A stretch of DNA of 64,000 bases, taken from positions 3,038,001 to 3,102,000 of the forward strand of contig NZ_CP083740.1 in NCBI RefSeq assembly GCF_020150455.1. Direction: 5' to 3'. Below the pieces are notes generated by a model that made no database searches, was not told where the DNA came from, and saw only the letters and a list, made by a program, of their open reading frames with translations. Positions 1 to 64,000 of the stretch are shown here, one piece after another. This stretch comes from Bremerella sp. TYQ1. GTDB taxonomy: Bacteria; Planctomycetota; Planctomycetia; Pirellulales; Pirellulaceae. The first letter of the stretch is position 1. Each line of letters begins with the position of its first letter. A program made the position numbers and the translations under genes.

Positions 1-783
1 GGTCGTGATCGAATCGAATCCCAGCTCCGCGTAGCGCTTCGCCTGGGCTGGCTCGTTGACGGTCCAAACATGACACTCGATCCCTGCGTCGCGAAGCTTC
101 CGAACAAACTCGGCATCAACGACGGCGTCTTCCCCTTTGGTGCCGAGCCCTGTTGCTTTGGTTTCTTTAAGCGTTTTCAGCACTGAATCCACGCTTGGCG
201 ACCACTTACCGGTCACGGCGTTCTTCTTGTAGCTCGTCAGCCAATTCGCTTTGTACTGCGGCATCTTTTCGCGGCACTGCTTTACCACGTCCTCGTTGAA
301 GCAAATGATGACGATCTGCTCTGGTCGAAGACTTGACTTTTCCAGCACAACGCGGAGCGGTTCAACGATCTCTACCCCGCATTTGATTTCGACAAGGATC
401 TTGCCAGACTGCGGCACCGTCGCGAGCACCTCTTCCAGCAGCGGAATCTGCTCGCCGGCGTACTTCTCATGCTTCCAAGAGCCGACGTCCAAGTTACGCA
501 GTTCGGCGAGCGTTGCTTTCGCAGGCACCAATTTAGCGGCGCCCCCGGTCGTCTTCTCGGTCGTTTTATCGTGAAGCGCGACGATATGGCCATCCTTCGT
601 CAGATAGAAATCGCCTTCAATGGCATCGGCCTTTTGAGCCCAGGCTTCGCGGAAAGAAGCCAGCGTATTTTCGGGAGCATCGAAGGAAGCACCGCGATGA
701 GCCACAATCATTTGAGCTTCTCCGGTACCGAGAAAACTGGCCCAACATGCCGTTACAACTAGGAAAAAAGCGGAAGCACGCAT
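1..783 (-). CDS. Glycerophosphodiester phosphodiesterase, 3' end cut by window
   Basis: Hydrolyses glycerophosphodiesters to glycerol 3-phosphate and an alcohol (family knowledge). The reading frame starts at an ATG whose complement is at 781-783 and stays open to the window edge, so about 261 residues are visible and the C-terminus is missing. Residues 1-23 form a signal peptide (MRASAFFLVVTACWASFLG), so the enzyme is exported. The family signature follows directly: HRGAS at residues 29-33, APENT at 36-40, then EGDFYLTKDG and ALHD, which supply the expected metal-binding Glu/Asp and the second catalytic His. The region downstream keeps typical GDPD barrel text (ILVEIK, VWTVNEP). It stands alone, preceded by a 435-base gap. 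Substrate is not readable from sequence. Confidence 0.93.
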   Translation of the reverse strand, partial: MRASAFFLVVTACWASFLGTGEAQMIVAHRGASFDAPENTLASFREAWAQKADAIEGDFYLTKDGHIVALHDKTTEKTTGGAAKLVPAKATLAELRNLDVGSWKHEKYAGEQIPLLEEVLATVPQSGKILVEIKCGVEIVEPLRVVLEKSSLRPEQIVIICFNEDVVKQCREKMPQYKANWLTSYKKNAVTGKWSPSVDSVLKTLKETKATGLGTKGEDAVVDAEFVRKLRDAGIECHVWTVNEPAQAKRYAELGFDSITT

Positions 784-1218
784 ACGTTCTATCCTGACGA
801 TCGTCGAAGTGGGTTCTCGAAAAAGTTACTTACCTAAGTATAACTCACGATCCCTTCGCGGTTCATTCCCCCACGATGGACGGAAGCCGGGTCGTAACCC
901 CTTCGTCTGACGCTGGTTTCATCAACCATTATGCCACATTTGTGTACGCATTGACGAAGACTATTTCACGATCCCGTCTCGCTCCGGCGGACAGTTTTTT
1001 GCTGCCTCCGCGGAAGACATTCCGCCCTTAAAATCGACTGCCCAGCTACCCGCCTAGACCGTAAATACAGGCACATTCGACGCACACAATGACATGAATT
1101 GATCATTATTTCTTGTAGTGTGTGCGCATACTTCGTTACAATACGCAGATCGCGAGCGTGCCGCTGGACCACTCAAAAATAAAGGTGATCCAAGCGTCAT
1201 TATTTTCTAGGAAGCCGA
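784..1218. other. Intergenic region
   Basis: 435 bases between the start of the glycerophosphodiesterase gene and the 3' end of the PQQ-propeller gene. Short open frames here have no recognisable protein. It must hold the minus-strand promoter of the phosphodiesterase. On the plus strand it holds a promoter-like element at 1113-1142 that is described separately. Confidence 0.5.
1113..1142 (+). promoter_or_regulatory. Promoter-like element with no obvious gene
   Basis: TTGTAG, an 18-base spacer and TACAAT resemble a sigma-70 promoter pointing right. No plus-strand gene follows; transcription would run into the 3' end of the PQQ gene in antisense. The last 16 bases (atacttcgttacaata, 1128-1143) recur at 46635-46650 with the same spacing to a TTGTA box. 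Function is inferred only. Confidence 0.3.
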
Positions 1219-3039
1219 TCACGGCTTCATCGAATCTTCATCTCCCGTTGTGTCGGCCGATGTCGTTTCGGTGGCTGCTTGGGGTATGCGATAACATGCC
1301 GCCTCTTGCGAGTTGCGAACCAACAATCGATCGCCGATCAATACCGGATGGTTCCACGTCTTTCCTTCCAGCACGTTTTGGCGGGCCACTTCGTTGAACG
1401 CTTCACCGGTCGCTTCGACCAAAACGGCATCTCCCTTTTCGGTCAGCACCAGCAACAGTCCTGCATCTTTCAGCAGCAGCACTTGCCCTTTGCCGTAGCG
1501 GCCGTTCTTCCAGTTGCGGTCGCCTGTTTCCAGATCGATGCTGGCAAAGATCGTTCCGTCGAAACCAAACCCGTTGCCCTCGAAGACGACCATGTCGTTG
1601 AAGTCAGGCTTCAAGCTTCGTGACGTCCACAACACTTCCGCTTTCAATTGCTCGCCATCCTTCGCAACTTGAATGGCCCTGGTCCCATCACCCATCGTCG
1701 AGGGAATAACAATCTTGTCTTCGCCGAAGAGTTGCGGCTGCATCGCGCGATAGCCTCCTTCGACCGGCCACGCATGATTCAGCCACATGGTTCCGTCAGC
1801 AGGGTTCACGAAGTCGAGTCCCTGGTTGGTCAAACAAAGAACCGTCGGTCGATCGAACAGCATCACCAGTTGGGGTGAGCTATACGAGTGATCGCCCGAG
1901 GGAGCGGACCAAATCAAGTCGCCATCTTCCACATCAAACGCAAGCAAGCCTTTGTCGTCGGCGCCGCCGGCATGCACGATCACGTTGTCTTCGACAACCA
2001 ACGGCGACGATGCAAAGCCCCACATCGGCGGCTGGCGGTTGGCGACTTCCTTCAAGCTTTTCTGCCACGCGACGGTACCATTGAATGGATCCAATCGCAT
2101 CAGTTCGCCAGTCGCCCCTAGTGCGAAGAGGGCACCTCCGGCAATCGTCGGCGTTGCCCTGGGACCAGGCCCACCGAGCGGATCGTCGAATCGTGCGGCG
2201 AACTCGTGTGCCCAAACTTCGTTGCCAGTTTTGGCGTCGTAGCAAACGACCACTTCGTTCGCGCCTCGTTGTTCCTGCGTGAACAGCAAGTCGCCAGCGA
2301 CGGCGAAAGAAGACCAGCCTGGCCCGACAGGAACTTTCCATACCTGCTCTAGCGGATGCGACTTCCAATCGCTCGAAATCAGCACGTCGGTTTGAACGCC
2401 ATCGCGATTGGGTCCGCGAAACCCTGGCCACTGCGGATTGACTATCGCTTCCTGAAATCGCTCTGTATCGATGTCCGCATCGGTGTCGGCCCTGGCCATC
2501 ACTTTGTCTTCACTGGTAGGGGTCCAACGCCACTTGAGCCCCATCGCATAATTTCCCCACATCCCTTCGTTGCGAACCAACAGCGAGAAGCTGAAACCGA
2601 GTGTCATCAAAACCAAAGCAATCAGCGTGCGGCGAAACGTAAGCTGTCGCGCCATGAGAATCGCCCCGATCGCAAACCCGGCCATTCCCATCGGAATCAT
2701 CATTACCATCATGCCGGGCCCGCGCATGGAAGGATCGACCAGGACGCCGATCACCACACCTAACCCAACGGTTGCGAAGAACCCAACCAGCCGTTCATGC
2801 CACCGTGCTCGACTAAGCGAGATCCACCACAGCAAGATGCCGAGCGATCCCAAGACGGGACCAAACGCCGCGACCATCCACACCCAATCGTTCGGTTCGG
2901 TCATCAACTGCGGCGACAAACGAGTCACCAACATGATCGCCAACAAAACCCAAACCGGCCACGTCCGCAGCGGCTTCCATTTGCTGGTCGCATCGCTGGA
3001 TGGGTGTGCTTCTACGGAAACCTGATCGTCGTCACTCAT
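1219..3039 (-). CDS. Membrane-anchored PQQ-like beta-propeller protein
   Basis: 606 residues. Residues about 20-165 hold five hydrophobic segments, including VWVLLAIMLVTRL and LGSLGILLWWISL. After that comes WPGFRGPNRDG, the hallmark that opens many planctomycete PQQ-propeller (BamB/quinoprotein dehydrogenase-like) domains, and then repeated propeller blades (VVCYDAKTGNEVW, LMRLDPFNGTVAWQ, LLAFDVEDGDLIW, IFASIDLETGDRNWKN). The propeller is expected outside the cytoplasmic membrane. Whether it binds PQQ or acts only as a scaffold cannot be told; no dehydrogenase or outer-membrane assembly partner lies beside it. It starts at an ATG preceded by AAAGAG. The C-terminal tail after the last blade is short and Thr/Asp-rich. 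Family assignment is strong, function unknown. Confidence 0.88.
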   Translation of the reverse strand: MSDDDQVSVEAHPSSDATSKWKPLRTWPVWVLLAIMLVTRLSPQLMTEPNDWVWMVAAFGPVLGSLGILLWWISLSRARWHERLVGFFATVGLGVVIGVLVDPSMRGPGMMVMMIPMGMAGFAIGAILMARQLTFRRTLIALVLMTLGFSFSLLVRNEGMWGNYAMGLKWRWTPTSEDKVMARADTDADIDTERFQEAIVNPQWPGFRGPNRDGVQTDVLISSDWKSHPLEQVWKVPVGPGWSSFAVAGDLLFTQEQRGANEVVVCYDAKTGNEVWAHEFAARFDDPLGGPGPRATPTIAGGALFALGATGELMRLDPFNGTVAWQKSLKEVANRQPPMWGFASSPLVVEDNVIVHAGGADDKGLLAFDVEDGDLIWSAPSGDHSYSSPQLVMLFDRPTVLCLTNQGLDFVNPADGTMWLNHAWPVEGGYRAMQPQLFGEDKIVIPSTMGDGTRAIQVAKDGEQLKAEVLWTSRSLKPDFNDMVVFEGNGFGFDGTIFASIDLETGDRNWKNGRYGKGQVLLLKDAGLLLVLTEKGDAVLVEATGEAFNEVARQNVLEGKTWNHPVLIGDRLLVRNSQEAACYRIPQAATETTSADTTGDEDSMKP

Positions 3040-3274
3040 CTCTTTTCCCCCGCCCCGAAGATTGATTTGAATTCGCTATGTGCCATCGTACCCCTAGGGA
3101 ATACTTCGCTGAACCAGGAAAAGTTGCTGCGTTCTTTGGATTCCACAATTCTCAACATGACACATGCCAGCGGCCCCGTTATTATTTCCTGAACGTGGCT
3201 CCCATATGCCAACCATTCATGCTGGCTGATCAGAACGTTTGCCAATTTGCCAAGGAAGAGAACGGAGGCTCCTC

Positions 3275-3757
3275 ATGTCGAAGCGTGACTCGATGCTCTT
3301 TTTCGTGGGTGCCGTTTGCGGTGGCGGGTTCGTTTCGTTGGCCGTGCTGATGCTGGTTCTTTTCGGCGGCATTTATCGCTCGCTCAGCAATCCATCCTCC
3401 CCGGTGACTCCACCTGCGGAAGTGGAAGAGTTATCGTACGCCTTTCAAGGTTACTGCCCCGTGACGCTCGTCGATGATTGGCAGTGGAAAGTCGGCAATC
3501 GAAAGTTTCAAGAGCGGAAGGGAGAGCAGATTTTTCTGTTCGCTAGTTCCGAGCAACAAGCCAAGTTCCAACTTGACCCGATCCCTTACCTGCCGGCGTT
3601 CTCAGGGAATGATATCGTTCTGGCCAAAGATGAAAATCAATCCGAGCCAGGCCACATTCAACATGGAATGAAGTATCGCGGCCGCATGTATCTCTTCGCC
3701 TCGGAAGAAACGCTCGCCAAATTCGCCGAGCAGCCGACGCGTTACTGGGAAGAATAA
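3275..3757 (+). CDS. Membrane-anchored protein with duplicated YHS-like unit
   Basis: 160 residues from the ATG at 3275, chosen because GGAGG sits at 3264-3268; a longer frame from 3239 lacks a ribosome site. An N-terminal membrane helix (about residues 8-30, FVGAVCGGGFVSLAVLMLVLF) is followed by a YHS-type region: GYCPVTLVDDW, then FLFASSEQQAKF and DPIPYLPAFSGND, the order seen in YHS domains, which may bind metal. The tail repeats the second half of the unit (MYLFASEETLAKFAEQPTRYW), so the protein seems to hold one and a half or two units. Expected location is the periplasmic side of the membrane. Role unknown. Confidence 0.75.
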   Translation: MSKRDSMLFFVGAVCGGGFVSLAVLMLVLFGGIYRSLSNPSSPVTPPAEVEELSYAFQGYCPVTLVDDWQWKVGNRKFQERKGEQIFLFASSEQQAKFQLDPIPYLPAFSGNDIVLAKDENQSEPGHIQHGMKYRGRMYLFASEETLAKFAEQPTRYWEE

Positions 3758-3855
3758 ACGAAAACGAACCGCGAACCTGCGATGCGTAGGAACTGTCCTG
3801 GGCTGCAATCGGCATGACCGAATTGCTTCAATCCCTTTAGGACAGGAGGTGTCCC

Positions 3856-3915
3856 ATGCGATCTTTCCACGACGAAAACTTCGACGAACAACCATCCTTT
3901 CGAGCCCATGAGTAA
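3856..3915 (+). CDS. Possible 19-residue leader peptide upstream of SEC-C gene
   Basis: A perfect AGGAGGT at 3844-3850 is followed five bases later by ATG and a 19-codon frame ([19 protein letters not shown]) whose stop at 3913-3915 overlaps the ATGAGTAA start of the next gene. The strong ribosome site belongs to this frame, not to the SEC-C start, which has none of its own. This suggests translational coupling. No homology is claimed. Confidence 0.3.
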
Positions 3916-4075
3916 ACGCCGCCGCGGCTTCCCTTCGGAAACGAACGTGAAGCATGGTGTCCGCGTCGTGCATGGCGACAAGTTGCTGGAGGAAAAACTA
4001 GGTCGCAACGATTTGTGTCCCTGTGACTCTGGCAAACGATTCAAGAAGTGCTGCTTAAAGCGAGGTCGCTTTTGA
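3908..4075 (+). CDS. Short SEC-C motif protein
   Basis: A 55-residue basic protein, too short for usual gene finders. The C-terminal half is a textbook SEC-C zinc motif: [18 protein letters not shown] (residues 32-49), as at the end of SecA and in many stand-alone proteins, where the CPC and CC cysteines bind zinc. The N-terminal 31 residues are basic (MSKRRRGFP) with no known domain. The start is the ATG at 3908, which lies inside the end of a 19-codon leader frame with a strong ribosome site. It may bind nucleic acid or act as a chaperone adaptor; this is inferred from the family, not seen. Confidence 0.72.
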
Positions 4076-4150
4076 CGGCGTGAATCGGGACGACTACTTT
4101 TAGAGACTGAAACATACGTCGCTTGAAACGCGGTATCTTGGGAGCCGAAG

Positions 4151-5026
4151 ATGTCGGACGTTCGCCTGGAACTTGCTCGAACTTCACTCGAGGGACTCTC
4201 TCTGGGCGACGCGTTCGGCCAACAGTTCTTCTCTCCTTCGGTTGCCGCGGAAGCGAAGCCTGGCCGTCTGCCACCACCTCCTTGGAAGTTCACCGACGAT
4301 ACGGAAATGGCGATCGCTTTGGTCGAAACGCTCCACGAACATGGGGCGGTCGATCAAGACGATTTCGCACGACGCCTGGCCGAGCGTTATCAGGCCGATC
4401 CGCACCGCGGCTATGGAGCCGGGGCACGCGAACTTCTGGAAGCGATCGGGCACGGCGGATCTTGGCGAACGCTCAGTCGAGCGATGTTCGGTGGCAGTGG
4501 CTCTTACGGCAACGGGTCGGCGATGCGTGTCGCTCCGCTCGGAGCTTGGTTCGCTGACGATGTCGAGCAAACGATTCATCAAGCGACACTCTCCGCCGAA
4601 GTGACTCACACGCATCACGAAGGAATTGTCGGTGCAGTCGCGATCGCCCTTGCTGCCGGCTGGGCAGCTCGCCGCGAAGCGGAACCGGCGGAAGATTTGA
4701 TTCGCTGGGTTGCCTCGAAGATCGAAGAAAGCGAAGTCCGCAAACGTTTGGAATGGGTCAGTTCGTACCCACTCGATACGTGGCCCTTCACCATTGCATC
4801 GCAAGTCGGCACCGGCCTGGAAATCAGCGCCCAGGACACCGTTCCCTACACGGTATGGATGGCCGCCGCATTCCTGGACGACTACGAAAAAGCCCTCTGG
4901 ACCGCCGCCCGAGTCGGCGGCGACATCGACACCACATGCGCCATCATCGGAGGCATCGTCGCGCTAAACGTCGGCACCCCCGCCCTTCCAGAAACATGGC
5001 TACGCTGCCGAGAGAGTTTGAGTTAA
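4151..5026 (+). CDS. ADP-ribosylglycohydrolase family protein
   Basis: 291 residues, typical for the ARH/DraG family, which removes ADP-ribose from proteins or small molecules using two magnesium ions. Visible motifs: GDAFGQQ near residue 20, the metal-binding FTDDTEMA near residue 47, GSYGNGSAMRVAPLG near residues 117-131, and the C-terminal GGDIDTTCAIIGGI with the second Asp pair. All metal ligands expected for an active enzyme are present. No ADP-ribosyltransferase is encoded nearby, so the substrate is open. It starts 75 bases after the SEC-C gene on the same strand and may be cotranscribed. Confidence 0.9.
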   Translation: MSDVRLELARTSLEGLSLGDAFGQQFFSPSVAAEAKPGRLPPPPWKFTDDTEMAIALVETLHEHGAVDQDDFARRLAERYQADPHRGYGAGARELLEAIGHGGSWRTLSRAMFGGSGSYGNGSAMRVAPLGAWFADDVEQTIHQATLSAEVTHTHHEGIVGAVAIALAAGWAARREAEPAEDLIRWVASKIEESEVRKRLEWVSSYPLDTWPFTIASQVGTGLEISAQDTVPYTVWMAAAFLDDYEKALWTAARVGGDIDTTCAIIGGIVALNVGTPALPETWLRCRESLS

Positions 5027-5075
5027 CGTATCGACGCCCTAACCCCAAGCCCCCTGATCCCCCAACGCAGCACAT

Positions 5076-5102
5076 AAAAAAAGCCGCAACAAGTGCGGCT
5101 TT
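5076..5102 (-). terminator. Rho-independent terminator of tRNA-Glu
   Basis: Read on the minus strand: AGCCGCA, a short loop, TGCGGCT and then a run of seven T. It lies four bases beyond the 3' end of the tRNA gene. On the plus strand the stem is followed by only three T, so it may also weakly end the ADP-ribosylglycohydrolase transcript. Confidence 0.8.
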
Positions 5103-5105
5103 GAG

Positions 5106-5178
5106 CACCCCCTAGGGGAGTCGAACCCCTGTTTTCGGGCTGAGAACCCGACGTCCTGGGCCACTAGACGAAGGGGGC
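5106..5178 (-). tRNA. tRNA-Glu (anticodon CTC)
   Basis: 73 bases fold as a full cloverleaf: acceptor GCCCCCT/AGGGGGT with a G-T first pair, D arm with CTAGTGGCC, anticodon stem TCGGG/CCCGA with loop TTCTCAG and therefore anticodon CTC, and T arm AGGGG-TTCGACT-CCCCT. The sequence matches bacterial tRNA-Glu over most of its length. The 3' CCA is not encoded (CTC follows the discriminator base), so it must be added after transcription. A terminator follows at once. Confidence 0.95.
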
Positions 5179-5361
5179 ATGGTGGGTGACTGCTTCGAGG
5201 GATATCGGCGATTGATTGTGTTTGAGATCAATCAACGGCGATATTCGAAGGCTTAATCAAGTTATAACGGTTTTTCCTTCCTGTCTAGGGGCCGAACTGC
5301 CATCTGACGGGAAGCCGTTGTGGATAAGACATCTGCTGCGGGGCTTCGGTTCGCTTGGGAA

Positions 5362-6393
5362 TCAATCCCCTTCGATCAGTGGCTCTTCGGGATGGACGCT
5401 GGCGAACTCGGCGGCCATGTAGCGGTCGGCGACGGCCGTGTCGAGAAATAACTGGCCTACGTGAAAAGCGACCATCGGCAGAATGGCCAACGGGTTGGCG
5501 GTGTAAAACTCTGTGGCGATTGCCAGGCCAATCATCAATGTCTTCTGGCTACCTGCGAAAGCAATCGCAATCTCTTCAGGCCTCGAAAACTTGAGTTGCC
5601 GTGCCGCTCCGATTCCCAAAAAGAGCGCGGAGAGGTGAATTCCCAGGACCAGGGCAATCATCACGGCAAACGAAAGAACCGTGGGCATTTGATCGGTCGG
5701 CAGACCACGCAGCTTCAGCCCACAACTGATGCAGCCGAGCAAGACCATCATCAACACGCCAATCTGGGCGAAAATTCCGAGGGAAAACTTGTTTCGCGTG
5801 GCCCAATTCCCTGCGTTGGGCAACAGCCTGGCAAGCTGACCGAACGCCATCGGCAGGACAACAACGACAAAAAGCTTCGTAACCATATCGATTAGCGAAA
5901 GGCCCTTCCCGTCGGGCGACGCTCCTATGGTGATCGTGATTTCGCTGCCGGTGGTCCAAAGCAGCCAAAACGGAGTGATAAGAAAGCAAAGCGAATTGGT
6001 CACGATGGTCACGATCAACGCGACTGAGTCGTTGCCCCCTGCCCTCCGAGTCCAAACGGCAGCCGATGCGAGCGTACATGGGATAGCCGCCATCAAGTTG
6101 ATCCCGATCGCAAAGTCGCCGGATGCCAACAGCGAGACGGCCCAGGCAATTAACGGCAAGATGCCGGCGTTGATCAGCGTGGCCAGCATAGCAGCGAATG
6201 GCCGACGAATAGCTCCTTGCAAGTCGCCGAATGCCAACGGAAACGCCATCAGAAAGAGTACCGTCACAACGATGCCATTTCGTAACAAGCTCATTTCTGG
6301 CAAATCACGAAGAGGCTCGGAGAACGCGAAACCAATGACTACCACTGCTAGCAGCCCGGCCAGGAACCAATGCCTTCGGAGTAAAGATCGCAC
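5362..6393 (-). CDS. SBF-like (bile acid:sodium symporter family) transporter
   Basis: An integral membrane protein of about 343 residues with nine or ten hydrophobic segments, resembling the SBF-like (PF13593-type) branch of the bile acid/sodium and arsenite carrier superfamily: NGIVVTVLFLMAFPL, AIPCTLASAAVW, NSLCFLITPFWLLW, PMAFGQLARLL and AFAGSQKTLMIGLAIA are typical. Substrate is unknown; relatives carry organic anions with sodium. The frame is open to an ATG at 6597, but the extra 68 residues are polar, Pro/Gly-rich and would begin two bases from the divergent aroC start. I therefore prefer the GTG at 6393, just before the first helix (VRSLLRRHWFLAG). The start is uncertain; the family is fairly secure. 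Confidence 0.82.
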   Translation of the reverse strand: MRSLLRRHWFLAGLLAVVVIGFAFSEPLRDLPEMSLLRNGIVVTVLFLMAFPLAFGDLQGAIRRPFAAMLATLINAGILPLIAWAVSLLASGDFAIGINLMAAIPCTLASAAVWTRRAGGNDSVALIVTIVTNSLCFLITPFWLLWTTGSEITITIGASPDGKGLSLIDMVTKLFVVVVLPMAFGQLARLLPNAGNWATRNKFSLGIFAQIGVLMMVLLGCISCGLKLRGLPTDQMPTVLSFAVMIALVLGIHLSALFLGIGAARQLKFSRPEEIAIAFAGSQKTLMIGLAIATEFYTANPLAILPMVAFHVGQLFLDTAVADRYMAAEFASVHPEEPLIEGD

Positions 6394-6598
6394 GCGTTGC
6401 TCGCTTTCTGGTCCCCAGGTGGGGTTTGCCGGGCCGACTCTTTTACCTAACCGATCTATCTGCCGATCGGGGTTGCGGTTAGAATCGAAGATCGGTTTGC
6501 ACTTAACCTCGGTACCTGGGGTAGTTTGCCCGAATTGCGGCCTTTGAATTGGAGCGACCGCCGGGCCTGGCTCAGGACCAAAGTCTTTATTTTGCATA

Positions 6599-7744
6599 AT
6601 GTTGCGTTATTGGACAGCGGGCGAATCCCACGGTAAAACCCTTCTCGCCATGATCGACGGCTTTCCGGCCGGGTTGGCGATCGACGAAGAACCCATCAAT
6701 CGCGAGTTGGCTCGTCGCCAGGGAGGCTATGGCCGTGGCGGACGTCAACGAATCGAAACGGACAAAGTCGAAGTGATGACGGGGATCTGGAAAGGTCTCA
6801 CGCTGGGAAGTCCGATCGCACTGCAAGTGATCAATCGCGATTACAAGCTGGAACGCCTGGAAGATCTTCCGCGTCCGCGACCAGGTCATGGCGATTTGAC
6901 GGGAGCAATCAAGTTCCTCGGTCCGATCCGGGCCATTTTGGAACGTGCGAGTGCTCGCGAAACGGCCGTTCGCGTCGCCGCAGGTGCTTTGGCCAAACAG
7001 CTTCTGGCCGAGTTCGGCATTCAGGTTTACGGTTTCGTCGACGAGCTCGGCGGCGTAGCCATTGATCGGCCAGAGAACGTCGATGATGTCGACGCGATGA
7101 TTGCCAAGCGTGACGAAAGCATCATCTACTCGCTCAACCCTGGGCAAGATCCCGAATTCAAAGAACTGATCGACAAGACCGGTAAGTCGGGCGACACGCT
7201 CGGCGGGATTGTGGAAGTTCGCGTTGTGGGGGCTCCGTTCGGTTTGGGTACGCACGCCCAGTGGGAACGCAAGCTCGACGGCAAGTTGGCCCAAGCGGTC
7301 ATGGCAGTGCAAGCGATCAAAGGTGTCGAGATCGGCATGGGCTTTGAAGCCGCCCGCAAGCCTGGCTCGCAAGTTCACGACCCGATCCATTACGATCCGA
7401 TGGAACACGAGTCGACGAACCTTGGCTATACCCGGCCAACTAACAATGCCGGCGGCTTGGAAGCAGGCATGACCAACGGTCAGACGATCGTAGTTCGTGC
7501 GGCCAAGAAACCGATCAGCACGCTTCGCAAGCCGTTGGAATCGGTCAACCTGGAAACGAAAGAATCGGACGCTGCTTCGTACGAACGCAGTGACGTTTGT
7601 GCCGTTTCCGCGGCGAGTGTGATCGTGGAAAGTGTCGTGGCATTTGAGATTGCCACGGCCATGGTCGACAAATTCGGTGGTGACAGCCTGGAAGAAATGA
7701 AGGCTCGCTACCAACTGTTTATGGACATGGCCCGGAAGCGTTAA
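6599..7744 (+). CDS. aroC: Chorismate synthase
   Basis: Catalyses the last step of the shikimate pathway, 5-enolpyruvylshikimate 3-phosphate to chorismate, with reduced FMN. 381 residues, the usual length. It begins MLRYWTAGESHGK, holds RRQGGYGRGGRQRIE, PRPGHGDLTGAIK (many family members have RPGHAD), RASARETAVRVAAG, and ends with ERSDVCAVSAASVIVE. Flavin and substrate-binding arginines and histidine of the family are all present. The start is well fixed by homology, although no clear ribosome site precedes it. It is divergent from the transporter gene and is followed 44 bases later by a membrane-anchored protein of unknown function. Confidence 0.97.
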   Translation: MLRYWTAGESHGKTLLAMIDGFPAGLAIDEEPINRELARRQGGYGRGGRQRIETDKVEVMTGIWKGLTLGSPIALQVINRDYKLERLEDLPRPRPGHGDLTGAIKFLGPIRAILERASARETAVRVAAGALAKQLLAEFGIQVYGFVDELGGVAIDRPENVDDVDAMIAKRDESIIYSLNPGQDPEFKELIDKTGKSGDTLGGIVEVRVVGAPFGLGTHAQWERKLDGKLAQAVMAVQAIKGVEIGMGFEAARKPGSQVHDPIHYDPMEHESTNLGYTRPTNNAGGLEAGMTNGQTIVVRAAKKPISTLRKPLESVNLETKESDAASYERSDVCAVSAASVIVESVVAFEIATAMVDKFGGDSLEEMKARYQLFMDMARKR

Positions 7745-7788
7745 TCCCGGCCGCCAATTTTAGCGCACGCCAAGCAAGGATGTTCGGC

Positions 7789-9015
7789 ATGCACGAATCG
7801 ACGAGACGCCTGCTCTGCCGGGTCGCATTTCTGCTGGGATGCGTCGTACCGACGATGTGCACCCTCTCGTGGATTACGTACCGACAATCTTCCTGGTCGG
7901 TAGCGGCAGTCGAAGCAGAACTCTCTGACACGATCGGCTTAAAGTGTCGCATTGCGAAGTACTATAACCCCAAACCAAGCAAATGGGTCTTCGAACAAGT
8001 CCGCTTGGAACGCGCCGGCAGCGACGCCGTTTTCTTCCCGGTATTGAAGGCTGAACTTGTCGACGAGACCTGGCTGTTTTCCGCAGATGAAGCGGAAGTG
8101 GCTTGGAATGCTCGACATCGATTATGGGAAGCACTTCAAGAGGGAGTTCTCTTGAATCCAACCAGCGATCAGGCCTTTCGCCTGACAGTTGCGAAGATCT
8201 CTTTTCTAGATGGCACAATGCCATCGCTCAGCCAATTGGACGTAAAGCACGACCCCAACAGCCAACCGACGTTAACGAGTTCGGTTGTACTCGGCGATAC
8301 AACTCAGAATTCGGCATTGATCGCCAACATCGATACTAGCCACCCTGTCCACTGGCGTGTTCAATTAGCGAGCACCGAAAAGCCTATCCCGATCCATCCC
8401 TGGCGATTCGCGTTTCCAGAATTGGCTGGCCTTGGTGACGAAGCGCAGTTCTTGGGTCAGGTCTCCATGGAGCTGAACCACTCCTATCCCTATCTAGAGT
8501 TAAACGGCGAGCTACAGCAGATTGATCTTAATACAGCGTTAGCAACCAACAATCAATTTGGATCGGCGGGACAAGCGACGCTTTACCTAACGCGCGTGCT
8601 TATTCGAGACAGCAACTTCGTCGAGGCACGTGGAGGTATTCGTTCTTTCAATGGTCAGCTGCCACGAAAACTACTGGATCGCGCCGTAGAACATTTGGGG
8701 GTTCACGTTGTACCGCCCTTACAGCAGCAAGACCTCGTAGCTTATCACGAGATGACCATTGGCTTCGATTTAAAGCATGGCCGGCTAAGTCTGCGAGGAC
8801 TTTGCGACGGCTTTGCGGAGGGAACCATGATGGCGGGGCCGTATCAGCCAATCGTCTTCGAGGGACGAAATCAGGAGCTACCCGCTACAAACTTAGCAAG
8901 TGTTTTTCACGACAACCAATTTCCCATGGTCCCCGCTTCGCAGCCGGCCGTGGATATGGCTCGCTGGCTAACCGCCCCAATGCTGGCCGAACGACCAGGC
9001 AGTGCACTGCGGTAG
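7789..9015 (+). CDS. Membrane-anchored hypothetical protein, weakly AsmA-like
   Basis: 408 residues from the ATG at 7789, which has AAGGA eight bases upstream; an ATG at 7780 is in frame but overlaps that site. An N-terminal membrane helix (LLCRVAFLLGCVVPTMCTLSW) is followed by an all-beta-looking export domain. Text such as IGLKCRIAKYYNPKPSKWVFEQV and LSLRGLCDGF resembles the DUF-type AsmA/TamB-like proteins that planctomycetes make in number, but the match is weak and I would not assign a function. It follows aroC closely and may share its transcript. No catalytic motif was seen. Confidence 0.7.
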   Translation: MHESTRRLLCRVAFLLGCVVPTMCTLSWITYRQSSWSVAAVEAELSDTIGLKCRIAKYYNPKPSKWVFEQVRLERAGSDAVFFPVLKAELVDETWLFSADEAEVAWNARHRLWEALQEGVLLNPTSDQAFRLTVAKISFLDGTMPSLSQLDVKHDPNSQPTLTSSVVLGDTTQNSALIANIDTSHPVHWRVQLASTEKPIPIHPWRFAFPELAGLGDEAQFLGQVSMELNHSYPYLELNGELQQIDLNTALATNNQFGSAGQATLYLTRVLIRDSNFVEARGGIRSFNGQLPRKLLDRAVEHLGVHVVPPLQQQDLVAYHEMTIGFDLKHGRLSLRGLCDGFAEGTMMAGPYQPIVFEGRNQELPATNLASVFHDNQFPMVPASQPAVDMARWLTAPMLAERPGSALR

Positions 9016-9081
9016 CCAACAAAATAACGTGGGTGCGATTCCCTTTGATACTTGCACCCTACATGGATTGACCGACGTCCC

Positions 9082-12000
9082 TTACCGGGCGTCGGCCAAG
9101 CCGCCGCCCTCTTCGTTCGGTTCCGGCAGGTCGGTTTTGATGACCACTTCTTCGACGTCGTTTTCGTCGACCACCGACAGCTTCGAGAGCTGGAAGCGGA
9201 GGGCGACCAAGCCGAGACCGATCCAGTTGGCGGCGACGAAACCCATCACCATGATTTCACTTCCCTTACCACCACTGCCGTACGAGTGCAGACCAACGGC
9301 GTCGCCACCTTTGAACAGCGGCAACAGGAAGTTCACTCCGTACCAACTGCCGACGATCGCAGAGAAGCCAATGATCGTTCCGACCACCAAGCCGAAGTTG
9401 TTGAACCATCCAGCGAACCGAGCATGCAGAATCGCCACGTAAATCAACAGCGTGACCAGCGCCCAAACTTCTTTCGGATCCCAGCCCCAGAAGCGGCCCC
9501 AGGAAACGTCGGCCCAGATACCACCGAGGATCGTTCCGGTGGCCAACAGCAGCACGGCAACTTGGATCGCACGATAACAGTGCTGACCGAGGGTGAAGCA
9601 TTCTTCTGGCGGACGATAGCTCATTTGCGGTCCATGTCCATGAGCCGGAGCGAGACCTTTGTTCAAGGGGCTCGCTGCGACAGGAGCACGATACTTGCCG
9701 AACATGTAGTAACCGAGGGCCAACCAACCGAGCCCCCAAGCCAGAATACCAGCCCCGTAACTAGCGACGATCGTCAGCACGTGGATTGTTAACCAAACGT
9801 TCGAGCGAAGCACCGGCTGAAGTGGCGAGAACTCAGTATTGAGTACGCGCGACGAGCCGGTGTCCACAATCGGAGCGATCGAAGCGACGCAAAGCAGGAA
9901 CGTTCCGCAAGCAGCGGCCGCGAGACCGTAGTAGTTACGCTGGTACGTCTTCTCGAACTTGTCATTCAGCTTCGCATCGATCAGCCAGTCGTAAACACAG
10001 AAGATCGGCAACGCAATCGCGGCAATCAATAGACGTGGAACGTACCAGACGCAAAGCGTCAGGACCAACATCTTCACCAATAGGAAGATTGACGCGTAGA
10101 TGACACCGTGAGCAGCCATCTGATCGAGGAAGTCGGTCATGTTGATGATCGGGCGATTACCGTCATAGACCGGTCGCATGGTCATGAAGTGGAACATGAT
10201 CAACATGAGCGGCAGTCGGATGATCACCGAAGCCCAGCCGAACAACGTCCAAACGAAGCTGGAGAACATCTCTAAATGGCTTTTCTCCAACTCTGATTCT
10301 TCCCAGGTAAATGGAATGGCCGTGGCCCGCCAAGCGGCAAGTCGACCACGATCGATTAGCGGAAGAATCAAAAACATCAGCCCCAATGCACACACGACCC
10401 AGGGCACGAAGATGACCGTCTCGTACATGTTCGTGACAGGAGCCCAACCGGTGACGACGACTCGCATATAGAAGCCGTAGGTCGACCAGATAAGACCGAA
10501 CACAAGGAATACAACGCCGGTCCAGAACATCGGCTTACGCATCATCGCAAACGCAAGCGCGAAACCGAGCGTGGCGATGAACGTAAAAATCCATGCGTAC
10601 ATGAATGGGTCCATCGTGTTGTAGCGAACTTCCGTGGCGATTCGGTAGCTATCCATCGGCGGGTAAGCCGTGTAAGTCAGAATGCCGGAATCTTTCTCGT
10701 CGGGGCCGATCGTTTCTTCGATCACATCCACCCGTTGGTCGTTATTCTGCTGACCAAGTCGCTGCAGGCTGTCAGCCAATTTCTCCATCGCAGGACGAAC
10801 ATCACCACCGCTGGCGTAAGCCTTTTCGGCAGCCTGCCAGTTGGAACGTACGGCGTTGACCATCTGCATGTCGTAGTCGTCCAACACGGCATCGGAACCA
10901 TACAACAGCGTCGTCAGGCCGAGCCATGGCTGGGAAAGATCGCTCGGATCGCGCGACTTGCTCAACGCGTATGGATTGAGCGACGGCACGACTTGCACAT
11001 GATTTCCGCTGCGATCCATCGACGTCGAAGACGTCAGGGCCCCGGTGTTGGCGTTCTCGTAGAGACCGAGATGAATCTCGAGTCCTAAATGTTCCAGCTG
11101 GCGAACACGCACCAACATCGACTGGAACATCGGCTTGATGTTGTCATATTCCGAATCGCTCAGCGTGGTGCTGTTGTTGACGGTGTCACGTTGCTCTTCC
11201 AGGATCTTTGCTAAGTTCTTGGCCGCGTCGCGGAACTGCTGTACGACCGGTTCCATTTCCTGGGTAGTCGGGGCGAACTCTGGTTCGACAGGCTCGACTG
11301 ACTCAAAGTCGATATCGAGTTCCAGCATTTCCGCGGCCGAAAGCTCTTCGCCATCGTCTCCCTCCATGTCGTCGACTTGGGGAACGACAAGAACTTCGTC
11401 CTTATTGACGTAAGCGGCCTGGGAAATCTCGACCAGTTCGTCGAATGATTCCAGCAACTCGCGCGAAGCAGCACCCATCGGGTGATCGCCACCGAGTTGC
11501 TGAAGCGCCGTCAGCTGATTCTTCAACGTTCGTTCGTCACTGGCTCCATCGCCGAAGATGATTTTCGCAGCGGCAAAGACCTGGGCGGCAAAGCGATCGC
11601 GAGCGCCAGGGATGGGCAGCGGATCGGTGACGGCTACCTTCTTGCGTGGATCGAGAGTGACTTCCCGGAACACACCGTAACGGAACATCATCTCTCGCCA
11701 GATGTGCGAATCCATCGCGGTTTCTTCCAACTCGCCGCTGGCTGCTTGTTCCTGGCGGCGTTCTTCCATTTCGCGGAGATAAAGTCGCAGCTGCGGCGAC
11801 GTGGCGATATCATGTGGTGACACGAAGTTCAGCTTCATGCCATTGGGACCGTTGACGGGGAAACCAAGCTCTTCACGAACATCTTCGCGACCGAGATAGA
11901 TGAACGGAACGCGTTCCCACTTCTCAGGCCGAGCGAGCCAATCGAAAACTAATTCGCTCGGCGTGAACTTGCGAAGCTTGCCTTCGGGGAAGATCTCTAG

Positions 12001-12288
12001 CGCACCAGCGAATTCTGGCTTCTGAAGTTCTTCCTCGGTGTAGTAGTCGGTCAGGTTGAACTTCGGCTTCGACTTGTTGAACTCGGTGATCTTCTGGACG
12101 ACCTGACGCGCGTAGCCATCCATCGGTTTCACGCGACCGTGGTGATAGACGGGCACTTCACGCCATACATCGTCCGGGAACGATTCGTCCGCTTTGACAG
12201 CCCCAAACGCGAGCAGCGTACCGCATATCGCGAGCGCCGCGATTCCCATCGTTCGTAGAATTCCGCCGTTCATGTTATTACCAGTCAT
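9082..12288 (-). CDS. ccsA: Cytochrome c biogenesis protein CcsA (System II), long N-terminal form
   Basis: With ResB it forms the haem carrier and cytochrome c synthase of System II. 1068 residues from the ATG at 12288, which lies two bases after the resB stop; a longer frame reaching 12432 runs back into resB and is rejected. Residues 1-30 are a signal-like helix. A long exported domain follows (to about residue 560) and opens with HHGRVKPMDGYARQV, similar to the extra domain of fused or long CcsBA proteins. The last 500 residues hold many membrane helices and the haem-handling tryptophan motif WGRFWGWDPKEVWAL near residue 933, plus the conserved histidines around it (WLTIHVLTIVASYG, LHSYGSGG). 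Clearly cotranscribed with resB. The family is certain; the role of the exported domain is not. Confidence 0.93.
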   Translation of the reverse strand: MTGNNMNGGILRTMGIAALAICGTLLAFGAVKADESFPDDVWREVPVYHHGRVKPMDGYARQVVQKITEFNKSKPKFNLTDYYTEEELQKPEFAGALEIFPEGKLRKFTPSELVFDWLARPEKWERVPFIYLGREDVREELGFPVNGPNGMKLNFVSPHDIATSPQLRLYLREMEERRQEQAASGELEETAMDSHIWREMMFRYGVFREVTLDPRKKVAVTDPLPIPGARDRFAAQVFAAAKIIFGDGASDERTLKNQLTALQQLGGDHPMGAASRELLESFDELVEISQAAYVNKDEVLVVPQVDDMEGDDGEELSAAEMLELDIDFESVEPVEPEFAPTTQEMEPVVQQFRDAAKNLAKILEEQRDTVNNSTTLSDSEYDNIKPMFQSMLVRVRQLEHLGLEIHLGLYENANTGALTSSTSMDRSGNHVQVVPSLNPYALSKSRDPSDLSQPWLGLTTLLYGSDAVLDDYDMQMVNAVRSNWQAAEKAYASGGDVRPAMEKLADSLQRLGQQNNDQRVDVIEETIGPDEKDSGILTYTAYPPMDSYRIATEVRYNTMDPFMYAWIFTFIATLGFALAFAMMRKPMFWTGVVFLVFGLIWSTYGFYMRVVVTGWAPVTNMYETVIFVPWVVCALGLMFLILPLIDRGRLAAWRATAIPFTWEESELEKSHLEMFSSFVWTLFGWASVIIRLPLMLIMFHFMTMRPVYDGNRPIINMTDFLDQMAAHGVIYASIFLLVKMLVLTLCVWYVPRLLIAAIALPIFCVYDWLIDAKLNDKFEKTYQRNYYGLAAAACGTFLLCVASIAPIVDTGSSRVLNTEFSPLQPVLRSNVWLTIHVLTIVASYGAGILAWGLGWLALGYYMFGKYRAPVAASPLNKGLAPAHGHGPQMSYRPPEECFTLGQHCYRAIQVAVLLLATGTILGGIWADVSWGRFWGWDPKEVWALVTLLIYVAILHARFAGWFNNFGLVVGTIIGFSAIVGSWYGVNFLLPLFKGGDAVGLHSYGSGGKGSEIMVMGFVAANWIGLGLVALRFQLSKLSVVDENDVEEVVIKTDLPEPNEEGGGLADAR

Positions 12289-12290
12289 TA

Positions 12291-15200
12291 TCACGAAACC
12301 ACTTCTGTCTTGATCGTCGTTGGGTGAGCTTTCGCTTTCGCCTGAGGATCGGACGTTCGTTTTGTTTTGAAGAAATACGCTCGCATGTAGAACATGCAGG
12401 CAATCCCCCCGATCACGAACAAACATCCCCAATACCGCAGCGCGGTGCCGGGGTCGTAGTTGACCGAGAAGACCGATTTATAAACTTCGGAATCATTGCT
12501 GCGTTTCGGGACGAACTCGCGATACTGCGCAGTCCCAGCCAGATAGGGCCCTTCGAACGACTCCTGGAAGATTCGCAAATCGCGTCCGCCGGCTGGTTCA
12601 GTAAAATCGTCCGGGGCGTTCATCGTGATCCAGACATCGCGTTTCAACAAAGCGGTCTGAGTGAAGAGCAAGTCGCCCGTGTCGGGATCGATGGCCAAGC
12701 CATCTGGCTTGTTCAGCAGCTTGGCATGCAGCACTTCAGGATCGCTCGATGGCTTGCTCAAGTCGAGCACACGAATCACCGTGTTGATCTCTTGCGGAGC
12801 GGAACGATCGATCGCCGGATCGCCCAAATGCTTTCGGGCATTCGGGTCGATGCCGTTGGGCGTTTCATCGCTCCAATACAGCAGCTTGCTCTGGGTATCG
12901 ACCGCCAGACTGTTGGGCCGTCCCTCCTTGGTGTAGGTGTATAAGTACGACGTGCGAGGATCTTCGGTAGACGACTTTCCAATGGCATTGTTGGCGTCGT
13001 CGGCGAAGTAGATCGTCTTCTTCTCAGGGTCGATGGCAAGTGCGGTGACAACGCCGGCACCCTTGAGCCAACTGGTTTCCATTTCGCTGCCGTCGTCTCT
13101 GACTCGGCCAATCGCCTTGCCTGCCGGGTTACCGAAATAGACCCAACCGCTCTCCGAATCAACTGCCAAGCCACGAGGCGTACGGTCGAACATCGTTACT
13201 GCCGTCGGGCTTCCACTGAACAGATCGGCCTGCATCAAGACATCGACGTCGGAACGAGCGAGACGGCTCGACTGCTTGGCAAGCCACCACAGTTTATTGC
13301 CAGCGGTGTCGACCACTAAGTCTCGGGGATCCTTGCCGGCACGCGTCACAATTTCCGTGGCTGGTTCTTCCGGTTTACTCAGATCTTTGACGAGAATCTT
13401 CTGTGTGTTGTCCGCTACGTCAATCCAGTAAAGCATCGAGCCTGCTTTGCCGATCGACGTGGGATTGCGAGCTTCAACCACTTCCAACTGCGTGAACTGA
13501 TCGCTTCCGGATGGAGAACGCATGAAGTAACGATCGTGCTGACGATCGAGATATTGCACGTCACTGGAATAGTGCGACGGCTGCGAAGTACCAGGATCTA
13601 AGCGGCGTTCGAATTGATCGAGCTGGATGCGGAACCCAATCGGGTACGACTTGATCGGCATCGAGAGCTTTACTTCGCGGTCCCCCACGGTCAGCGTATG
13701 CAGCGTTGAACCGTCATCGAGTCCGACATCTGGTTCGTTCATGTGGGCACGCAGCCAAAACTCTTCGGTCTTGGTATCGTCATCCGTTTCGCCTTGCACC
13801 GTCAAACGGACTTTGACTGCAGGCGTGTTGCCCATAGGTCCAGATGCACCAAATGGCAACGGAGCCGGCTGGGCCATCGGCTCGCTTGCGGCGACGAGGC
13901 TTTTCACATACATCCGCAGCGTGGCAAACGGCATCTTGAACGCATCAACCGCATCGAGTTCCGTCGCGTCACTTTTTAGTTCGCCAGAAGCAACGACCTT
14001 TTTGCGATTCCAGTAACGATAGAAGACTCGCTTTGCTTCGGTAGATGATTCGTCTTCCGCCCCTTCGGCAACGCCTTGAATGAGGTCGATCCGAGAACCA
14101 TTGTCGCCACCACGCATGAGCTGGGCCGCATCTTTCTCGCCGAAGTCGTACCAGTAGTGGCCGTAAACATTTTCGGCGAAGCCTTGCATGTTCATCTGCG
14201 GCATGTTGGCCAACAGCGTCAGCTGGTCGACTTTTTCGTCCCCTTTCAGAATGTCGATCACCACGGTCGGATTGCGTGGTTCGGCCCCTTCCTCTTCCGG
14301 GACTTCAACCCAGACGAAGTCCTTGCCATCAACTTGATCGAGCTGTGCCGTGGGGAAATACGACTTAACTTGATAGGTCAAATCAGATGCTTCGATAGGC
14401 TGTGGGTCCTTACCAAGCTGCTCTTTGACGTCAATCACCGTCGTCTTGCCGTCGACATACAGAATGGCTTGACCGTTCTCGCCAATGGAACCTTCTTCCG
14501 GCACGCACTTTAGAAAAGCTTCCGTCGCGGCGCGACTTCCAGCCATGTGAAATGTCATGCTGCCGCCACCGCTACGCTGGCCGTCACCGATGCCGTACTT
14601 ATACTTCGGCTGCTGAGTCGCCTTGAAAACAGACAGCCGCATCGGCATCCACTGCTCGCCAACCGCTTCCATTCGCCCGTCGGCTGCACGCTGAGTCGTC
14701 TCAGGCATGCTCATCATCACTTGAATGGTCGGCGTGTTGTCCCACCATTTGCAATCTGCATAGTAATCGAGCACTTCCAGCTTCACGCCGTCGTGGTTGT
14801 ACATCACGTTGCCGGCGCGGTTTCGCATGGTGATATAAAACACCGGCGTAAACCATTTCGCGAGATCAGGCTCGGCGACTTTCCAATTCTTGAAACCTTC
14901 GCCGTACGATGCCCAGTTGAACATGCCAGGTGCGAAGTCGATCGTATGACGCTGTACTTCATTGACTGCCGGCCCCATCATCGGAGCCCCCATGGCGTCG
15001 TTGTTGACTCGCAGATCGAAGTAGTAGGCGTTGTCGAAAGCGAGCTCGGACGAATCATGTTCCCAGACGTGAACTTGGGCATCGATGCCCTTGCTGCGGC
15101 TGATTGCTCCGCTGAGCAGAAGCATGAGCAATCCGATATGCGTGATCACAAACCCTGTCTGGTGTCGCTTCCAAGGATAACGAATGGCTGCCGCGCAAAA

Positions 15201-15434
15201 GATGTTGACCCCCAACAACCCATAAATCAATCCAAACCACCACGAACGGTAGACATAAAACTGCACGACGTCGGTGTTGAAGGTTGCTTCAACGAACGTG
15301 GCAAAGATCAGCGCAATCGCCATCAAGCTAATCAGCACCACTGCTAAGCTGAGCGATGCTGCGAACTCGTAGAAGTGCAGCAGGATGCGAACCGGAAGAG
15401 GTTGATCAGGGGAGACAAGTTTGGGTCTTGCCAC
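12291..15434 (-). CDS. resB: ResB-like cytochrome c biogenesis protein with inserted beta-propeller
   Basis: Partner of CcsA in System II cytochrome c maturation at the outer face of the membrane. 1047 residues, about twice a usual ResB. N-terminal helices (SLAVVLISLMAIALIFATFVE, WWFGLIYGLLGVNIFCAAA, GFVITHIGLLMLLLSGAIS) and a C-terminal helix (GTALRYWGCLFVIGGIACMF) match ResB, as does the exported stretch before residue 650. Between about residues 665 and 925 lies a run of YWTD/NHL-like propeller blades: LYWIDVADNTQKI, DLVVDTAGNKLWW, GLAVDSESGWVYFG, ALAIDPEKKTIYFA, SLAVDTQSKLLYWS and GLAIDPDTGDLLFT. ResB text resumes with DVWITMNAPDDF. The propeller is therefore an insertion in the exported domain. 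First gene of the resB-ccsA pair. Confidence 0.9.
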   Translation of the reverse strand: MARPKLVSPDQPLPVRILLHFYEFAASLSLAVVLISLMAIALIFATFVEATFNTDVVQFYVYRSWWFGLIYGLLGVNIFCAAAIRYPWKRHQTGFVITHIGLLMLLLSGAISRSKGIDAQVHVWEHDSSELAFDNAYYFDLRVNNDAMGAPMMGPAVNEVQRHTIDFAPGMFNWASYGEGFKNWKVAEPDLAKWFTPVFYITMRNRAGNVMYNHDGVKLEVLDYYADCKWWDNTPTIQVMMSMPETTQRAADGRMEAVGEQWMPMRLSVFKATQQPKYKYGIGDGQRSGGGSMTFHMAGSRAATEAFLKCVPEEGSIGENGQAILYVDGKTTVIDVKEQLGKDPQPIEASDLTYQVKSYFPTAQLDQVDGKDFVWVEVPEEEGAEPRNPTVVIDILKGDEKVDQLTLLANMPQMNMQGFAENVYGHYWYDFGEKDAAQLMRGGDNGSRIDLIQGVAEGAEDESSTEAKRVFYRYWNRKKVVASGELKSDATELDAVDAFKMPFATLRMYVKSLVAASEPMAQPAPLPFGASGPMGNTPAVKVRLTVQGETDDDTKTEEFWLRAHMNEPDVGLDDGSTLHTLTVGDREVKLSMPIKSYPIGFRIQLDQFERRLDPGTSQPSHYSSDVQYLDRQHDRYFMRSPSGSDQFTQLEVVEARNPTSIGKAGSMLYWIDVADNTQKILVKDLSKPEEPATEIVTRAGKDPRDLVVDTAGNKLWWLAKQSSRLARSDVDVLMQADLFSGSPTAVTMFDRTPRGLAVDSESGWVYFGNPAGKAIGRVRDDGSEMETSWLKGAGVVTALAIDPEKKTIYFADDANNAIGKSSTEDPRTSYLYTYTKEGRPNSLAVDTQSKLLYWSDETPNGIDPNARKHLGDPAIDRSAPQEINTVIRVLDLSKPSSDPEVLHAKLLNKPDGLAIDPDTGDLLFTQTALLKRDVWITMNAPDDFTEPAGGRDLRIFQESFEGPYLAGTAQYREFVPKRSNDSEVYKSVFSVNYDPGTALRYWGCLFVIGGIACMFYMRAYFFKTKRTSDPQAKAKAHPTTIKTEVVS

Positions 15435-15840
15435 GAGTTATTCCATGAGGTCAGGAAGCAAGCGATTCGCTTGAAAAGCAAGGCGGGGTGATGATGTGGC
15501 CCTCCCACAAGATTGCCATGGGAGGAACCTTAGCCACGCCTGTGGCATCACGATCGCGGCTTCGTAGTTTCGTTCTTCGCGAAAACTGGGAAGCGGGGCC
15601 CAGTCATCGATTTTATTTTGGCCAAATTGCCTAATCTGGCAACAACTTACGTCCATGTGGTCGTCGCCGCTTGAGGCATTACTAGTATTATAGCGCGGCG
15701 ACCGCTTACGGATACATGGTCGTCGGGGAACCCGCAGACTTAGTTTTCCGAATTTGTCCCATCTTGGCCGGAAAATCCGGATAGGAAGCCCCGGATTTCG
15801 AAGGCGAATCGCCCCGTAGCCCCGCAGAGGTAATTCCCTA
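15435..15840. other. Intergenic region upstream of resB
   Basis: About 400 bases between resB and the terminator of the next gene. A 152-codon minus frame covers it but has no protein-like features and is rejected. A minus-strand TATAAT lies at 15687-15692 and could be part of the resB promoter, though no good -35 box is spaced from it. Nothing else is seen. Confidence 0.4.
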
Positions 15841-15842
15841 AA

Positions 15843-15882
15843 GAAAAAACCGCATTTCACTTGGTTGTGAAACGCGGTTTTG
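15843..15882 (-). terminator. Rho-independent terminator
   Basis: A 15-pair stem with one mismatch (arms 15846-15860 and 15867-15881, loop TTGGTT), followed on the minus strand by six T. It lies 30 bases beyond the stop of the acidic membrane protein gene, which it should end. Confidence 0.88.
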
Positions 15883-15910
15883 TACTTTCCAAGCAATCAC
15901 CCGAAGGTGA

Positions 15911-17290
15911 CTACGGCAGCATGCTGAGGATACCATCCATCAATGTGCTGTTGAGTGCATAAGGCTCGTTGTAGCTCCACATGTTCCACATCAAGTCGGT
16001 CGCCATCAGGCCGCACGCGACCAGCAACACTGCCGTGATGCCCAAGCTGAGAACGTTCATGAACGAGTAGGGAACTTCCGCTGGTGCGGCGGCAACAGGA
16101 GCGGCCGCGGCCATCGTTCCACTTCCGGCCATCACGGAATCGTCGTCCGCTTCTAGACCATCACTTTCACCGAGGCCGCCGAAGTCGTCTCCTTCAAGCG
16201 CGGCACTGCCGAACAGGCCTGATTCGGAAGACATCGAATCGGAGTCCAACGCGATCACTTGCGAACCGCTGTCGTCATCTTCCAATTCCCCTTCCACAGG
16301 CGTCAACAGGAAGTCATCTTCTGCCGCCCCTGAGGCTGATTCAGCTACTTCAACTTCTTCGATCTCTTCGACTTCTACCGCCGATACTTCTGCGGCATCG
16401 TCGTCGCTGATCAATTCCAAACCGCTGTCGCCGCTGGAAAGGGAGAAGTCACTGTCATCTTCCGAGTCCGCAGCGAGTCCAACACCACTGTCGTCGTCGA
16501 CCAGGTTGATTTCACTTCCACCCTTGGAAGCAGGTTCGTCGGCGAGACCAAGCTCGCTGTCGGAAGCGAGCAAATCCATGCTGCTGTCTTCGTCATCTTC
16601 GATGTCGAGCGTCAATTCGCCGCTGCTGTCATTGTCGTCCAGCCCAATACCACTGGTTCCGAGATCAAGCGATTCATCGTCTAAGCCAAGGCTTAGGCCA
16701 CTGCCGGTACCTTCTGGGTCAGCAGGTTCGCTACCCAAGTCAATGTTGGCGTCGCTCCCATCGTCGTCGGTTAATGAAAGCTCTTCGTCGTCGTCCGACA
16801 GACTGAAACTATCTTCGTCGACTGGCTTGTTGATGGACGAACCTTCGAGAATGTCCGAACCTTCGCCGAGATCCAAGCTGCTGAGATTGGATTCGCCGGC
16901 AGGGTCGATGCTACTGCTGGAGGAATCTCCCAGTCCGATATCGCTATCCAAGCTGAGCGAGCTGTCGGAATCATCACCGATGATGTTCGAGGAGCCGCTG
17001 TCGCCACCTTCGCCGGTGTCGGAGATAAGCAGGCTGTCCATCGATCCGGACGACCCTTCATCCGAATCGGTCACGCCGCTCAGTTCAAATTCCTGGCTTT
17101 CGCTGTCGCTGCCGCCGAGGCCTTCTTCGGCGAGAACCGCTTTCGCCTTTTCAACTTCGTCTTCCTTGAACTTCCAGCTAGATCCATCTCGGAAAGCGCG
17201 GACTTTGCCACGTTCGCGGAGGTCTTGGATCGTTTCCTCAGAGACACCGAGCTTCTCGGCGAATTCAGAAAGTGGAAGATAATCGGCCAT
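15911..17290 (-). CDS. Excisionase-type DNA-binding domain, long acidic region and C-terminal membrane helix
   Basis: 459 residues from the ATG at 17290, preceded by GGGAG; a TTG twelve bases... earlier in frame (17302) is less likely. Residues 1-50 (DYLPLSEFAEKLGVSEETIQ, then RERGKVRAFRDGSSWKF) are a helix-turn-helix domain of the MerR/excisionase type that normally binds DNA. Residues about 60-395 are almost only Ser, Asp, Glu, Gly and Leu, with SLLISDTGEGGDS-like repeats; this is expected to be disordered and strongly acidic. A single helix (about 411-432, LSLGITAVLLVACGLMATDL) and a short tail end the protein. So a DNA-binding head may be tethered to the membrane by a long flexible acidic linker. 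A terminator follows. Function unknown. Confidence 0.8.
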   Translation of the reverse strand: MADYLPLSEFAEKLGVSEETIQDLRERGKVRAFRDGSSWKFKEDEVEKAKAVLAEEGLGGSDSESQEFELSGVTDSDEGSSGSMDSLLISDTGEGGDSGSSNIIGDDSDSSLSLDSDIGLGDSSSSSIDPAGESNLSSLDLGEGSDILEGSSINKPVDEDSFSLSDDDEELSLTDDDGSDANIDLGSEPADPEGTGSGLSLGLDDESLDLGTSGIGLDDNDSSGELTLDIEDDEDSSMDLLASDSELGLADEPASKGGSEINLVDDDSGVGLAADSEDDSDFSLSSGDSGLELISDDDAAEVSAVEVEEIEEVEVAESASGAAEDDFLLTPVEGELEDDDSGSQVIALDSDSMSSESGLFGSAALEGDDFGGLGESDGLEADDDSVMAGSGTMAAAAPVAAAPAEVPYSFMNVLSLGITAVLLVACGLMATDLMWNMWSYNEPYALNSTLMDGILSMLP

Positions 17291-17346
17291 GATGGCTCCC
17301 AAAAGGTTCCAACCTCGCGGGAAGCCATATTCCTATGGCGACCCCA

Positions 17347-17685
17347 CTACGGTTGGTTGAGCAGTGTGCGAATTTCGCGCGGGCTTGGTTCGCCCCCGTT
17401 AAATTCCTCGATGAGTAAGTCCCATTGTAAGTTGCGAACGCTTTTCAAGGAAACTTTCCCCCCGTTTCCTTCCACATGATAAACGGCCAAAACCCGTGTT
17501 TCGGGGTCGACCATCACCATAAATTGGCCACCACTTTCGCACGGCATATTGTGTACGACCAATCCGCTGGAGACTGGAAGTCCATGCTGCTTTTGGGCCC
17601 ATGCGGACGAGGTATTGCGGAAAAGTTCAGCGCTCAGCGTGACAGCGACCATGACAACGATCGCCGAGAGAAGCGTCTTCCACAT
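17347..17685 (-). CDS. Small secreted protein of unknown function
   Basis: 112 residues with a clear signal peptide (MWKTLLSAIVVMVAVTLSAE) and probable cleavage near SSAWA-Q. The mature part is about 85 residues and beta-rich (GGQFMVMVDPETRVLAVYHV). The start is an ATG with AGGTGAT a few bases upstream. It lies 57 bases before the acidic DNA-binding/membrane protein gene on the same strand and may be cotranscribed with it. I do not recognise the family; similar short exported proteins are common in planctomycetes. Confidence 0.68.
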   Translation of the reverse strand: MWKTLLSAIVVMVAVTLSAELFRNTSSAWAQKQHGLPVSSGLVVHNMPCESGGQFMVMVDPETRVLAVYHVEGNGGKVSLKSVRNLQWDLLIEEFNGGEPSPREIRTLLNQP

Positions 17686-18236
17686 AAATCACCTAGATTA
17701 CGCGATTTACGGAATCGTTCCTCCAAGACTTATTCTAGAAGCCCAATTCCGAGATGCAACTATTTGTAGGACGGTTATTTAGGGTGAATTGACGGCGACA
17801 ACCACCATAGCGGGGGTCAACGTGCTCAATATCGTCATTTTCGCCCGAACTAGGCCTAGTTTATCAATGGCTGGAGATGCCACAAACATCGATTTGGTGG
17901 GCTAAGAGGCCAGAATGACCGTCGTAGAAAAATTCTTCCAAGAAAGAACATCGGCCGACGGACTAAGTCCGTCGGCCGAACATTCATTTCCCCCCCGGGA
18001 TTTAATTCGACGCACTTACGTGCGATTGCATTTAAGCAAGTCCGCTGCTGAGCGGAGTTTATCGAAGCGTTGATTGCCTCGACGCTAAGAGTTATCGGCA
18101 ACCTGGGACGCCGTATTGAAGCTCTTTTGGGGCGAATCTCGAAAAATCCATTGCATTGCCGCAAGCCTCCATTCCTTCCCAAACTAACACCGTTCCAAAT
18201 TGGCTTGAAATTTTGCCTGATTAGTTAGGGGTCGAA
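17686..18236. other. Divergent intergenic region
   Basis: 550 bases between a minus-strand gene and the plus-strand proton-channel operon, so promoters for both are expected here. It holds one perfect hairpin (17951-17979). A 108-codon minus frame at 17856-18182 shows no protein-like features. Confidence 0.45.
17951..17979. repeat. Perfect inverted repeat
   Basis: TCGGCCGACGGA and its exact reverse complement flank a five-base loop (12 pairs, mostly G-C). No T run follows on either strand, so it is not a standard terminator. It could end transcripts weakly, bind a protein or be a dispersed palindromic repeat; I saw no second copy in this window. Confidence 0.6.
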
Positions 18237-19652
18237 ATGTCGATTCTAACGATTAACGAGAGTTTCCCTTTTGTTCCGCCCCCTTCCCCGGGATGTGCGG
18301 TGCCATCGAAAAGGAGTTCGATTGTGCAACAGACGGACGCCCCCAAGATTTCCCAATCCATTGCCGCGAAGCTGGGTTGGCCCCTTTTAATCGGCTCGGC
18401 GCTGACGGTATTGTTCTACGGAGCGATACACTTTGGCCTGGTCCCCAACCACCCGCTGCTTCGCTATGTCACGGCCCATCCGGTCGAATATGCGGAAGTT
18501 GCCATGTTCATGGTCGGTGTCGCAGCATTGTTGCTGAAAGCTGGTCAGCTGGTCGGTGAGTTCCGCTCGCTCCATCATGTCGACTTGCCTCCCCAGGATG
18601 GCAATCGAGCCAAGATCGAACAGGCCCCGTCGCTTCTCGATTCCCTATATCAGCTACCGGAATCGTTTCATCCGACACTTTTGTTCCAGCGGCTTTCCAA
18701 AGGTTTGCAGCATGTTCATGCCAGCCAGACCGCCTCGAACCTGCAGGACGAACTGAAATACCTGGCCGATATCGACCAAGAGAAATGCGAACACGACTAC
18801 TCGATGGTTCGCATCGTTATCTGGGCAACGCCTATGCTCGGCTTTTTGGGTACCGTCATTGGGATCACGCTTGCACTGGGTAATCTTTCACCGGAAGCGT
18901 TGGTCAACGAACCTAAAGTTGCCATGGAAAGCTTGCTGCAAGGATTGAGTGTGGCGTTCGATACGACCGCACTCGCATTGACGCTTTCCATTGGATTGAT
19001 GTTTGCTCAGTTTGTTGTGGGACGCGTCGAATCGGAACTGCTTAACAGTGTCGATGCCATCGCCGCCGACGAGCTGACCGCTCGCTTCGAGACCGAAGGC
19101 AGCGCGACTGATCCGAGCGTCTTGGCCGTGAAAAAGATGGCCGAGCGTACCATTCAAACGACGCAAGACCTGGTCGTTCGCCAAACGGAACTGTGGCGAG
19201 ACACGGTCTCCTCAGCGCATCAGCATTGGCAACGCCTGATCACATCCAGTAGCGAACAGATGGAAACAGCATTGCACAATGCCCTGTCTGAATCGTTGAA
19301 GACGCATGCCGAAGCGTTCGCTTCTGCCCAGCAGCACTCGATTCAGCGTTCAGCCGAACAGCTCAACGGTATTGTCGACGCGTTGTATCAAGTCAGTTCT
19401 TCGATCCACAATCAGCATGAACAGCTGACCGAACAGGGAACGATTTTGCTGAAAGTCGTCGAAGCGACCGGCGAAGTGGCGAGTCTCGAAGAATCGCTCA
19501 ATCGCAATCTGGAAACGTTGGCCGGCAAGCAGCACTTTGAGGAAACAGTTCAAAGCCTCGCCGCAACGATTCACCTGCTTAATTCTCGCATGACTGGAAG
19601 CGGCCACGCTTCGGTCCAACTCGATCGCAAGGACAAAGGTCAAGCCGCGTGA
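18237..19652 (+). CDS. MotA/TolQ/ExbB-family proton channel protein with long cytoplasmic tail
   Basis: 471 residues. Four hydrophobic segments: about 46-68, 84-101, 191-213 and 236-262. The last two carry the family signature: TPMLGFLGTVIGIT with Thr206, and GLSVAFDTTALALTLSIG. In this family five such subunits form a channel around two ExbD/MotB-type helices and use proton flow to do work in the periplasm. After residue 262 comes a tail of about 200 residues that looks helical (MKTHAEAFASAQQHS-like stretches, HNQHEQLTEQGTILL), longer than ExbB or TolQ have. AGGGG precedes the ATG at 18237. It overlaps the next gene by four bases (GTGA), so this is the first gene of a tightly coupled three-gene operon. 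Cargo or target unknown. Confidence 0.88.
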   Translation: MSILTINESFPFVPPPSPGCAVPSKRSSIVQQTDAPKISQSIAAKLGWPLLIGSALTVLFYGAIHFGLVPNHPLLRYVTAHPVEYAEVAMFMVGVAALLLKAGQLVGEFRSLHHVDLPPQDGNRAKIEQAPSLLDSLYQLPESFHPTLLFQRLSKGLQHVHASQTASNLQDELKYLADIDQEKCEHDYSMVRIVIWATPMLGFLGTVIGITLALGNLSPEALVNEPKVAMESLLQGLSVAFDTTALALTLSIGLMFAQFVVGRVESELLNSVDAIAADELTARFETEGSATDPSVLAVKKMAERTIQTTQDLVVRQTELWRDTVSSAHQHWQRLITSSSEQMETALHNALSESLKTHAEAFASAQQHSIQRSAEQLNGIVDALYQVSSSIHNQHEQLTEQGTILLKVVEATGEVASLEESLNRNLETLAGKQHFEETVQSLAATIHLLNSRMTGSGHASVQLDRKDKGQAA

Positions 19653-21313
19653 GTCGACGTCGTTCAGCACGACATACGGTCGAGATCTCGCTGTTCCCCT
19701 TCCTCGCCGTGTTGATCTGTACCATGGGCGCACTAATCGTGCTGTTTGTGGTGATGGTTCTTCAAGCACGTACGGAAGCGGTTGCGGTCGACCTGCCACC
19801 TCTCTCGGTCCCGGCACCTGCCGAAGTGGAACCTGTTGCTCCGGCACCAGAACCACCGCCGCAGGAAGACTACACCGAGCAGATGGAAGAGCTCAAACAG
19901 CTGCGAGAGAAACGTCTCAAGCAGTTGGAGGATGCTCGTTTGCAATTGGCTGGCCTGGAAGACCATAGCCGCCGTTTGACTGACAAAATTCGCAAGCTTC
20001 GCGCAGACATTGCAGTGCTTGAAGGAGAAACCGACAACGTCACCGGCAGCGCCGACGACTTCGAGACGCAGAAGAAACGCCTCGACGCAGAGATTGCCCA
20101 AGCACAAGCGGAACTCGAGCAAGTTCGCAAAGAGATCGAAGGACGCAAGCCCGCCTACGCGCTGGTTCCTTACGATGGCCAAAGTGGCACGCGACGCCAG
20201 CCAATTTACATTGAATGCACGGCCGACCGCGTTATCATTCAGCCGGAAGGTATCGGCCTTTCAGGAAACGATTTCCAAGAGCCTCTCGGCCCCGGCAACC
20301 CACTCGCAGCATCACTACGCACCATTCGCGAATACCGTCAATCGCAAGGCATTCCAGGCCAAGGAAATCCTTACCCGTTGCTGGTGGTTCGTCCTGGAGG
20401 TGCAGAGTCGTATGCCGCGGCGCGAGAAGCGCTTAATGGCTGGGACGACGAGTTCGGCTATGAATTGGTCGACGAAGACACCAAGCTTGCCTATCCACCG
20501 GCCGATCGCTTTCTGGCCAAACAGCTGATTGAAACGGTCGAACTTGCTCGACGTCGCAAGATCGCGTTGATCATGGCAGCACCGAAGAAGTATGGTCGAC
20601 TGGAAGATCAGCATCTTGCCGCGACACGTAACGGGGGCTTCCAGCCGGTAGGTGGCGGTGGCAACGGCGACGAAGAATTCCTCGCCAACCGATTCGTTGA
20701 CGGAGGCCATGGCACCAGCAACATGCCAGCGGAAACGTACGGCGGGTCAGGCCAACTGGGCGGCGGAGAAGCAACCAACATGCTTGAGCAAAGCCAGCAG
20801 CGACGCGGTGAACAAACGTCCGGCCCAGGCTTTTACTCTGGCCAGGCTCCACCTGAACAACAGTCAGCCGATGGCCAACGTGGTTCTCCTTATGCTCAAC
20901 AAGCCGGCCCGAACCAACCGAATGCTTCCGGCGGCCAAGGCGGAAGTCGCTCGTCTGCGACGCCCCTGGCAGCCAAGCGTGGCAGTAACTGGGCACTTCC
21001 CGGCGCCGGACCCAAGAACACGGCAATTACTCGCCCCGTAACACTCGTTGTCAGCGGCACCCAAATGACTCTCGTGCAAGAGCGAGGCGTCTTGGGACCA
21101 GCGGAGACGGTCCCTGTCGATGGCAACATGGAAGCGGCCGCCGATAAACTGGTTCGCTTGATTCATACTCGGATCGACAGCTGGGGGATGGCAGGCCGCA
21201 ACTTCTACTGGAAGCCAATCCTGCAGATCACCGTCGAGCAAGGTGGCGATCCAGTCGTTCAGCAATTGGAAACGCTTCTTTACGGATCTGGTATCGAGGT
21301 GAATCGCAAGTGA
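19649..21313 (+). CDS. ExbD/TolR-like membrane protein lacking the membrane aspartate
   Basis: 554 residues, GTG start overlapping the TGA of the channel gene. One membrane helix at residues 15-38 (EISLFPFLAVLICTMGALIV) sits where ExbD and TolR have theirs. In those proteins the motif is P-[FL]-[IL]-D-V; here it is PFLAV, so Ala20 stands in place of the proton-carrying Asp. A Pro-rich stretch (45-72) leads to a coiled coil (about 75-170, QMEELKQLREKRLKQLEDAR), then a folded domain, a Gly/Gln-rich linker (about 330-445) and a C-terminal domain (TLVVSGTQMTLVQERG). The exported part matches no OmpA-type peptidoglycan-binding domain that I recognise. The next gene encodes the likely partner. Confidence 0.75.
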   Translation: MSRRRSARHTVEISLFPFLAVLICTMGALIVLFVVMVLQARTEAVAVDLPPLSVPAPAEVEPVAPAPEPPPQEDYTEQMEELKQLREKRLKQLEDARLQLAGLEDHSRRLTDKIRKLRADIAVLEGETDNVTGSADDFETQKKRLDAEIAQAQAELEQVRKEIEGRKPAYALVPYDGQSGTRRQPIYIECTADRVIIQPEGIGLSGNDFQEPLGPGNPLAASLRTIREYRQSQGIPGQGNPYPLLVVRPGGAESYAAAREALNGWDDEFGYELVDEDTKLAYPPADRFLAKQLIETVELARRRKIALIMAAPKKYGRLEDQHLAATRNGGFQPVGGGGNGDEEFLANRFVDGGHGTSNMPAETYGGSGQLGGGEATNMLEQSQQRRGEQTSGPGFYSGQAPPEQQSADGQRGSPYAQQAGPNQPNASGGQGGSRSSATPLAAKRGSNWALPGAGPKNTAITRPVTLVVSGTQMTLVQERGVLGPAETVPVDGNMEAAADKLVRLIHTRIDSWGMAGRNFYWKPILQITVEQGGDPVVQQLETLLYGSGIEVNRK

Positions 21314-22386
21314 GACGCCCCGCGAAAAAAACAAGTGGCGACAATAACGCCCCTTCGCTCGATTCGTTTCTCGACGTGGTCACCAACCTGGTCGGCATTC
21401 TGATCATCTTGATTATGGTGGTCGGAATCACGGCGCGAGATGCCATCGTTGATGCGGCCCTTGGTGAAACCGAACCGACAAAGCCGCCAGCACTGTCGAT
21501 TCCAGCTCCTGTCGAACCAGAAGTAGAAGAACCTTCGCCGCCACAGCCGAAGGGACCGACACTGGAAGAACTGAACAGCATGGCCCAGAGTGTCGCGGCC
21601 ATTCAGCAAGACATCATGCAAGTACAAGAGCAATCCAAACTAGCGTTCGAGGAACGCAACCAGTTGCAGCTCTTTCTGACGTCTGCAGAAACGACTTTGA
21701 ATCAAAAGCAGGAAGAGCTTTCGGCGACCAAACAGCAGGAAGTTACCGAGCAGCGCGAGCTATTGCAAACGACGCAGCAGTTGGAGCAACTTTACGATCA
21801 AATCGAAAGCCTGCGTGACTATCGCCCGGAAGTGAAAGAACTGGCACATTACCCAACGCCACTCGCGAAAACTGTGTTCGGCAAGGAAGAGCACTTTCGC
21901 TTGAAGCATGGGCGGATTTCGTACGTGCCGATGGAACGTCTCGTCGAAGCGATGAAGAACGATGCTCGTAACCACCTCGATCGGGCTCGACGCGAAGGCA
22001 AAGTAGTCACTCGCATCGGTCCCATGAACGGTTATGTGATGGAGTACACTCTCGTTAGCCGCTCGTACGAAATGGAAACTTCACTTGGGACGGCAACGCG
22101 TGGGGGCGTCGAACTGCAGAACTTCACGCTCGAGTCCGAGATGCCAGAGCTAGGATATCCTGTCAACGAAGCCCTTCAGCCTGGTTCCAGATTTCGTGAA
22201 ATCATTGCTTCGCTCGATCCGAGCCGGACGACGATCACCATCTGGACTTACCCTGACAGCTTTGAAGACTTCCGAACCGTCCGCGACGATTTATATGAGA
22301 TTGGTTTCACAACCGCTGCGCGACCACTTCCAGCCGACTACCCCATCGGCGGCAGCCCCCAAGGCTCTCGCTCATCTTCGCAGTAG
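21310..22386 (+). CDS. ExbD/TolR-like membrane protein with conserved aspartate
   Basis: 358 residues, GTG start overlapping the TGA of the gene before it. Residues 15-40 read SLDSFLDVVTNLVGILIILI, close to the ExbD pattern in which the Asp (here Asp22) carries protons through the channel. A Pro-rich stretch and a coiled coil follow (about 75-165, QVQEQSKLAFEERNQLQLFL), then a C-terminal domain of about 170 residues (FGKEEHFRLKHGRISYVP, RTTITIWTYPDSFEDFR) that I do not recognise. It would be exported. With the gene before it, it probably forms the two-helix core of an ExbB5-ExbD2-like complex. Last gene of the operon. Confidence 0.78.
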   Translation: MRRPAKKTSGDNNAPSLDSFLDVVTNLVGILIILIMVVGITARDAIVDAALGETEPTKPPALSIPAPVEPEVEEPSPPQPKGPTLEELNSMAQSVAAIQQDIMQVQEQSKLAFEERNQLQLFLTSAETTLNQKQEELSATKQQEVTEQRELLQTTQQLEQLYDQIESLRDYRPEVKELAHYPTPLAKTVFGKEEHFRLKHGRISYVPMERLVEAMKNDARNHLDRARREGKVVTRIGPMNGYVMEYTLVSRSYEMETSLGTATRGGVELQNFTLESEMPELGYPVNEALQPGSRFREIIASLDPSRTTITIWTYPDSFEDFRTVRDDLYEIGFTTAARPLPADYPIGGSPQGSRSSSQ

Positions 22387-22393
22387 CCCCAGC

Positions 22394-22447
22394 CTGACCT
22401 GTTCGGTGTGATCCTTTACAATAAGGTCTTTGTTTTGCGACCTTATT
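22394..22447 (+). promoter_or_regulatory. Probable bioA promoter with overlapping palindrome
   Basis: CTGACC (22394-22399), a 17-base spacer and TACAAT (22417-22422) form a good sigma-70 promoter about 40 bases before bioA. The inverted repeat AATAAGGTC-N10-GACCTTATT (22420-22428 and 22439-22447) covers the end of the -10 box and the likely start point, where a repressor would block transcription. It does not resemble the BirA operator. An alternative reading is a hairpin ending the upstream operon. Confidence 0.45.
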
Positions 22448-22460
22448 TCATCTCGAGCGT

Positions 22461-23816
22461 ATGACTCCGAACACGCAGCAGCTTCGCGACTGGGACAAGC
22501 ACTTCGTTTGGCATGCCTTCACCCAAATGGCCTGCTACGATCCGTTGATCATTGAATCGGCCGAAGGTTGCGAGCTGATCGATACCGAAGGCCGTCGTCT
22601 GATCGATGGCGTCAGCAGCATGTGGTGCAACGTGCATGGACATCGTCATCCGGTGATCGACGCCGCCGTGCAAGAACAGCTTGGCAAAGTGGCCCATGTG
22701 ACTAATCTTGGGTGCTCGAATAGTACCACCATTCGCTTAGCGAAACGGCTGGCCGAGATCACCCCAGGCAATCTCGACCATACGTTCTTCTGTAGCGATG
22801 GTGCTTCCGCTCTGGAAGTCGCCATCAAGCTGGCGTTTCAGTATTGGCATCAATGCGGTGAACCTCAGCCACAGAAAACTTCGTACATCGGTTTCGAGGA
22901 TGCCTACCATGGCGATACGATCGGCACGATCAGTGTTGGCGGTGTCGATCGATTCAATGCGGTCTTCAAACCATTGATGTTTCCAGTCCATCGTTTGCCG
23001 ATTCCTGACCGACGCACGCCTGATCGTGAAACCAGCTGCGAGCACCACCTGCGCACCTTGGAAGAAACACTCGCCAAGCATCACGAGACGATCGCCGCTG
23101 TGGTGATCGAGCCCCTTGTCCTCGGTGCAGCGGGAATGATCATGCAGCCAGCAGGCTACTTACGTGGGGTTAGTGAGCTGACGAAGAAGTATAACGTGCT
23201 AATGATCGCCGATGAGGTCGCCGTCGGTTTGGGACGCACAGGCACCATGTTCGGTTGTCAGCAAGAAGACGTCGTTCCTGATATCTTGTGCCTCGGCAAG
23301 GGACTTACCGGAGGTTATTTGCCCATGAGCGCGGCGATCGCGACTACGGAGATTTGGGACGCTTATCTTGGTGAGTATTCTGAAGCGAAACAGCTCTGTC
23401 ACGGGCACACGTTCGGCGGGAACCCACTTAGTGCTGCAACCGCATTGGCCACTCTCGATGTCTTCGAGCAAGAGCATACCCTGGAAAAACTGCCGGCTAA
23501 GATCGAACGAATTGGCCACCACCTGGCGCAACTGGCCAAACATCCTCATGTGGGAGACGTCCGTCAGAATGGAATGATCGCCGCTGTCGAGTTAGTGAAG
23601 GATCGCACGACCGGCGAGCATTTCCCCTGGGCAGAACGCCACGGCCACCAGGTTTGTCAGTTTGCCCTTGATCATGGACTTTGGATTCGCCCGCTTGGGG
23701 ACGTACTCGTGATCATGCCGCCGCTTGCCGTATCGTTAGAGCAAATCGATACGATTTGCGAAGTGATCGCTCGTGGAATCGATCATGTCACTCTCAACAA
23801 GGCTTCGACTAAATGA
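22461..23816 (+). CDS. bioA: Adenosylmethionine-8-amino-7-oxononanoate aminotransferase
   Basis: Makes 7,8-diaminopelargonate from 7-keto-8-aminopelargonate with S-adenosylmethionine as amino donor, in biotin synthesis; PLP-dependent, cytoplasmic. 451 residues, fold type I class III aminotransferase. It opens WDKHFVWHAFTQM, typical of BioA, and has DGVSSMWCNVHGH, the cofactor-binding DGASALEVAIK and FEDAYHGDTIGT, the Asp in MIADEVAVGLGRTG, and the Schiff-base lysine in CLGKGLTGGYLP. No bioF, bioD or bioB lies nearby in the window, so biotin genes are scattered. Its stop overlaps the next start (ATGA), which points to translational coupling with an amidotransferase gene. Confidence 0.95.
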   Translation: MTPNTQQLRDWDKHFVWHAFTQMACYDPLIIESAEGCELIDTEGRRLIDGVSSMWCNVHGHRHPVIDAAVQEQLGKVAHVTNLGCSNSTTIRLAKRLAEITPGNLDHTFFCSDGASALEVAIKLAFQYWHQCGEPQPQKTSYIGFEDAYHGDTIGTISVGGVDRFNAVFKPLMFPVHRLPIPDRRTPDRETSCEHHLRTLEETLAKHHETIAAVVIEPLVLGAAGMIMQPAGYLRGVSELTKKYNVLMIADEVAVGLGRTGTMFGCQQEDVVPDILCLGKGLTGGYLPMSAAIATTEIWDAYLGEYSEAKQLCHGHTFGGNPLSAATALATLDVFEQEHTLEKLPAKIERIGHHLAQLAKHPHVGDVRQNGMIAAVELVKDRTTGEHFPWAERHGHQVCQFALDHGLWIRPLGDVLVIMPPLAVSLEQIDTICEVIARGIDHVTLNKASTK

Positions 23817-24535
23817 ACGACTTTCGTTACTTGTTGATCCAAATCCGTGACGCTGACGATCCCATTCGTCTGCAAGAGATCGAGTGCTTCTCAGACGCGT
23901 TGGGATGCTCGTCGGACGCGATTGCGGTTTTCGATCTCTTGTCGACTTCGCTTCAAACGTCGCACTTAGCAGAAGTCGACATGGTGATGATCGGGGGCTC
24001 TGGTCGGTATAGTGTGACCAGCAATGCCCCATGGCTACACAAAGCGATGGATAGCTTGAAGCTGCTTCTAGAAAGCGGCAAACCAACATTCGCATCCTGC
24101 TGGGGCTTTCAAGCGTTGGCCCGCGCAGCTGGAGGAAAAGTGATCCATGATCTTGAGCACGCGGAACTAGGCACAAACGACGTTTCTCTCACGGATGCGG
24201 GACTTATCGATCCCATTTTCTCGCATCTTCCTGAAACATTCCCTGCCTATATGGGGCATGAAGATCGCGTGATTGAACTTCCGCCTGAAACAACCCTTCT
24301 CGCCACGAACGACACCGTCGCCCAACAGGCATTTCGATTTGACGGGCGACCGATATACTGCACGCAGTTCCACCCAGAACTAACACTGCCGATGCTCTTG
24401 AGCCGCATCGAGGCCTACCCCGAGTATTGCGAGCGAATCGCGAAGATTCCATTTGATGTCTTCCGTCGCCGATGCAAAGCGGCCCCTCAATGCGAAACGC
24501 TGCTGCGACTTTTTCGCGATCACTTTCTGAGCTAA
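23813..24535 (+). CDS. Class I glutamine amidotransferase
   Basis: 240 residues with the GATase1 fold of GMP-synthase-like stand-alone proteins. The nucleophile elbow is FASCWGFQ (Cys near residue 103) and the other triad members are in TQFHPEL, so the glutaminase site is complete. Such proteins release ammonia from glutamine for a partner synthase, or cleave gamma-glutamyl bonds. No synthase partner lies next to it; it overlaps bioA by four bases, which suggests joint expression, although I know of no role for it in biotin synthesis. The family is secure, the substrate is not. Confidence 0.9.
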   Translation: MNDFRYLLIQIRDADDPIRLQEIECFSDALGCSSDAIAVFDLLSTSLQTSHLAEVDMVMIGGSGRYSVTSNAPWLHKAMDSLKLLLESGKPTFASCWGFQALARAAGGKVIHDLEHAELGTNDVSLTDAGLIDPIFSHLPETFPAYMGHEDRVIELPPETTLLATNDTVAQQAFRFDGRPIYCTQFHPELTLPMLLSRIEAYPEYCERIAKIPFDVFRRRCKAAPQCETLLRLFRDHFLS

Positions 24536-24767
24536 ACGTATCCAACTCGCTCCCCCTGGTGGGTTAAATCAAGCGATACCAACTCTCTGACGCTCAAATC
24601 ACGCTTCCGCAGAATCGTTACAACCGTTGTCATTGGATGACGATGACTACGGCATGCCTCATCCAATGGCCGTAATCGTGCGCCGGCGTTCTTAACGACC
24701 TAAGCTTTGGCTCAGACCGGAAATAAGTGCACCACCGGTCGAGCATGGTACGAGTCGAAAGTTAGCT

Positions 24768-25451
24768 ATGAGTCGAGAAACCAGGCAGGCCCAGGAAGAT
24801 TCGGACGCGACGGGCGTAGCTCCGCGAAAAGGCCGATCCCTTCTACCCATCATCGTCCTTGTATGGGCGAGCATGATCGGGAGCAGCTTTGCCGCCATGC
24901 TGTATTATCACAACACGCCAGGACATCGAAACGACGATGCGAGTGTTTGGCCTCTTAATACGGCCATTAAGCTCGATACGAATCGCCCGAACCTTTTGGT
25001 ATTCGTCCATCCGAAATGTCCCTGTTCGAGCGCTACGTTGAACGAACTTGCACGAATTCAAACTACGTGCGGTTCAAAAATCTCAACGCACATCATTATC
25101 TATCACCCTGACGAAGAGGCCTGGGACAACACCCGAATCATTCGCCAGGCTCTCGAGATCCCGAACGTTCGCATCTTCAACGATTCCGAAGGTCATCTTT
25201 CCGAATCGTTTGGAGCGATGACTTCAGGGCATACGTTCCTTTATGCTCCAGACGGACGCCGAATTTTTAGCGGCGGCATCACCATGGCTCGGGGACACGA
25301 AGGAGACAACTTGGGGCGATCTTCCATCGTCCAATACATCCTTGACGGAAAATCGATCTGCGATTCGACCAATATTTATGGTTGCTCTATCTTGAACGAT
25401 GCAGCATCGCTAGACGTTTCCTCCGGAGGTATGAGTCGTGCCTCTGAGTGA
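24768..25451 (+). CDS. Membrane-anchored thioredoxin-like protein (RedB-like)
   Basis: 227 residues. One membrane helix (about residues 25-45, IIVLVWASMIGSSFAAML) anchors an exported domain with a thioredoxin-type fold: LLVFVHPKCPCSSATLNEL has a CPC site where thioredoxins have CxxC, and GHTFLYAPDGRRIFSGGIT matches the later strand and cis-loop region. It resembles RedB-type proteins. Two more cysteines lie near the C-terminus (SICDSTNIYGCS). It overlaps the following hybrid histidine kinase gene by 14 bases, so the two are almost surely cotranscribed; a redox or metal input to the kinase is possible but only inferred. Confidence 0.75.
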   Translation: MSRETRQAQEDSDATGVAPRKGRSLLPIIVLVWASMIGSSFAAMLYYHNTPGHRNDDASVWPLNTAIKLDTNRPNLLVFVHPKCPCSSATLNELARIQTTCGSKISTHIIIYHPDEEAWDNTRIIRQALEIPNVRIFNDSEGHLSESFGAMTSGHTFLYAPDGRRIFSGGITMARGHEGDNLGRSSIVQYILDGKSICDSTNIYGCSILNDAASLDVSSGGMSRASE

Positions 25452-27381
25452 AGACCGGCCCATTAACGATCGCGCTCGCGAATTGCTGGAAGAGCATCGC
25501 GATGCCATATATCGGCGAACCGATCACATGTTCGCCGTGCTTATGTTCCTGCAATGGCTTGCAGGAATTGCGATTGCGCTATGGGTGTCTCCTTACTCTT
25601 GGGCCGGGCGAACTCAGTATGTTCATCCACACTTGTGGTCTGCCCTGTTTCTCGGCGGACTGATTTGCAGCCTTCCGATCTTGCTTGCCAACTATTTGCC
25701 TGGCCGGGCTATCACTCGCCAGACAATCGCCGTTGGTCAGGCCCTCGCTTCGGCCCTTCTGATTCACCTCATGGGTGGACGCCTCGAAGCGCATTTCCAT
25801 GTGTTTGGATCTCTTGCGTTTCTCGCGTTTTATCGAGACTGGAAAGTTCTCGTGACTGCCTCGGCAGTCGTCGCGGCAGACCATCTCTTGCGGGGAATGC
25901 TATGGCCGGAATCGATATATGCCGTTTCTATTTTCGGTTGGCAACGCTCTTTGGAGCATATCGGCTGGGTCGTGTTCGAAGATATCTTCCTGATCTATTC
26001 GACTTGGGTCAGTTGCCGTGAAATGACCGTCATCGCCAACCGGCGAGCCGAAATGGAAAAGATGCAAGCGGAAGTCGAACGGGAAGTGACCGATCGTACC
26101 CGCGAGATCGAACTTCAGCGTCTTGTGCTGCAGGAATCGCACGAACGCCTAGAGCGTCAGACGGATGAACTTCGCAAAGCTATCGAAGCGAGCGAAGGAG
26201 CCAACCGTGCAAAGAGTGCGTTCCTGGCGAATATGAGCCACGAAATCCGAACGCCACTGACTGCAATTCTTGGTTTTGCGGACGTGCTTTTGGAAACAGG
26301 TGACATTTACAAAGCTCCTGTGGAACGTGTCGAGGCGATTGAAACCATTCGCCGAAACGGTTCGCACCTGATCGCGCTGATCAACGATTTACTCGATCTT
26401 TCGAAGATTGAAGCAGGCAAATTCCAAGTCGAAAACCTACCCTGCTCGCTGCATCGCCTGATTGCCGATCTTCGACAATTAATGCAAGTCCGAGCGGAAG
26501 AGAAGAAGCTGACCATCAACATTAAATACGATGGTCCGATTCCTGAGATGATTTTGACCGATCCGACACGTTTGCGTCAGATCTTGATGAATCTGCTGAG
26601 CAACTCGATCAAATTCACGCACGAGGGATCGCTTAATTTGACCGTTTCGCTAGTGGGTAAAGCACCGGATCGAAAGATACAAATAGACGTTCGCGATACC
26701 GGAATTGGTATCTCTGACGAGATGCGCGACAAATTATTCCAACCGTTCACTCAAGGGGATGGTTCGATGTCGCGGCGTTTCGGAGGCACCGGCCTTGGAT
26801 TGACGATCAGCAAACGCTTCGCCGAACTACTGGGCGGAGATTTGTTTATCTTAGAAACATCGCACCTCGGTACAACATTCCGGCTGCAAGTCGATCCTGG
26901 TCCGCTGCACAATGTTGAGTTTCAAGAACCGGAAGCGGTCGCACCGGCCGAAGACATCAAACCAGCCAAGACCACCAACGCGAAAGATGTGTTGAACGGT
27001 TTAAAGATCTTGCTGGTGGAAGATGGCCCTGACAATCAGCGATTGATTTCTTTCCTGCTGAAGAAGGCAGGTGCATCCGTCGATATGTCAGAAAACGGCG
27101 AGCTCGGCTACCGAAAGGCCATGGACGCAACCGCCCAGGGCGAACCATTCGATGTCATACTGATGGACATGCAAATGCCAATCATGGATGGTTACACGGC
27201 AGCGTCCAAGCTACGAGCCGATGGCTATGAAGGTCCAATTATCGCGTTAACGGCTCATGCGATGGCCGAGGATCGCAATCGCTGTATCGAAGCTGGTTGC
27301 ACCGACTATTCGACTAAGCCAGTCGATCGCGCCAAGCTGATCGAATTGATTCGCTTTCACTCCGAATCGGCTTCGGTCTAA
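25438..27381 (+). CDS. Membrane hybrid histidine kinase/response regulator
   Basis: 647 residues, GTG start inside the previous gene. Domains in order: five or six membrane helices without a sizeable external loop (about 30-195), a coiled coil (197-255, EMEKMQAEVEREVTDRTREI), HisKA with phospho-acceptor His268 in NMSHEIRTPL, HATPase_c with NLLSNSIKF, DTGIGIS and GGTGLGL boxes, and a receiver domain (about 523-645) with VEDGPDN, phospho-acceptor Asp577 in LMDMQMP, ALTAH and the Lys of STKPV. It should autophosphorylate and pass phosphate to its own receiver. No output domain or separate regulator is near. Its stop shares bases with the stop of the convergent permease gene. Confidence 0.93.
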   Translation: MPLSEDRPINDRARELLEEHRDAIYRRTDHMFAVLMFLQWLAGIAIALWVSPYSWAGRTQYVHPHLWSALFLGGLICSLPILLANYLPGRAITRQTIAVGQALASALLIHLMGGRLEAHFHVFGSLAFLAFYRDWKVLVTASAVVAADHLLRGMLWPESIYAVSIFGWQRSLEHIGWVVFEDIFLIYSTWVSCREMTVIANRRAEMEKMQAEVEREVTDRTREIELQRLVLQESHERLERQTDELRKAIEASEGANRAKSAFLANMSHEIRTPLTAILGFADVLLETGDIYKAPVERVEAIETIRRNGSHLIALINDLLDLSKIEAGKFQVENLPCSLHRLIADLRQLMQVRAEEKKLTINIKYDGPIPEMILTDPTRLRQILMNLLSNSIKFTHEGSLNLTVSLVGKAPDRKIQIDVRDTGIGISDEMRDKLFQPFTQGDGSMSRRFGGTGLGLTISKRFAELLGGDLFILETSHLGTTFRLQVDPGPLHNVEFQEPEAVAPAEDIKPAKTTNAKDVLNGLKILLVEDGPDNQRLISFLLKKAGASVDMSENGELGYRKAMDATAQGEPFDVILMDMQMPIMDGYTAASKLRADGYEGPIIALTAHAMAEDRNRCIEAGCTDYSTKPVDRAKLIELIRFHSESASV

Positions 27382-28790
27382 GCGGAACGGCGGCGACGCT
27401 CTAAGATGTAAGCCACCGGCAAGCCGAACAAGATGGTTAACAAGCTCAGCGTCGTTGTCGGCAAACCTTCTCCATCTTGGATCCCCTGCCAATCTTGCAT
27501 GAGCCCTGAGAGCACGATCCATCCCATTAACGCCAAGTAGAGAAGCGGCGGCAGAGGAAACAGCGGCAATCGATAGGGATGCGGTAGATCTTCTCGGTTT
27601 CGTAGCGGAAAGATGCTCGCGACTACCAAGCCAGAAATGACCGCCAAACCGATGGCTGTGTAATTCAGGATGTCGAGAAACGGCCCTGACCAAACCATGC
27701 CAATGGCGACCAACCCTTGCACAACAATTGCCGCAATCGGTGTCTGCCGACGCTCATGTAAACGTGCAGCAAATCTTGGAAAGACGCCATCGTTCGCCAT
27801 GGCAAACGCGATGCGCGGCCCCGACAACATATAGGCACTCACCGAAGCCAGCATCCCTAATCCAAGCAGTACCGAGACAACATCGCCGACTTGGTTTCCA
27901 AACATTTGTTTCGCAGCCAACTGGGCCACAGGAATCACTTCCGGAATACTTCGCTGCGTCATTTCCTGTGGATCAAGTGCGAAGATATACGTCAGATTTA
28001 CCAGCAGGTACAAGCCCATCACCGACAGACATCCGGCGATTAAACTTCGTGGCAACAAACGCTCTGGATCGCGGACTTCACCAGCGACATAGGCTGCGGC
28101 ATTCCAGCCTGTGTATGCATAGCTGACGTAAATCAAACCGATGCCCAGCGTGAAAAACTCGTTGGAATCAGGAACATGACTCGCCGCAAAATGTCCCCAA
28201 TCTCCTTCGCCGAACAAGAGCCCGATAACAACGAGACCTACAAGCAGAGTGATCTTAACCAGTGTCGAGAGAACCTGAATTCCGCTACTCTCGCGATGCC
28301 CCAAACAGTGCGTCACCATTAAGACAACCACAAAAGCGGTTGCCAACAAAGGCTCGAGGTAAGCCTCGGCGGGACCAACACTGATGACCTGCGAAACGGG
28401 TATCGAGAGGTAATTGGCAGATAATCTCGCTACGACAGCGGTCGGTGCGGCGAACCCTAAAACGAACGTGGCCCAGCCGACGACGATACCTGCTTCACGT
28501 CCATAAGCTTCACGCACAAACAGATAATCGCTGCCTGCTTTGGGCAGCATGGTGGCAAGTTCCGCGATCGTTACGGTTCCGCACAATGCCAAGATACCGC
28601 CGAGCGTCCAGATCATCATCAAGCCAGCCGGATTGGCTGTATCATGCAACGTGAATCCAGACGAAGTCAAAATGCCGGCCCCGACCATACTGGCGACGAC
28701 TAAGAAGTAGGCGGCCCAGAAACCGAATCGCCTCGGCTGATGTTCGACGTTGGAAGTTTCGTCTTTAGGACCAGGCGACTGCTCTACCAC
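27378..28790 (-). CDS. APC-family amino acid permease
   Basis: 470 residues with about twelve membrane helices. The first helix region FLVVASMVGAGILTSSGFTL holds the GAGI motif of amino acid-polyamine-organocation carriers that contacts the substrate backbone, and TIAELATMLPKAGSDYLFVREAYG is the next conserved stretch. Substrate not readable. It starts with a GTG at 28790 that overlaps the stop of the SAM-HAT C-terminal-domain gene by seven bases, so the three minus-strand genes from 29996 to 27378 may form one operon, which would tie the permease to adenosyl metabolism (inference). Confidence 0.9.
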   Translation of the reverse strand: MVEQSPGPKDETSNVEHQPRRFGFWAAYFLVVASMVGAGILTSSGFTLHDTANPAGLMMIWTLGGILALCGTVTIAELATMLPKAGSDYLFVREAYGREAGIVVGWATFVLGFAAPTAVVARLSANYLSIPVSQVISVGPAEAYLEPLLATAFVVVLMVTHCLGHRESSGIQVLSTLVKITLLVGLVVIGLLFGEGDWGHFAASHVPDSNEFFTLGIGLIYVSYAYTGWNAAAYVAGEVRDPERLLPRSLIAGCLSVMGLYLLVNLTYIFALDPQEMTQRSIPEVIPVAQLAAKQMFGNQVGDVVSVLLGLGMLASVSAYMLSGPRIAFAMANDGVFPRFAARLHERRQTPIAAIVVQGLVAIGMVWSGPFLDILNYTAIGLAVISGLVVASIFPLRNREDLPHPYRLPLFPLPPLLYLALMGWIVLSGLMQDWQGIQDGEGLPTTTLSLLTILFGLPVAYILERRRRSA

Positions 28791-29071
28791 TTGATCGTCA
28801 CTTCGTCGTTGACTTTCAGCCCCAGAAACTTCGCAGCACTATCACCAATGAGGGACAGTTCCAAGCAGCCACTTTTTCCCAGAATCGCGACGTAGGTCAT
28901 TTCTGGTTGGTCGTGATCCAGCGGATAGACTCCCAGCGTCGTATGTCCGCCGCACTCGATCGACGTCCGGTCATCTTGCGGGACATCGGCCAATTGTTCG
29001 TGAGCCAAGTCGGTAATGGCGTCTCCCGTTTCCGAGATGGATACGACTTTTCCGGAGATGCGACTCGGCAC
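28784..29071 (-). CDS. Stand-alone SAM hydroxide adenosyltransferase C-terminal-like domain
   Basis: 95 residues with no catalytic N-terminal domain. The end, CLELSLIGDSAAKFLGLKV, lines up with the end of the neighbouring full-length enzyme, QLELAVVQGNAAQKYGFAPG, and with the C-terminal beta domain of the DUF62/fluorinase superfamily, which helps bind SAM at the trimer interface. It may be a separate subunit or a duplicated and reduced copy. It lies 115 bases after the full-length gene and overlaps the permease start. Homology of the last 30 residues is seen directly; function is not known. Confidence 0.65.
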   Translation of the reverse strand: MPSRISGKVVSISETGDAITDLAHEQLADVPQDDRTSIECGGHTTLGVYPLDHDQPEMTYVAILGKSGCLELSLIGDSAAKFLGLKVNDEVTIKW

Positions 29072-29186
29072 GTTGGCATATTCCTGAAATGGTGAGGAGG
29101 AGGAATCTTGCGAGCGATTCTAGCTATCTTCACCCATTTCGCCAAGCATCTTGCGATCGTTAAGGGCGGATAACCACCCAATCGCC

Positions 29187-29996
29187 TTATTCATGCACGA
29201 TCTTAACGGGCGTACCTGGAGCAAAACCATACTTTTGGGCGGCGTTGCCCTGCACGACAGCCAACTCTAATTGGCCAGACGAACCGACCAGCGCTACCAA
29301 CGATCCAGGCTCACGCTCTCCATAAGTCTTGATCAATCCATCTACGTGAAACAAGTCCGACCCGATGTGAATTCGATTGGCTTCCCACTGATCTGGAATG
29401 TCCTCAGCGAAAATGTTGGTCACGCTGTTACCAAAGGAATCGGCGTAAACGAAGTGCCCATGAATCTCATTGCCCATCCTTTTAGCAAGGACTTTTTCCT
29501 TCGCTTCTTTCGCAACAAGCGGGCTATCCCGCAAGTCGCCTAAGCTGTCGATGGGAATGCCTCGAATCAAATGGGCAGCAATGGGGGCCATGATGTCTCG
29601 GCCATGAAACGTGCTGGAACGCTTCGGGCCAAAGTAGACCTCATTATTGAGTTCCACAACGGCCGACACGTGATAGCGCGAAGCGATGACATCGAACAGT
29701 CCGTTGTCGGGACCTATCACCGCTTGGCCGTGGATAATCGCAGCGAGAATTTTCCGTTCGGTACCAACGCCTGGATCGACGACGCAAACATGTACCGTCC
29801 CTTCCGGAAACGCTTCCAAAGCTCGCAGCAGCGTCCAGCTTGCCTGGGCAACGTTTTGCGGTGGAATCGCATGCGTGACATCGACCAGCATTGCCTCTCT
29901 GGCAATTTGGTACGCGGCAACTTTCATCTCGGCGACATAAAAAGAGTCGGTCTGAAAGTCGGTAGTGAAAGCGATGATTCCACTGGGAGTGAACAT
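29187..29996 (-). CDS. SAM hydroxide adenosyltransferase (DUF62 family)
   Basis: 269 residues, the usual length. Enzymes of this family split S-adenosylmethionine to adenosine and methionine with water; fluorinase and chlorinase are relatives. Visible motifs: the N-terminal FTTDFQTDSFYVAEMK, THAIPPQNVAQASWTLL, HVCVVDPGVGTERK, and GPDNGLFDVI, all typical of the hydrolase branch, and a GRDIMAP segment. The halide-binding features of fluorinase are not evident, so the hydrolase is the better reading. It starts at the ATG at 29996 and is followed by a stand-alone copy of its C-terminal domain. Confidence 0.92.
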   Translation of the reverse strand: MFTPSGIIAFTTDFQTDSFYVAEMKVAAYQIAREAMLVDVTHAIPPQNVAQASWTLLRALEAFPEGTVHVCVVDPGVGTERKILAAIIHGQAVIGPDNGLFDVIASRYHVSAVVELNNEVYFGPKRSSTFHGRDIMAPIAAHLIRGIPIDSLGDLRDSPLVAKEAKEKVLAKRMGNEIHGHFVYADSFGNSVTNIFAEDIPDQWEANRIHIGSDLFHVDGLIKTYGEREPGSLVALVGSSGQLELAVVQGNAAQKYGFAPGTPVKIVHE

Positions 29997-30100
29997 ATCC
30001 GAAGCTGCTACAATGATGTTCCAGCGTCACGAGTTGCGTTGTCGTTACTAAATCTATTGTAACGAACGACAAACGTTTCTCCCAACGAAGACCAGCTTCG

Positions 30101-30478
30101 ATGCCTGAGACCAATCCATTTGAATCGCCCAAGGCCGAGATACTCATGGCAGAGAGCGGCCGTGGAGACGCGACGATCCGCATTAGGCGGCAATGGCAAT
30201 ACCAGGATTTCGTGCGGAGGTACTTAATTACCGTCAACAATGTCCCACGCGAAAAAATCGCTGTGAATCAGACGATTCTCATCCCGGTGGAAGCGGGTAC
30301 CGTATCGATCGTTGCGAGTATCGACTGGGCGAAGACGGCTCCGATGTATTTGGAAATCCAGGCAGGCGAGATCATCGACATTGAAGTCAGCGGTCGGCTG
30401 AAAGGCTGGAGACTGCTGTTTGCGGGCTACGCCTCTCTTTTTACACCGCATCAATGGCTAGAACTAAAACGCCTATGA
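30101..30478 (+). CDS. Hypothetical protein
   Basis: 125 residues, starting MPETNPFESP, a form common at the start of planctomycete membrane or surface proteins. The body is beta-rich (YLITVNNVPREKIAVNQTIL, VEAGTVSIVASIDW), with no signal peptide and no clear membrane helix; the sequence ends SLFTPHQWLELKRL. It is alone on the plus strand between the SAM hydrolase gene and gatB. I do not recognise the family. Confidence 0.6.
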   Translation: MPETNPFESPKAEILMAESGRGDATIRIRRQWQYQDFVRRYLITVNNVPREKIAVNQTILIPVEAGTVSIVASIDWAKTAPMYLEIQAGEIIDIEVSGRLKGWRLLFAGYASLFTPHQWLELKRL

Positions 30479-30496
30479 TTGGATGTGCTCGAACGT

Positions 30497-31969
<1,473 letters not shown>

Positions 31970-32032
31970 GACTTTTCCTGGACGTTACTCGTCGTGATCC
32001 ATCAATTGTTTCGTGATTCGAGCCGTACCGAT

Positions 32033-33571
32033 TTACAGGCTGGGCGTCTTCGCGTGCCAGTCGGTTTCCTTCTGGAACATGTGGGCCGCACGCAGAAGGC
32101 GATCTTCTTCTAACGCGGGGGCTTGCATGTGTAGACCGATCGGCAAGCCATCGGCCGTCATCCCACAAGGGACCGAAATAGCGGGGATACCTGCCAGGTT
32201 GGCGGTCACCGTGTACAAGTCTTCTAGGTACATCGCCAGCGGATCGTTGGTCTTCGATCCCGCGGCAAACGCTGGATTAGGAGCCGTTGGCCCTACAATG
32301 ACGTCAACCGCTTTGAACGCTTTGTCGTAGTCTTCGCGAATCAAACGGCGAACCTTCAACGCCTTTAAGTAATAAGCGTCGTAGTAGCCGGCGCTAAGCG
32401 TGTAGGTACCGAGCATGATGCGGCGTTTGACTTCCGGACCGAAACCTTCGGCACGGCTTTGGCGATACATGCGAATCAGAGGCGTGTCCATTCGCTTGAG
32501 GCCGATCTCGTCCCCTGCTGCCGCGAGGGCTTCTTTCTCTTTCTGCAATGCTTCCAGCATTTCCGATTCGTCGCAACGATGACCGTAGTGAGCACCATCA
32601 AAGCGTGCCAGGTTACTCGAAGCTTCGCTCGGAGCGATGATGTAATAGGTGGCGATGCCGTACTTGTTGTGCGGAAGCGAAATGTCGACGACTTTCGCAC
32701 CGAGCTTTTCGTAAACCTTCACCGCTTCTCGAACTGCCGAGTTGACCTCGCTGTTCAAGCCATCGCCGAAATGCTCTTGAACCAAACCGATTCGCAGCCC
32801 TTCCAGCGGCTTATCGACCGACTTGCTAAACAACGGGCACGGCACATTAGCGGATGTCGAATCTTGCGGGTCATGGCCGCTCATCGCTTCAAGAAACAGA
32901 GCCGTATCCTCAGCCGTTCGCGCCATCGGGCCAATCTGGTCCAAGCTGCTGGCGAACGCGATCAATCCATAACGACTGACGCGACCATAAGTCGGCTTCA
33001 AACCGACTACACCGCAGAACGAAGCAGGCTGGCGAATCGATCCGCCAGTATCGGTACCGATGGAAAGAGGTACCATCTGAGCTGCTAGGCAGGCCGCAGC
33101 GCCACCGGATGACCCGCCCGGCACGAGGGCTGTGTTCCAAGGATTTCGGGTCTTTCCAAGAGCGGAGTTTTCGGTCGAGCCACCCATGGCGAACTCATCC
33201 ATGTTCGTCTTACCGACGATCACCGCGTCCGCTTCTTCCAGTTTCTCGATAACGGTACTGCTGTAGGGCGGCACGAAGTTTTCGAGCATCTTCGATGCAC
33301 ACGTGGTGACTTCCCCTTCCGTGCACAAGAGATCCTTCACCGCGACTGGAACGCCGGCCAGCTTGCCGACTGCTTGACCACTTTTACGTTTTTGATCGAC
33401 CTCTTCGGCTTTGGCCAATGCCTTGTCGTCCATCACCTTCAGAAAGGCACCGACTTCGCCATCGTGTTGGCGAATACGATCCAAGCAGGCCTTTGTCACC
33501 TCGACCGAGGTCACTTCGCCAGATTCAAGCTGAGACAACAACTGGGTGGCGGACGCTTCGTACAAAGCCAT
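32033..33571 (-). CDS. gatA: Aspartyl/glutamyl-tRNA amidotransferase subunit A
   Basis: Releases ammonia from glutamine for the GatB site. 512 residues from the ATG at 33571 ([12 protein letters not shown]); the frame runs on to 33634 but the added 21 residues have no family counterpart. The amidase signature is complete: Lys in [12 protein letters not shown], the GGSSGGAAA loop and the catalytic Ser region [17 protein letters not shown] 263-base gap separates it from gatC, longer than within a typical gatCAB operon, but no gene is seen there. Confidence 0.97.
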
Positions 33572-33834
33572 CGTGCGTTTTGCCTTTTCTTTCCGTCGGT
33601 ATTGCGGACATGCCGCGTTTTCCAAAGGTGCCACCGGCTATGCCAGTGCCGCGTAAGCAGTTAAGTCTGCGAACTGCCTATGATGGCGGAATTGGCGGCG
33701 GTTGACTAGTCGTCGTAAGAGCAATCAGCCAGAGAAGCAGGAACGATTGCACGCGAGAAGGTGACCGGTTCGATCAGACGCAGCACCAAGGTGCACACCG
33801 ATATCGAGGGTCATAATGTAATCAGGAGCGAAAC

Positions 33835-34128
33835 CTAGTCGCCCAGCACTGCGGGAACGCGGAAGCATTCGTCGTCCCGCTTCGGAGCATTGGCCAAAGC
33901 AGCGTCGCGTGGCAGCGACTCATGGACAGCATCTTCTGCAAAGATGTTATGCTGCTCGACGGCATGAGCCATCGGCTCGACATCGTCCGTATTCACTTCG
34001 CTGAGAAGATCGACATAGCTGACGATTTGGCTCATTTGCTCGGTCATCGTCGTCAATTCGTCTTCCGACAAACGCAAACGTGCCAGCAGCGAAACCTTTT
34101 CGACTTCTTCCCGGGTCAGCGAGGACAT
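33835..34128 (-). CDS. gatC: Aspartyl/glutamyl-tRNA amidotransferase subunit C
   Basis: 97 residues, usual size. GatC wraps round GatA and GatB and stabilises the complex. It begins SLTREEVEKVSLLARLRLSE, the conserved N-terminal helix, then the MSQIVSYVDLLSEVNTDDVE hinge, and ends FRVPAVLGD, close to the family's FKVPKVL ending. First of the three gat genes in transcription order, preceded by rpmB. Confidence 0.95.
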   Translation of the reverse strand: MSSLTREEVEKVSLLARLRLSEDELTTMTEQMSQIVSYVDLLSEVNTDDVEPMAHAVEQHNIFAEDAVHESLPRDAALANAPKRDDECFRVPAVLGD

Positions 34129-34162
34129 CGAACTTCTCCGTGGTAAGCAACCTATCAGGCCA

Positions 34163-34186
34163 CGTCCCCATGAGTATCAGGGGACG
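34163..34186. terminator. Hairpin between rpmB and gatC
   Basis: CGTCCCC and GGGGACG (34163-34169 and 34180-34186) form a seven-pair stem with a ten-base loop. No T run follows on the minus strand, so a rho-independent terminator is doubtful; it could be a processing or attenuation hairpin between the two genes. Confidence 0.35.
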
Positions 34187-34243
34187 AAATCTTAAACGAA
34201 CGCACGCCCACTCTATCGCGAGCATCGCTCCTAAAGACTTAGA

Positions 34244-34519
34244 CTAGCGGCCGCGTTCTTCCGAAGGAAGCTTGAAGGGGCGATGACGCACAACCTTCTT
34301 GACGTAACCGCTGCGAATGCACTGGGTGCAAACTTTCAGTTTCTTGTGTTCGCCATCGGGCATAACAGCTTTGGCGGTCTGCAGGTTCGGCTTGAACTTG
34401 CGACGCGTGATGCCCGTGATTTTGGTACCGACACCGCCCAGGTACTTCGCCTTACCGCGGAGGGTAACCTTATTGCCCATGCTGTGGCCCTTGCCACAAA
34501 TTTCACACACGTTGGCCAT
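34244..34519 (-). CDS. rpmB: 50S ribosomal protein L28
   Basis: 91 residues, basic. It opens with ANVCEICGKGHSMGNKVT and has TRRKFKPNLQ, as in the L28 family. Two Cys pairs (CEIC near residue 5 and CTQC near residue 63) form the zinc-binding C4 version of the protein, which many bacteria replace with a zinc-free copy under zinc starvation. It sits between the HisN-like gene and the gat genes rather than beside rpmG. The start is the only plausible ATG. Confidence 0.97.
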   Translation of the reverse strand: MANVCEICGKGHSMGNKVTLRGKAKYLGGVGTKITGITRRKFKPNLQTAKAVMPDGEHKKLKVCTQCIRSGYVKKVVRHRPFKLPSEERGR

Positions 34520-34619
34520 TGCCAGCGACTCCTAGACGGTCGTCAGATGCTTGATACGAAACGGACCAGTTTACCGAGACGGCAGCTAGTCCGCAAGGTG
34601 TCGAGAAACGTGGATTTCC

Positions 34620-35438
34620 CTACTCTGGCATCGGGTACTTGCGGCAAACTTCCAGAATCTCTTCCAGAACCATGCCATTCGTCCCAATCCCATCGCCACT
34701 GTAAATGGTCGATTCGCCGGTCCAACTGGTGAACGTTCCGCCAGCTTCTTCCATGATCGGCTGAAGTGCGGCTGCATCCCAGATGCTCATCATCGGGTCA
34801 ATCATGCAGACAGCACGCCCTGTGGCGACCAGCATGTAGCCATAGCAGTCGCCCCAAGTCCTGGTGACGAAAGACCTTTCTTCAAGCTCTAAGAAGCCCT
34901 GAGTAGCATTTCGCTTGTTGAAAGTACTGACCTGAGAAGTCACCATCACGCCGTCGCTCAGCTTAGGCGTCTTGTTGACTTGTGCTCGAACGGGGTCGTG
35001 GTGCGGACGTTCGTACCAGGCACCTTGCCCCTCGGCGGCGGAGATCATTTCGTCCAAGCCAGGAATGTAAACCACGCCGAGACGGGATTTGCCATCCTTT
35101 TCCACACCGATCATCGTTCCGAAAAGAGGAACCCCAGCGATAAAGGCTTTGGTGCCATCAATTGGGTCGACAATCCAGTTGAATCCGGTCGAACCTTCTT
35201 CGCTGCCGAATTCCTCACCAATGATACCGTCGTCCGGAAACTCTTCCTTAAGTCCTTGGCGGATAATCTTTTCCGCGTTTTGGTCGGCCACCGTAACAGG
35301 AGATTCGTCTTCCTTCTTTTCAAAAGAAAGATCGGACCGCTGGAAGTGCTCCAGGGTGCTCTTGCCTGCCAATCGGGCCAGCCGTCGGGCTGTTTCCAAA
35401 CGCTTTTCGAGATCGCTTTGTGAGGTGTTCATGGACAT
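34620..35438 (-). CDS. hisN: Inositol monophosphatase family protein, probably histidinol-phosphatase
   Basis: 272 residues from the ATG at 35438 (a second ATG lies six bases on, and the frame extends to 35468 with no family match). Magnesium-dependent phosphatase fold: SPVTVADQNAE, GIIGEEFG, the signature WIVDPIDGTKAFIAG, and the C-terminal WDAAALQPIMEEAGG. The spacing and the DGTKAFIAGVPLFGTMIG stretch match HisN-type histidinol-phosphatases better than inositol phosphatases, but no other his gene lies nearby and the substrate is inferred. It precedes rpmB on the same strand. Confidence 0.85.
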   Translation of the reverse strand: MSMNTSQSDLEKRLETARRLARLAGKSTLEHFQRSDLSFEKKEDESPVTVADQNAEKIIRQGLKEEFPDDGIIGEEFGSEEGSTGFNWIVDPIDGTKAFIAGVPLFGTMIGVEKDGKSRLGVVYIPGLDEMISAAEGQGAWYERPHHDPVRAQVNKTPKLSDGVMVTSQVSTFNKRNATQGFLELEERSFVTRTWGDCYGYMLVATGRAVCMIDPMMSIWDAAALQPIMEEAGGTFTSWTGESTIYSGDGIGTNGMVLEEILEVCRKYPMPE

Positions 35439-35523
35439 GAGAATAGAACGGTGGCGCAGGAGGAACAAGCCCCCGATACGGCTTCACCGCTCCTTTCCTC
35501 AAATGAACATCTTTGTCCGCAAC

Positions 35524-36036
35524 CTAGGCCGATCGTGCTTGCGACGCTTCGTTGGTCGTCGCGCTAGTCAGCACCTCAGAATGAGACGGAGCGACGGCCA
35601 CTTCGGCGGTTTCTGGCATGCTGGAAGCCTCTGGGCTTTCTGGTGCCAGAACCAATGCAGCAATTTTGATCGATTCAAGCTGCTCTCGAGCGGTCTCTGT
35701 CACGTCTTGAAGAGCTTTTTGCAAGTTCTGCTGCGTGTAATCGTCTGGCGTGCAAGGCAACGGCAACTTGGAATCGAGTGGCCCTTCAATTGCCTCGATG
35801 ACGTCGAGAAGTGAGATCTCGTCCGGAGAACGGATCAACATGTACCCTCCATCGACCCCGCGCGTACTACGAAGTACACCGTGATTTACCAGACTACGAA
35901 GAACTTGCAGCAAGAAACGCTCAGGCATTTCTCCCTTAGCGGCGATTTGGCTACAAGGAACAGGAGTGTCGGAATCCGACACGGCAAGTTGCATGGTCGC
36001 CTGCAATGCATAAGCGACGGTTCGCGAAAGTTTCAT
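35524..36036 (-). CDS. Rrf2-family transcriptional regulator
   Basis: 170 residues from the ATG at 36036 (MKLSRTVAYALQA), the conserved Rrf2 start; a longer frame to 36150 is unsupported. Winged-helix domain with PCSQIAAKGEMPERFLLQVL and the wing RGVDGGYMLIRSPDEI, then DVIEAIEGP. Fe-S members of the family such as IscR have three closely spaced cysteines after this; here only one (LPCTPDD) is visible, so the usual cluster site is incomplete. The last 40 residues are Ala/Glu/Pro-rich and unlike the family. Its target is unknown; it may act on its own 520-base upstream region. Confidence 0.88.
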   Translation of the reverse strand: MKLSRTVAYALQATMQLAVSDSDTPVPCSQIAAKGEMPERFLLQVLRSLVNHGVLRSTRGVDGGYMLIRSPDEISLLDVIEAIEGPLDSKLPLPCTPDDYTQQNLQKALQDVTETAREQLESIKIAALVLAPESPEASSMPETAEVAVAPSHSEVLTSATTNEASQARSA

Positions 36037-36556
36037 TCCACTGCCCTCTTGATAAATGGAACGATCGAAAATTTTCAACGCACAATGTGGCGCCCCCGAT
36101 GAAATCGTCTCCGATTCCAAAATGCGCGTCACAAGGGTGCCCGAATCCAACGAACGTGCGCGACACGATTGTGCTGCGAGCTAACCCTTCATCTTTTTCG
36201 CGACTATGAAAATTCGACTGACTTCCGCCGTGGAGATGGATCAGGTCAGCTGGCCAAAGACTACGGCAAAACCCAAAACAGATATTTCGCAAACATTGCG
36301 ACTTACACCCCACATGCGGTAATAAGTGAGCATACACCCAAAACATGGGGGTTTCAACAGAAATCACACAGTTATTGGCTGTTTACAATAGATTTACCGT
36401 GACAATCAAACATCAACCCCCTCAAACAAGCCTTCTGGGGAGTCTTAAATGCCACTAGAAGATGCATCCCATGGCTGAAAAGAATGCTCGCAGCTACGGG
36501 CTAAAACGCCTATATCTACGGTTTGCGCCGTTAACGCGAGCGCTAACTGGTCGCTT
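36037..36556. other. Intergenic region upstream of the Rrf2 gene
   Basis: 520 bases between the Rrf2-type regulator and the 3' end of lspA. It should hold the regulator's promoter. AT-rich around 36270-36420, with two similar ACACCC(C/A) tracts (near 36305 and 36334). No gene, terminator with a T run or known regulatory element was recognised. Confidence 0.4.
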
Positions 36557-37117
36557 TTAGCTTTCCGAGGCGGTTGAATCGGATGGCTCCTTAGCCGTGG
36601 TCGGCTGGGCCATGAAGATGGAATGCCAAAGCATCAGACCTGCCCCACAGACGAGAAGTGCATCAGCAATGTTGAAGTTGGGCCAAACATACTGATCGTT
36701 GTAGCGGAACAGAATAAAGTCGCGCACCGCAGGCTGACCCCAGATTCCTAGGCGGTCATATAGATTGCCAAAGATTCCGCCGGTGATCAGGCCAAGGGCA
36801 ATGGTTAGCGTCAAATCACTCGCCGCTTTGGCGATGAAAAGCCAGTACAAAATCCCGAGAGCTGCAATCACTGAAAAGACTGCGAATACCGGAGTGTACC
36901 CTTGCCCCAAGCCAAACAGGGCACCTTCATTTAGCGACGTTTGAAAGCCGATGTAGGGCTCGATGAACCAGAAATATCGGTTCTGACCAGGCATCCCGAG
37001 CCAAGCGAAGACGGCATACTTGCTCCAGAGATCAACACCACACCCAACAATAGCCAGGCCAAAAAACCAAACATAGCGGCTTACCGGCACGGTGCTGACG
37101 CTATCGCCGGGTTTCAT
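36557..37117 (-). CDS. lspA: Lipoprotein signal peptidase (signal peptidase II)
   Basis: Cuts signal peptides from diacylglyceryl-modified prolipoproteins in the cytoplasmic membrane. About 186 residues from the ATG at 37117 (MKPGDSVSTV), with four membrane helices. Family motifs are complete: TSLNEGALFGLGQG, GNLYDRLG, VRDFILF with one catalytic Asp, and NFNIADALLVCGAG with the other. The frame is open to 37324, but that would lie over the DksA-like gene; the chosen start overlaps that gene by 17 bases, which suggests coupling. The several lipoproteins in this window are its likely clients. The tail after the last helix is short and polar. Confidence 0.95.
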   Translation of the reverse strand: MKPGDSVSTVPVSRYVWFFGLAIVGCGVDLWSKYAVFAWLGMPGQNRYFWFIEPYIGFQTSLNEGALFGLGQGYTPVFAVFSVIAALGILYWLFIAKAASDLTLTIALGLITGGIFGNLYDRLGIWGQPAVRDFILFRYNDQYVWPNFNIADALLVCGAGLMLWHSIFMAQPTTAKEPSDSTASES

Positions 37118-37511
37118 GGTCTCGTTCGCTGGCACAGTCGATACAGTAGTGGGTGAAGGGGATGGCATTGAGGCGCGACTTCTTGATGCGTTGTCCACAT
37201 TCAACGCACGCACCATACTCGCCTGCTTCAATTCTGGCCAGGGCAGAATCAATCTCACCCAGGGTAACCTGTTCCGCGGCCAAGAGATTAAGCGAGAACT
37301 CCTGCTCGTAATTATCCGACCCAATGTCTGCCATATGGATAGGCATTTTTGAGAGATCGCCGGCCGCTTCGCTTCGCGTCCGCTTTAATGCTGAGTCGGC
37401 CAGATGATTTGTATCACCCACCATCCTGGCGCGAAGCAATCGCAACTTGTCGTGGTACGGTTTCGCCTCTTCCTTCGAATAGGCTCCTTTTCCGCTGCTC
37501 GTTTTTGCCAT
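37101..37511 (-). CDS. TraR/DksA-family C4 zinc-finger protein
   Basis: 136 residues from the ATG at 37511 (MAKTSSGKG); the frame to 37559 adds an unlikely leader. A helical N-terminal half (KLRLLRARMVGDTNHLADSA) is followed by a C-terminal C4 zinc finger, CVECG...YCIDC with 17 residues between the pairs, in the setting ARIEAGEYGACVECGQRI that marks DksA/TraR proteins. These bind in the secondary channel of RNA polymerase. Whether it is a true DksA, with the acidic coiled-coil tip, is not certain. It overlaps lspA, as is seen in other bacteria where a DksA-like gene precedes lspA. Confidence 0.9.
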   Translation of the reverse strand: MAKTSSGKGAYSKEEAKPYHDKLRLLRARMVGDTNHLADSALKRTRSEAAGDLSKMPIHMADIGSDNYEQEFSLNLLAAEQVTLGEIDSALARIEAGEYGACVECGQRIKKSRLNAIPFTHYCIDCASERDHETRR

Positions 37512-37729
37512 GGTGTTCCTCGCAATTAGAGAGCCGATCTGCCGTAATTGCCAGTGCAATGGGCAGAATTCTTAGCTTATCGCGAATGCTAGGAAACCGT
37601 CAAATTTTATCTTCGGCGATTTACCAGTCGCAGACCGCACCCCCCTTCCAGACAGTCTGATTACCGCAAACAATGCGGGCCTCTCCGTTCTTCCGTCACT
37701 TACTCACCTTACTGACATAACTTTCCATC

Positions 37730-37915
37730 ATGGCCACGTTTGCTCTTAACATCTTTTTCCTTCTTCTATCGCTCGCCCTTTGCAGCATTGGCTGCTACGG
37801 CTTTTACCGGAACAAGCAAGGACAATCGTTCCCATTTTCGAGCGATACCTGCTTCAAAATCAATATTGGTGGCGTTGTGCTCATGGTGATGGTAATCGTG
37901 AAGATGTCTCAATAA
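37730..37915 (+). CDS. Small membrane protein of unknown function
   Basis: 61 residues with two hydrophobic segments (about 4-24, ALNIFFLLLSLALCSIGCYG, and 44-58, NIGGVVLMVMVIVKM) and a polar link between. It begins at an ATG at 37730 without a strong ribosome site. No family is recognised. It is alone on the plus strand, 205 bases before thrC. Reality of the gene is likely but not certain. Confidence 0.5.
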   Translation: MATFALNIFFLLLSLALCSIGCYGFYRNKQGQSFPFSSDTCFKINIGGVVLMVMVIVKMSQ

Positions 37916-38119
37916 GTCTGCAGTGGACACGCTCTTGCTGAATTCATGGGTGCGAGATCTATTTTCCCCGCGAACCGTTCTTTTCGGATGACACTCCCCT
38001 CCGGTAGAATCGCTATCGTGTTCTAAACTCAAGGGAACACTGATCATTCGGGCAAACTGCGGCGCGGCGACGCGTCTCCCGTGAACACCGAAACCCTTTG
38101 ACCCCAAGCAATTCAAAGC

Positions 38120-39520
38120 GTGACCACGACTCCTGCCGCCTTTCAGCGCTGCATCTCGCCCGAGTGCGGCCAGACGTACGATCTTTCCCAAGTTCTCGTT
38201 GCTTGTCCCAAGTGTGGCGATCTGCTCGATATCGCCTACGATTGGGATCGCTGTGAACCGCCGAAAACCTGGAAAGATATCGAAGCCAACTGGGCCAAAC
38301 GGACCAATCCGCTGAACTTTAGTGGTGTCTGGCGTTTCCGTTCGCTCTTCCCTTATGCGACCGACGAGCAGATTGTCACGCTCGGCGAAGGGCAAACACT
38401 TCTACAGCAGACCGATCATGTCGGCAAATTCGTCGGTCTCGATCCTGGTAAGCTGCACCTTCAATACGAAGGGATGAATCCGAGCGGGAGCTTCAAAGAC
38501 AACGGCATGACCGCCGCGTTTACCCATGCTCGAATGGTTGGCGCCAAGCGAGCCGCGTGTGCTTCGACCGGCAACACGAGTGCGTCGTTGGCGATGTACT
38601 GCAGCGTGACCCGCTTGATGAAAGCGGTCATTTTCATCGGCAGCGGGAAAATCTCGTACGGCAAGCTCTCCCAAGCTCTCGACTATGGCGCGCTAACGCT
38701 ACAAATTGCGGGCGACTTCGACGATGCGATGGCTCGCGTGAAAGAAGTCAGCAAGGACATGGGCATTTACCTGGTCAACAGTGTGAATCCATTCCGCCTG
38801 GAAGGCCAGAAGTCGGTGATGTTCCGCGTGCTGGAAGCATTGCAATGGGAACCGCCAGATTGGATTGTCGTCCCCGGCGGGAACCTTGGTAACAGCAGTG
38901 CATTCGGAAAAGCATTCGCCGAACTGAAAGAACTGGGCCTCATCAGCCGAATTCCTCGACTGGCGGTCATCAACGCCAGCGGTGCCGATACGCTCGATCA
39001 GCTTTACAACAATCACGATGTCCGCTGGAACGACGGTCGCTACCCACGTGAAACGATCGGCGACTACTACAAGAAGATGGACGAAGCTCAAGCCAAAGCG
39101 TCTACGCTTGCCAGCGCGATCGAAATCAATCGACCAGTCAACTTGCACAAATGCTTGCGAGCTTTAAACGACTGCGACGGCGTCGTGCGTCAGGTTTCCG
39201 ATCAAGAGATCATGGATGCCAAAAGCCAAGTCGGTGCCGGCGGAATGGGCTGCGAGCCAGCAAGTGCCGCGAGCGTGGCTGGCGCGAAGATCCTCCGCGA
39301 GCAAGGCATCATCGCTCCAAGCGATCGCGTTGTCTGCATCCTGACCGGACACCTTCTGAAAGATCCGAACGCGACGGTTGCCTACCATACAACCGATCAG
39401 GAGACGTTCAACAAAGTTCTCGGTAGCCGAGGCGTCAAGCGAGCCACATTCGCGAACCGCTCAGTCCCCGTAAAGAACGACATGAACGATATCGTTCAAG
39501 CGATTCAGCTATACGGCTAG
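38120..39520 (+). CDS. thrC: Threonine synthase
   Basis: Converts O-phosphohomoserine to threonine with PLP. 466 residues, GTG start at 38120. The N-terminus has a small zinc ribbon (CISPECG and CPKCG) seen in archaeal-like and many bacterial threonine synthases. Core motifs follow: [11 protein letters not shown] with the Schiff-base lysine, [24 protein letters not shown] and [18 protein letters not shown]. This is the long form that includes extra residues in the C-terminal third. No other threonine-pathway gene is beside it; dapB, of the aspartate family, comes next 135 bases downstream. Confidence 0.95.
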
Positions 39521-39545
39521 AAGCCATCAACGATTTGCCAGGTGC

Positions 39546-39611
39546 CATGCTCACGCCTGGATGAGCATGCTTCTATTAGATGCAAGCCATGCCCACGCGG
39601 ATGTGAGCATG
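39546..39611. repeat. Dispersed repeat, inverted pair
   Basis: Two related 24-base units, 39546-39569 and 39588-39611, both starting catg and ending gcatg. The second unit is the exact reverse complement of 55854-55877. Each unit is nearly palindromic, so each can fold as a small hairpin. The element lies between thrC and dapB and produces a false in-frame extension of dapB. Confidence 0.7.
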
Positions 39612-39655
39612 TCCCCCTATTGATCCATTCATTGACCGTCACGAAAGATTTGATC

Positions 39656-40450
39656 ATGCCAACACGAGTCGCAATCAACGGAGCCGCGGGACGCATGGGG
39701 CAACGGCTTGTTGCCCTCGGTAGCCAGGACGAATCGTTGGAAGTAGTTACCTGCTTCGAGCACTCCGGACATACCAAGTTCGGCGAAGATGCCGGCAGTG
39801 TGGCTGGTATCGGTGAGATCGGCATTCGGTTGGCAGAAGAAACATCGGCCCAGTTCGATGCGATCATCGACTTCTCGGTTCCCGCAGGTGCCGATGCGGC
39901 AGTCGAACGTGCGCTGAATGCCAAAGCGGCGCTCGTGATGGCCACCACCGGCTTGGACGAAAATCAACAGGCCAGCATTCGTGAAGCAGCCAAAGTCATT
40001 CCTGTGGTTTGGGCTCCGAGCATGAGCACCACCGTTAACTTAACGATGAAGCTGTGCGAGATTGCTGCCGAAGCGCTGAAAGACATCCCGGGCGGTGCGG
40101 ACGTCGAAGTTCTGGAGCGTCATCACCGCTTCAAAGAAGACAGCCCGAGCGGGACCGCCTTGCGATTCGGTGAGCTGATCGCCAACAAGATGGGGATCAC
40201 GAACTTTGTCCATGGACGCGAAGGTCGCCCGGGCACTCGTCCGCATAACGAGCTTGCCTACCACGCGATCCGTACCGGCGACAACCCTGGCGAGCACACC
40301 ATCATCTTTGGGCTGCTCGGCGAAACGATCGAAATGACCGTCCGAGCCAGCAACCGCGACTGCTACGCCAGCGGGGCCCTGCAAGCGGCCAAGTTCGCCG
40401 CCGGAAAAGATCCCGGTCTCTACAACATGAACGACGTGCTGGGTCTGTAA
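39656..40450 (+). CDS. dapB: 4-hydroxy-tetrahydrodipicolinate reductase
   Basis: NAD(P)H-dependent step of lysine and diaminopimelate synthesis. 264 residues from the ATG at 39656 (MPTRVAINGAAGRMGQ); the frame runs back to 39542 only through the repeat element and is rejected. Visible are the nucleotide-binding GAAGRMG, ATTGLDENQ, the catalytic HHRFKEDSPSGTAL and the C-terminal NDVLGL. In planctomycetes, which vary in cell-wall chemistry, the gene is still expected for lysine. Confidence 0.96.
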   Translation: MPTRVAINGAAGRMGQRLVALGSQDESLEVVTCFEHSGHTKFGEDAGSVAGIGEIGIRLAEETSAQFDAIIDFSVPAGADAAVERALNAKAALVMATTGLDENQQASIREAAKVIPVVWAPSMSTTVNLTMKLCEIAAEALKDIPGGADVEVLERHHRFKEDSPSGTALRFGELIANKMGITNFVHGREGRPGTRPHNELAYHAIRTGDNPGEHTIIFGLLGETIEMTVRASNRDCYASGALQAAKFAAGKDPGLYNMNDVLGL

Positions 40451-40596
40451 GATCAAAAAAGCTGAATGCGATTAAATTGCGGGAGTGGCCCCCAAAGGAA
40501 AGGGGAACCATTCCCGTTTTCTTTTGTTTATACTTTGTGCTCCTACCTCATCTTCGAGCCCTCACCGGATTTACCATCCTTACATTGGAGCACACC

Positions 40597-41352
40597 ATGA
40601 AACGCCTCTTCGATCGCGCGGCTTTTTGCGCCGTGGCACTTGTTGGAACCATGTTTGCCGCTTCGGCTAATGCCGCGGAACCACAACCGCCGGAAGGCTT
40701 CAAAGCCTTGTTCAATGGCAAAGATCTCACCGGCTGGTATGGCCTGAATCCTCATCAATCGGCCAACTTGAAGGGCGAAAAGAAAGAGGAAAACCTCAAA
40801 AAGCAGCGAGCTGAATTCGCCGAGCATTGGACGGTTGAAGATGGCGAACTAGTCAACGACGGCCATGGTCCTTACGCCACGACCGAAAAAGACTTTGGCG
40901 ACATCGAACTGATGATCGATTATAAAACCGTCCCCAAGGCGGATAGCGGTATCTACTTGCGAGGGACCCCTCAGGTTCAAATCTGGGACGTCACAACTCC
41001 GTTCAATCCAGAACAACCGAACATCAAACGCCACCTCGGTTCCGGCAGCCTCTGGAACAATTCGGTCGGTGCCCCTGGTCGTGATCCACTGGTCCTGGCC
41101 GATCGTCCCTTCGGCGAATGGAACTCGGTGAAAGTTCGCCAGGTCGGCGACGTCACTTGGGTTTGGCTGAACGACAAGTTGGTCGTTGACGGTGCCGTCA
41201 TGGAAAACTACTGGGATCGCAGCAAGCCACTTCCTGCAACCGGACCGATCATGCTGCAAACGCATGGTGGCGAAATCCGCTGGAAGAATATCTTTATTCG
41301 CGAAATCAGTGAAGAAGAAGGCAAGGAAATCCTGGCCAAAGCCAAGAAGTAA
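40597..41352 (+). CDS. Secreted DUF1080 (3-keto-disaccharide hydrolase-like) protein
   Basis: 251 residues from the ATG at 40597, with GGAG eight bases upstream; a longer frame from 40477 is rejected. A signal peptide ends near ASANA-A. The mature part is a concanavalin-like DUF1080 domain: GFKALFNGKDLTGWYG, DGELVNDGHGPYATT, DYKTVPKADSGIYLRG, QIWDVT, and MLQTHGGEIRWKNIFIREI at the end. Members act on glycosides, some on 3-keto sugars, outside the cell. The stretch of charged residues near 55-75 (KKEENLKKQRAEF) is unusual. It is convergent with a sulfatase gene, which fits polysaccharide breakdown. Confidence 0.9.
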   Translation: MKRLFDRAAFCAVALVGTMFAASANAAEPQPPEGFKALFNGKDLTGWYGLNPHQSANLKGEKKEENLKKQRAEFAEHWTVEDGELVNDGHGPYATTEKDFGDIELMIDYKTVPKADSGIYLRGTPQVQIWDVTTPFNPEQPNIKRHLGSGSLWNNSVGAPGRDPLVLADRPFGEWNSVKVRQVGDVTWVWLNDKLVVDGAVMENYWDRSKPLPATGPIMLQTHGGEIRWKNIFIREISEEEGKEILAKAKK

Positions 41353-41385
41353 TCGCTTCACGCGGATTATCAAAAGCAGATCGTT

Positions 41386-41413
41386 CATTGCCCCGGATCC
41401 TTCCGGGGCAATG
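41386..41413. terminator. Bidirectional terminator hairpin
   Basis: CATTGCCCCGGA and its exact reverse complement flank a four-base loop (12 pairs) between the convergent DUF1080 and sulfatase genes. Neither strand has a long T run, but the position fits transcript ends for both. Confidence 0.65.
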
Positions 41414-41443
41414 TCGTTTCGAAGGGGGCGTTCTCGTTAAACG

Positions 41444-42916
41444 CTACTTCACCCAGCCTGCCGAACGAACACCGGTTCCTTCGACGCCGGTCAGCGAATC
41501 GCCCAAATCTGCACGAATCGGCTCGGCCAATTTCTTTAGTCGCTCGACCACCTCAGGGTGCTGCTCAGCGAGATTCTTTGTCTCGCCAGGATCTGCGTCT
41601 AAATCAAACAGACTCAACTCGATCTTCTCGACACGACCACCATGGCGACTGGCGATGCCTTCAATCCCACTTTGGGTGATCGACTGGGCCGGGTTCTTTC
41701 CCCAGTTGGAAGGCTTGCCACCTTTGCCTGGTTCGGCGGCGACGGTGATGTAAGGGTGTGGGAAATGCAACTTCCATTTGCCACTTCGCACCGCTTGCAG
41801 TCCGGTGCCACCGTAGAAAAATAGGGCTTCGTGCGGAGTCTTCCCCTCTTTGGTTAGCATCACATCCGCGATGTCGAGACCGTCGATCTTCTTGGTAGGC
41901 ATTTTTCCACCCACCAGCTTGGTGAGCGTGGGAACCAAGTCGATCGACATGATCGGTTCTTTGCACACATGATCGGCCGGAATATGTCCTGGCCACCGCA
42001 TAACGCACGGCACGCGAACGCCCCCTTCAAACGTGGTCAGCTTGCCTTCCCGGAAGGGACCTGCATCGCCGGCATGCTCTCCGTAACTCGGCCATGGTCC
42101 GTTGTCGCTGAAGAAGATGACAATCGTGTTTTCAGCGAGTTCCAAACGATCGAGCGTTCGCATCAATTCGCCCACCGACCAATCCAGTTCTTCGATCACA
42201 TCGCCATACAGCCCATGCCGTGTACGACCGCGAAATTCTTCCGAAGCAAAGATCGGCACATGCGGCATGATGTGCGGCAAGTAAAGAAAGAATGGCCGCT
42301 CTTGATTTCGCTCGATAAACGAAATTGCTTTTTCGGTAATTCGTTTCGTAAAGAAGCTTTGGTCAGGGTCCAGCTCGACAACCGTTTCTCCTTCGTACAA
42401 CGGATACGGCGGCATCTCAGCGGCGAGCACAGGATGATACTTCGTATTGTCATTGGAATAAGGCGTACCGAACCATTCATCGAACCCGTTTCGCGTCGGC
42501 CAAAACTCCATCACCGTTCCAAGATGCCACTTGCCCATCCCAGCGGTCGCATATCCGAGATCCTTAAACATCTCCGGTAGCAAATACTCGTCCGGATGAA
42601 TTCCATTCTTACTGGTATGGTTCAGCGCGCCTTGCAAACTTAATCGGTTGGGATAGCACCCACTAAGAAACGCCGCGCGGCTGGCCGTGCAAACCGGCTG
42701 AGCGACGTAAAAGTTCGTGAACCGGGTTCCCTGCCCCGCAAGTCGATCAAGATTGGGCGTCTCGAAGCCTTTCGCTCCTTGACTGCTCATATCGCCGTAA
42801 CCCATGTCATCGGTCACGATCAAAATGACATTCGGCAAAGGATCTGGCGATGCCTGGGCAAGCAGCGTCGAACAAGCAAACAGCAACGATACGATGGCGG
42901 CAAGGGAAGTCTTCAT
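41444..42916 (-). CDS. Secreted sulfatase (arylsulfatase type)
   Basis: 490 residues with a signal peptide (about 1-22, ending TLLAQA). Type I sulfatase fold: NVILIVTDDMGYGDMS supplies the first calcium ligands, VCTASRAAFLSG is the site where Cys becomes formylglycine (CxASR rather than the usual CxPSR), GKWHLG the next, and DNGPWPSYG the later metal ligands. It removes sulfate esters from polysaccharides or smaller molecules; substrate unknown. A formylglycine-generating enzyme must be encoded elsewhere. It ends close to the convergent DUF1080 gene. Confidence 0.94.
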   Translation of the reverse strand: MKTSLAAIVSLLFACSTLLAQASPDPLPNVILIVTDDMGYGDMSSQGAKGFETPNLDRLAGQGTRFTNFYVAQPVCTASRAAFLSGCYPNRLSLQGALNHTSKNGIHPDEYLLPEMFKDLGYATAGMGKWHLGTVMEFWPTRNGFDEWFGTPYSNDNTKYHPVLAAEMPPYPLYEGETVVELDPDQSFFTKRITEKAISFIERNQERPFFLYLPHIMPHVPIFASEEFRGRTRHGLYGDVIEELDWSVGELMRTLDRLELAENTIVIFFSDNGPWPSYGEHAGDAGPFREGKLTTFEGGVRVPCVMRWPGHIPADHVCKEPIMSIDLVPTLTKLVGGKMPTKKIDGLDIADVMLTKEGKTPHEALFFYGGTGLQAVRSGKWKLHFPHPYITVAAEPGKGGKPSNWGKNPAQSITQSGIEGIASRHGGRVEKIELSLFDLDADPGETKNLAEQHPEVVERLKKLAEPIRADLGDSLTGVEGTGVRSAGWVK

Positions 42917-43092
42917 GATGGGATCTCAGGTGGGGTTGGGAGACACGAGAAGCGGCCCCCATTCTGAAATCCTGATGTCCGCGCGTCAACAAAAATAGCG
43001 GGCCGAGCGATCGGACGAGGGTGCGATGCATCCTCCAAGATCGTCTCGAACCCGCTACGTCCTGCTACGTCGGCGGTGACTGCAAAAGAGGC

Positions 43093-43569
43093 TTATCGCC
43101 GTCCTCCGCTTTGTAGATTCATCTTGCGTTTATCTTCGGCCGAAAGTCCTGACTTTGGCTTCAGCTCTTCCCCTTCTAACTCAACGTTCAATGTTGGGTT
43201 GGAAGCGGCAATCTCCATTTCCATAGTCGACTGCGAGTTGAACTTGGGCGGCACGAATTGAAACATGATGGGCTGAGCCTCGGGAATCCGGTCGGTCGGA
43301 GGCGTTTCGCCGATCTTCTTTTCGGCAGTCACTTTCACCAGGCGAAGTCCTGGAGTGGTTTGCAAGGTGAACTTTCCATCTACGATTTCCGCACTTGCGA
43401 AGTGCCCGTCGTTGACTGGCTGCAGCTCGATATATCCCTTTTGGATCGGTTGCCCGTTCCAAGTTGCCGTTCCTTCGACTTCCATTTTGCCGTCCCCGTT
43501 GCACCCCAACAGTGCAACGAGAGCGAGCATTGCGAGACACATCAGGCTTCGTGACGAGGTGGTGGCCAT
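43093..43569 (-). CDS. Small lipoprotein of unknown function
   Basis: 158 residues. The lipobox ALLGC at about residue 23 after a hydrophobic stretch marks a signal peptidase II substrate. The mature part is beta-rich (EGTATWNGQPIQKGYIELQP, FTLQTTPGLRLVKVTAEKK), of the transthyretin- or carboxypeptidase-regulatory-like type that planctomycetes place next to DUF1559 genes. It follows the DUF1559 gene by 57 bases on the same strand and is probably cotranscribed with it. Function unknown. Confidence 0.82.
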   Translation of the reverse strand: MATTSSRSLMCLAMLALVALLGCNGDGKMEVEGTATWNGQPIQKGYIELQPVNDGHFASAEIVDGKFTLQTTPGLRLVKVTAEKKIGETPPTDRIPEAQPIMFQFVPPKFNSQSTMEMEIAASNPTLNVELEGEELKPKSGLSAEDKRKMNLQSGGRR

Positions 43570-43626
43570 GATGTTACTTCTCCGGTAATTAGAAGAGCGA
43601 TTGTTGGAAAACCGATTGCGTGGCGA

Positions 43627-44583
43627 TTAGTATTCCGCGAGAACTTCGCCACCGTTTCGTGTTCCCAGGCCACGCCAAACGGTCAAGTTCACCGTCTCGG
43701 CAACGAATCGAACTGAGCCATCGGTCAGTGCGACATTCACGCCGCCTGGATGCCAGCTGCGTGGAGCAACCACGTTGGCTCCCCAGTCCCAATCGGCATG
43801 TTGAGTACACTTGGCCCCCAGAGCACCTCCCAGGTTCAAATGGCAACGGTTGGTACGATCGTTCGCATCAGCGTTGGGTGTCAGGAATGTCGTGAAACCA
43901 GCTCCCATAGCGACTTGAGCACGACCGATGCTGCTCCAGTAGTCTTCTTCCGAAGGGGTGATGATTTCCGAGAACAATAGCGTGTTGGACAAACCGTCTG
44001 TACAATCGCGAAGTCCAGCCGCTTTCTCCGGAACGAACATGCCCGCTTTTCCAGCGTAGCCATCGACCACATTCCATGGCGTCCCGGAGTTGAAGTTCGA
44101 GTCGCCGTAGCAAACGACATAGTTATGCAGCGAGTTCTGCCAATCGTCGGCACCCACTTCCTGGATCTTGCTATCGTCCGAAGGACACAGCATCGCGTCC
44201 AAAAGCTGCATACGAGCATAGCTTCGAACCGAAGCGCCGCCGTTGATCTTTACGGTCAAGTTCAGTTCTTCGTACATCGCGTTTTCTTCGATGAACGGAA
44301 GGATATAGCAGTACCACGAGTAAGAGTCGCGGCCCCAAGCAGCATTGTTGTAGCTACCCGCAGGAAGCTTGCCGTAGGTGTCGTGATGATTGTGCATGGC
44401 CAACGCCAATTGCTTTTGCTGGTTGGTGCACTGCATACGTCGAGCAGCTTCGCGAGCTTGCTGAACCGCAGGCAGCAACAGAGCAATCAAAACACCGATG
44501 ATCGCGATGACGACCAGCAATTCAACCAAAGTGAAACCACGTCGTTGATGACGTCCGACCAAGTTGCAAGAGGCGTTGCACAT
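43627..44583 (-). CDS. DUF1559 domain protein with prepilin-type N-terminus
   Basis: 318 residues from the ATG at 44583, with AAAGG eight bases upstream; an ATG at 44613 is in frame but weaker. A type IV pilin-like leader, RRGFTLVELLVVIAIIGV, is followed by LLLPAVQQAREAARRMQC, the typical DUF1559 start. The C-terminus has the family's H-x9-DG motif in WHPGGVNVALTDGSVRF. Such proteins are present in dozens of copies in planctomycete genomes and are thought to form pseudopili or surface structures. It comes before the lipoprotein gene. Confidence 0.93.
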   Translation of the reverse strand: MCNASCNLVGRHQRRGFTLVELLVVIAIIGVLIALLLPAVQQAREAARRMQCTNQQKQLALAMHNHHDTYGKLPAGSYNNAAWGRDSYSWYCYILPFIEENAMYEELNLTVKINGGASVRSYARMQLLDAMLCPSDDSKIQEVGADDWQNSLHNYVVCYGDSNFNSGTPWNVVDGYAGKAGMFVPEKAAGLRDCTDGLSNTLLFSEIITPSEEDYWSSIGRAQVAMGAGFTTFLTPNADANDRTNRCHLNLGGALGAKCTQHADWDWGANVVAPRSWHPGGVNVALTDGSVRFVAETVNLTVWRGLGTRNGGEVLAEY

Positions 44584-45035
44584 GGGATGGAACCTTTCAG
44601 GATAAGGAGCCATATCTACGACTAAGAAGTATGAGACTTAGCACGCAAGATAAGGGGACTCTTCAGGAATCCTACGAAAAGAAAAGCAAAACAAAAATTA
44701 GGCACGAACGATGATTTTTCACACCTGAGGTGAGATCGCCACGCTTAAGATCCGACAAGGAGGCAAACTTGGCAGTAAGCATTGGGCAATCGCGTCAGGC
44801 GATTTTTCCAGAATATCAATGAGCGCTGCAAAACCCAATGAAACATTATTCATACATGCCTTAGTAATTTACATGTACATTTGGCATACCTCGTGTCGCA
44901 AAAGCTCTGATCCAGCGTCCTTTTTTGCGTCTGTTTTTCTAGGAAATGATTGCAAAACGGGTGGTTCCGAGGGAAGAATGGGACGTTCCTCCTCATTCAC
45001 CCTGCCCATAGCCTTGTTAATGGAAGTCGCCCCGA
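44584..45035. other. Divergent intergenic region
   Basis: 452 bases between the DUF1559 gene and the second sulfatase, transcribed away from each other, so both promoters should be here. The middle (44640-44720) is AT-rich. A 93-codon plus frame starting at 44819 overlaps the sulfatase start and is not credible. Confidence 0.4.
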
Positions 45036-46415
45036 ATGATTCGCGTACTATTCATTTTGCTTCTACTTTTGACCATCACGCCTGCAATTGGGGCGGCTGA
45101 GCGTCCCAATGTGTTATTTATTGCCGTCGATGACCTACGCCCCGAGCTCGGTTGTTACGGAAAGCCGCATATCCACTCGCCTAATATCGATCGTCTCGCC
45201 GCGGAAGGCACCACCTTTGAGCGGTCGTTCTGCATGGTTCCCACGTGCGGGGCATCGCGTGCTTCGTTGATGACGAGTATTCGACCGACCAAGAAACGGT
45301 TCGTTTCGTATCTTGCCTCGGCCGAAGAAGAAGCCCCCGGCATTGTTACGCTCAATACCCACTTCAAAAACGCTGGCTACACGACGATCTCGAACGGCAA
45401 GATCTTCCATCATGCGAGCGATAACGCCGATGGTTGGAGCGAAAAGCCTTGGCGTCCCAAGGGGCCGAGCTACAAGCTGCCGGAAAGCCTCGCTGCCGCG
45501 AAAACCACGCCCAAAAAGCGTGGCCCTGCCTATGAAGCGGCTGACGTGAAAGACGACTTCTATCGCGATGGCAAGCTGGCCAACAAGACAATCAAGGACC
45601 TCCAGCGGCTCAAGGAACAAGACCAGCCGTTCTTCCTTGCCGTTGGTTTTTTCAAGCCGCATCTGCCGTTTGTCGCCCCGCAGAAGTACTGGGATCTCTA
45701 CGATCCAAGCACGATCGAATTGCCGGAAACGTATCATCGCCCAAAAGATGCTCCAAACGTTGCGATCCACAGCTCAGGCGAACTCCGCGCCTATGCTGGC
45801 ATTCCGAAAAAGGGACCTGTTTCGGACGAAACGGCTCTGAACATGATCCGCGGTTACTATGCGTGCGTCAGTTATACGGATGCCAACATCGGCCGCCTGC
45901 TCGACGAACTGGACCGTCTGGATCTCGCCAAAGACACGATCGTCGCCCTCTGGGGTGATCATGGCTGGAACCTCGGCGAGCATACTTTGTGGTGCAAACA
46001 TTCCTGCTTCGAAACGTCGATGCACGCGCCGCTGATTGTTAAAGTGCCCGGCAAATATGCCGGTCAGAAGACGGCGGCGTTGACGGAATTCATCGACATC
46101 TATCCTTCCCTCTGCGAACTGTGCGGGCTCGAAACTCCACAGCACTGCCAAGGCGAAAGCTTCGTTCGCCTACTGAAAGATCCAGCTGCCGAGGGCAAGC
46201 CATTCGCGGTTGGTCGGTTCGGCCCGGGAGACACGATCCGCTCCGATCAGTTCCGCTACACCGAGTACTTCGGCAAAGATGGCAACGTCCATTCGACAAT
46301 GCTTTACGACCACCAAAGCGATCCTCAGGAAGATACCAACGTCGCTGAAAAGCCTGCCGTACAGCAAGATGTCAAAGAGCTTTCCAAGCAGCTCCAACAG
46401 CGGAAAGGAAAGTAA
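45036..46415 (+). CDS. Secreted sulfatase (iduronate-2-sulfatase type)
   Basis: 459 residues with a signal peptide (MIRVLFILLLLLTITPAIGA). The start NVLFIAVDDLRPELGCYG and the later NGKIFHHASDN, FFLAVGFFKPHLPFVAPQKY and WGDHGWNLGEHTLWCKHS are the pattern of the iduronate-2-sulfatase branch. The formylglycine site is TCGASRASLMTS, again with Ala in place of Pro. Expected to act outside the cytoplasm on sulfated polysaccharides. It lies divergent from the DUF1559 gene; a weak TGGAAG precedes the start. Confidence 0.93.
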   Translation: MIRVLFILLLLLTITPAIGAAERPNVLFIAVDDLRPELGCYGKPHIHSPNIDRLAAEGTTFERSFCMVPTCGASRASLMTSIRPTKKRFVSYLASAEEEAPGIVTLNTHFKNAGYTTISNGKIFHHASDNADGWSEKPWRPKGPSYKLPESLAAAKTTPKKRGPAYEAADVKDDFYRDGKLANKTIKDLQRLKEQDQPFFLAVGFFKPHLPFVAPQKYWDLYDPSTIELPETYHRPKDAPNVAIHSSGELRAYAGIPKKGPVSDETALNMIRGYYACVSYTDANIGRLLDELDRLDLAKDTIVALWGDHGWNLGEHTLWCKHSCFETSMHAPLIVKVPGKYAGQKTAALTEFIDIYPSLCELCGLETPQHCQGESFVRLLKDPAAEGKPFAVGRFGPGDTIRSDQFRYTEYFGKDGNVHSTMLYDHQSDPQEDTNVAEKPAVQQDVKELSKQLQQRKGK

Positions 46416-46831
46416 TCGCTCGCGCGACGCTTTCTCGTAATGGCTGACTGTCGGCCATGAAGACCTTCAAGCCGAGCGTGACCGAGCGATGTCACGTTCG
46501 GCTTATTGCATATCGGGAGGGGCGTTTTTTCTGCCACGTGCTTTGTCCCTCTAAGCTTGGAAATTGCCCGAATTCGCCGCACATGGCCTGCACACAACCG
46601 AATATTTACCAAGTACTTTTTGTACACTTGGACAATACTTCGTTACAATAAGTATCACTCGCGATGAAACGTGCTTTCGGCACAATTAAGGGGAGCCAAA
46701 AGCACACTTAAGGTCCGTGATTCTCGCAGCTACCAGGCGGCCCCGGTCTGGCTCTGCTTCCGGTTGTGTGCTTGCAGCCATCGCGGTAGGCTACCATTCT
46801 GGTGCGACGATTCTTTGACGACGGATGGCTG
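46416..46831. other. Intergenic region
   Basis: 416 bases. Apart from the promoter-like element at 46620-46649 it holds a small inverted repeat (ccaagt...acttgg, about 46608-46630) just before and over the -35 box. About 180 bases separate the element from the next gene; no ORF or known RNA is recognised there. Confidence 0.4.
46620..46649 (+). promoter_or_regulatory. Promoter-like element upstream of two unknown genes
   Basis: TTGTAC, an 18-base spacer and TACAAT, pointing at the 46832 gene. Sixteen bases ending in the -10 box are identical to those at 1128-1143, and the -35 to -10 spacing is the same. It would give a leader of about 175 bases. Confidence 0.45.
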
Positions 46832-47155
46832 ATGAAATATTTCTACTTCGACAACACGACCCAAGAAGGCGTCGAATCGAATGCCACGCTGGAAGGTCAG
46901 GAAGCGGACATTCTGAACGCCTGGGAAACGCTTTCTCCGGTCGAAGGATCGTTCCTGGGCGTCTATTGCGAGAACGGCCAGATCATGCAGTTCATGTGGG
47001 AAGAGAACTACATTCAGCTCGATATCCCCGACGCCGACCGCAGTGGGTCGATGCAAAAACCGGTCACGCGATCAGAAGCGAGCGAGCTGCTGCAGCAAAC
47101 CATCCGTGGGGCCGATCCCAGCGAGATCCCCGATCTTGAATTCTTTCAGTGGTAA
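46832..47155 (+). CDS. Hypothetical protein
   Basis: 107 residues from the ATG at 46832; a GTG 30 bases upstream is in frame. Acidic, mixed alpha/beta in appearance (MKYFYFDNTTQEGVES, LGVYCENGQIMQFMWEENYI), with no signal peptide, helix or motif that I recognise. The C-terminus is helical and acidic (SEASELLQQTIRGADPSEIP). It is followed nine bases later by another small unknown gene, so the two form an operon. Confidence 0.7.
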   Translation: MKYFYFDNTTQEGVESNATLEGQEADILNAWETLSPVEGSFLGVYCENGQIMQFMWEENYIQLDIPDADRSGSMQKPVTRSEASELLQQTIRGADPSEIPDLEFFQW

Positions 47156-47164
47156 CGACAAGCG

Positions 47165-47524
47165 ATGGCCAAATGTGACGAAGGCTACCTGTGCGATGTA
47201 TGCGGGCAGCCGGTCGAACGAATCTTTGAATCGGATCTCTACCTCCGCTACGTCATCGGCCAGCTCGATCCGGAAGTGCTGCACACCACGCCGGAACGCC
47301 ATGTGAAATGCAATCCCGCGTTGGCCCAGTTCATCGTCCACGAGAAGTTCAAACCGGTCGCCTGTCCCGGCGATTTCGACAAACAAAATCTCGACCCGGC
47401 GTTCGTTCAGCAGCGGGAAATGCTCGTCACACGTGGCTACGAACGCCTAAGAGAACTGGCCAGGCTCGATCTTCCGATTGTTGATTACCCCTTGCCGGAG
47501 TTCCGGGGGAAATTCGCGAAGTAA
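47165..47524 (+). CDS. Hypothetical protein with possible zinc-binding cysteines
   Basis: 119 residues, ATG nine bases after the previous stop. The N-terminus KCDEGYLCDVCGQPVERI has cysteines at about 4, 10 and 13, with others further on (VKCNPALAQ, VACPGDFD), a pattern that could bind zinc or an iron centre. The rest is helical. No family is named with confidence. The last 34 bases of the gene, or nearly so, are copied at 48212-48245. Confidence 0.72.
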   Translation: MAKCDEGYLCDVCGQPVERIFESDLYLRYVIGQLDPEVLHTTPERHVKCNPALAQFIVHEKFKPVACPGDFDKQNLDPAFVQQREMLVTRGYERLRELARLDLPIVDYPLPEFRGKFAK

Positions 47525-47566
47525 ACTGGTAGGCGCGACTTTGGATCGTACATCCCGCATTCCCTT

Positions 47567-47691
47567 GGGTAGCCCGCGGTTGCTTGCAACCCGGGGAGCG
47601 CAGCGAACAGAGGTTTCCGGATGAGTAAACCGCACCCCAAGACCTCGATTCGGCTTCGCCTCCCCAGGTTACAAGCAACCATGGGCAACCC
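47567..47691. repeat. Long imperfect inverted repeat
   Basis: Arms of 32 bases at 47567-47598 and 47660-47691 are reverse complements with about five mismatches, separated by 61 bases. The outer part of each arm reads GGGT(A/T)GCCC. No open frame lies inside. It sits directly before the GNAT gene and could be a non-autonomous mobile element or a stable RNA hairpin. Confidence 0.6.
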
Positions 47692-47715
47692 GTGAATCGA
47701 CGGAGCAAGCAATTC

Positions 47716-48195
47716 ATGATTTCTGTTCGCGTTGCCACGACGGCTGAGGCGTCTCTTGTGGTCGAGATTCGTGAACGCTGCTTTGCGTCGGTCCGTGACG
47801 TTTATCGTCCCATTTCGGATCGCCAAGCCAATCCCTTATCGCTTCCAAGGGAACGACTCGATGCCATTGCTTCAATCAACAAAATCGATGCTGGCGTGAT
47901 CGGCTTGTACAACACAGAAAAGACTCTCCGCGTGATTGGTCTTGGTGTGCTTCCCACATATCGCCGGCAAGGCATCGCTCGGCAATTGCTCCAGTTCGCA
48001 GAACAAATCGCCAAAAGCCGTGAACAAGATACGATCGAATTGTCGACAATCGCTGAGACAGGCAATCACGAGTGGTTTCAGCAACAAGGCTTTTCGGTCA
48101 TCGAACGTCGTGTCGCCGATTGGTGCCTAGGGCCATGTGGTGAAACGGTTCATGAACTCGAAATGCGAAGAGGTCTATCGCCCGGGCTAGCGTAG
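47716..48195 (+). CDS. GNAT-family N-acetyltransferase
   Basis: 159 residues from the ATG at 47716 (MISVRVATTAEAS); a GTG at 47692 is in frame but lies in the repeat. GNAT fold: the N-terminal beta-alpha start, then RVIGLGVLPTYRRQGIARQL with the acetyl-CoA-binding R-R-Q-G-I-A loop, and a C-terminal ETGNHEWFQQQGFSVIERR typical of motif B. Substrate unknown. It is flanked by the inverted repeat upstream and by a copy of the previous gene's end downstream, so it may have arrived by insertion or duplication. Confidence 0.85.
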   Translation: MISVRVATTAEASLVVEIRERCFASVRDVYRPISDRQANPLSLPRERLDAIASINKIDAGVIGLYNTEKTLRVIGLGVLPTYRRQGIARQLLQFAEQIAKSREQDTIELSTIAETGNHEWFQQQGFSVIERRVADWCLGPCGETVHELEMRRGLSPGLA

Positions 48196-48211
48196 CTATC
48201 CTTACGCTCGT

Positions 48212-48245
48212 TGGCCAGACTCGATCTCCCGATTGTTGATTACCC
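48212..48245 (+). pseudogene. Copied 3' fragment of the upstream hypothetical gene
   Basis: 34 bases matching 47457-47490, inside the end of the 47165-47524 gene, with 32 identities. No open frame is kept. The GNAT gene and the inverted repeat lie between the two copies. Confidence 0.6.
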
Positions 48246-48347
48246 GTTACGCGTGAAGCGATGGAGAAAACTCTCTGCGTCCGCATAGCGGACCCTACGG
48301 TAAGATTCGCCTACGTGGGCATAGGCTTGGCGCCGTGCGGGTAGGTT

Positions 48348-49310
48348 TTACTTTTCGAGGTATTGCTTGGCCAGCAGCAACGCGCCCTGCACGACGACTG
48401 CTTCGCCGAGTTGGGCGGGGACGATTTCGTAGCTTTGGGCCAGCGGTGGGAAGACGTACCGGGCGACGTTTTCTTTGAGAGGGATCAGGAAGCGATCTTC
48501 CGGCATCATGGATACCCCGCCGCCAATGACGACCACTTCCGGGGCCATCAATGTCATCATTTGGGCGATGGCCCAGCCGAGCGTTTCGACGGCGTCGTCC
48601 AACACAATCTTGCACATGCCGCTGCCGTCGATCGCCGCTTTGACAATGTCTTGCGTCGTCAGCGCGTCAAGGTTTCCGTCGCAGCGAGCCAGAATCGCGC
48701 GGTAGTCGTCCTCTTGATCCTCCGGTTCGATTCGGCTCATCCAGTCCCGCAGCTGGTTCGCAATACCAAATCCGCTCGATTCGGCTTCCACGGTATCGTC
48801 CGCATCTTTATAAGCCACCCCAGGACGCAGATGACCGATCTCGGCGAATGCAGGCCGCGACGTTCCGATCAAGTTTCCATCGACGACGTACCCGCCGCCA
48901 ATGCCACTGCCGACGGTGACGTAGAACGAACTTTGCTTCCCCTTCCCTGCCCCCAGCGTTGCTTCGGCGAGGGCGGCCGTGTCGCAGTCGTTGCGAATGA
49001 TCGTTGGCAGGCCGAACTGATCGCGGCACCAATGGGCCAGCGGAAATTGATCCCAACCTTCGACTTGATGGCTGGTGGTGATGATGCCGGTCTTCGCATT
49101 CAAGGGACCACCGAACCCAATGCCCATCGCGTCGACTTCGTGCTGCGACTGAAGCGAATGAATCATCGCTTCCAGTTGCTCGCGAATCCCTTCCGCGCCA
49201 CGGGTTGGGTCGATCGTTTCCCGCAACGAACAGATCGGTTGCAGCTGCTCGGTTTCGGCTAACGTGGCTTGCAGCTTGGTCCCGCCGATTTCAACGCCGA
49301 TGACGTTCAT
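48348..49310 (-). CDS. ROK-family sugar kinase
   Basis: 320 residues. ATP-binding VIGVEIGGTKLQATLAE at the start, GIGFGGPLN, NDCDTAALAEATLGAG with the catalytic Asp, the ROK signature region VGSGIGGGYVVDG, then FAEIGHLRPG and VVVIGGGVS. ROK kinases usually follow the GH box with a zinc site (CxCGxxGC); here that stretch reads VAYKDADDTVEAESSG with no cysteine, so the structural zinc seems absent. It phosphorylates an unknown sugar. Its start overlaps the stop of the SIS-domain gene (ATGA), so the two are coupled, which suggests that one makes or uses the other's sugar phosphate. Confidence 0.9.
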   Translation of the reverse strand: MNVIGVEIGGTKLQATLAETEQLQPICSLRETIDPTRGAEGIREQLEAMIHSLQSQHEVDAMGIGFGGPLNAKTGIITTSHQVEGWDQFPLAHWCRDQFGLPTIIRNDCDTAALAEATLGAGKGKQSSFYVTVGSGIGGGYVVDGNLIGTSRPAFAEIGHLRPGVAYKDADDTVEAESSGFGIANQLRDWMSRIEPEDQEDDYRAILARCDGNLDALTTQDIVKAAIDGSGMCKIVLDDAVETLGWAIAQMMTLMAPEVVVIGGGVSMMPEDRFLIPLKENVARYVFPPLAQSYEIVPAQLGEAVVVQGALLLAKQYLEK

Positions 49311-49915
49311 TTGGCGTAGCGGCCTTCATCGTTGATGCGGGCAAAGACGTCGTTCAGCACCCAGTGGAAGATGGCCAGGTGAATGCTTTCGACCATGCCC
49401 ATGTCGTCCAGCGGAACGTGGAAGCTGTGCTGAGCCATGTCGCGCAGCTTGCCGCCGCCGTAGCCGGTCAGGCCAAGCGTTTTCAGGCCATGACGATTCG
49501 ACCAATCGACCGCCTTCAAAATGTTTTCGCTGTTGCCGCTACCGCTGATCGCCAGGACGACGTCCCCTTCCTGGCCGTAGTTCATCACTTGCTGGAGGAA
49601 GACCTGGTCGTAGCCGATATCGTTGCCGACGGCCATGATCCAGCCGACATTGTCGGTCAGGCTGAGCACTTTCAACCGACGCAGCGATTCGTCGCCGAGA
49701 TCGGACTCGCGAAGGGAGCTTTTGCCGAAGTCTTCGGCCATGTGACTGGCATTACAGCCACTGCCGCCGTTGCCGAAGATGTAAACGAACTTGCCGTTTT
49801 GGTAAGCTTCGTAGACGAGATCGGCCCACTGGGTGATCTGCGATTGATCGAGCTTGTCGAGTTCGGCTTTGAAGCGATCGATGTACGCCGCGATGTCGAG
49901 CGATGCTCCGAGCAT
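49307..49915 (-). CDS. SIS-domain sugar isomerase (GmhA-like)
   Basis: 202 residues with one SIS domain: YIFGNGGSGCNASHMAEDFGK, then AISGSGNSENILKAVDW and the C-terminal ESIHLAIFHWVLND with the His and Glu used by sedoheptulose-7-phosphate isomerase. This points to GmhA-type chemistry (sedoheptulose 7-phosphate to heptose 7-phosphate), although the exact substrate is not proven. First gene of the pair with the ROK kinase; such kinase-isomerase pairs occur in heptose or amino-sugar routes. Confidence 0.9.
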   Translation of the reverse strand: MLGASLDIAAYIDRFKAELDKLDQSQITQWADLVYEAYQNGKFVYIFGNGGSGCNASHMAEDFGKSSLRESDLGDESLRRLKVLSLTDNVGWIMAVGNDIGYDQVFLQQVMNYGQEGDVVLAISGSGNSENILKAVDWSNRHGLKTLGLTGYGGGKLRDMAQHSFHVPLDDMGMVESIHLAIFHWVLNDVFARINDEGRYAK

Positions 49916-49999
49916 TTTATTGCTGTCCTTATCTTTATCGGGATGACCGGTGGAATTTGTTGGGGATGACGCGACTAGGCATGGGCTGCGTGCTGACCA

Positions 50000-51340
50000 T
50001 TAAACGGTTTCCGCTTCGTTCTCCAACGTTTCCGATCGCGGGTGATAAAACAGGGCCACCGGAAGCATGATGAAGAGGGTGAATGCAAACAGGTAACAAC
50101 GAGGCATGCTTCCCCAAAGCAGAACCTGATCGAAGACGGAATACAAGAACCCTGACAGGAAGATGGCCAGCCAGTTGGCTCGCGACATCTCCGCGATGAC
50201 TTGGCCCTTTTGATCTTCGGGGGCTTTCGCTTGCAGGTAGACTTGGATCGGAACGGAAAACATTCCGGTGAAAACGCCAAGCAAAATCAGCACCGGAAGA
50301 CTTCCCCACAGACCGAGCATGTGGCCATGATCGCCGCCGGGGGTGGCCATTAAACCAAGACAAAACAAGATGCCCCAAGCCCCAATCTGAACCAAACGAA
50401 ATTCGATTTTGCCGCTGGAAAGCACGCCGGCCAGCATGCAGCCGATGCCGATGCCCAGCCCGATCGCTCCGCCAAGCCAACTGGTTTGGGTATCGCTGAG
50501 TTGCAGTTGCACTTTGCCGAGCGAGTTGACGGCTTGTTGCACGATACCGGCCGTCAGCCAGAACATGCACGACGCCAGCAACGCCTTCAAGATCGAACGA
50601 TCCTGCATGAACAGTTGCCGGGTCTTCTTCGGTATACCAGCCGCTTGCCAGGTGAATTTGGCATCGGGGGTGGCTCTGGGGGTGCGGCGAATGGGAATCG
50701 TAGTCAGCGTTCCGATGACCGCCACAACGACACACACGAGCGAAGCAATCCATAGGTTGCCTGACAGGGTATCTCGCAAAATACCGGCGAGGACCGTTCC
50801 GAAAATGATCGCCAGGAACGTGGTCATCAGGAACACGCCGTTGACTTTCGGCAGATCGCGGCCGTGGAACAGCTCTGGCAGAATGCCATACTTGGCCGGG
50901 GCGAACAGCGTGCTTTGAAAGCCCATGAACGCTAACACGAGCATTAGGCCGGTCATGCCGAGTTGGTCGTACCAGAAGAAAGCGGCGACGCCGAGCGCCA
51001 TGGCCACGATCTCGAGCACTTTCGACACGCGGATGATGAACGTTTTGCTGAACTTGTCGGCCAGAAATCCGGTCGGTCCGGCGAACAGCACAAAGGGCGC
51101 CGCGAAGACAATCATCGCGAGCCCTTGATAGTCGGTTTCGTCTTTCCCCTGCAATGCCTGGTTAACGGCAACCAGCAGCAGCAACTGCTTGAAGATGTTG
51201 TCGTTGAACGCCCCGAAGAACTGGGTAGCCGTAGTTGCCCAGAACGAGGAGTCGCCTGAGAGTCGCTCAGGAATCACCTCGCCCAGAGAGCCCTCCGTGG
51301 GGGATTCGTACGAATTAGAAGTCGCGTCCATGGAAGGCAT
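50000..51340 (-). CDS. MFS transporter, LplT-like
   Basis: 446 residues with about twelve membrane helices. The segment FWATTATQFFGAFNDNIFKQ before the first helix and TGFLADKFSKTFIIRVSK in the first loop match the lysophospholipid transporter (LplT) branch of the major facilitator superfamily, in which a partner acyltransferase reacylates the lipid. No Aas-type acyltransferase is fused or adjacent. Start at the ATG at 51340 or nine bases later at 51331. A role in lysophospholipid flipping is inferred. Confidence 0.85.
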   Translation of the reverse strand: MPSMDATSNSYESPTEGSLGEVIPERLSGDSSFWATTATQFFGAFNDNIFKQLLLLVAVNQALQGKDETDYQGLAMIVFAAPFVLFAGPTGFLADKFSKTFIIRVSKVLEIVAMALGVAAFFWYDQLGMTGLMLVLAFMGFQSTLFAPAKYGILPELFHGRDLPKVNGVFLMTTFLAIIFGTVLAGILRDTLSGNLWIASLVCVVVAVIGTLTTIPIRRTPRATPDAKFTWQAAGIPKKTRQLFMQDRSILKALLASCMFWLTAGIVQQAVNSLGKVQLQLSDTQTSWLGGAIGLGIGIGCMLAGVLSSGKIEFRLVQIGAWGILFCLGLMATPGGDHGHMLGLWGSLPVLILLGVFTGMFSVPIQVYLQAKAPEDQKGQVIAEMSRANWLAIFLSGFLYSVFDQVLLWGSMPRCYLFAFTLFIMLPVALFYHPRSETLENEAETV

Positions 51341-51381
51341 TATCGACGTTTCGCGGGAATGATCCTAGGCGAGTGCGCATA

Positions 51382-51411
51382 GAAAACGCGGCGAAACAGG
51401 CTCACCGCGTT
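51382..51411 (-). terminator. Probable terminator of the methyltransferase gene
   Basis: AACGCGG and CCGCGTT (51385-51391 and 51405-51411) form a stem with a 13-base loop. On the minus strand it is followed by TTTTC, a short but usable T run, 40 bases beyond the methyltransferase stop. Confidence 0.6.
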
Positions 51412-51449
51412 AGATTTTCTGGAAGTTTTTAGGTAACGCCGACCAGCGT

Positions 51450-52229
51450 TTACTTGGTCAGCACGACCAAGCCACCACGATCGACGGCACTGTTGACCAC
51501 TTTGAAGAGTCGCTTAAGCGTATGCAAACGGGCACCAAACGTCCAAAGGCCACTTCCGATGCGGCCGATCATTCCGCCTCGCTGCGAAGCGAGCGACTGC
51601 GGTTTAGTACGCATCAGCATGTTCATGACGTCGCGAGGAAACGGGAAGTAGCGGGCCTTCGAGTACCCAATTTCCGCACCGATTTGCATGATGTGCGAAG
51701 GAGGCATATCCTTTTCGGTCACGCCATATTCTTCCACCGCGTGGATAGAATCCTCGTGCTTTGAATGCCCTTTGCCAGGCTCGTGAGTGACGACAACTCC
51801 GCCAGGCTTAAGAGCGCGAAAGACAGCTTCCAATGCCAAGCGTTCATCTTCCGCATGATGAAGCGAATCGAAGAAGCAGGCACCGTCGAACTCGTTTTCG
51901 TAGGCCATCGATTCATAGTCGCTGACGACGAAGTTCGCCGAATGGGCTTCGTAACGCTGCTTGTTAATAATGGCCGACTTGATCATGTCGGGGGCAATAT
52001 CTTGACCGACGACTTCGTAGCCCATTTTGGCTAGAAAGCAGGAAGTCCAACCAGTCCCACAGCCCAGATCCAAAACCCGGCCAGGCGGATCATGCAGAAG
52101 CATCCGCATCATGCCCAAATCGGCAAACAAGTGCCCTGCACCTGTGTCGGAAAACGGCTTGTTCTCGGCATGTTCCTTACGGCCATCCGACAGGGCGCTC
52201 AAATAGGTCAGTTCGCCAGCTTTAGGCAT
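51450..52229 (-). CDS. Class I SAM-dependent methyltransferase
   Basis: 259 residues. Rossmann-type core with motif I RVLDLGCGTGWTSCFLAK, acidic turn VGQDIAPDMIKSA, motif II-like DGACFFDSLHHAEDE and ALKPGGVVVTHEPG. Type 11/25 methyltransferase; substrate unknown. The C-terminal 60 residues (LASQRGGMIGRIGSG) are basic and amphipathic and may contact a membrane or glycolipid. It is alone in its transcript, with a terminator beyond it. Confidence 0.9.
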   Translation of the reverse strand: MPKAGELTYLSALSDGRKEHAENKPFSDTGAGHLFADLGMMRMLLHDPPGRVLDLGCGTGWTSCFLAKMGYEVVGQDIAPDMIKSAIINKQRYEAHSANFVVSDYESMAYENEFDGACFFDSLHHAEDERLALEAVFRALKPGGVVVTHEPGKGHSKHEDSIHAVEEYGVTEKDMPPSHIMQIGAEIGYSKARYFPFPRDVMNMLMRTKPQSLASQRGGMIGRIGSGLWTFGARLHTLKRLFKVVNSAVDRGGLVVLTK

Positions 52230-52436
52230 GGATCTATCCGTAAATTCGTAAGCAATCGTCTAGGGTGATACCGCCGCCGTATCGTGGAATGGCTGCTAGC
52301 ATTCGCAGCATGGGATACGGCCCACAAAGGGTACGAGAATCGGCCGCCACAGGACAAGATCAGTTTGATCGGCAATCGCTTGAGATAGACGCCGAAGGAA
52401 ACAAGCTATTCGCATTTGCTTTGCAGATTAAGCCCT

Positions 52437-52783
52437 TTAAAGAATGGGCGTCTCGCAGCCAGGACAACACCTCTTGTCGTCGCGGAGCCTCATTTTGCGT
52501 GGCTTGAAACTATTCGTTCCGCAATACCAAAGCGACTCGCCACAGTGGGGCATTTCACCTTGGGAATACAGTACCACTCTGTCACGACAGATGAAATGAT
52601 AATCGGAATGCCAAAGAAACAGCTGATGGCCGCTACACCAGCAAACGTTGAGTTTAGGCTGCCAAGTAGTACTGCCATTCCCACGGCAGGCAAAAACATT
52701 GCCATGGTCACGAGCGAACGAACTTGAGCGGCACGCACTAAATTGAGATGAAGTACCTGAGCATCGATCCACTTGTTCATCAT
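52437..52783 (-). pseudogene. Frameshifted membrane protein with C-terminal zinc ribbon
   Basis: In one frame, from the ATG at 52783 (MMNKWIDAQVLHLNL), the product has two membrane helices (LVTMAMFLPAVGMAVLLGSL, CFFGIPIIISSVVTEWY) and ends soon after VKCP. In the frame shifted by one base, from the CCCC at 52547-52550, the text continues HCGESLWYCGTN and then KRCCPGCETPIL. Joined, these give CPHCG...CCPGC, a regular zinc ribbon. One C is missing from the run, by mutation, sequencing error or programmed slippage. Without the shift the ribbon is lost. Confidence 0.6.
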
Positions 52784-52863
52784 CAAACTCGCCGAGAGGT
52801 ATGTCGCCGTTTAGAACGGTATTCGCTTCGTCCCAGTGAATATTTGACCTATGTAACCGCGCA

Positions 52864-52897
52864 TAAAAAACGCGGCCACCACTGGGTACCGCGTTTC
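52864..52897 (-). terminator. Rho-independent terminator of thiC
   Basis: AAACGCGG and CCGCGTTT (52868-52875 and 52889-52896) form an eight-pair stem with a 13-base loop. On the minus strand the stem runs into six T. It lies about 65 bases beyond the thiC stop. Confidence 0.85.
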
Positions 52898-52961
52898 CTG
52901 ATTACCTGCTAATACCCTTCCACTGAAGCGAATTCACTTGGGGAAGGTGACCGAAAAGGGC

Positions 52962-54314
<1,353 letters not shown>

Positions 54315-54469
54315 TCAGGCCGCCGGCCTGTTTCGTGTGACGCGGTTTGGTCGTAACCGCTGATTTTTTAAAGGCTTTCGCTCAACGATTCATGGTATCG
54401 AGTCCCCCTACCGTGTCAATCTGGCAGAGGGGCCTTCCGGGGGGCGAAACCCCGGTTTTAGACCCAAAA

Positions 54470-55819
54470 TCATAGGGTTTTCAGATACTCGAGCAGCGAT
54501 CCTTTTTCCGCTTCGCTCAGCACGCTGGGGAAGTCGTGTCCTGCGGCGCTCTTGCCGAAGCGAGAAGTATCGAACACCTCACGTCGATCGATCGAAGAAA
54601 GCCCCTTGGGAACTTCCTCCAACACATCGACCGAAATGCCCATCTGCTCGTGGTCGTAATCCAAGTTCTTCCAGCGCCAAACCTTTGGCCGCTGCTCGGG
54701 ATGCAGCAAGTGCCAGAGCGTCGGCACCGATCCGTTATGCAGATACGGAGCCGATGCCCAGATGCCATCCAGCGGTGGGGCGACATAGCCAGCGGGATCG
54801 GCGATCAGGCCTTTCTGTTCACCATAGGTATTGAACCAGCTCTTGCCATATCCTTCGCGATGCTCTGGCGTCAGCGAATCGAGCCGGGCCCGATCGGTCT
54901 TAATCACGTCGATCGAAACCATCTGCTCAGGATACTCCGCGTTGTCGCCATAAGTCCCGTGGCATTCGCTGCAATGATTGTTAAATACAATCCGCCCCTG
55001 GTCCGCTTTGTCCGTATCGATCTTTCCTGGGTACTTCGGTGGCTCAAGCGAACTTAAATAGGCATACACGTCGCGGAAATCTTCTTCACGGTCGCGGAAC
55101 GCTTTGGCTTTGTTCTCTTTCACCAACGTGAACTGCAGCAGTCCACGATGCCCTTTCGGGGCGAAACCATCGAGGTAGATATTCTCTTTCTTCGAGAAAT
55201 GCCACCATGGCGGCGGCTCCATGTCGTGATGCAGCATCTTCGGAAAGCTGGCCCCAGGGACCATGTTCAAATCGGCATCCCGCAGAGAAAGCAGCGCCAC
55301 GCCAAAATTCACGGCGTTGGTGGTCCCCTTATTGTTGCCCATCGGAAAGACAAGCGAACTGTAGTCGGTCGGCACCAGCTTTTTGCCCATCAGTGCTTTC
55401 GCTAGGCGAATTTCGTCCGTGATGCCGGCGAAGTCAAACCGATTGTTGGGCAGGCCAGGAATCGGTTTTCCATCAACTTGGCCCCCATGGCACGAGAAGC
55501 AGTTGAGCGTCCAGTTTCCTTTCCTATCGACAACGTACTGCAGCGGTTTGGTCGGATCTTCAGGCCGCCCTGTAAGGCCATACCGCTCGAACGCCATCTG
55601 TCGGCGCTCGTCGGGGGTGGCTTGTTCCGCTTGCTCACGTAACTCCTTGGGCCAGATCTTCCAAACGTTGTCGAACGTTTCCTGGTCGAAATAAGGAGGC
55701 AAGTAAGGCGTATCGATCAGATGCTGATAGCCAGCCTGGGGATCGCCGGTGGGCGTTTCCGCAACCGACACGACCGGCACGGCGAGAACCATCAGCAATA
55801 CGAAAAGACGCTCGATCAT
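54470..55819 (-). CDS. Secreted di-haem c-type cytochrome (peroxidase-like)
   Basis: 449 residues from the ATG at 55819; the frame from 55846 adds nine residues before the signal peptide (MIERLFVLLMVLAVPVVSVA). Two haem c sites are seen: NCFSCHGGQVDG near residue 100 and HCSECHGTYGD near residue 290, and SAPYLHNGSVPTLWHLL near 370 holds a motif of cytochrome c peroxidase/MauG relatives and cytochrome subunits of planctomycete and bacterial oxidases. It would be matured by the System II proteins encoded at 9-15 kb. Electron partners and substrate are unknown. Confidence 0.88.
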   Translation of the reverse strand: MIERLFVLLMVLAVPVVSVAETPTGDPQAGYQHLIDTPYLPPYFDQETFDNVWKIWPKELREQAEQATPDERRQMAFERYGLTGRPEDPTKPLQYVVDRKGNWTLNCFSCHGGQVDGKPIPGLPNNRFDFAGITDEIRLAKALMGKKLVPTDYSSLVFPMGNNKGTTNAVNFGVALLSLRDADLNMVPGASFPKMLHHDMEPPPWWHFSKKENIYLDGFAPKGHRGLLQFTLVKENKAKAFRDREEDFRDVYAYLSSLEPPKYPGKIDTDKADQGRIVFNNHCSECHGTYGDNAEYPEQMVSIDVIKTDRARLDSLTPEHREGYGKSWFNTYGEQKGLIADPAGYVAPPLDGIWASAPYLHNGSVPTLWHLLHPEQRPKVWRWKNLDYDHEQMGISVDVLEEVPKGLSSIDRREVFDTSRFGKSAAGHDFPSVLSEAEKGSLLEYLKTL

Positions 55820-55853
55820 GAATCCATTAAAACCAATTTCAAACATTGGGTGC

Positions 55854-55877
55854 CATGCTCACATCCGCGTGGGCATG
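55854..55877. repeat. Dispersed 24-base repeat, second copy
   Basis: Exact reverse complement of 39588-39611. Nearly palindromic, begins and ends with catg. It lies between the cytochrome gene start and the flavoprotein gene. Confidence 0.7.
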
Positions 55878-55997
55878 TCCGAAAGAAGTCCGCGGCCCTG
55901 GTGAAAACCGCAAAGGGCTTTCTCTGGCAACGATGCCCTTGATTATAGGAAAGCAGGCAATTGGGGGGCCAGTCACCTCTGCGGTCCCCTTGCCAGC

Positions 55998-57296
55998 ATG
56001 ACGCTGGGGCTCCACATTACAGGGCAACAGGGGAGAAATTGCTTGAACGAACTGAATGCGTCCGAACATGCCGATGTGGCCATTGTGGGTGGTGGTGCGG
56101 CCGGATTGCTGGCCGCCATCTGGGCAGGCCGGACCGAACCGAAGCGACGTATCGTCATTTTGGATGGTGCTAAACGGTTGGGGGCGAAGATCTTGATCGC
56201 CGGGGGCGGCCGTTGCAATGTGACCAACGAGAAAGTCACCCCCAAAGACTTCTGGGGCAGTTCTCCGAACGCGATCAAAAAGGTGCTCGGTCGATTAACA
56301 CAGCCGCAAACGATCGAATTCTTCGCCGAACTAGGCGTCAAGCTGAAGCGAGAACCGACCGGAAAACTGTTTCCTACGACTGATAAAGCCAAAACCGTTC
56401 TGGAAGCCTTGCTGGGTGAGGTCGAGCGGCTGGGAATTGAGATCTGCCTGGGGCATCGTGTCGAGAACATCAAAGCGGTAACCAATGATTCTGGCGAAAC
56501 CACGTTCGAGGTGGTCGGTCCCTGGGGACACTTGGTCAGCCCACGACTTGTTCTGGCGACGGGGGGGAAGAGTGTTCCCAAGACCGGAAGCGATGGACAT
56601 GGGCTGGAACTGGCCAAGCGATTAGGGCACGAGATCACCTCAACTATTTATCCCGCACTCGTTCCTTTGCAACTGACCGACGGCGCACCACTGACGCGTC
56701 TTTCCGGAATTGCCCTGCCGGCGCGACTGCAGCTGAGTGAAACGAGCGGCAAGCGGATCGAGACCATTTCAGGCGATTTGCTGCTGACCCACAAAGGGCT
56801 TTCCGGCCCTGCGGTGCTGGACATGAGCCGCCACTGGATTGCTGCCTCGGCAGATAGGGCCGTTCGTCTGACGGCCAACTGGTTGCCAGAGACCGACGAA
56901 GAAACGGTTCAAGCCGATCTGCTGGACCTCGGCAAGCGTTCTGTGCGGGCCTATCTTCGCGAACGTCTGCCGGATCGCTTGGCGGAGTTGCTGTTGGAAG
57001 TCGCGGAAGTGCCCTTGGATCAAACAGGCGTCGACTTGACGAAGCACCAGCGAAAGAACCTGGTCACGGCTGTTTGTAGCTTTCCACTGGATGTTCAAGG
57101 AACGCTGGGATTCAAAGTGGCCGAAGTCACGGCCGGTGGTGTGCCCCTTTCGCAGATCGACTTGAAGACGATGCAATCTCGCTTGGTCCCGGGGCTGCAC
57201 TTTTGCGGTGAGATCTGCGATGTCGACGGACGCATTGGTGGCTTCAACTTTCAATGGGCATGGTCCAGCGGCTACGTCGCAGGCGTTTCTGTTTAA
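55998..57296 (+). CDS. FAD-dependent oxidoreductase, HI0933 family
   Basis: 432 residues. N-terminal dinucleotide fold DVAIVGGGAAGLLAAIWAGR, then AKILIAGGGRCNVTNEK, the signature of the HI0933/YhiN-like flavoproteins, LATGGKSVPKTGSDGHG and the C-terminal FCGEICDVDGRIGGFNFQWA. The reaction is not known for most members; some relatives (BaiN) reduce bile acids. The ATG at 55998 has no clear ribosome site, whereas the TTG at 56043 has GGGGAG upstream and gives the usual short N-terminus (NELNASEHADVAIV); the true start may be that one. Confidence 0.9.
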   Translation: MTLGLHITGQQGRNCLNELNASEHADVAIVGGGAAGLLAAIWAGRTEPKRRIVILDGAKRLGAKILIAGGGRCNVTNEKVTPKDFWGSSPNAIKKVLGRLTQPQTIEFFAELGVKLKREPTGKLFPTTDKAKTVLEALLGEVERLGIEICLGHRVENIKAVTNDSGETTFEVVGPWGHLVSPRLVLATGGKSVPKTGSDGHGLELAKRLGHEITSTIYPALVPLQLTDGAPLTRLSGIALPARLQLSETSGKRIETISGDLLLTHKGLSGPAVLDMSRHWIAASADRAVRLTANWLPETDEETVQADLLDLGKRSVRAYLRERLPDRLAELLLEVAEVPLDQTGVDLTKHQRKNLVTAVCSFPLDVQGTLGFKVAEVTAGGVPLSQIDLKTMQSRLVPGLHFCGEICDVDGRIGGFNFQWAWSSGYVAGVSV

Positions 57297-57375
57297 ATTC
57301 CCGGTGACGCAGGACGTTGGTAGTCGATAGAATAGGTGGATTCCCCGTCGATTTGCTGCCTGAGGACCTCCACTG

Positions 57376-58464
57376 ATGCGTAACCTGCTCTCCGTTTTGT
57401 TTTGTCTGGCACTGTTGGGCAGTCTTTCTATCGGATGCAGTTCCAGCGATTCACCCGCGGTCGATAACGCAGCCGGTCAGGCCCCCACGCAAGATCAAAT
57501 GGCCACCGAAGCCATGCTGGTCAACGCTGGGGCTCGGGTCGAGAAAGATGGCAACGGTGCGGTCGTGCTCGTTGACTTCTCTGGCAAGCCGATCGACGAC
57601 AACCTGATGAAGCGGATCGGCACGCTACCACAGTTGCAAAAGCTTTTGCTGCGGGGATGTGCGATCAACAACGCGATGCTGGAAAGGCTTGGTTCGCCGA
57701 AAGAACTGCAAGTGCTCGACCTTCGCGAAACGCAAGTCACCGGGGAAGCACTCGCACAAATCGCCATGTGCTCGAAGCTGAAGAATCTGCAATTTCGCGG
57801 CAACTCGATCACCGATCCCGACGTTCGTCTGCTCGGCAAATTGACACAACTGAAAGTGCTTGGACTCGACGAGACAGCCGTCCAGGGCGACACCTTCGAT
57901 CACCTGTCAGGCCTCATCCAGTTGGAAGAGTTGTACTTGTTCGGCACTCCTTTCACGGAAGCGAACCTGGTCAAGCTGGCACCGTTCACCAAGCTGAAGC
58001 GGATTCGCCTGCGTGGTACGAAGATCAACGGCGACGGTTTCGAGCAGTTGGCCGGGTTGACCGCGCTGCAAGACTTGGACGTCAGCGAAACCAATTTCAG
58101 CGACGCCGCCGTCGAGCATCTTTCCCCATACGACGGCCTGAAAAAGCTGAATCTCTGGGCCACCAAGATCACCGACGCCGCCGTTCCCAAGGTGGCCGAA
58201 CTGACGTCGCTCGAGTGGCTGAACCTCGACCGCAATGCGATCGGCGATGCCAACATCGAAGCGTTGACGAAGCTGGATGGGGTTACGTGGCTGCATCTTG
58301 GCTCGACTTCGCTTAGTAATGATGGCCTGCAAAAGCTTGCGCCAATGACGCAGCTCAAGACATTGATCGTCACGCGAACGGCCGTCACCGACGAAGGGGC
58401 CAACGCGTTGGCGATGAAGTTGCCCAACACCGAAATCCAGCACGTCTACATGCCAGAGAATTAA
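57376..58464 (+). CDS. Leucine-rich-repeat lipoprotein
   Basis: 362 residues. Signal peptide with lipobox LSIGC (Cys near residue 21), then a short linker and about eleven leucine-rich repeats of roughly 24 residues, each with an LxxLxLxxTxI(T/S)D-like core (LQVLDLRETQVTGEALAQI, LKVLGLDETAVQGDTFDHL, LQDLDVSETNFSDAAVEHL, LEWLNLDRNAIGDANIEAL). The repeats should form a curved binding surface outside the cell or in the periplasm. No enzymatic domain. It follows the flavoprotein gene by 80 bases, with GGACC-type sequence rather than a strong ribosome site before the start. Confidence 0.9.
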   Translation: MRNLLSVLFCLALLGSLSIGCSSSDSPAVDNAAGQAPTQDQMATEAMLVNAGARVEKDGNGAVVLVDFSGKPIDDNLMKRIGTLPQLQKLLLRGCAINNAMLERLGSPKELQVLDLRETQVTGEALAQIAMCSKLKNLQFRGNSITDPDVRLLGKLTQLKVLGLDETAVQGDTFDHLSGLIQLEELYLFGTPFTEANLVKLAPFTKLKRIRLRGTKINGDGFEQLAGLTALQDLDVSETNFSDAAVEHLSPYDGLKKLNLWATKITDAAVPKVAELTSLEWLNLDRNAIGDANIEALTKLDGVTWLHLGSTSLSNDGLQKLAPMTQLKTLIVTRTAVTDEGANALAMKLPNTEIQHVYMPEN

Positions 58465-58847
58465 CTCTCGCGCAGTTCGCTCTTTGCCGATCGGCTTGTA
58501 CCGCTTCGCACCCATGGCCGGCCGAAACATCGCTTTCTGCCGGTTGCTTCTGCCCAGAAGGAAGGGGCATTGCGCGGCGGAACAACATTCTTAACGCGCA
58601 TCGCCGGCATAATCGGACCCTGCCGGATGTGGTTCTCGACGCGTGACGGCTTCAAAATAGAAGTGCTCAACCATGCATTTATTTCGATGCTATAGTTTCA
58701 CCAACCGGCAGGATTGTACGCGAACATCTCTTTCGCGTAGGGCACACCGCTGGTTCTTATCGGGAAATAGAGAACTGTTCAATTCGTCGAACGAGCCAAC
58801 CCACGAGACTTGTTCGACCAGGAATTTTTCGAAGACGCCAGGGAAGT
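58465..58847. other. Intergenic region
   Basis: 383 bases before the CBS-domain gene. G/C-rich with CCGGC-type short repeats around 58520-58640, then AT-richer toward the gene. It should hold that gene's promoter. No ORF or RNA is recognised. Confidence 0.4.
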
Positions 58848-59675
58848 ATGACCGCTATCGAAACGATCTCGAAGCAACTACAAGGAACCGTCAAGGACGT
58901 GATGTCGGTCAAGGTGCACACCGCGACCGTGGGTACCCACGTAAACATCGTAGCGGACTTGATGGCACGCTATTCGTTACGCCGGGTTGTTGTCGTCGAT
59001 AACACGAAGAAAGTGATCGGCGTCGTTTCGCAGCGTGACATCGTTCGCGCTTTGATGAGCAGCATGAAGCCAGAAGGTCAGGAAACCGAACATCGCCGTG
59101 TCGAAGAACTGATCAGCGTCGAGAAGCCTGTCACTGTCGGTCCCGAGATTCCATTGGCACGTGCGTCGTACGTGTTGGCAACCAACAAGATTGGCTGCCT
59201 GCCGGTGGTTGATTCGGCCCAGACATTAGTTGGCGTGCTTTCGATTTCGGACATCATCCAATACCTCGCCGAAGACAACGTGGAAGGCATGGAAACGGCC
59301 TTCCAGATGTACTCGCCTAAGAACGACGCGAAGACCCGCAGCCCTGCTTATGTTCGCAAGATGAATGGCGACTTGGTCATTCCGCTGAAGAACATCGAGA
59401 ACAAGCGTGCAAGAATGGATTACGCCGTGCTTGGCTACGATCCACCGACCGGTCGCATCTTGATCAAGTTCGTTCGCGCCACCGCCGACGAAGCGATCGC
59501 CACGAAAGTTCAGGACGATAACCTGATCATTCCCGCGAAAGGCTTCGTCCGACACTTCAGCTTGATCGGCAAAGTGGCGGCGTTCGATGTCACCGATCAC
59601 AACCAAAGCAAGTTCCTGGTGCTGTCGCCAAAGAACTCCGCTTCAACCGCCGTCAACGCGGTCGGCACGACGTAA
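58848..59675 (+). CDS. CBS-domain pair protein
   Basis: 275 residues. Two CBS domains in tandem: residues about 12-70 (VKDVMSVKVHTATVGTHVNI, VIGVVSQRDIVRAL) and 82-145 (VEELISVEKPVTVGPEIPLA, LVGVLSISDIIQYL). Pairs of this kind bind adenine nucleotides and control an attached or partner protein. The C-terminal 130 residues (NDAKTRSPAYVRKMNGDLVI onward) are not a domain that I recognise and may be the output part. AGGGAAG precedes the ATG at 58848. Convergent with metH; no kinase or transporter partner is near. Confidence 0.9.
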   Translation: MTAIETISKQLQGTVKDVMSVKVHTATVGTHVNIVADLMARYSLRRVVVVDNTKKVIGVVSQRDIVRALMSSMKPEGQETEHRRVEELISVEKPVTVGPEIPLARASYVLATNKIGCLPVVDSAQTLVGVLSISDIIQYLAEDNVEGMETAFQMYSPKNDAKTRSPAYVRKMNGDLVIPLKNIENKRARMDYAVLGYDPPTGRILIKFVRATADEAIATKVQDDNLIIPAKGFVRHFSLIGKVAAFDVTDHNQSKFLVLSPKNSASTAVNAVGTT

Positions 59676-59697
59676 GCAACATCTCGCTTGAAACTTC

Positions 59698-59734
59698 CAC
59701 GATGGCTATCGCCTCGACTAGCGTAGCCATCGTG
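59698..59734. terminator. Hairpin between convergent genes
   Basis: CACGATGGCTA and its exact reverse complement TAGCCATCGTG (59698-59708 and 59724-59734) form an 11-pair stem with a 15-base loop. It is between the stops of the CBS and metH genes and has no long T run. A factor-independent end for either gene is possible. Confidence 0.5.
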
Positions 59735-59762
59735 CCCATCGACGGTCAATCCTCTCGGGCGA

Positions 59763-63473
<3,711 letters not shown>

Positions 63474-63790
63474 GGGCTGCTTCCGGAGAACTGAAATGCC
63501 TGCCACAGAACGAGTTGAGTGCTGTCAGCTGCCGTGCTGTCAGATAGCATCCCGTTCCTTGGCAAGGAAAAATCTATGCTTCAAACCTACCAAATATCCC
63601 AAATTTCCGGTTTGGTCACAACCGGCAGGGATTGGCAGCTAATCGCTAAAGTTTACCTAGCCAGAATCCTTGATTTTTCTTATCTAGAGCTAAAGACCGT
63701 TACAAACCGAACCGATGGATAGGACAACGGGCCACAATCAGCGCGTGGCCGTTGTGCGTCGATCTCACGTCAGGCAAGGAAGCCGAAACG
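63474..63790. other. Intergenic region upstream of metH
   Basis: 317 bases between metH and the next plus-strand gene, so promoters for both are expected. It contains the inverted repeat CCGGTTT-GGTCA-CAACCGG near 63607-63625. The consensus pieces of SAM or cobalamin riboswitches were looked for and not found. A 67-codon plus frame (63519-63722) is not credible. Confidence 0.45.
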
Positions 63791-64000
63791 ATGACGAAAC
63801 CATTGGGAACTCCCCAAAACCGTGATCACCAAGACTCTCAAGGTACCTTCTACGGTCATCCGATCGTAATCCGTGTGAAGGACCTGACCTGGCAGCCGCC
63901 AGTGGAAGAGGCCCCCGTACCACAGGAAGACTGGGTCTCGAACCTGCTGGGAGAAGATCCGCACGAAATCGAATCGGACGATAGCTTGCTGGTTCATACC
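63791..64000 (+). CDS. Hypothetical protein, 3' end beyond window
   Basis: ATG at 63791 with AGGAAG ten bases upstream opens a frame that stays open for 70 codons to the window edge. The visible part is polar and acidic toward its end (WQPPVEEAPVPQEDW, EIESDDSLLVHT), with no signal peptide or motif. Codon choice fits its neighbours. Family not recognised. Confidence 0.6.
   Translation, partial: MTKPLGTPQNRDHQDSQGTFYGHPIVIRVKDLTWQPPVEEAPVPQEDWVSNLLGEDPHEIESDDSLLVHT

Follow-up and report, generated by a model that had tools for sequence, protein, structure and literature searches.

Must both helices of the axle in an ion-driven ring motor carry a carboxylate? The question is raised by an operon in a 64,000-nucleotide stretch of Bremerella sp. 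TYQ1 DNA (hereafter the window), in which a ring-type gene is followed by genes for two different partners. The operon consists of ORF1 (18237..19652, 471 aa), a ring or channel protein; ORF2 (19649..21313, 554 aa), the candidate axle partner that lacks the pore Asp; and ORF3 (21310..22386, 358 aa), the candidate axle partner that bears it. All three lie on the + strand, and the ORF coordinates and the sequence bear out the initial annotation in that the genes overlap by GTGA, once where ORF1 stops and ORF2 starts (19649..19652) and again where ORF2 stops and ORF3 starts (21310..21313). The order ring–partner–partner recurs in successive clades of related loci (clade A, clade B and a deep clade), and most loci have short gaps or four-base overlaps; in clade A, a start codon giving a four-base overlap is present at the ORF1/ORF2 junction in 77 of 93 loci and at the ORF2/ORF3 junction in 55 of 93.

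ORF1 had been described as a MotA/TolQ/ExbB-type protein with a tail of about 200 residues. Indeed, the Pfam family MotA_ExbB (PF01618) matches residues 153–267 with 48.9 bits against a cut-off of 22.9, and some 200 residues lie C-terminal of the match. The two pore helices hold residues that the family conserves, namely P199, G202, G205, T206 and T244, and all five are identical in the five ExbB-type ring proteins compared from this genome. In motors of this kind, Thr, Pro and Gly residues of the ring and the Asp of the partner are parts of the ion path. A search of ORF1 by sequence against solved structures returned only two matches, both insignificant and both to flagellar MotA (E 0.31 and 0.35). 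The long cytoplasmic tail of ORF1 and its weak match to the PADLOC model for ZorA2 (34.2 bits) might point to a Zorya-like anti-phage system. We regard this as extremely improbable: the NCBIfam ZorA model, whose cut-off is 500, gave 22.9 bits, neither ORF2 nor ORF3 matched ZorB, and relatives of the operon, present in 39 of the 40 genomes sampled from the window's class, have recurrent neighbors, unlike a patchy defense island.

The two partners share a plan. ORF2 begins with a helix containing FPFLAVLIC, which is followed by a Pro-rich link, a coiled coil (about residues 72–166), an alpha/beta-looking domain (about 174–290), a Gly-rich linker and a C-terminal domain (about 455–554), whereas ORF3 consists of a helix containing DSFLDVVTN, a coiled coil (about 84–178) and a C-terminal domain (about 180–345); these limits are approximate and are our own reading, for ORF2 of the sequence together with the alignment. 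Codon by codon, we confirmed the PFLAV of ORF2, with Ala20 (GCC, 19706..19708, +) at the place of the pore Asp, and the SFLDV of ORF3, with Asp22 (GAC, 21373..21375, +). Asp22 is the sole carboxylate of the two putative axle helices at the pore position. Relatives of ORF2, where the source names them, are mostly "hypothetical" or carry labels such as IncA or TMF family.

The partners had also been called ExbD-like, a description that stands by position and pattern; sequence kinship with ExbD was not detected. Pfam ExbD (PF02472) did not match ORF2 or ORF3 up to E = 1, hhalign comparison of six profiles with ten ExbDs from the same genome gave probabilities of at most 1.9% with an ExbD profile of only ten rows, and ExbD was absent among the first 25 of 78 families listed for 48 deep relatives and among the first 25 of 112 listed for 120 ORF3 homologues. 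Nor did either partner match, up to E = 1 in Pfam, the OmpA-like peptidoglycan-binding domain that is a feature of MotB. The von Willebrand-type vWA domain, matched by 5 of the 48 distant relatives, found no match in the window proteins in the Pfam scan. Searches of the 48 deep relatives against NCBIfam and PADLOC yielded mostly coiled-coil noise, with one weak match to ZorB1 (0.0045) and two to ZorA2, and three partner profiles searched by sequence against solved structures recovered coiled-coil proteins and other weak matches. The domain scans of ORF1, ORF2 and ORF3 are consistent with the earlier view that, by domain content, the operon is none of Tol, Ton, Mot or Zorya.

Profile comparison indicates that the second and third partners are homologous to each other. 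ORF2 and ORF3 match directly over helix and coil only (95.9%) and match deep third-gene relatives with 98.7% and 99.7%, respectively; in the deep clade and in clade B the match between second and third partners takes in the end domain as well as the helix and coil (99.7% and 98.6%, respectively). The C-terminal part of ORF2 gave a second, weak match to the end domain of the deep relatives (profile positions 472–562, probability 55%). Homology over helix, coil and end domain is what would be expected of two halves of one axle.

How well is the difference at the pore position conserved? Among the best 120 of 2035 matches to ORF2 (scoring being limited to the 7995 candidates with the most shared words), position 20 is Ala in 113 and Asp in two (P0053 and P0119), and five start behind it. 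Among the best 120 of 1584 matches to ORF3, position 22 is Asp in 119, and the remaining one (P0231) starts behind it. The pore residue of P0100, P0104, P0119, P0175, P0207 and P0226 was read by eye and not by pattern. The next count took in 131 loci, each with a single readable second partner and a single readable third partner; at least one locus is a second contig copy (L271 of L070). The third-gene partner carries Asp in all 131, and the second carries Ala in 88, Ser in 15, Thr in one and Asp in 27; a third partner without Asp was found in 0 of the 131. Alignment of homologues, which the initial annotation had named as the check on its Ala/Asp pair, shows a conserved split, Ala/Asp or Ser/Asp, with none of the 131 loci having it the other way round.

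One study (PMC9093738), in its accessible text, calls the axle Asp of the flagellar stator essential, so an Asp-less partner could poison an axle. ORF2 could on this account be a regulator, with mixed axles standing idle and the number of working motors set by the ORF2:ORF3 ratio, but the protein is conserved together with exported domains of its own, and its overlaps with both neighbors in most clade-A loci better fit a fixed part. We therefore consider a regulatory role improbable.

Asp-bearing homologues of the 554-residue protein had been put forward as evidence that would speak against an asymmetric axle. Such homologues exist: P0053, P0119, L102, L120, 16 more loci and one further locus with Glu. 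The readable rings that go with acid-bearing homologues are of a different subtype (those of P0053 and P0119 are unread). These homologues refine, and do not refute, the idea of an asymmetric axle.

The two ring subtypes differ at two positions: the window's ring has Gly209 (codon 18861..18863, +), where the sister type has His, and Asp242 (codon 18960..18962, +, in AFDTT), where the sister type has Asn. The second partner is acidic in none of the 103 rows whose ring is of the window's type, two of these rows being second contig copies (L382 of L092 and L377 of L093), versus 19 of 21 with the His type; the two exceptions, L370 and L362, have Ala or Ser. Among the 21 His-ring rows, the second partner follows the ring gene in 8, sits beside it on the other strand in 3 and is on another contig of the same genome in 10. 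That the acid tracks the ring type suggests that the ORF2 helix is in functional contact with the ring.

Few independent changes underlie this association. The His rings form one clade, and a ring tree with more His rings (21 His rows, 45 others and 8 outgroup rows) gives two sister clades. The ORF2 tree, unlike the ring tree, scatters the Asp-bearing rows (8–9 changes) and provides only 4–5 supported independent pairs (p 0.125 at best), in a test that left out L371 (from the genome of L120), L271, four clade-B rows and three rows with an unread ring; the later ORF2-tree sample comprised all 21 His rows and 50 of the 103 others. In the first trees, whose sample was every non-Ala row plus the window and a further 35 Ala/Asp rows, L102 was basal to clade A in the ring tree and Asp-bearing rows were nested singly among Ala rows in the ORF2 tree; one further tree held 52 rows.

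Ring position 242 is Asp in 96% of 84 clade-A rings and Asn in 22 of 22 His-ring rows (one row being a duplicate). We examined and discarded the idea of a universal swap of the acid between this position and the second partner, as rings of clade B (57% Asp and 43% Asn, with Ser in the partners) and of the deep clade (mostly Glu, with Asp in the partners) break the pattern.

The stalks of the two partners, measured as the spacer from the pore residue to the end domain, covary in length. The correlation between ORF2-type and ORF3-type spacers is r = 0.96 both in clade A (n = 91) and in the deep clade (n = 22). Computed from independent contrasts along a ring tree that spans 116 loci, it is 0.90 (115 contrasts), against 0.07–0.15 for six control pairs of lengths; the corresponding values are 0.91 versus 0.03–0.17 in clade A and 0.89 in the deep clade (20 loci), where control pairs reach 0.27, 0.35 and 0.43. 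Spacers in clade B are uncorrelated (r = 0.1, n = 13, over a narrow range). A recheck with plain motifs agreed in clade A (r = 0.91, 29 of 91 loci readable) and disagreed in the deep clade (r = 0.06, 8 of 22 readable). Charge complementarity of the coils hardly differed between cognate and non-cognate pairs (–0.04 versus 0.02, 76 loci).

Matched stalk lengths could also come from two separate homodimers that have to reach the same target. ORF3 would then form a two-Asp homodimeric axle, and ORF2, whose exported part is the longer of the two and contains the Gly-rich linker, would be a TonB/TolA-like anchored part on the ring exterior that carries the force; a different helix motif attaches transducers of TonB/TolA topology to the edge of the ring, according to the accessible text of a recent study (PMC12204202). 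Three observations argue against this arrangement, which we judge unlikely though the strongest of the alternatives: the ORF2 family is homologous to that of ORF3, helix included; the second partner has Asp at the same place in 27 of 131 loci; and residue 20 of ORF2 tracks the ring type.

In a survey of 80 loci and the window, many of them ended by contig edges and with clusters judged by eye, the commonest flanking gene, upstream and on the other strand, was present in 32 of 81 sets, and others were rarer; we read the recurrent neighbors as vertical synteny. No gene of known envelope function stood out by eye, which would be compatible with the ring fold serving, without rotation, in an ion-gated tether or sensor. 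This is a still less probable reading than a regulatory ORF2, given that the conserved Thr, Pro and Gly residues of the ring and the Asp of ORF3 are ion-path parts of motors. The window genome has a second operon of the same type, with Ser/Asp, and in a paralogous system of one genus the second and third genes were not found together. ExbB, ExbD, MotA, TolQ, Tol-Pal and biopolymer are all absent from the main text, as far as accessible, of an essential-gene study of Planctopirus limnophila.

With some confidence we favor an ion-driven ring motor of the MotAB/TolQR/ExbBD kind, a variant of the 5:2 motors with a heterodimeric one-Asp axle. The ring would be a pentamer of ORF1, with one ORF2 helix and one ORF3 helix standing side by side inside it (5:1:1). 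Beyond the membrane the two chains would run on in parallel as a two-stranded coiled coil, matched in length, and finish in two unlike end domains. ORF3 alone would bear the ion-binding Asp, giving one axle carboxylate and not two; the passive half would be ORF2, which would also bear the larger exported part. A single axle carboxylate would imply about five ion transits per turn, not ten, and steps of 72 degrees, not 36. The ring would supply Asp242, which is absent from the two-acid sister type, and a natural guess is that force would be passed to the cell wall or outer membrane. The genes, their residues and conservation, the kinship of the two partners and the covariation are what the analysis shows; stoichiometry, ion flow, rotation, location and task are inferred from them. 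The asymmetry proposed in the initial annotation gains from the conserved Ala-or-Ser/Asp split, the covarying stalks and the tracking of ring type, and is qualified by the Asp-bearing homologues of ORF2. More tentatively, the operon may encode a natural one-site rotary motor, with fivefold stepping on five ions per turn from its single axle carboxylate and the lost acid balanced by ring Asp242; the sister His209/Asn242 ring would run with two axle acids, acids having been traded between ring and axle in evolution.

Such a motor would resemble several known systems, each in part. The 5:2 motors ExbBD, TolQR and MotAB share with it the Pfam ring family and a directly downstream partner with an N-terminal helix and pore Asp, but the window has two different partners, one without Asp, with coiled coils and end domains of their own. 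The AglRQS gliding motor of Myxococcus likewise combines a single ring protein with two MotB-like partners that differ from each other; the accessible text of a review (PMC9389320) states that it is unknown whether these form heterodimers and, in a comparison made here by description, predicts the conserved Asp in both. Published TPH-vWA proteins, as far as the accessible text of their report goes (PMC12204202), form heterologous pairs beside a TolQ-like ring gene and have a trans-pore helix with Asp, and the vWA domain in 5 of the 48 distant relatives recalls them; unlike these pairs, the window proteins match no vWA. The same text describes tolQ followed by a tolR-like pair in the PVC group, and the window genome has four such ExbB-ExbD-ExbD loci, but all eight of their ExbDs keep the Asp, as do ten of the ten ordinary ExbDs read from the genome, these eight included (an eleventh, partial Pfam match of 25.6 bits is outside the count). 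Finally, GldLM requires a ring carboxylate, GldL E49 (PMC8986121, accessible text), to which Asp242 of ORF1 may be compared; its axle, compared by description, consists of two copies of GldM.

In the accessible text of the same review (PMC9389320), the tenfold rotational symmetry of 5:2 motors is held to be "almost certain to be a universal feature". We found no report of a one-Asp heteromeric axle in the open-access literature so far as its text was accessible, which does not prove that none exists. If true, a conserved heterodimeric axle with one Asp would be a natural exception and could serve to test how many carboxylates a stroke needs. Within a single family, one-acid and two-acid versions occur with ring residues to match, which would amount to an experiment on the ion path already set up by nature.

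The three genes at 18237-22386, in a genome of 6.66 Mb assembled as a single contig, are linked by GTGA overlaps, as the initial annotation had it. The first (ORF1, 18237-19652, + strand) encodes a MotA/TolQ/ExbB ring protein, the family already assigned from its signature (48.9 bits in a Pfam search), and it keeps the residues kept in ExbB-type ring proteins. The products of the second gene (ORF2, 19649-21313, +; 554 residues) and the third (ORF3, 21310-22386, +; 358 residues) reached no Pfam cut-off, and their sub-threshold matches were for the most part to coiled-coil families. The N-terminal helix is SLFPFLAVLICTMGALIV in ORF2 and LDSFLDVVTNLVGILII in ORF3, and the position equivalent to Asp22 of ORF3 holds Ala20 in ORF2. 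Among the matches listed, the nearest named homologues of ORF2 were from Bremerella/Blastopirellula.

A protein search returned at least 2035 relatives of ORF2 and 1584 of ORF3, and the pore residue was read in the best 120 of each. The asymmetry first described for the window pair held in both sets: the ORF2 homologues have Ala in 113 of 120 cases (Asp in two, position missing in five), and the ORF3 homologues have Asp in 119 of 120 (missing in one). A scan of species genomes with an ORF3 profile found 218 relatives, and 80 loci were kept with their context. With the window's own genes these made 81 sets, of which 71 hold a single relative each of the ring, ORF2, and ORF3; the other ten comprised one set with an extra ORF3 match, eight without a ring, and one with ORF3 alone, and eight of the last nine end at a contig edge. 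The commonest upstream neighbor (32 of 81 sets) corresponds to 15911-17302 (− strand), a protein that, read by eye, starts like an excisionase, continues with a long stretch rich in Asp and Ser, and is hydrophobic at its end. A small, exported-looking protein (17347-17685, −) is kept upstream in 20 of 81 sets. The gene at 12291-15434 (−) encodes a 1047-residue protein resembling ResB-type membrane proteins of cytochrome c biogenesis, with an insert rich in repeats.

In phylum-wide searches, relatives were found in 64 of 392 genomes and, by a count of class rows in the same table, in 39 of the 40 genomes of the window's class. We read pore residues by profile alignment in regions fetched around many of these matches, counting only the 131 loci in which one partner of each kind, and no more, was readable. 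Loci of the window type (clade A) were Ala/Asp in 88 cases, Thr/Asp in one, and Asp/Asp in two (second/third partner). Another 15 were Ser/Asp, namely 14 paralogous operons (clade B) and an outlier, L291, and 25 loci of the deep clades of distant relatives, with FxFQD/LELLLD or SFLD/SFLD, were Asp/Asp. Removing rows without the ring motif and one duplicate left 123 rows (83 Ala/Asp, 15 Ser/Asp, 1 Thr/Asp, and 24 Asp/Asp). The acid was never lost from the third-gene partner in the 131 loci.

Profile comparison of second with third partners gave 99.7% in the deep clade and 98.6% in clade B over helix, coil, and end domain, and the ORF2 profile matched the deep third-gene profile at 98.7% over positions 5-285. 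The direct comparison within clade A gave 95.9% over helix and coil only, a score that the coils could raise. Judged by these profiles, the two partners are relatives of each other. The helices had also been called ExbD-like; their place and pattern fit, but sequence kinship was not found, no comparison with ten ExbDs of the same genome exceeding 1.9%. Kinship with ExbD is plausible by place and pattern. The vWA matches in 5 of 48 deep relatives recall TolQ-vWA pairs, for which PMC12204202 describes a trans-pore helix. Separately, the C-terminal part of ORF2 has a second weak likeness (55%) to the end domain of the deep relatives, and 20168-20518 and 21011-21310 are a possible internal duplication.

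The same genome carries a second, paralogous ring-partner-partner operon at about 4485477-4489286 (L132:3478-7287), with FPFLSVLAC in the second partner and LDSLLDTMFN in the third. Its second partner lacks Asp in all 120 homologues listed of 437 (119 Ser, 1 Ala). The ring protein of this operon starts with a Cys-rich CxxC...CxxC stretch, by its letters zinc-ribbon-like, which is present too in other clade B rings (L164, L169, and L176); an ExbD elsewhere in the genome (L136:3834-4538, −) likewise has a zinc-ribbon-like Cys motif before its helix. In the paralogous system of genus g6, the second partner adjoins the ring gene and the third lies elsewhere (L165, L167, L180-L182; L178, L179, L284-L290), the two together in none of the fetched stretches. 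Ordinary ExbDs of the genome keep Asp in all ten read, four heterologous pairs included; the weakest of the 11 Pfam ExbD matches (25.6 bits, profile positions 46-124 only) lies outside the ten. Thus, loss of the acid goes with the partner family of the window rather than with the presence of two partners.

Two Asp-bearing clade A loci (L102 and L120, the latter with its ring gene on another contig) share one ring subtype, as sisters with support 100/99. We therefore scanned 296 genomes of the order for it. Matches in 247 genomes fell into two groups, with 20 genomes at 315-846 bits and all others at or below 216, and all 20 have His209 and Asn242 in the ring (GTV[VIL]HFG, AFNTT). With L102 added and L120 counted once, its genome being among the 20, these made 21 rows, in which the second partner, read wherever it lay, behind the ring or in another part of the genome, has Asp in 18, Glu in one, Ser in one, and Ala in one. 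None of the 103 second partners that go with the window's ring type (Gly209 and Asp242 in ORF1 itself) is acidic at the pore position (102 Ala, 1 Thr; 19 control fetches included); among 104 such rows, residue 242 is Asp in 101, Asn in two, and Gly in one. In a ring tree computed without the pore segment, the His rings group as a single clade (100/98), next to the ordinary rings (95/79). On the ORF2 tree, their rows are scattered, with 8-9 changes on the best tree; counting supported branches only, there are 4-5 independent pairs, and no pair runs in the opposite direction. The association, strong in counts, thus has few independent events beneath it, with either movement of the ring gene between lineages or uncertainty in the ORF2 tree as the explanation. 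Ring gene and second partner are on different contigs in ten of the 21 His-ring genomes and divergent in three more (L306/L371 and L120; L352, L354-L358, L362, L367, L370). Most ordinary rings read lie directly before the second-partner gene.

The match of the ORF2 pore residue to the ring suggests a place for the ORF2 helix inside the pore. Together with the retained ring residues and the Asp of ORF3, this favors one ring enclosing one ORF2 and one ORF3 helix. Stalk lengths, taken in both partners as the distance between the pore residue and the beginning of the end domain, span 79/86 to 296/300 residues and match between partners. Across 91 clade A loci the correlation is r = 0.96, and 22 deep-clade loci give the same value; the 13 clade B loci, whose lengths cover a narrow range, give r = 0.1. 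Independent contrasts on a tree built from the rings of 116 loci gave r = 0.90 (115 contrasts) versus 0.07-0.15 for six control length pairs. Within clade A they gave 0.91 (0.77 without long outliers; controls at most 0.17), and in 20 deep-clade loci 0.89 (controls up to 0.43). A motif-based recheck gave r = 0.91 in clade A (29 of 91 loci readable) and 0.06 in the deep clade (8 of 22 readable). A parallel coiled coil formed by the two proteins would show such covariation, as could two separate homodimers that extend to the same target.

In the favored arrangement of one ring around a mixed helix pair, ORF3 would supply the invariant Asp. The mechanism set out in PMC9389320 has ten ions per turn in 36-degree steps; extended to a single axle Asp, it would give five. 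Ring Asp242 may replace the missing axle acid, by analogy with the ring Glu that PMC8986121 describes as needed in GldL, although Asp242 is not required, since 43% of clade B rings have Asn there. The coiled-coil stalks and end domains that lie outside the membrane suggest that force is passed on to the wall or outer membrane. Wide occurrence in the class and recurrent neighbors favor a core function over defense; no further operon gene recurred in the loci read.

ORF1 belongs to the ring family, and tests of the partners by sequence did not place them in the ExbD family. Sequence tests placed the window proteins with neither MotB nor Zorya, in agreement with the view that the system is neither Mot nor Zorya, and the vWA domain of TPH-vWA pairs likewise drew no match in them. 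Rings with two partners are already known, in AglRQS (PMC9389320) and in PVC TolQ with two TolR-like genes and vWA pairs (PMC12204202); the passages cited describe Asp in both partners of AglRQS and of the vWA pairs, whereas the window pair has one. We found no report of a conserved one-acid pair, or of its tie to ring type, in the literature searched.
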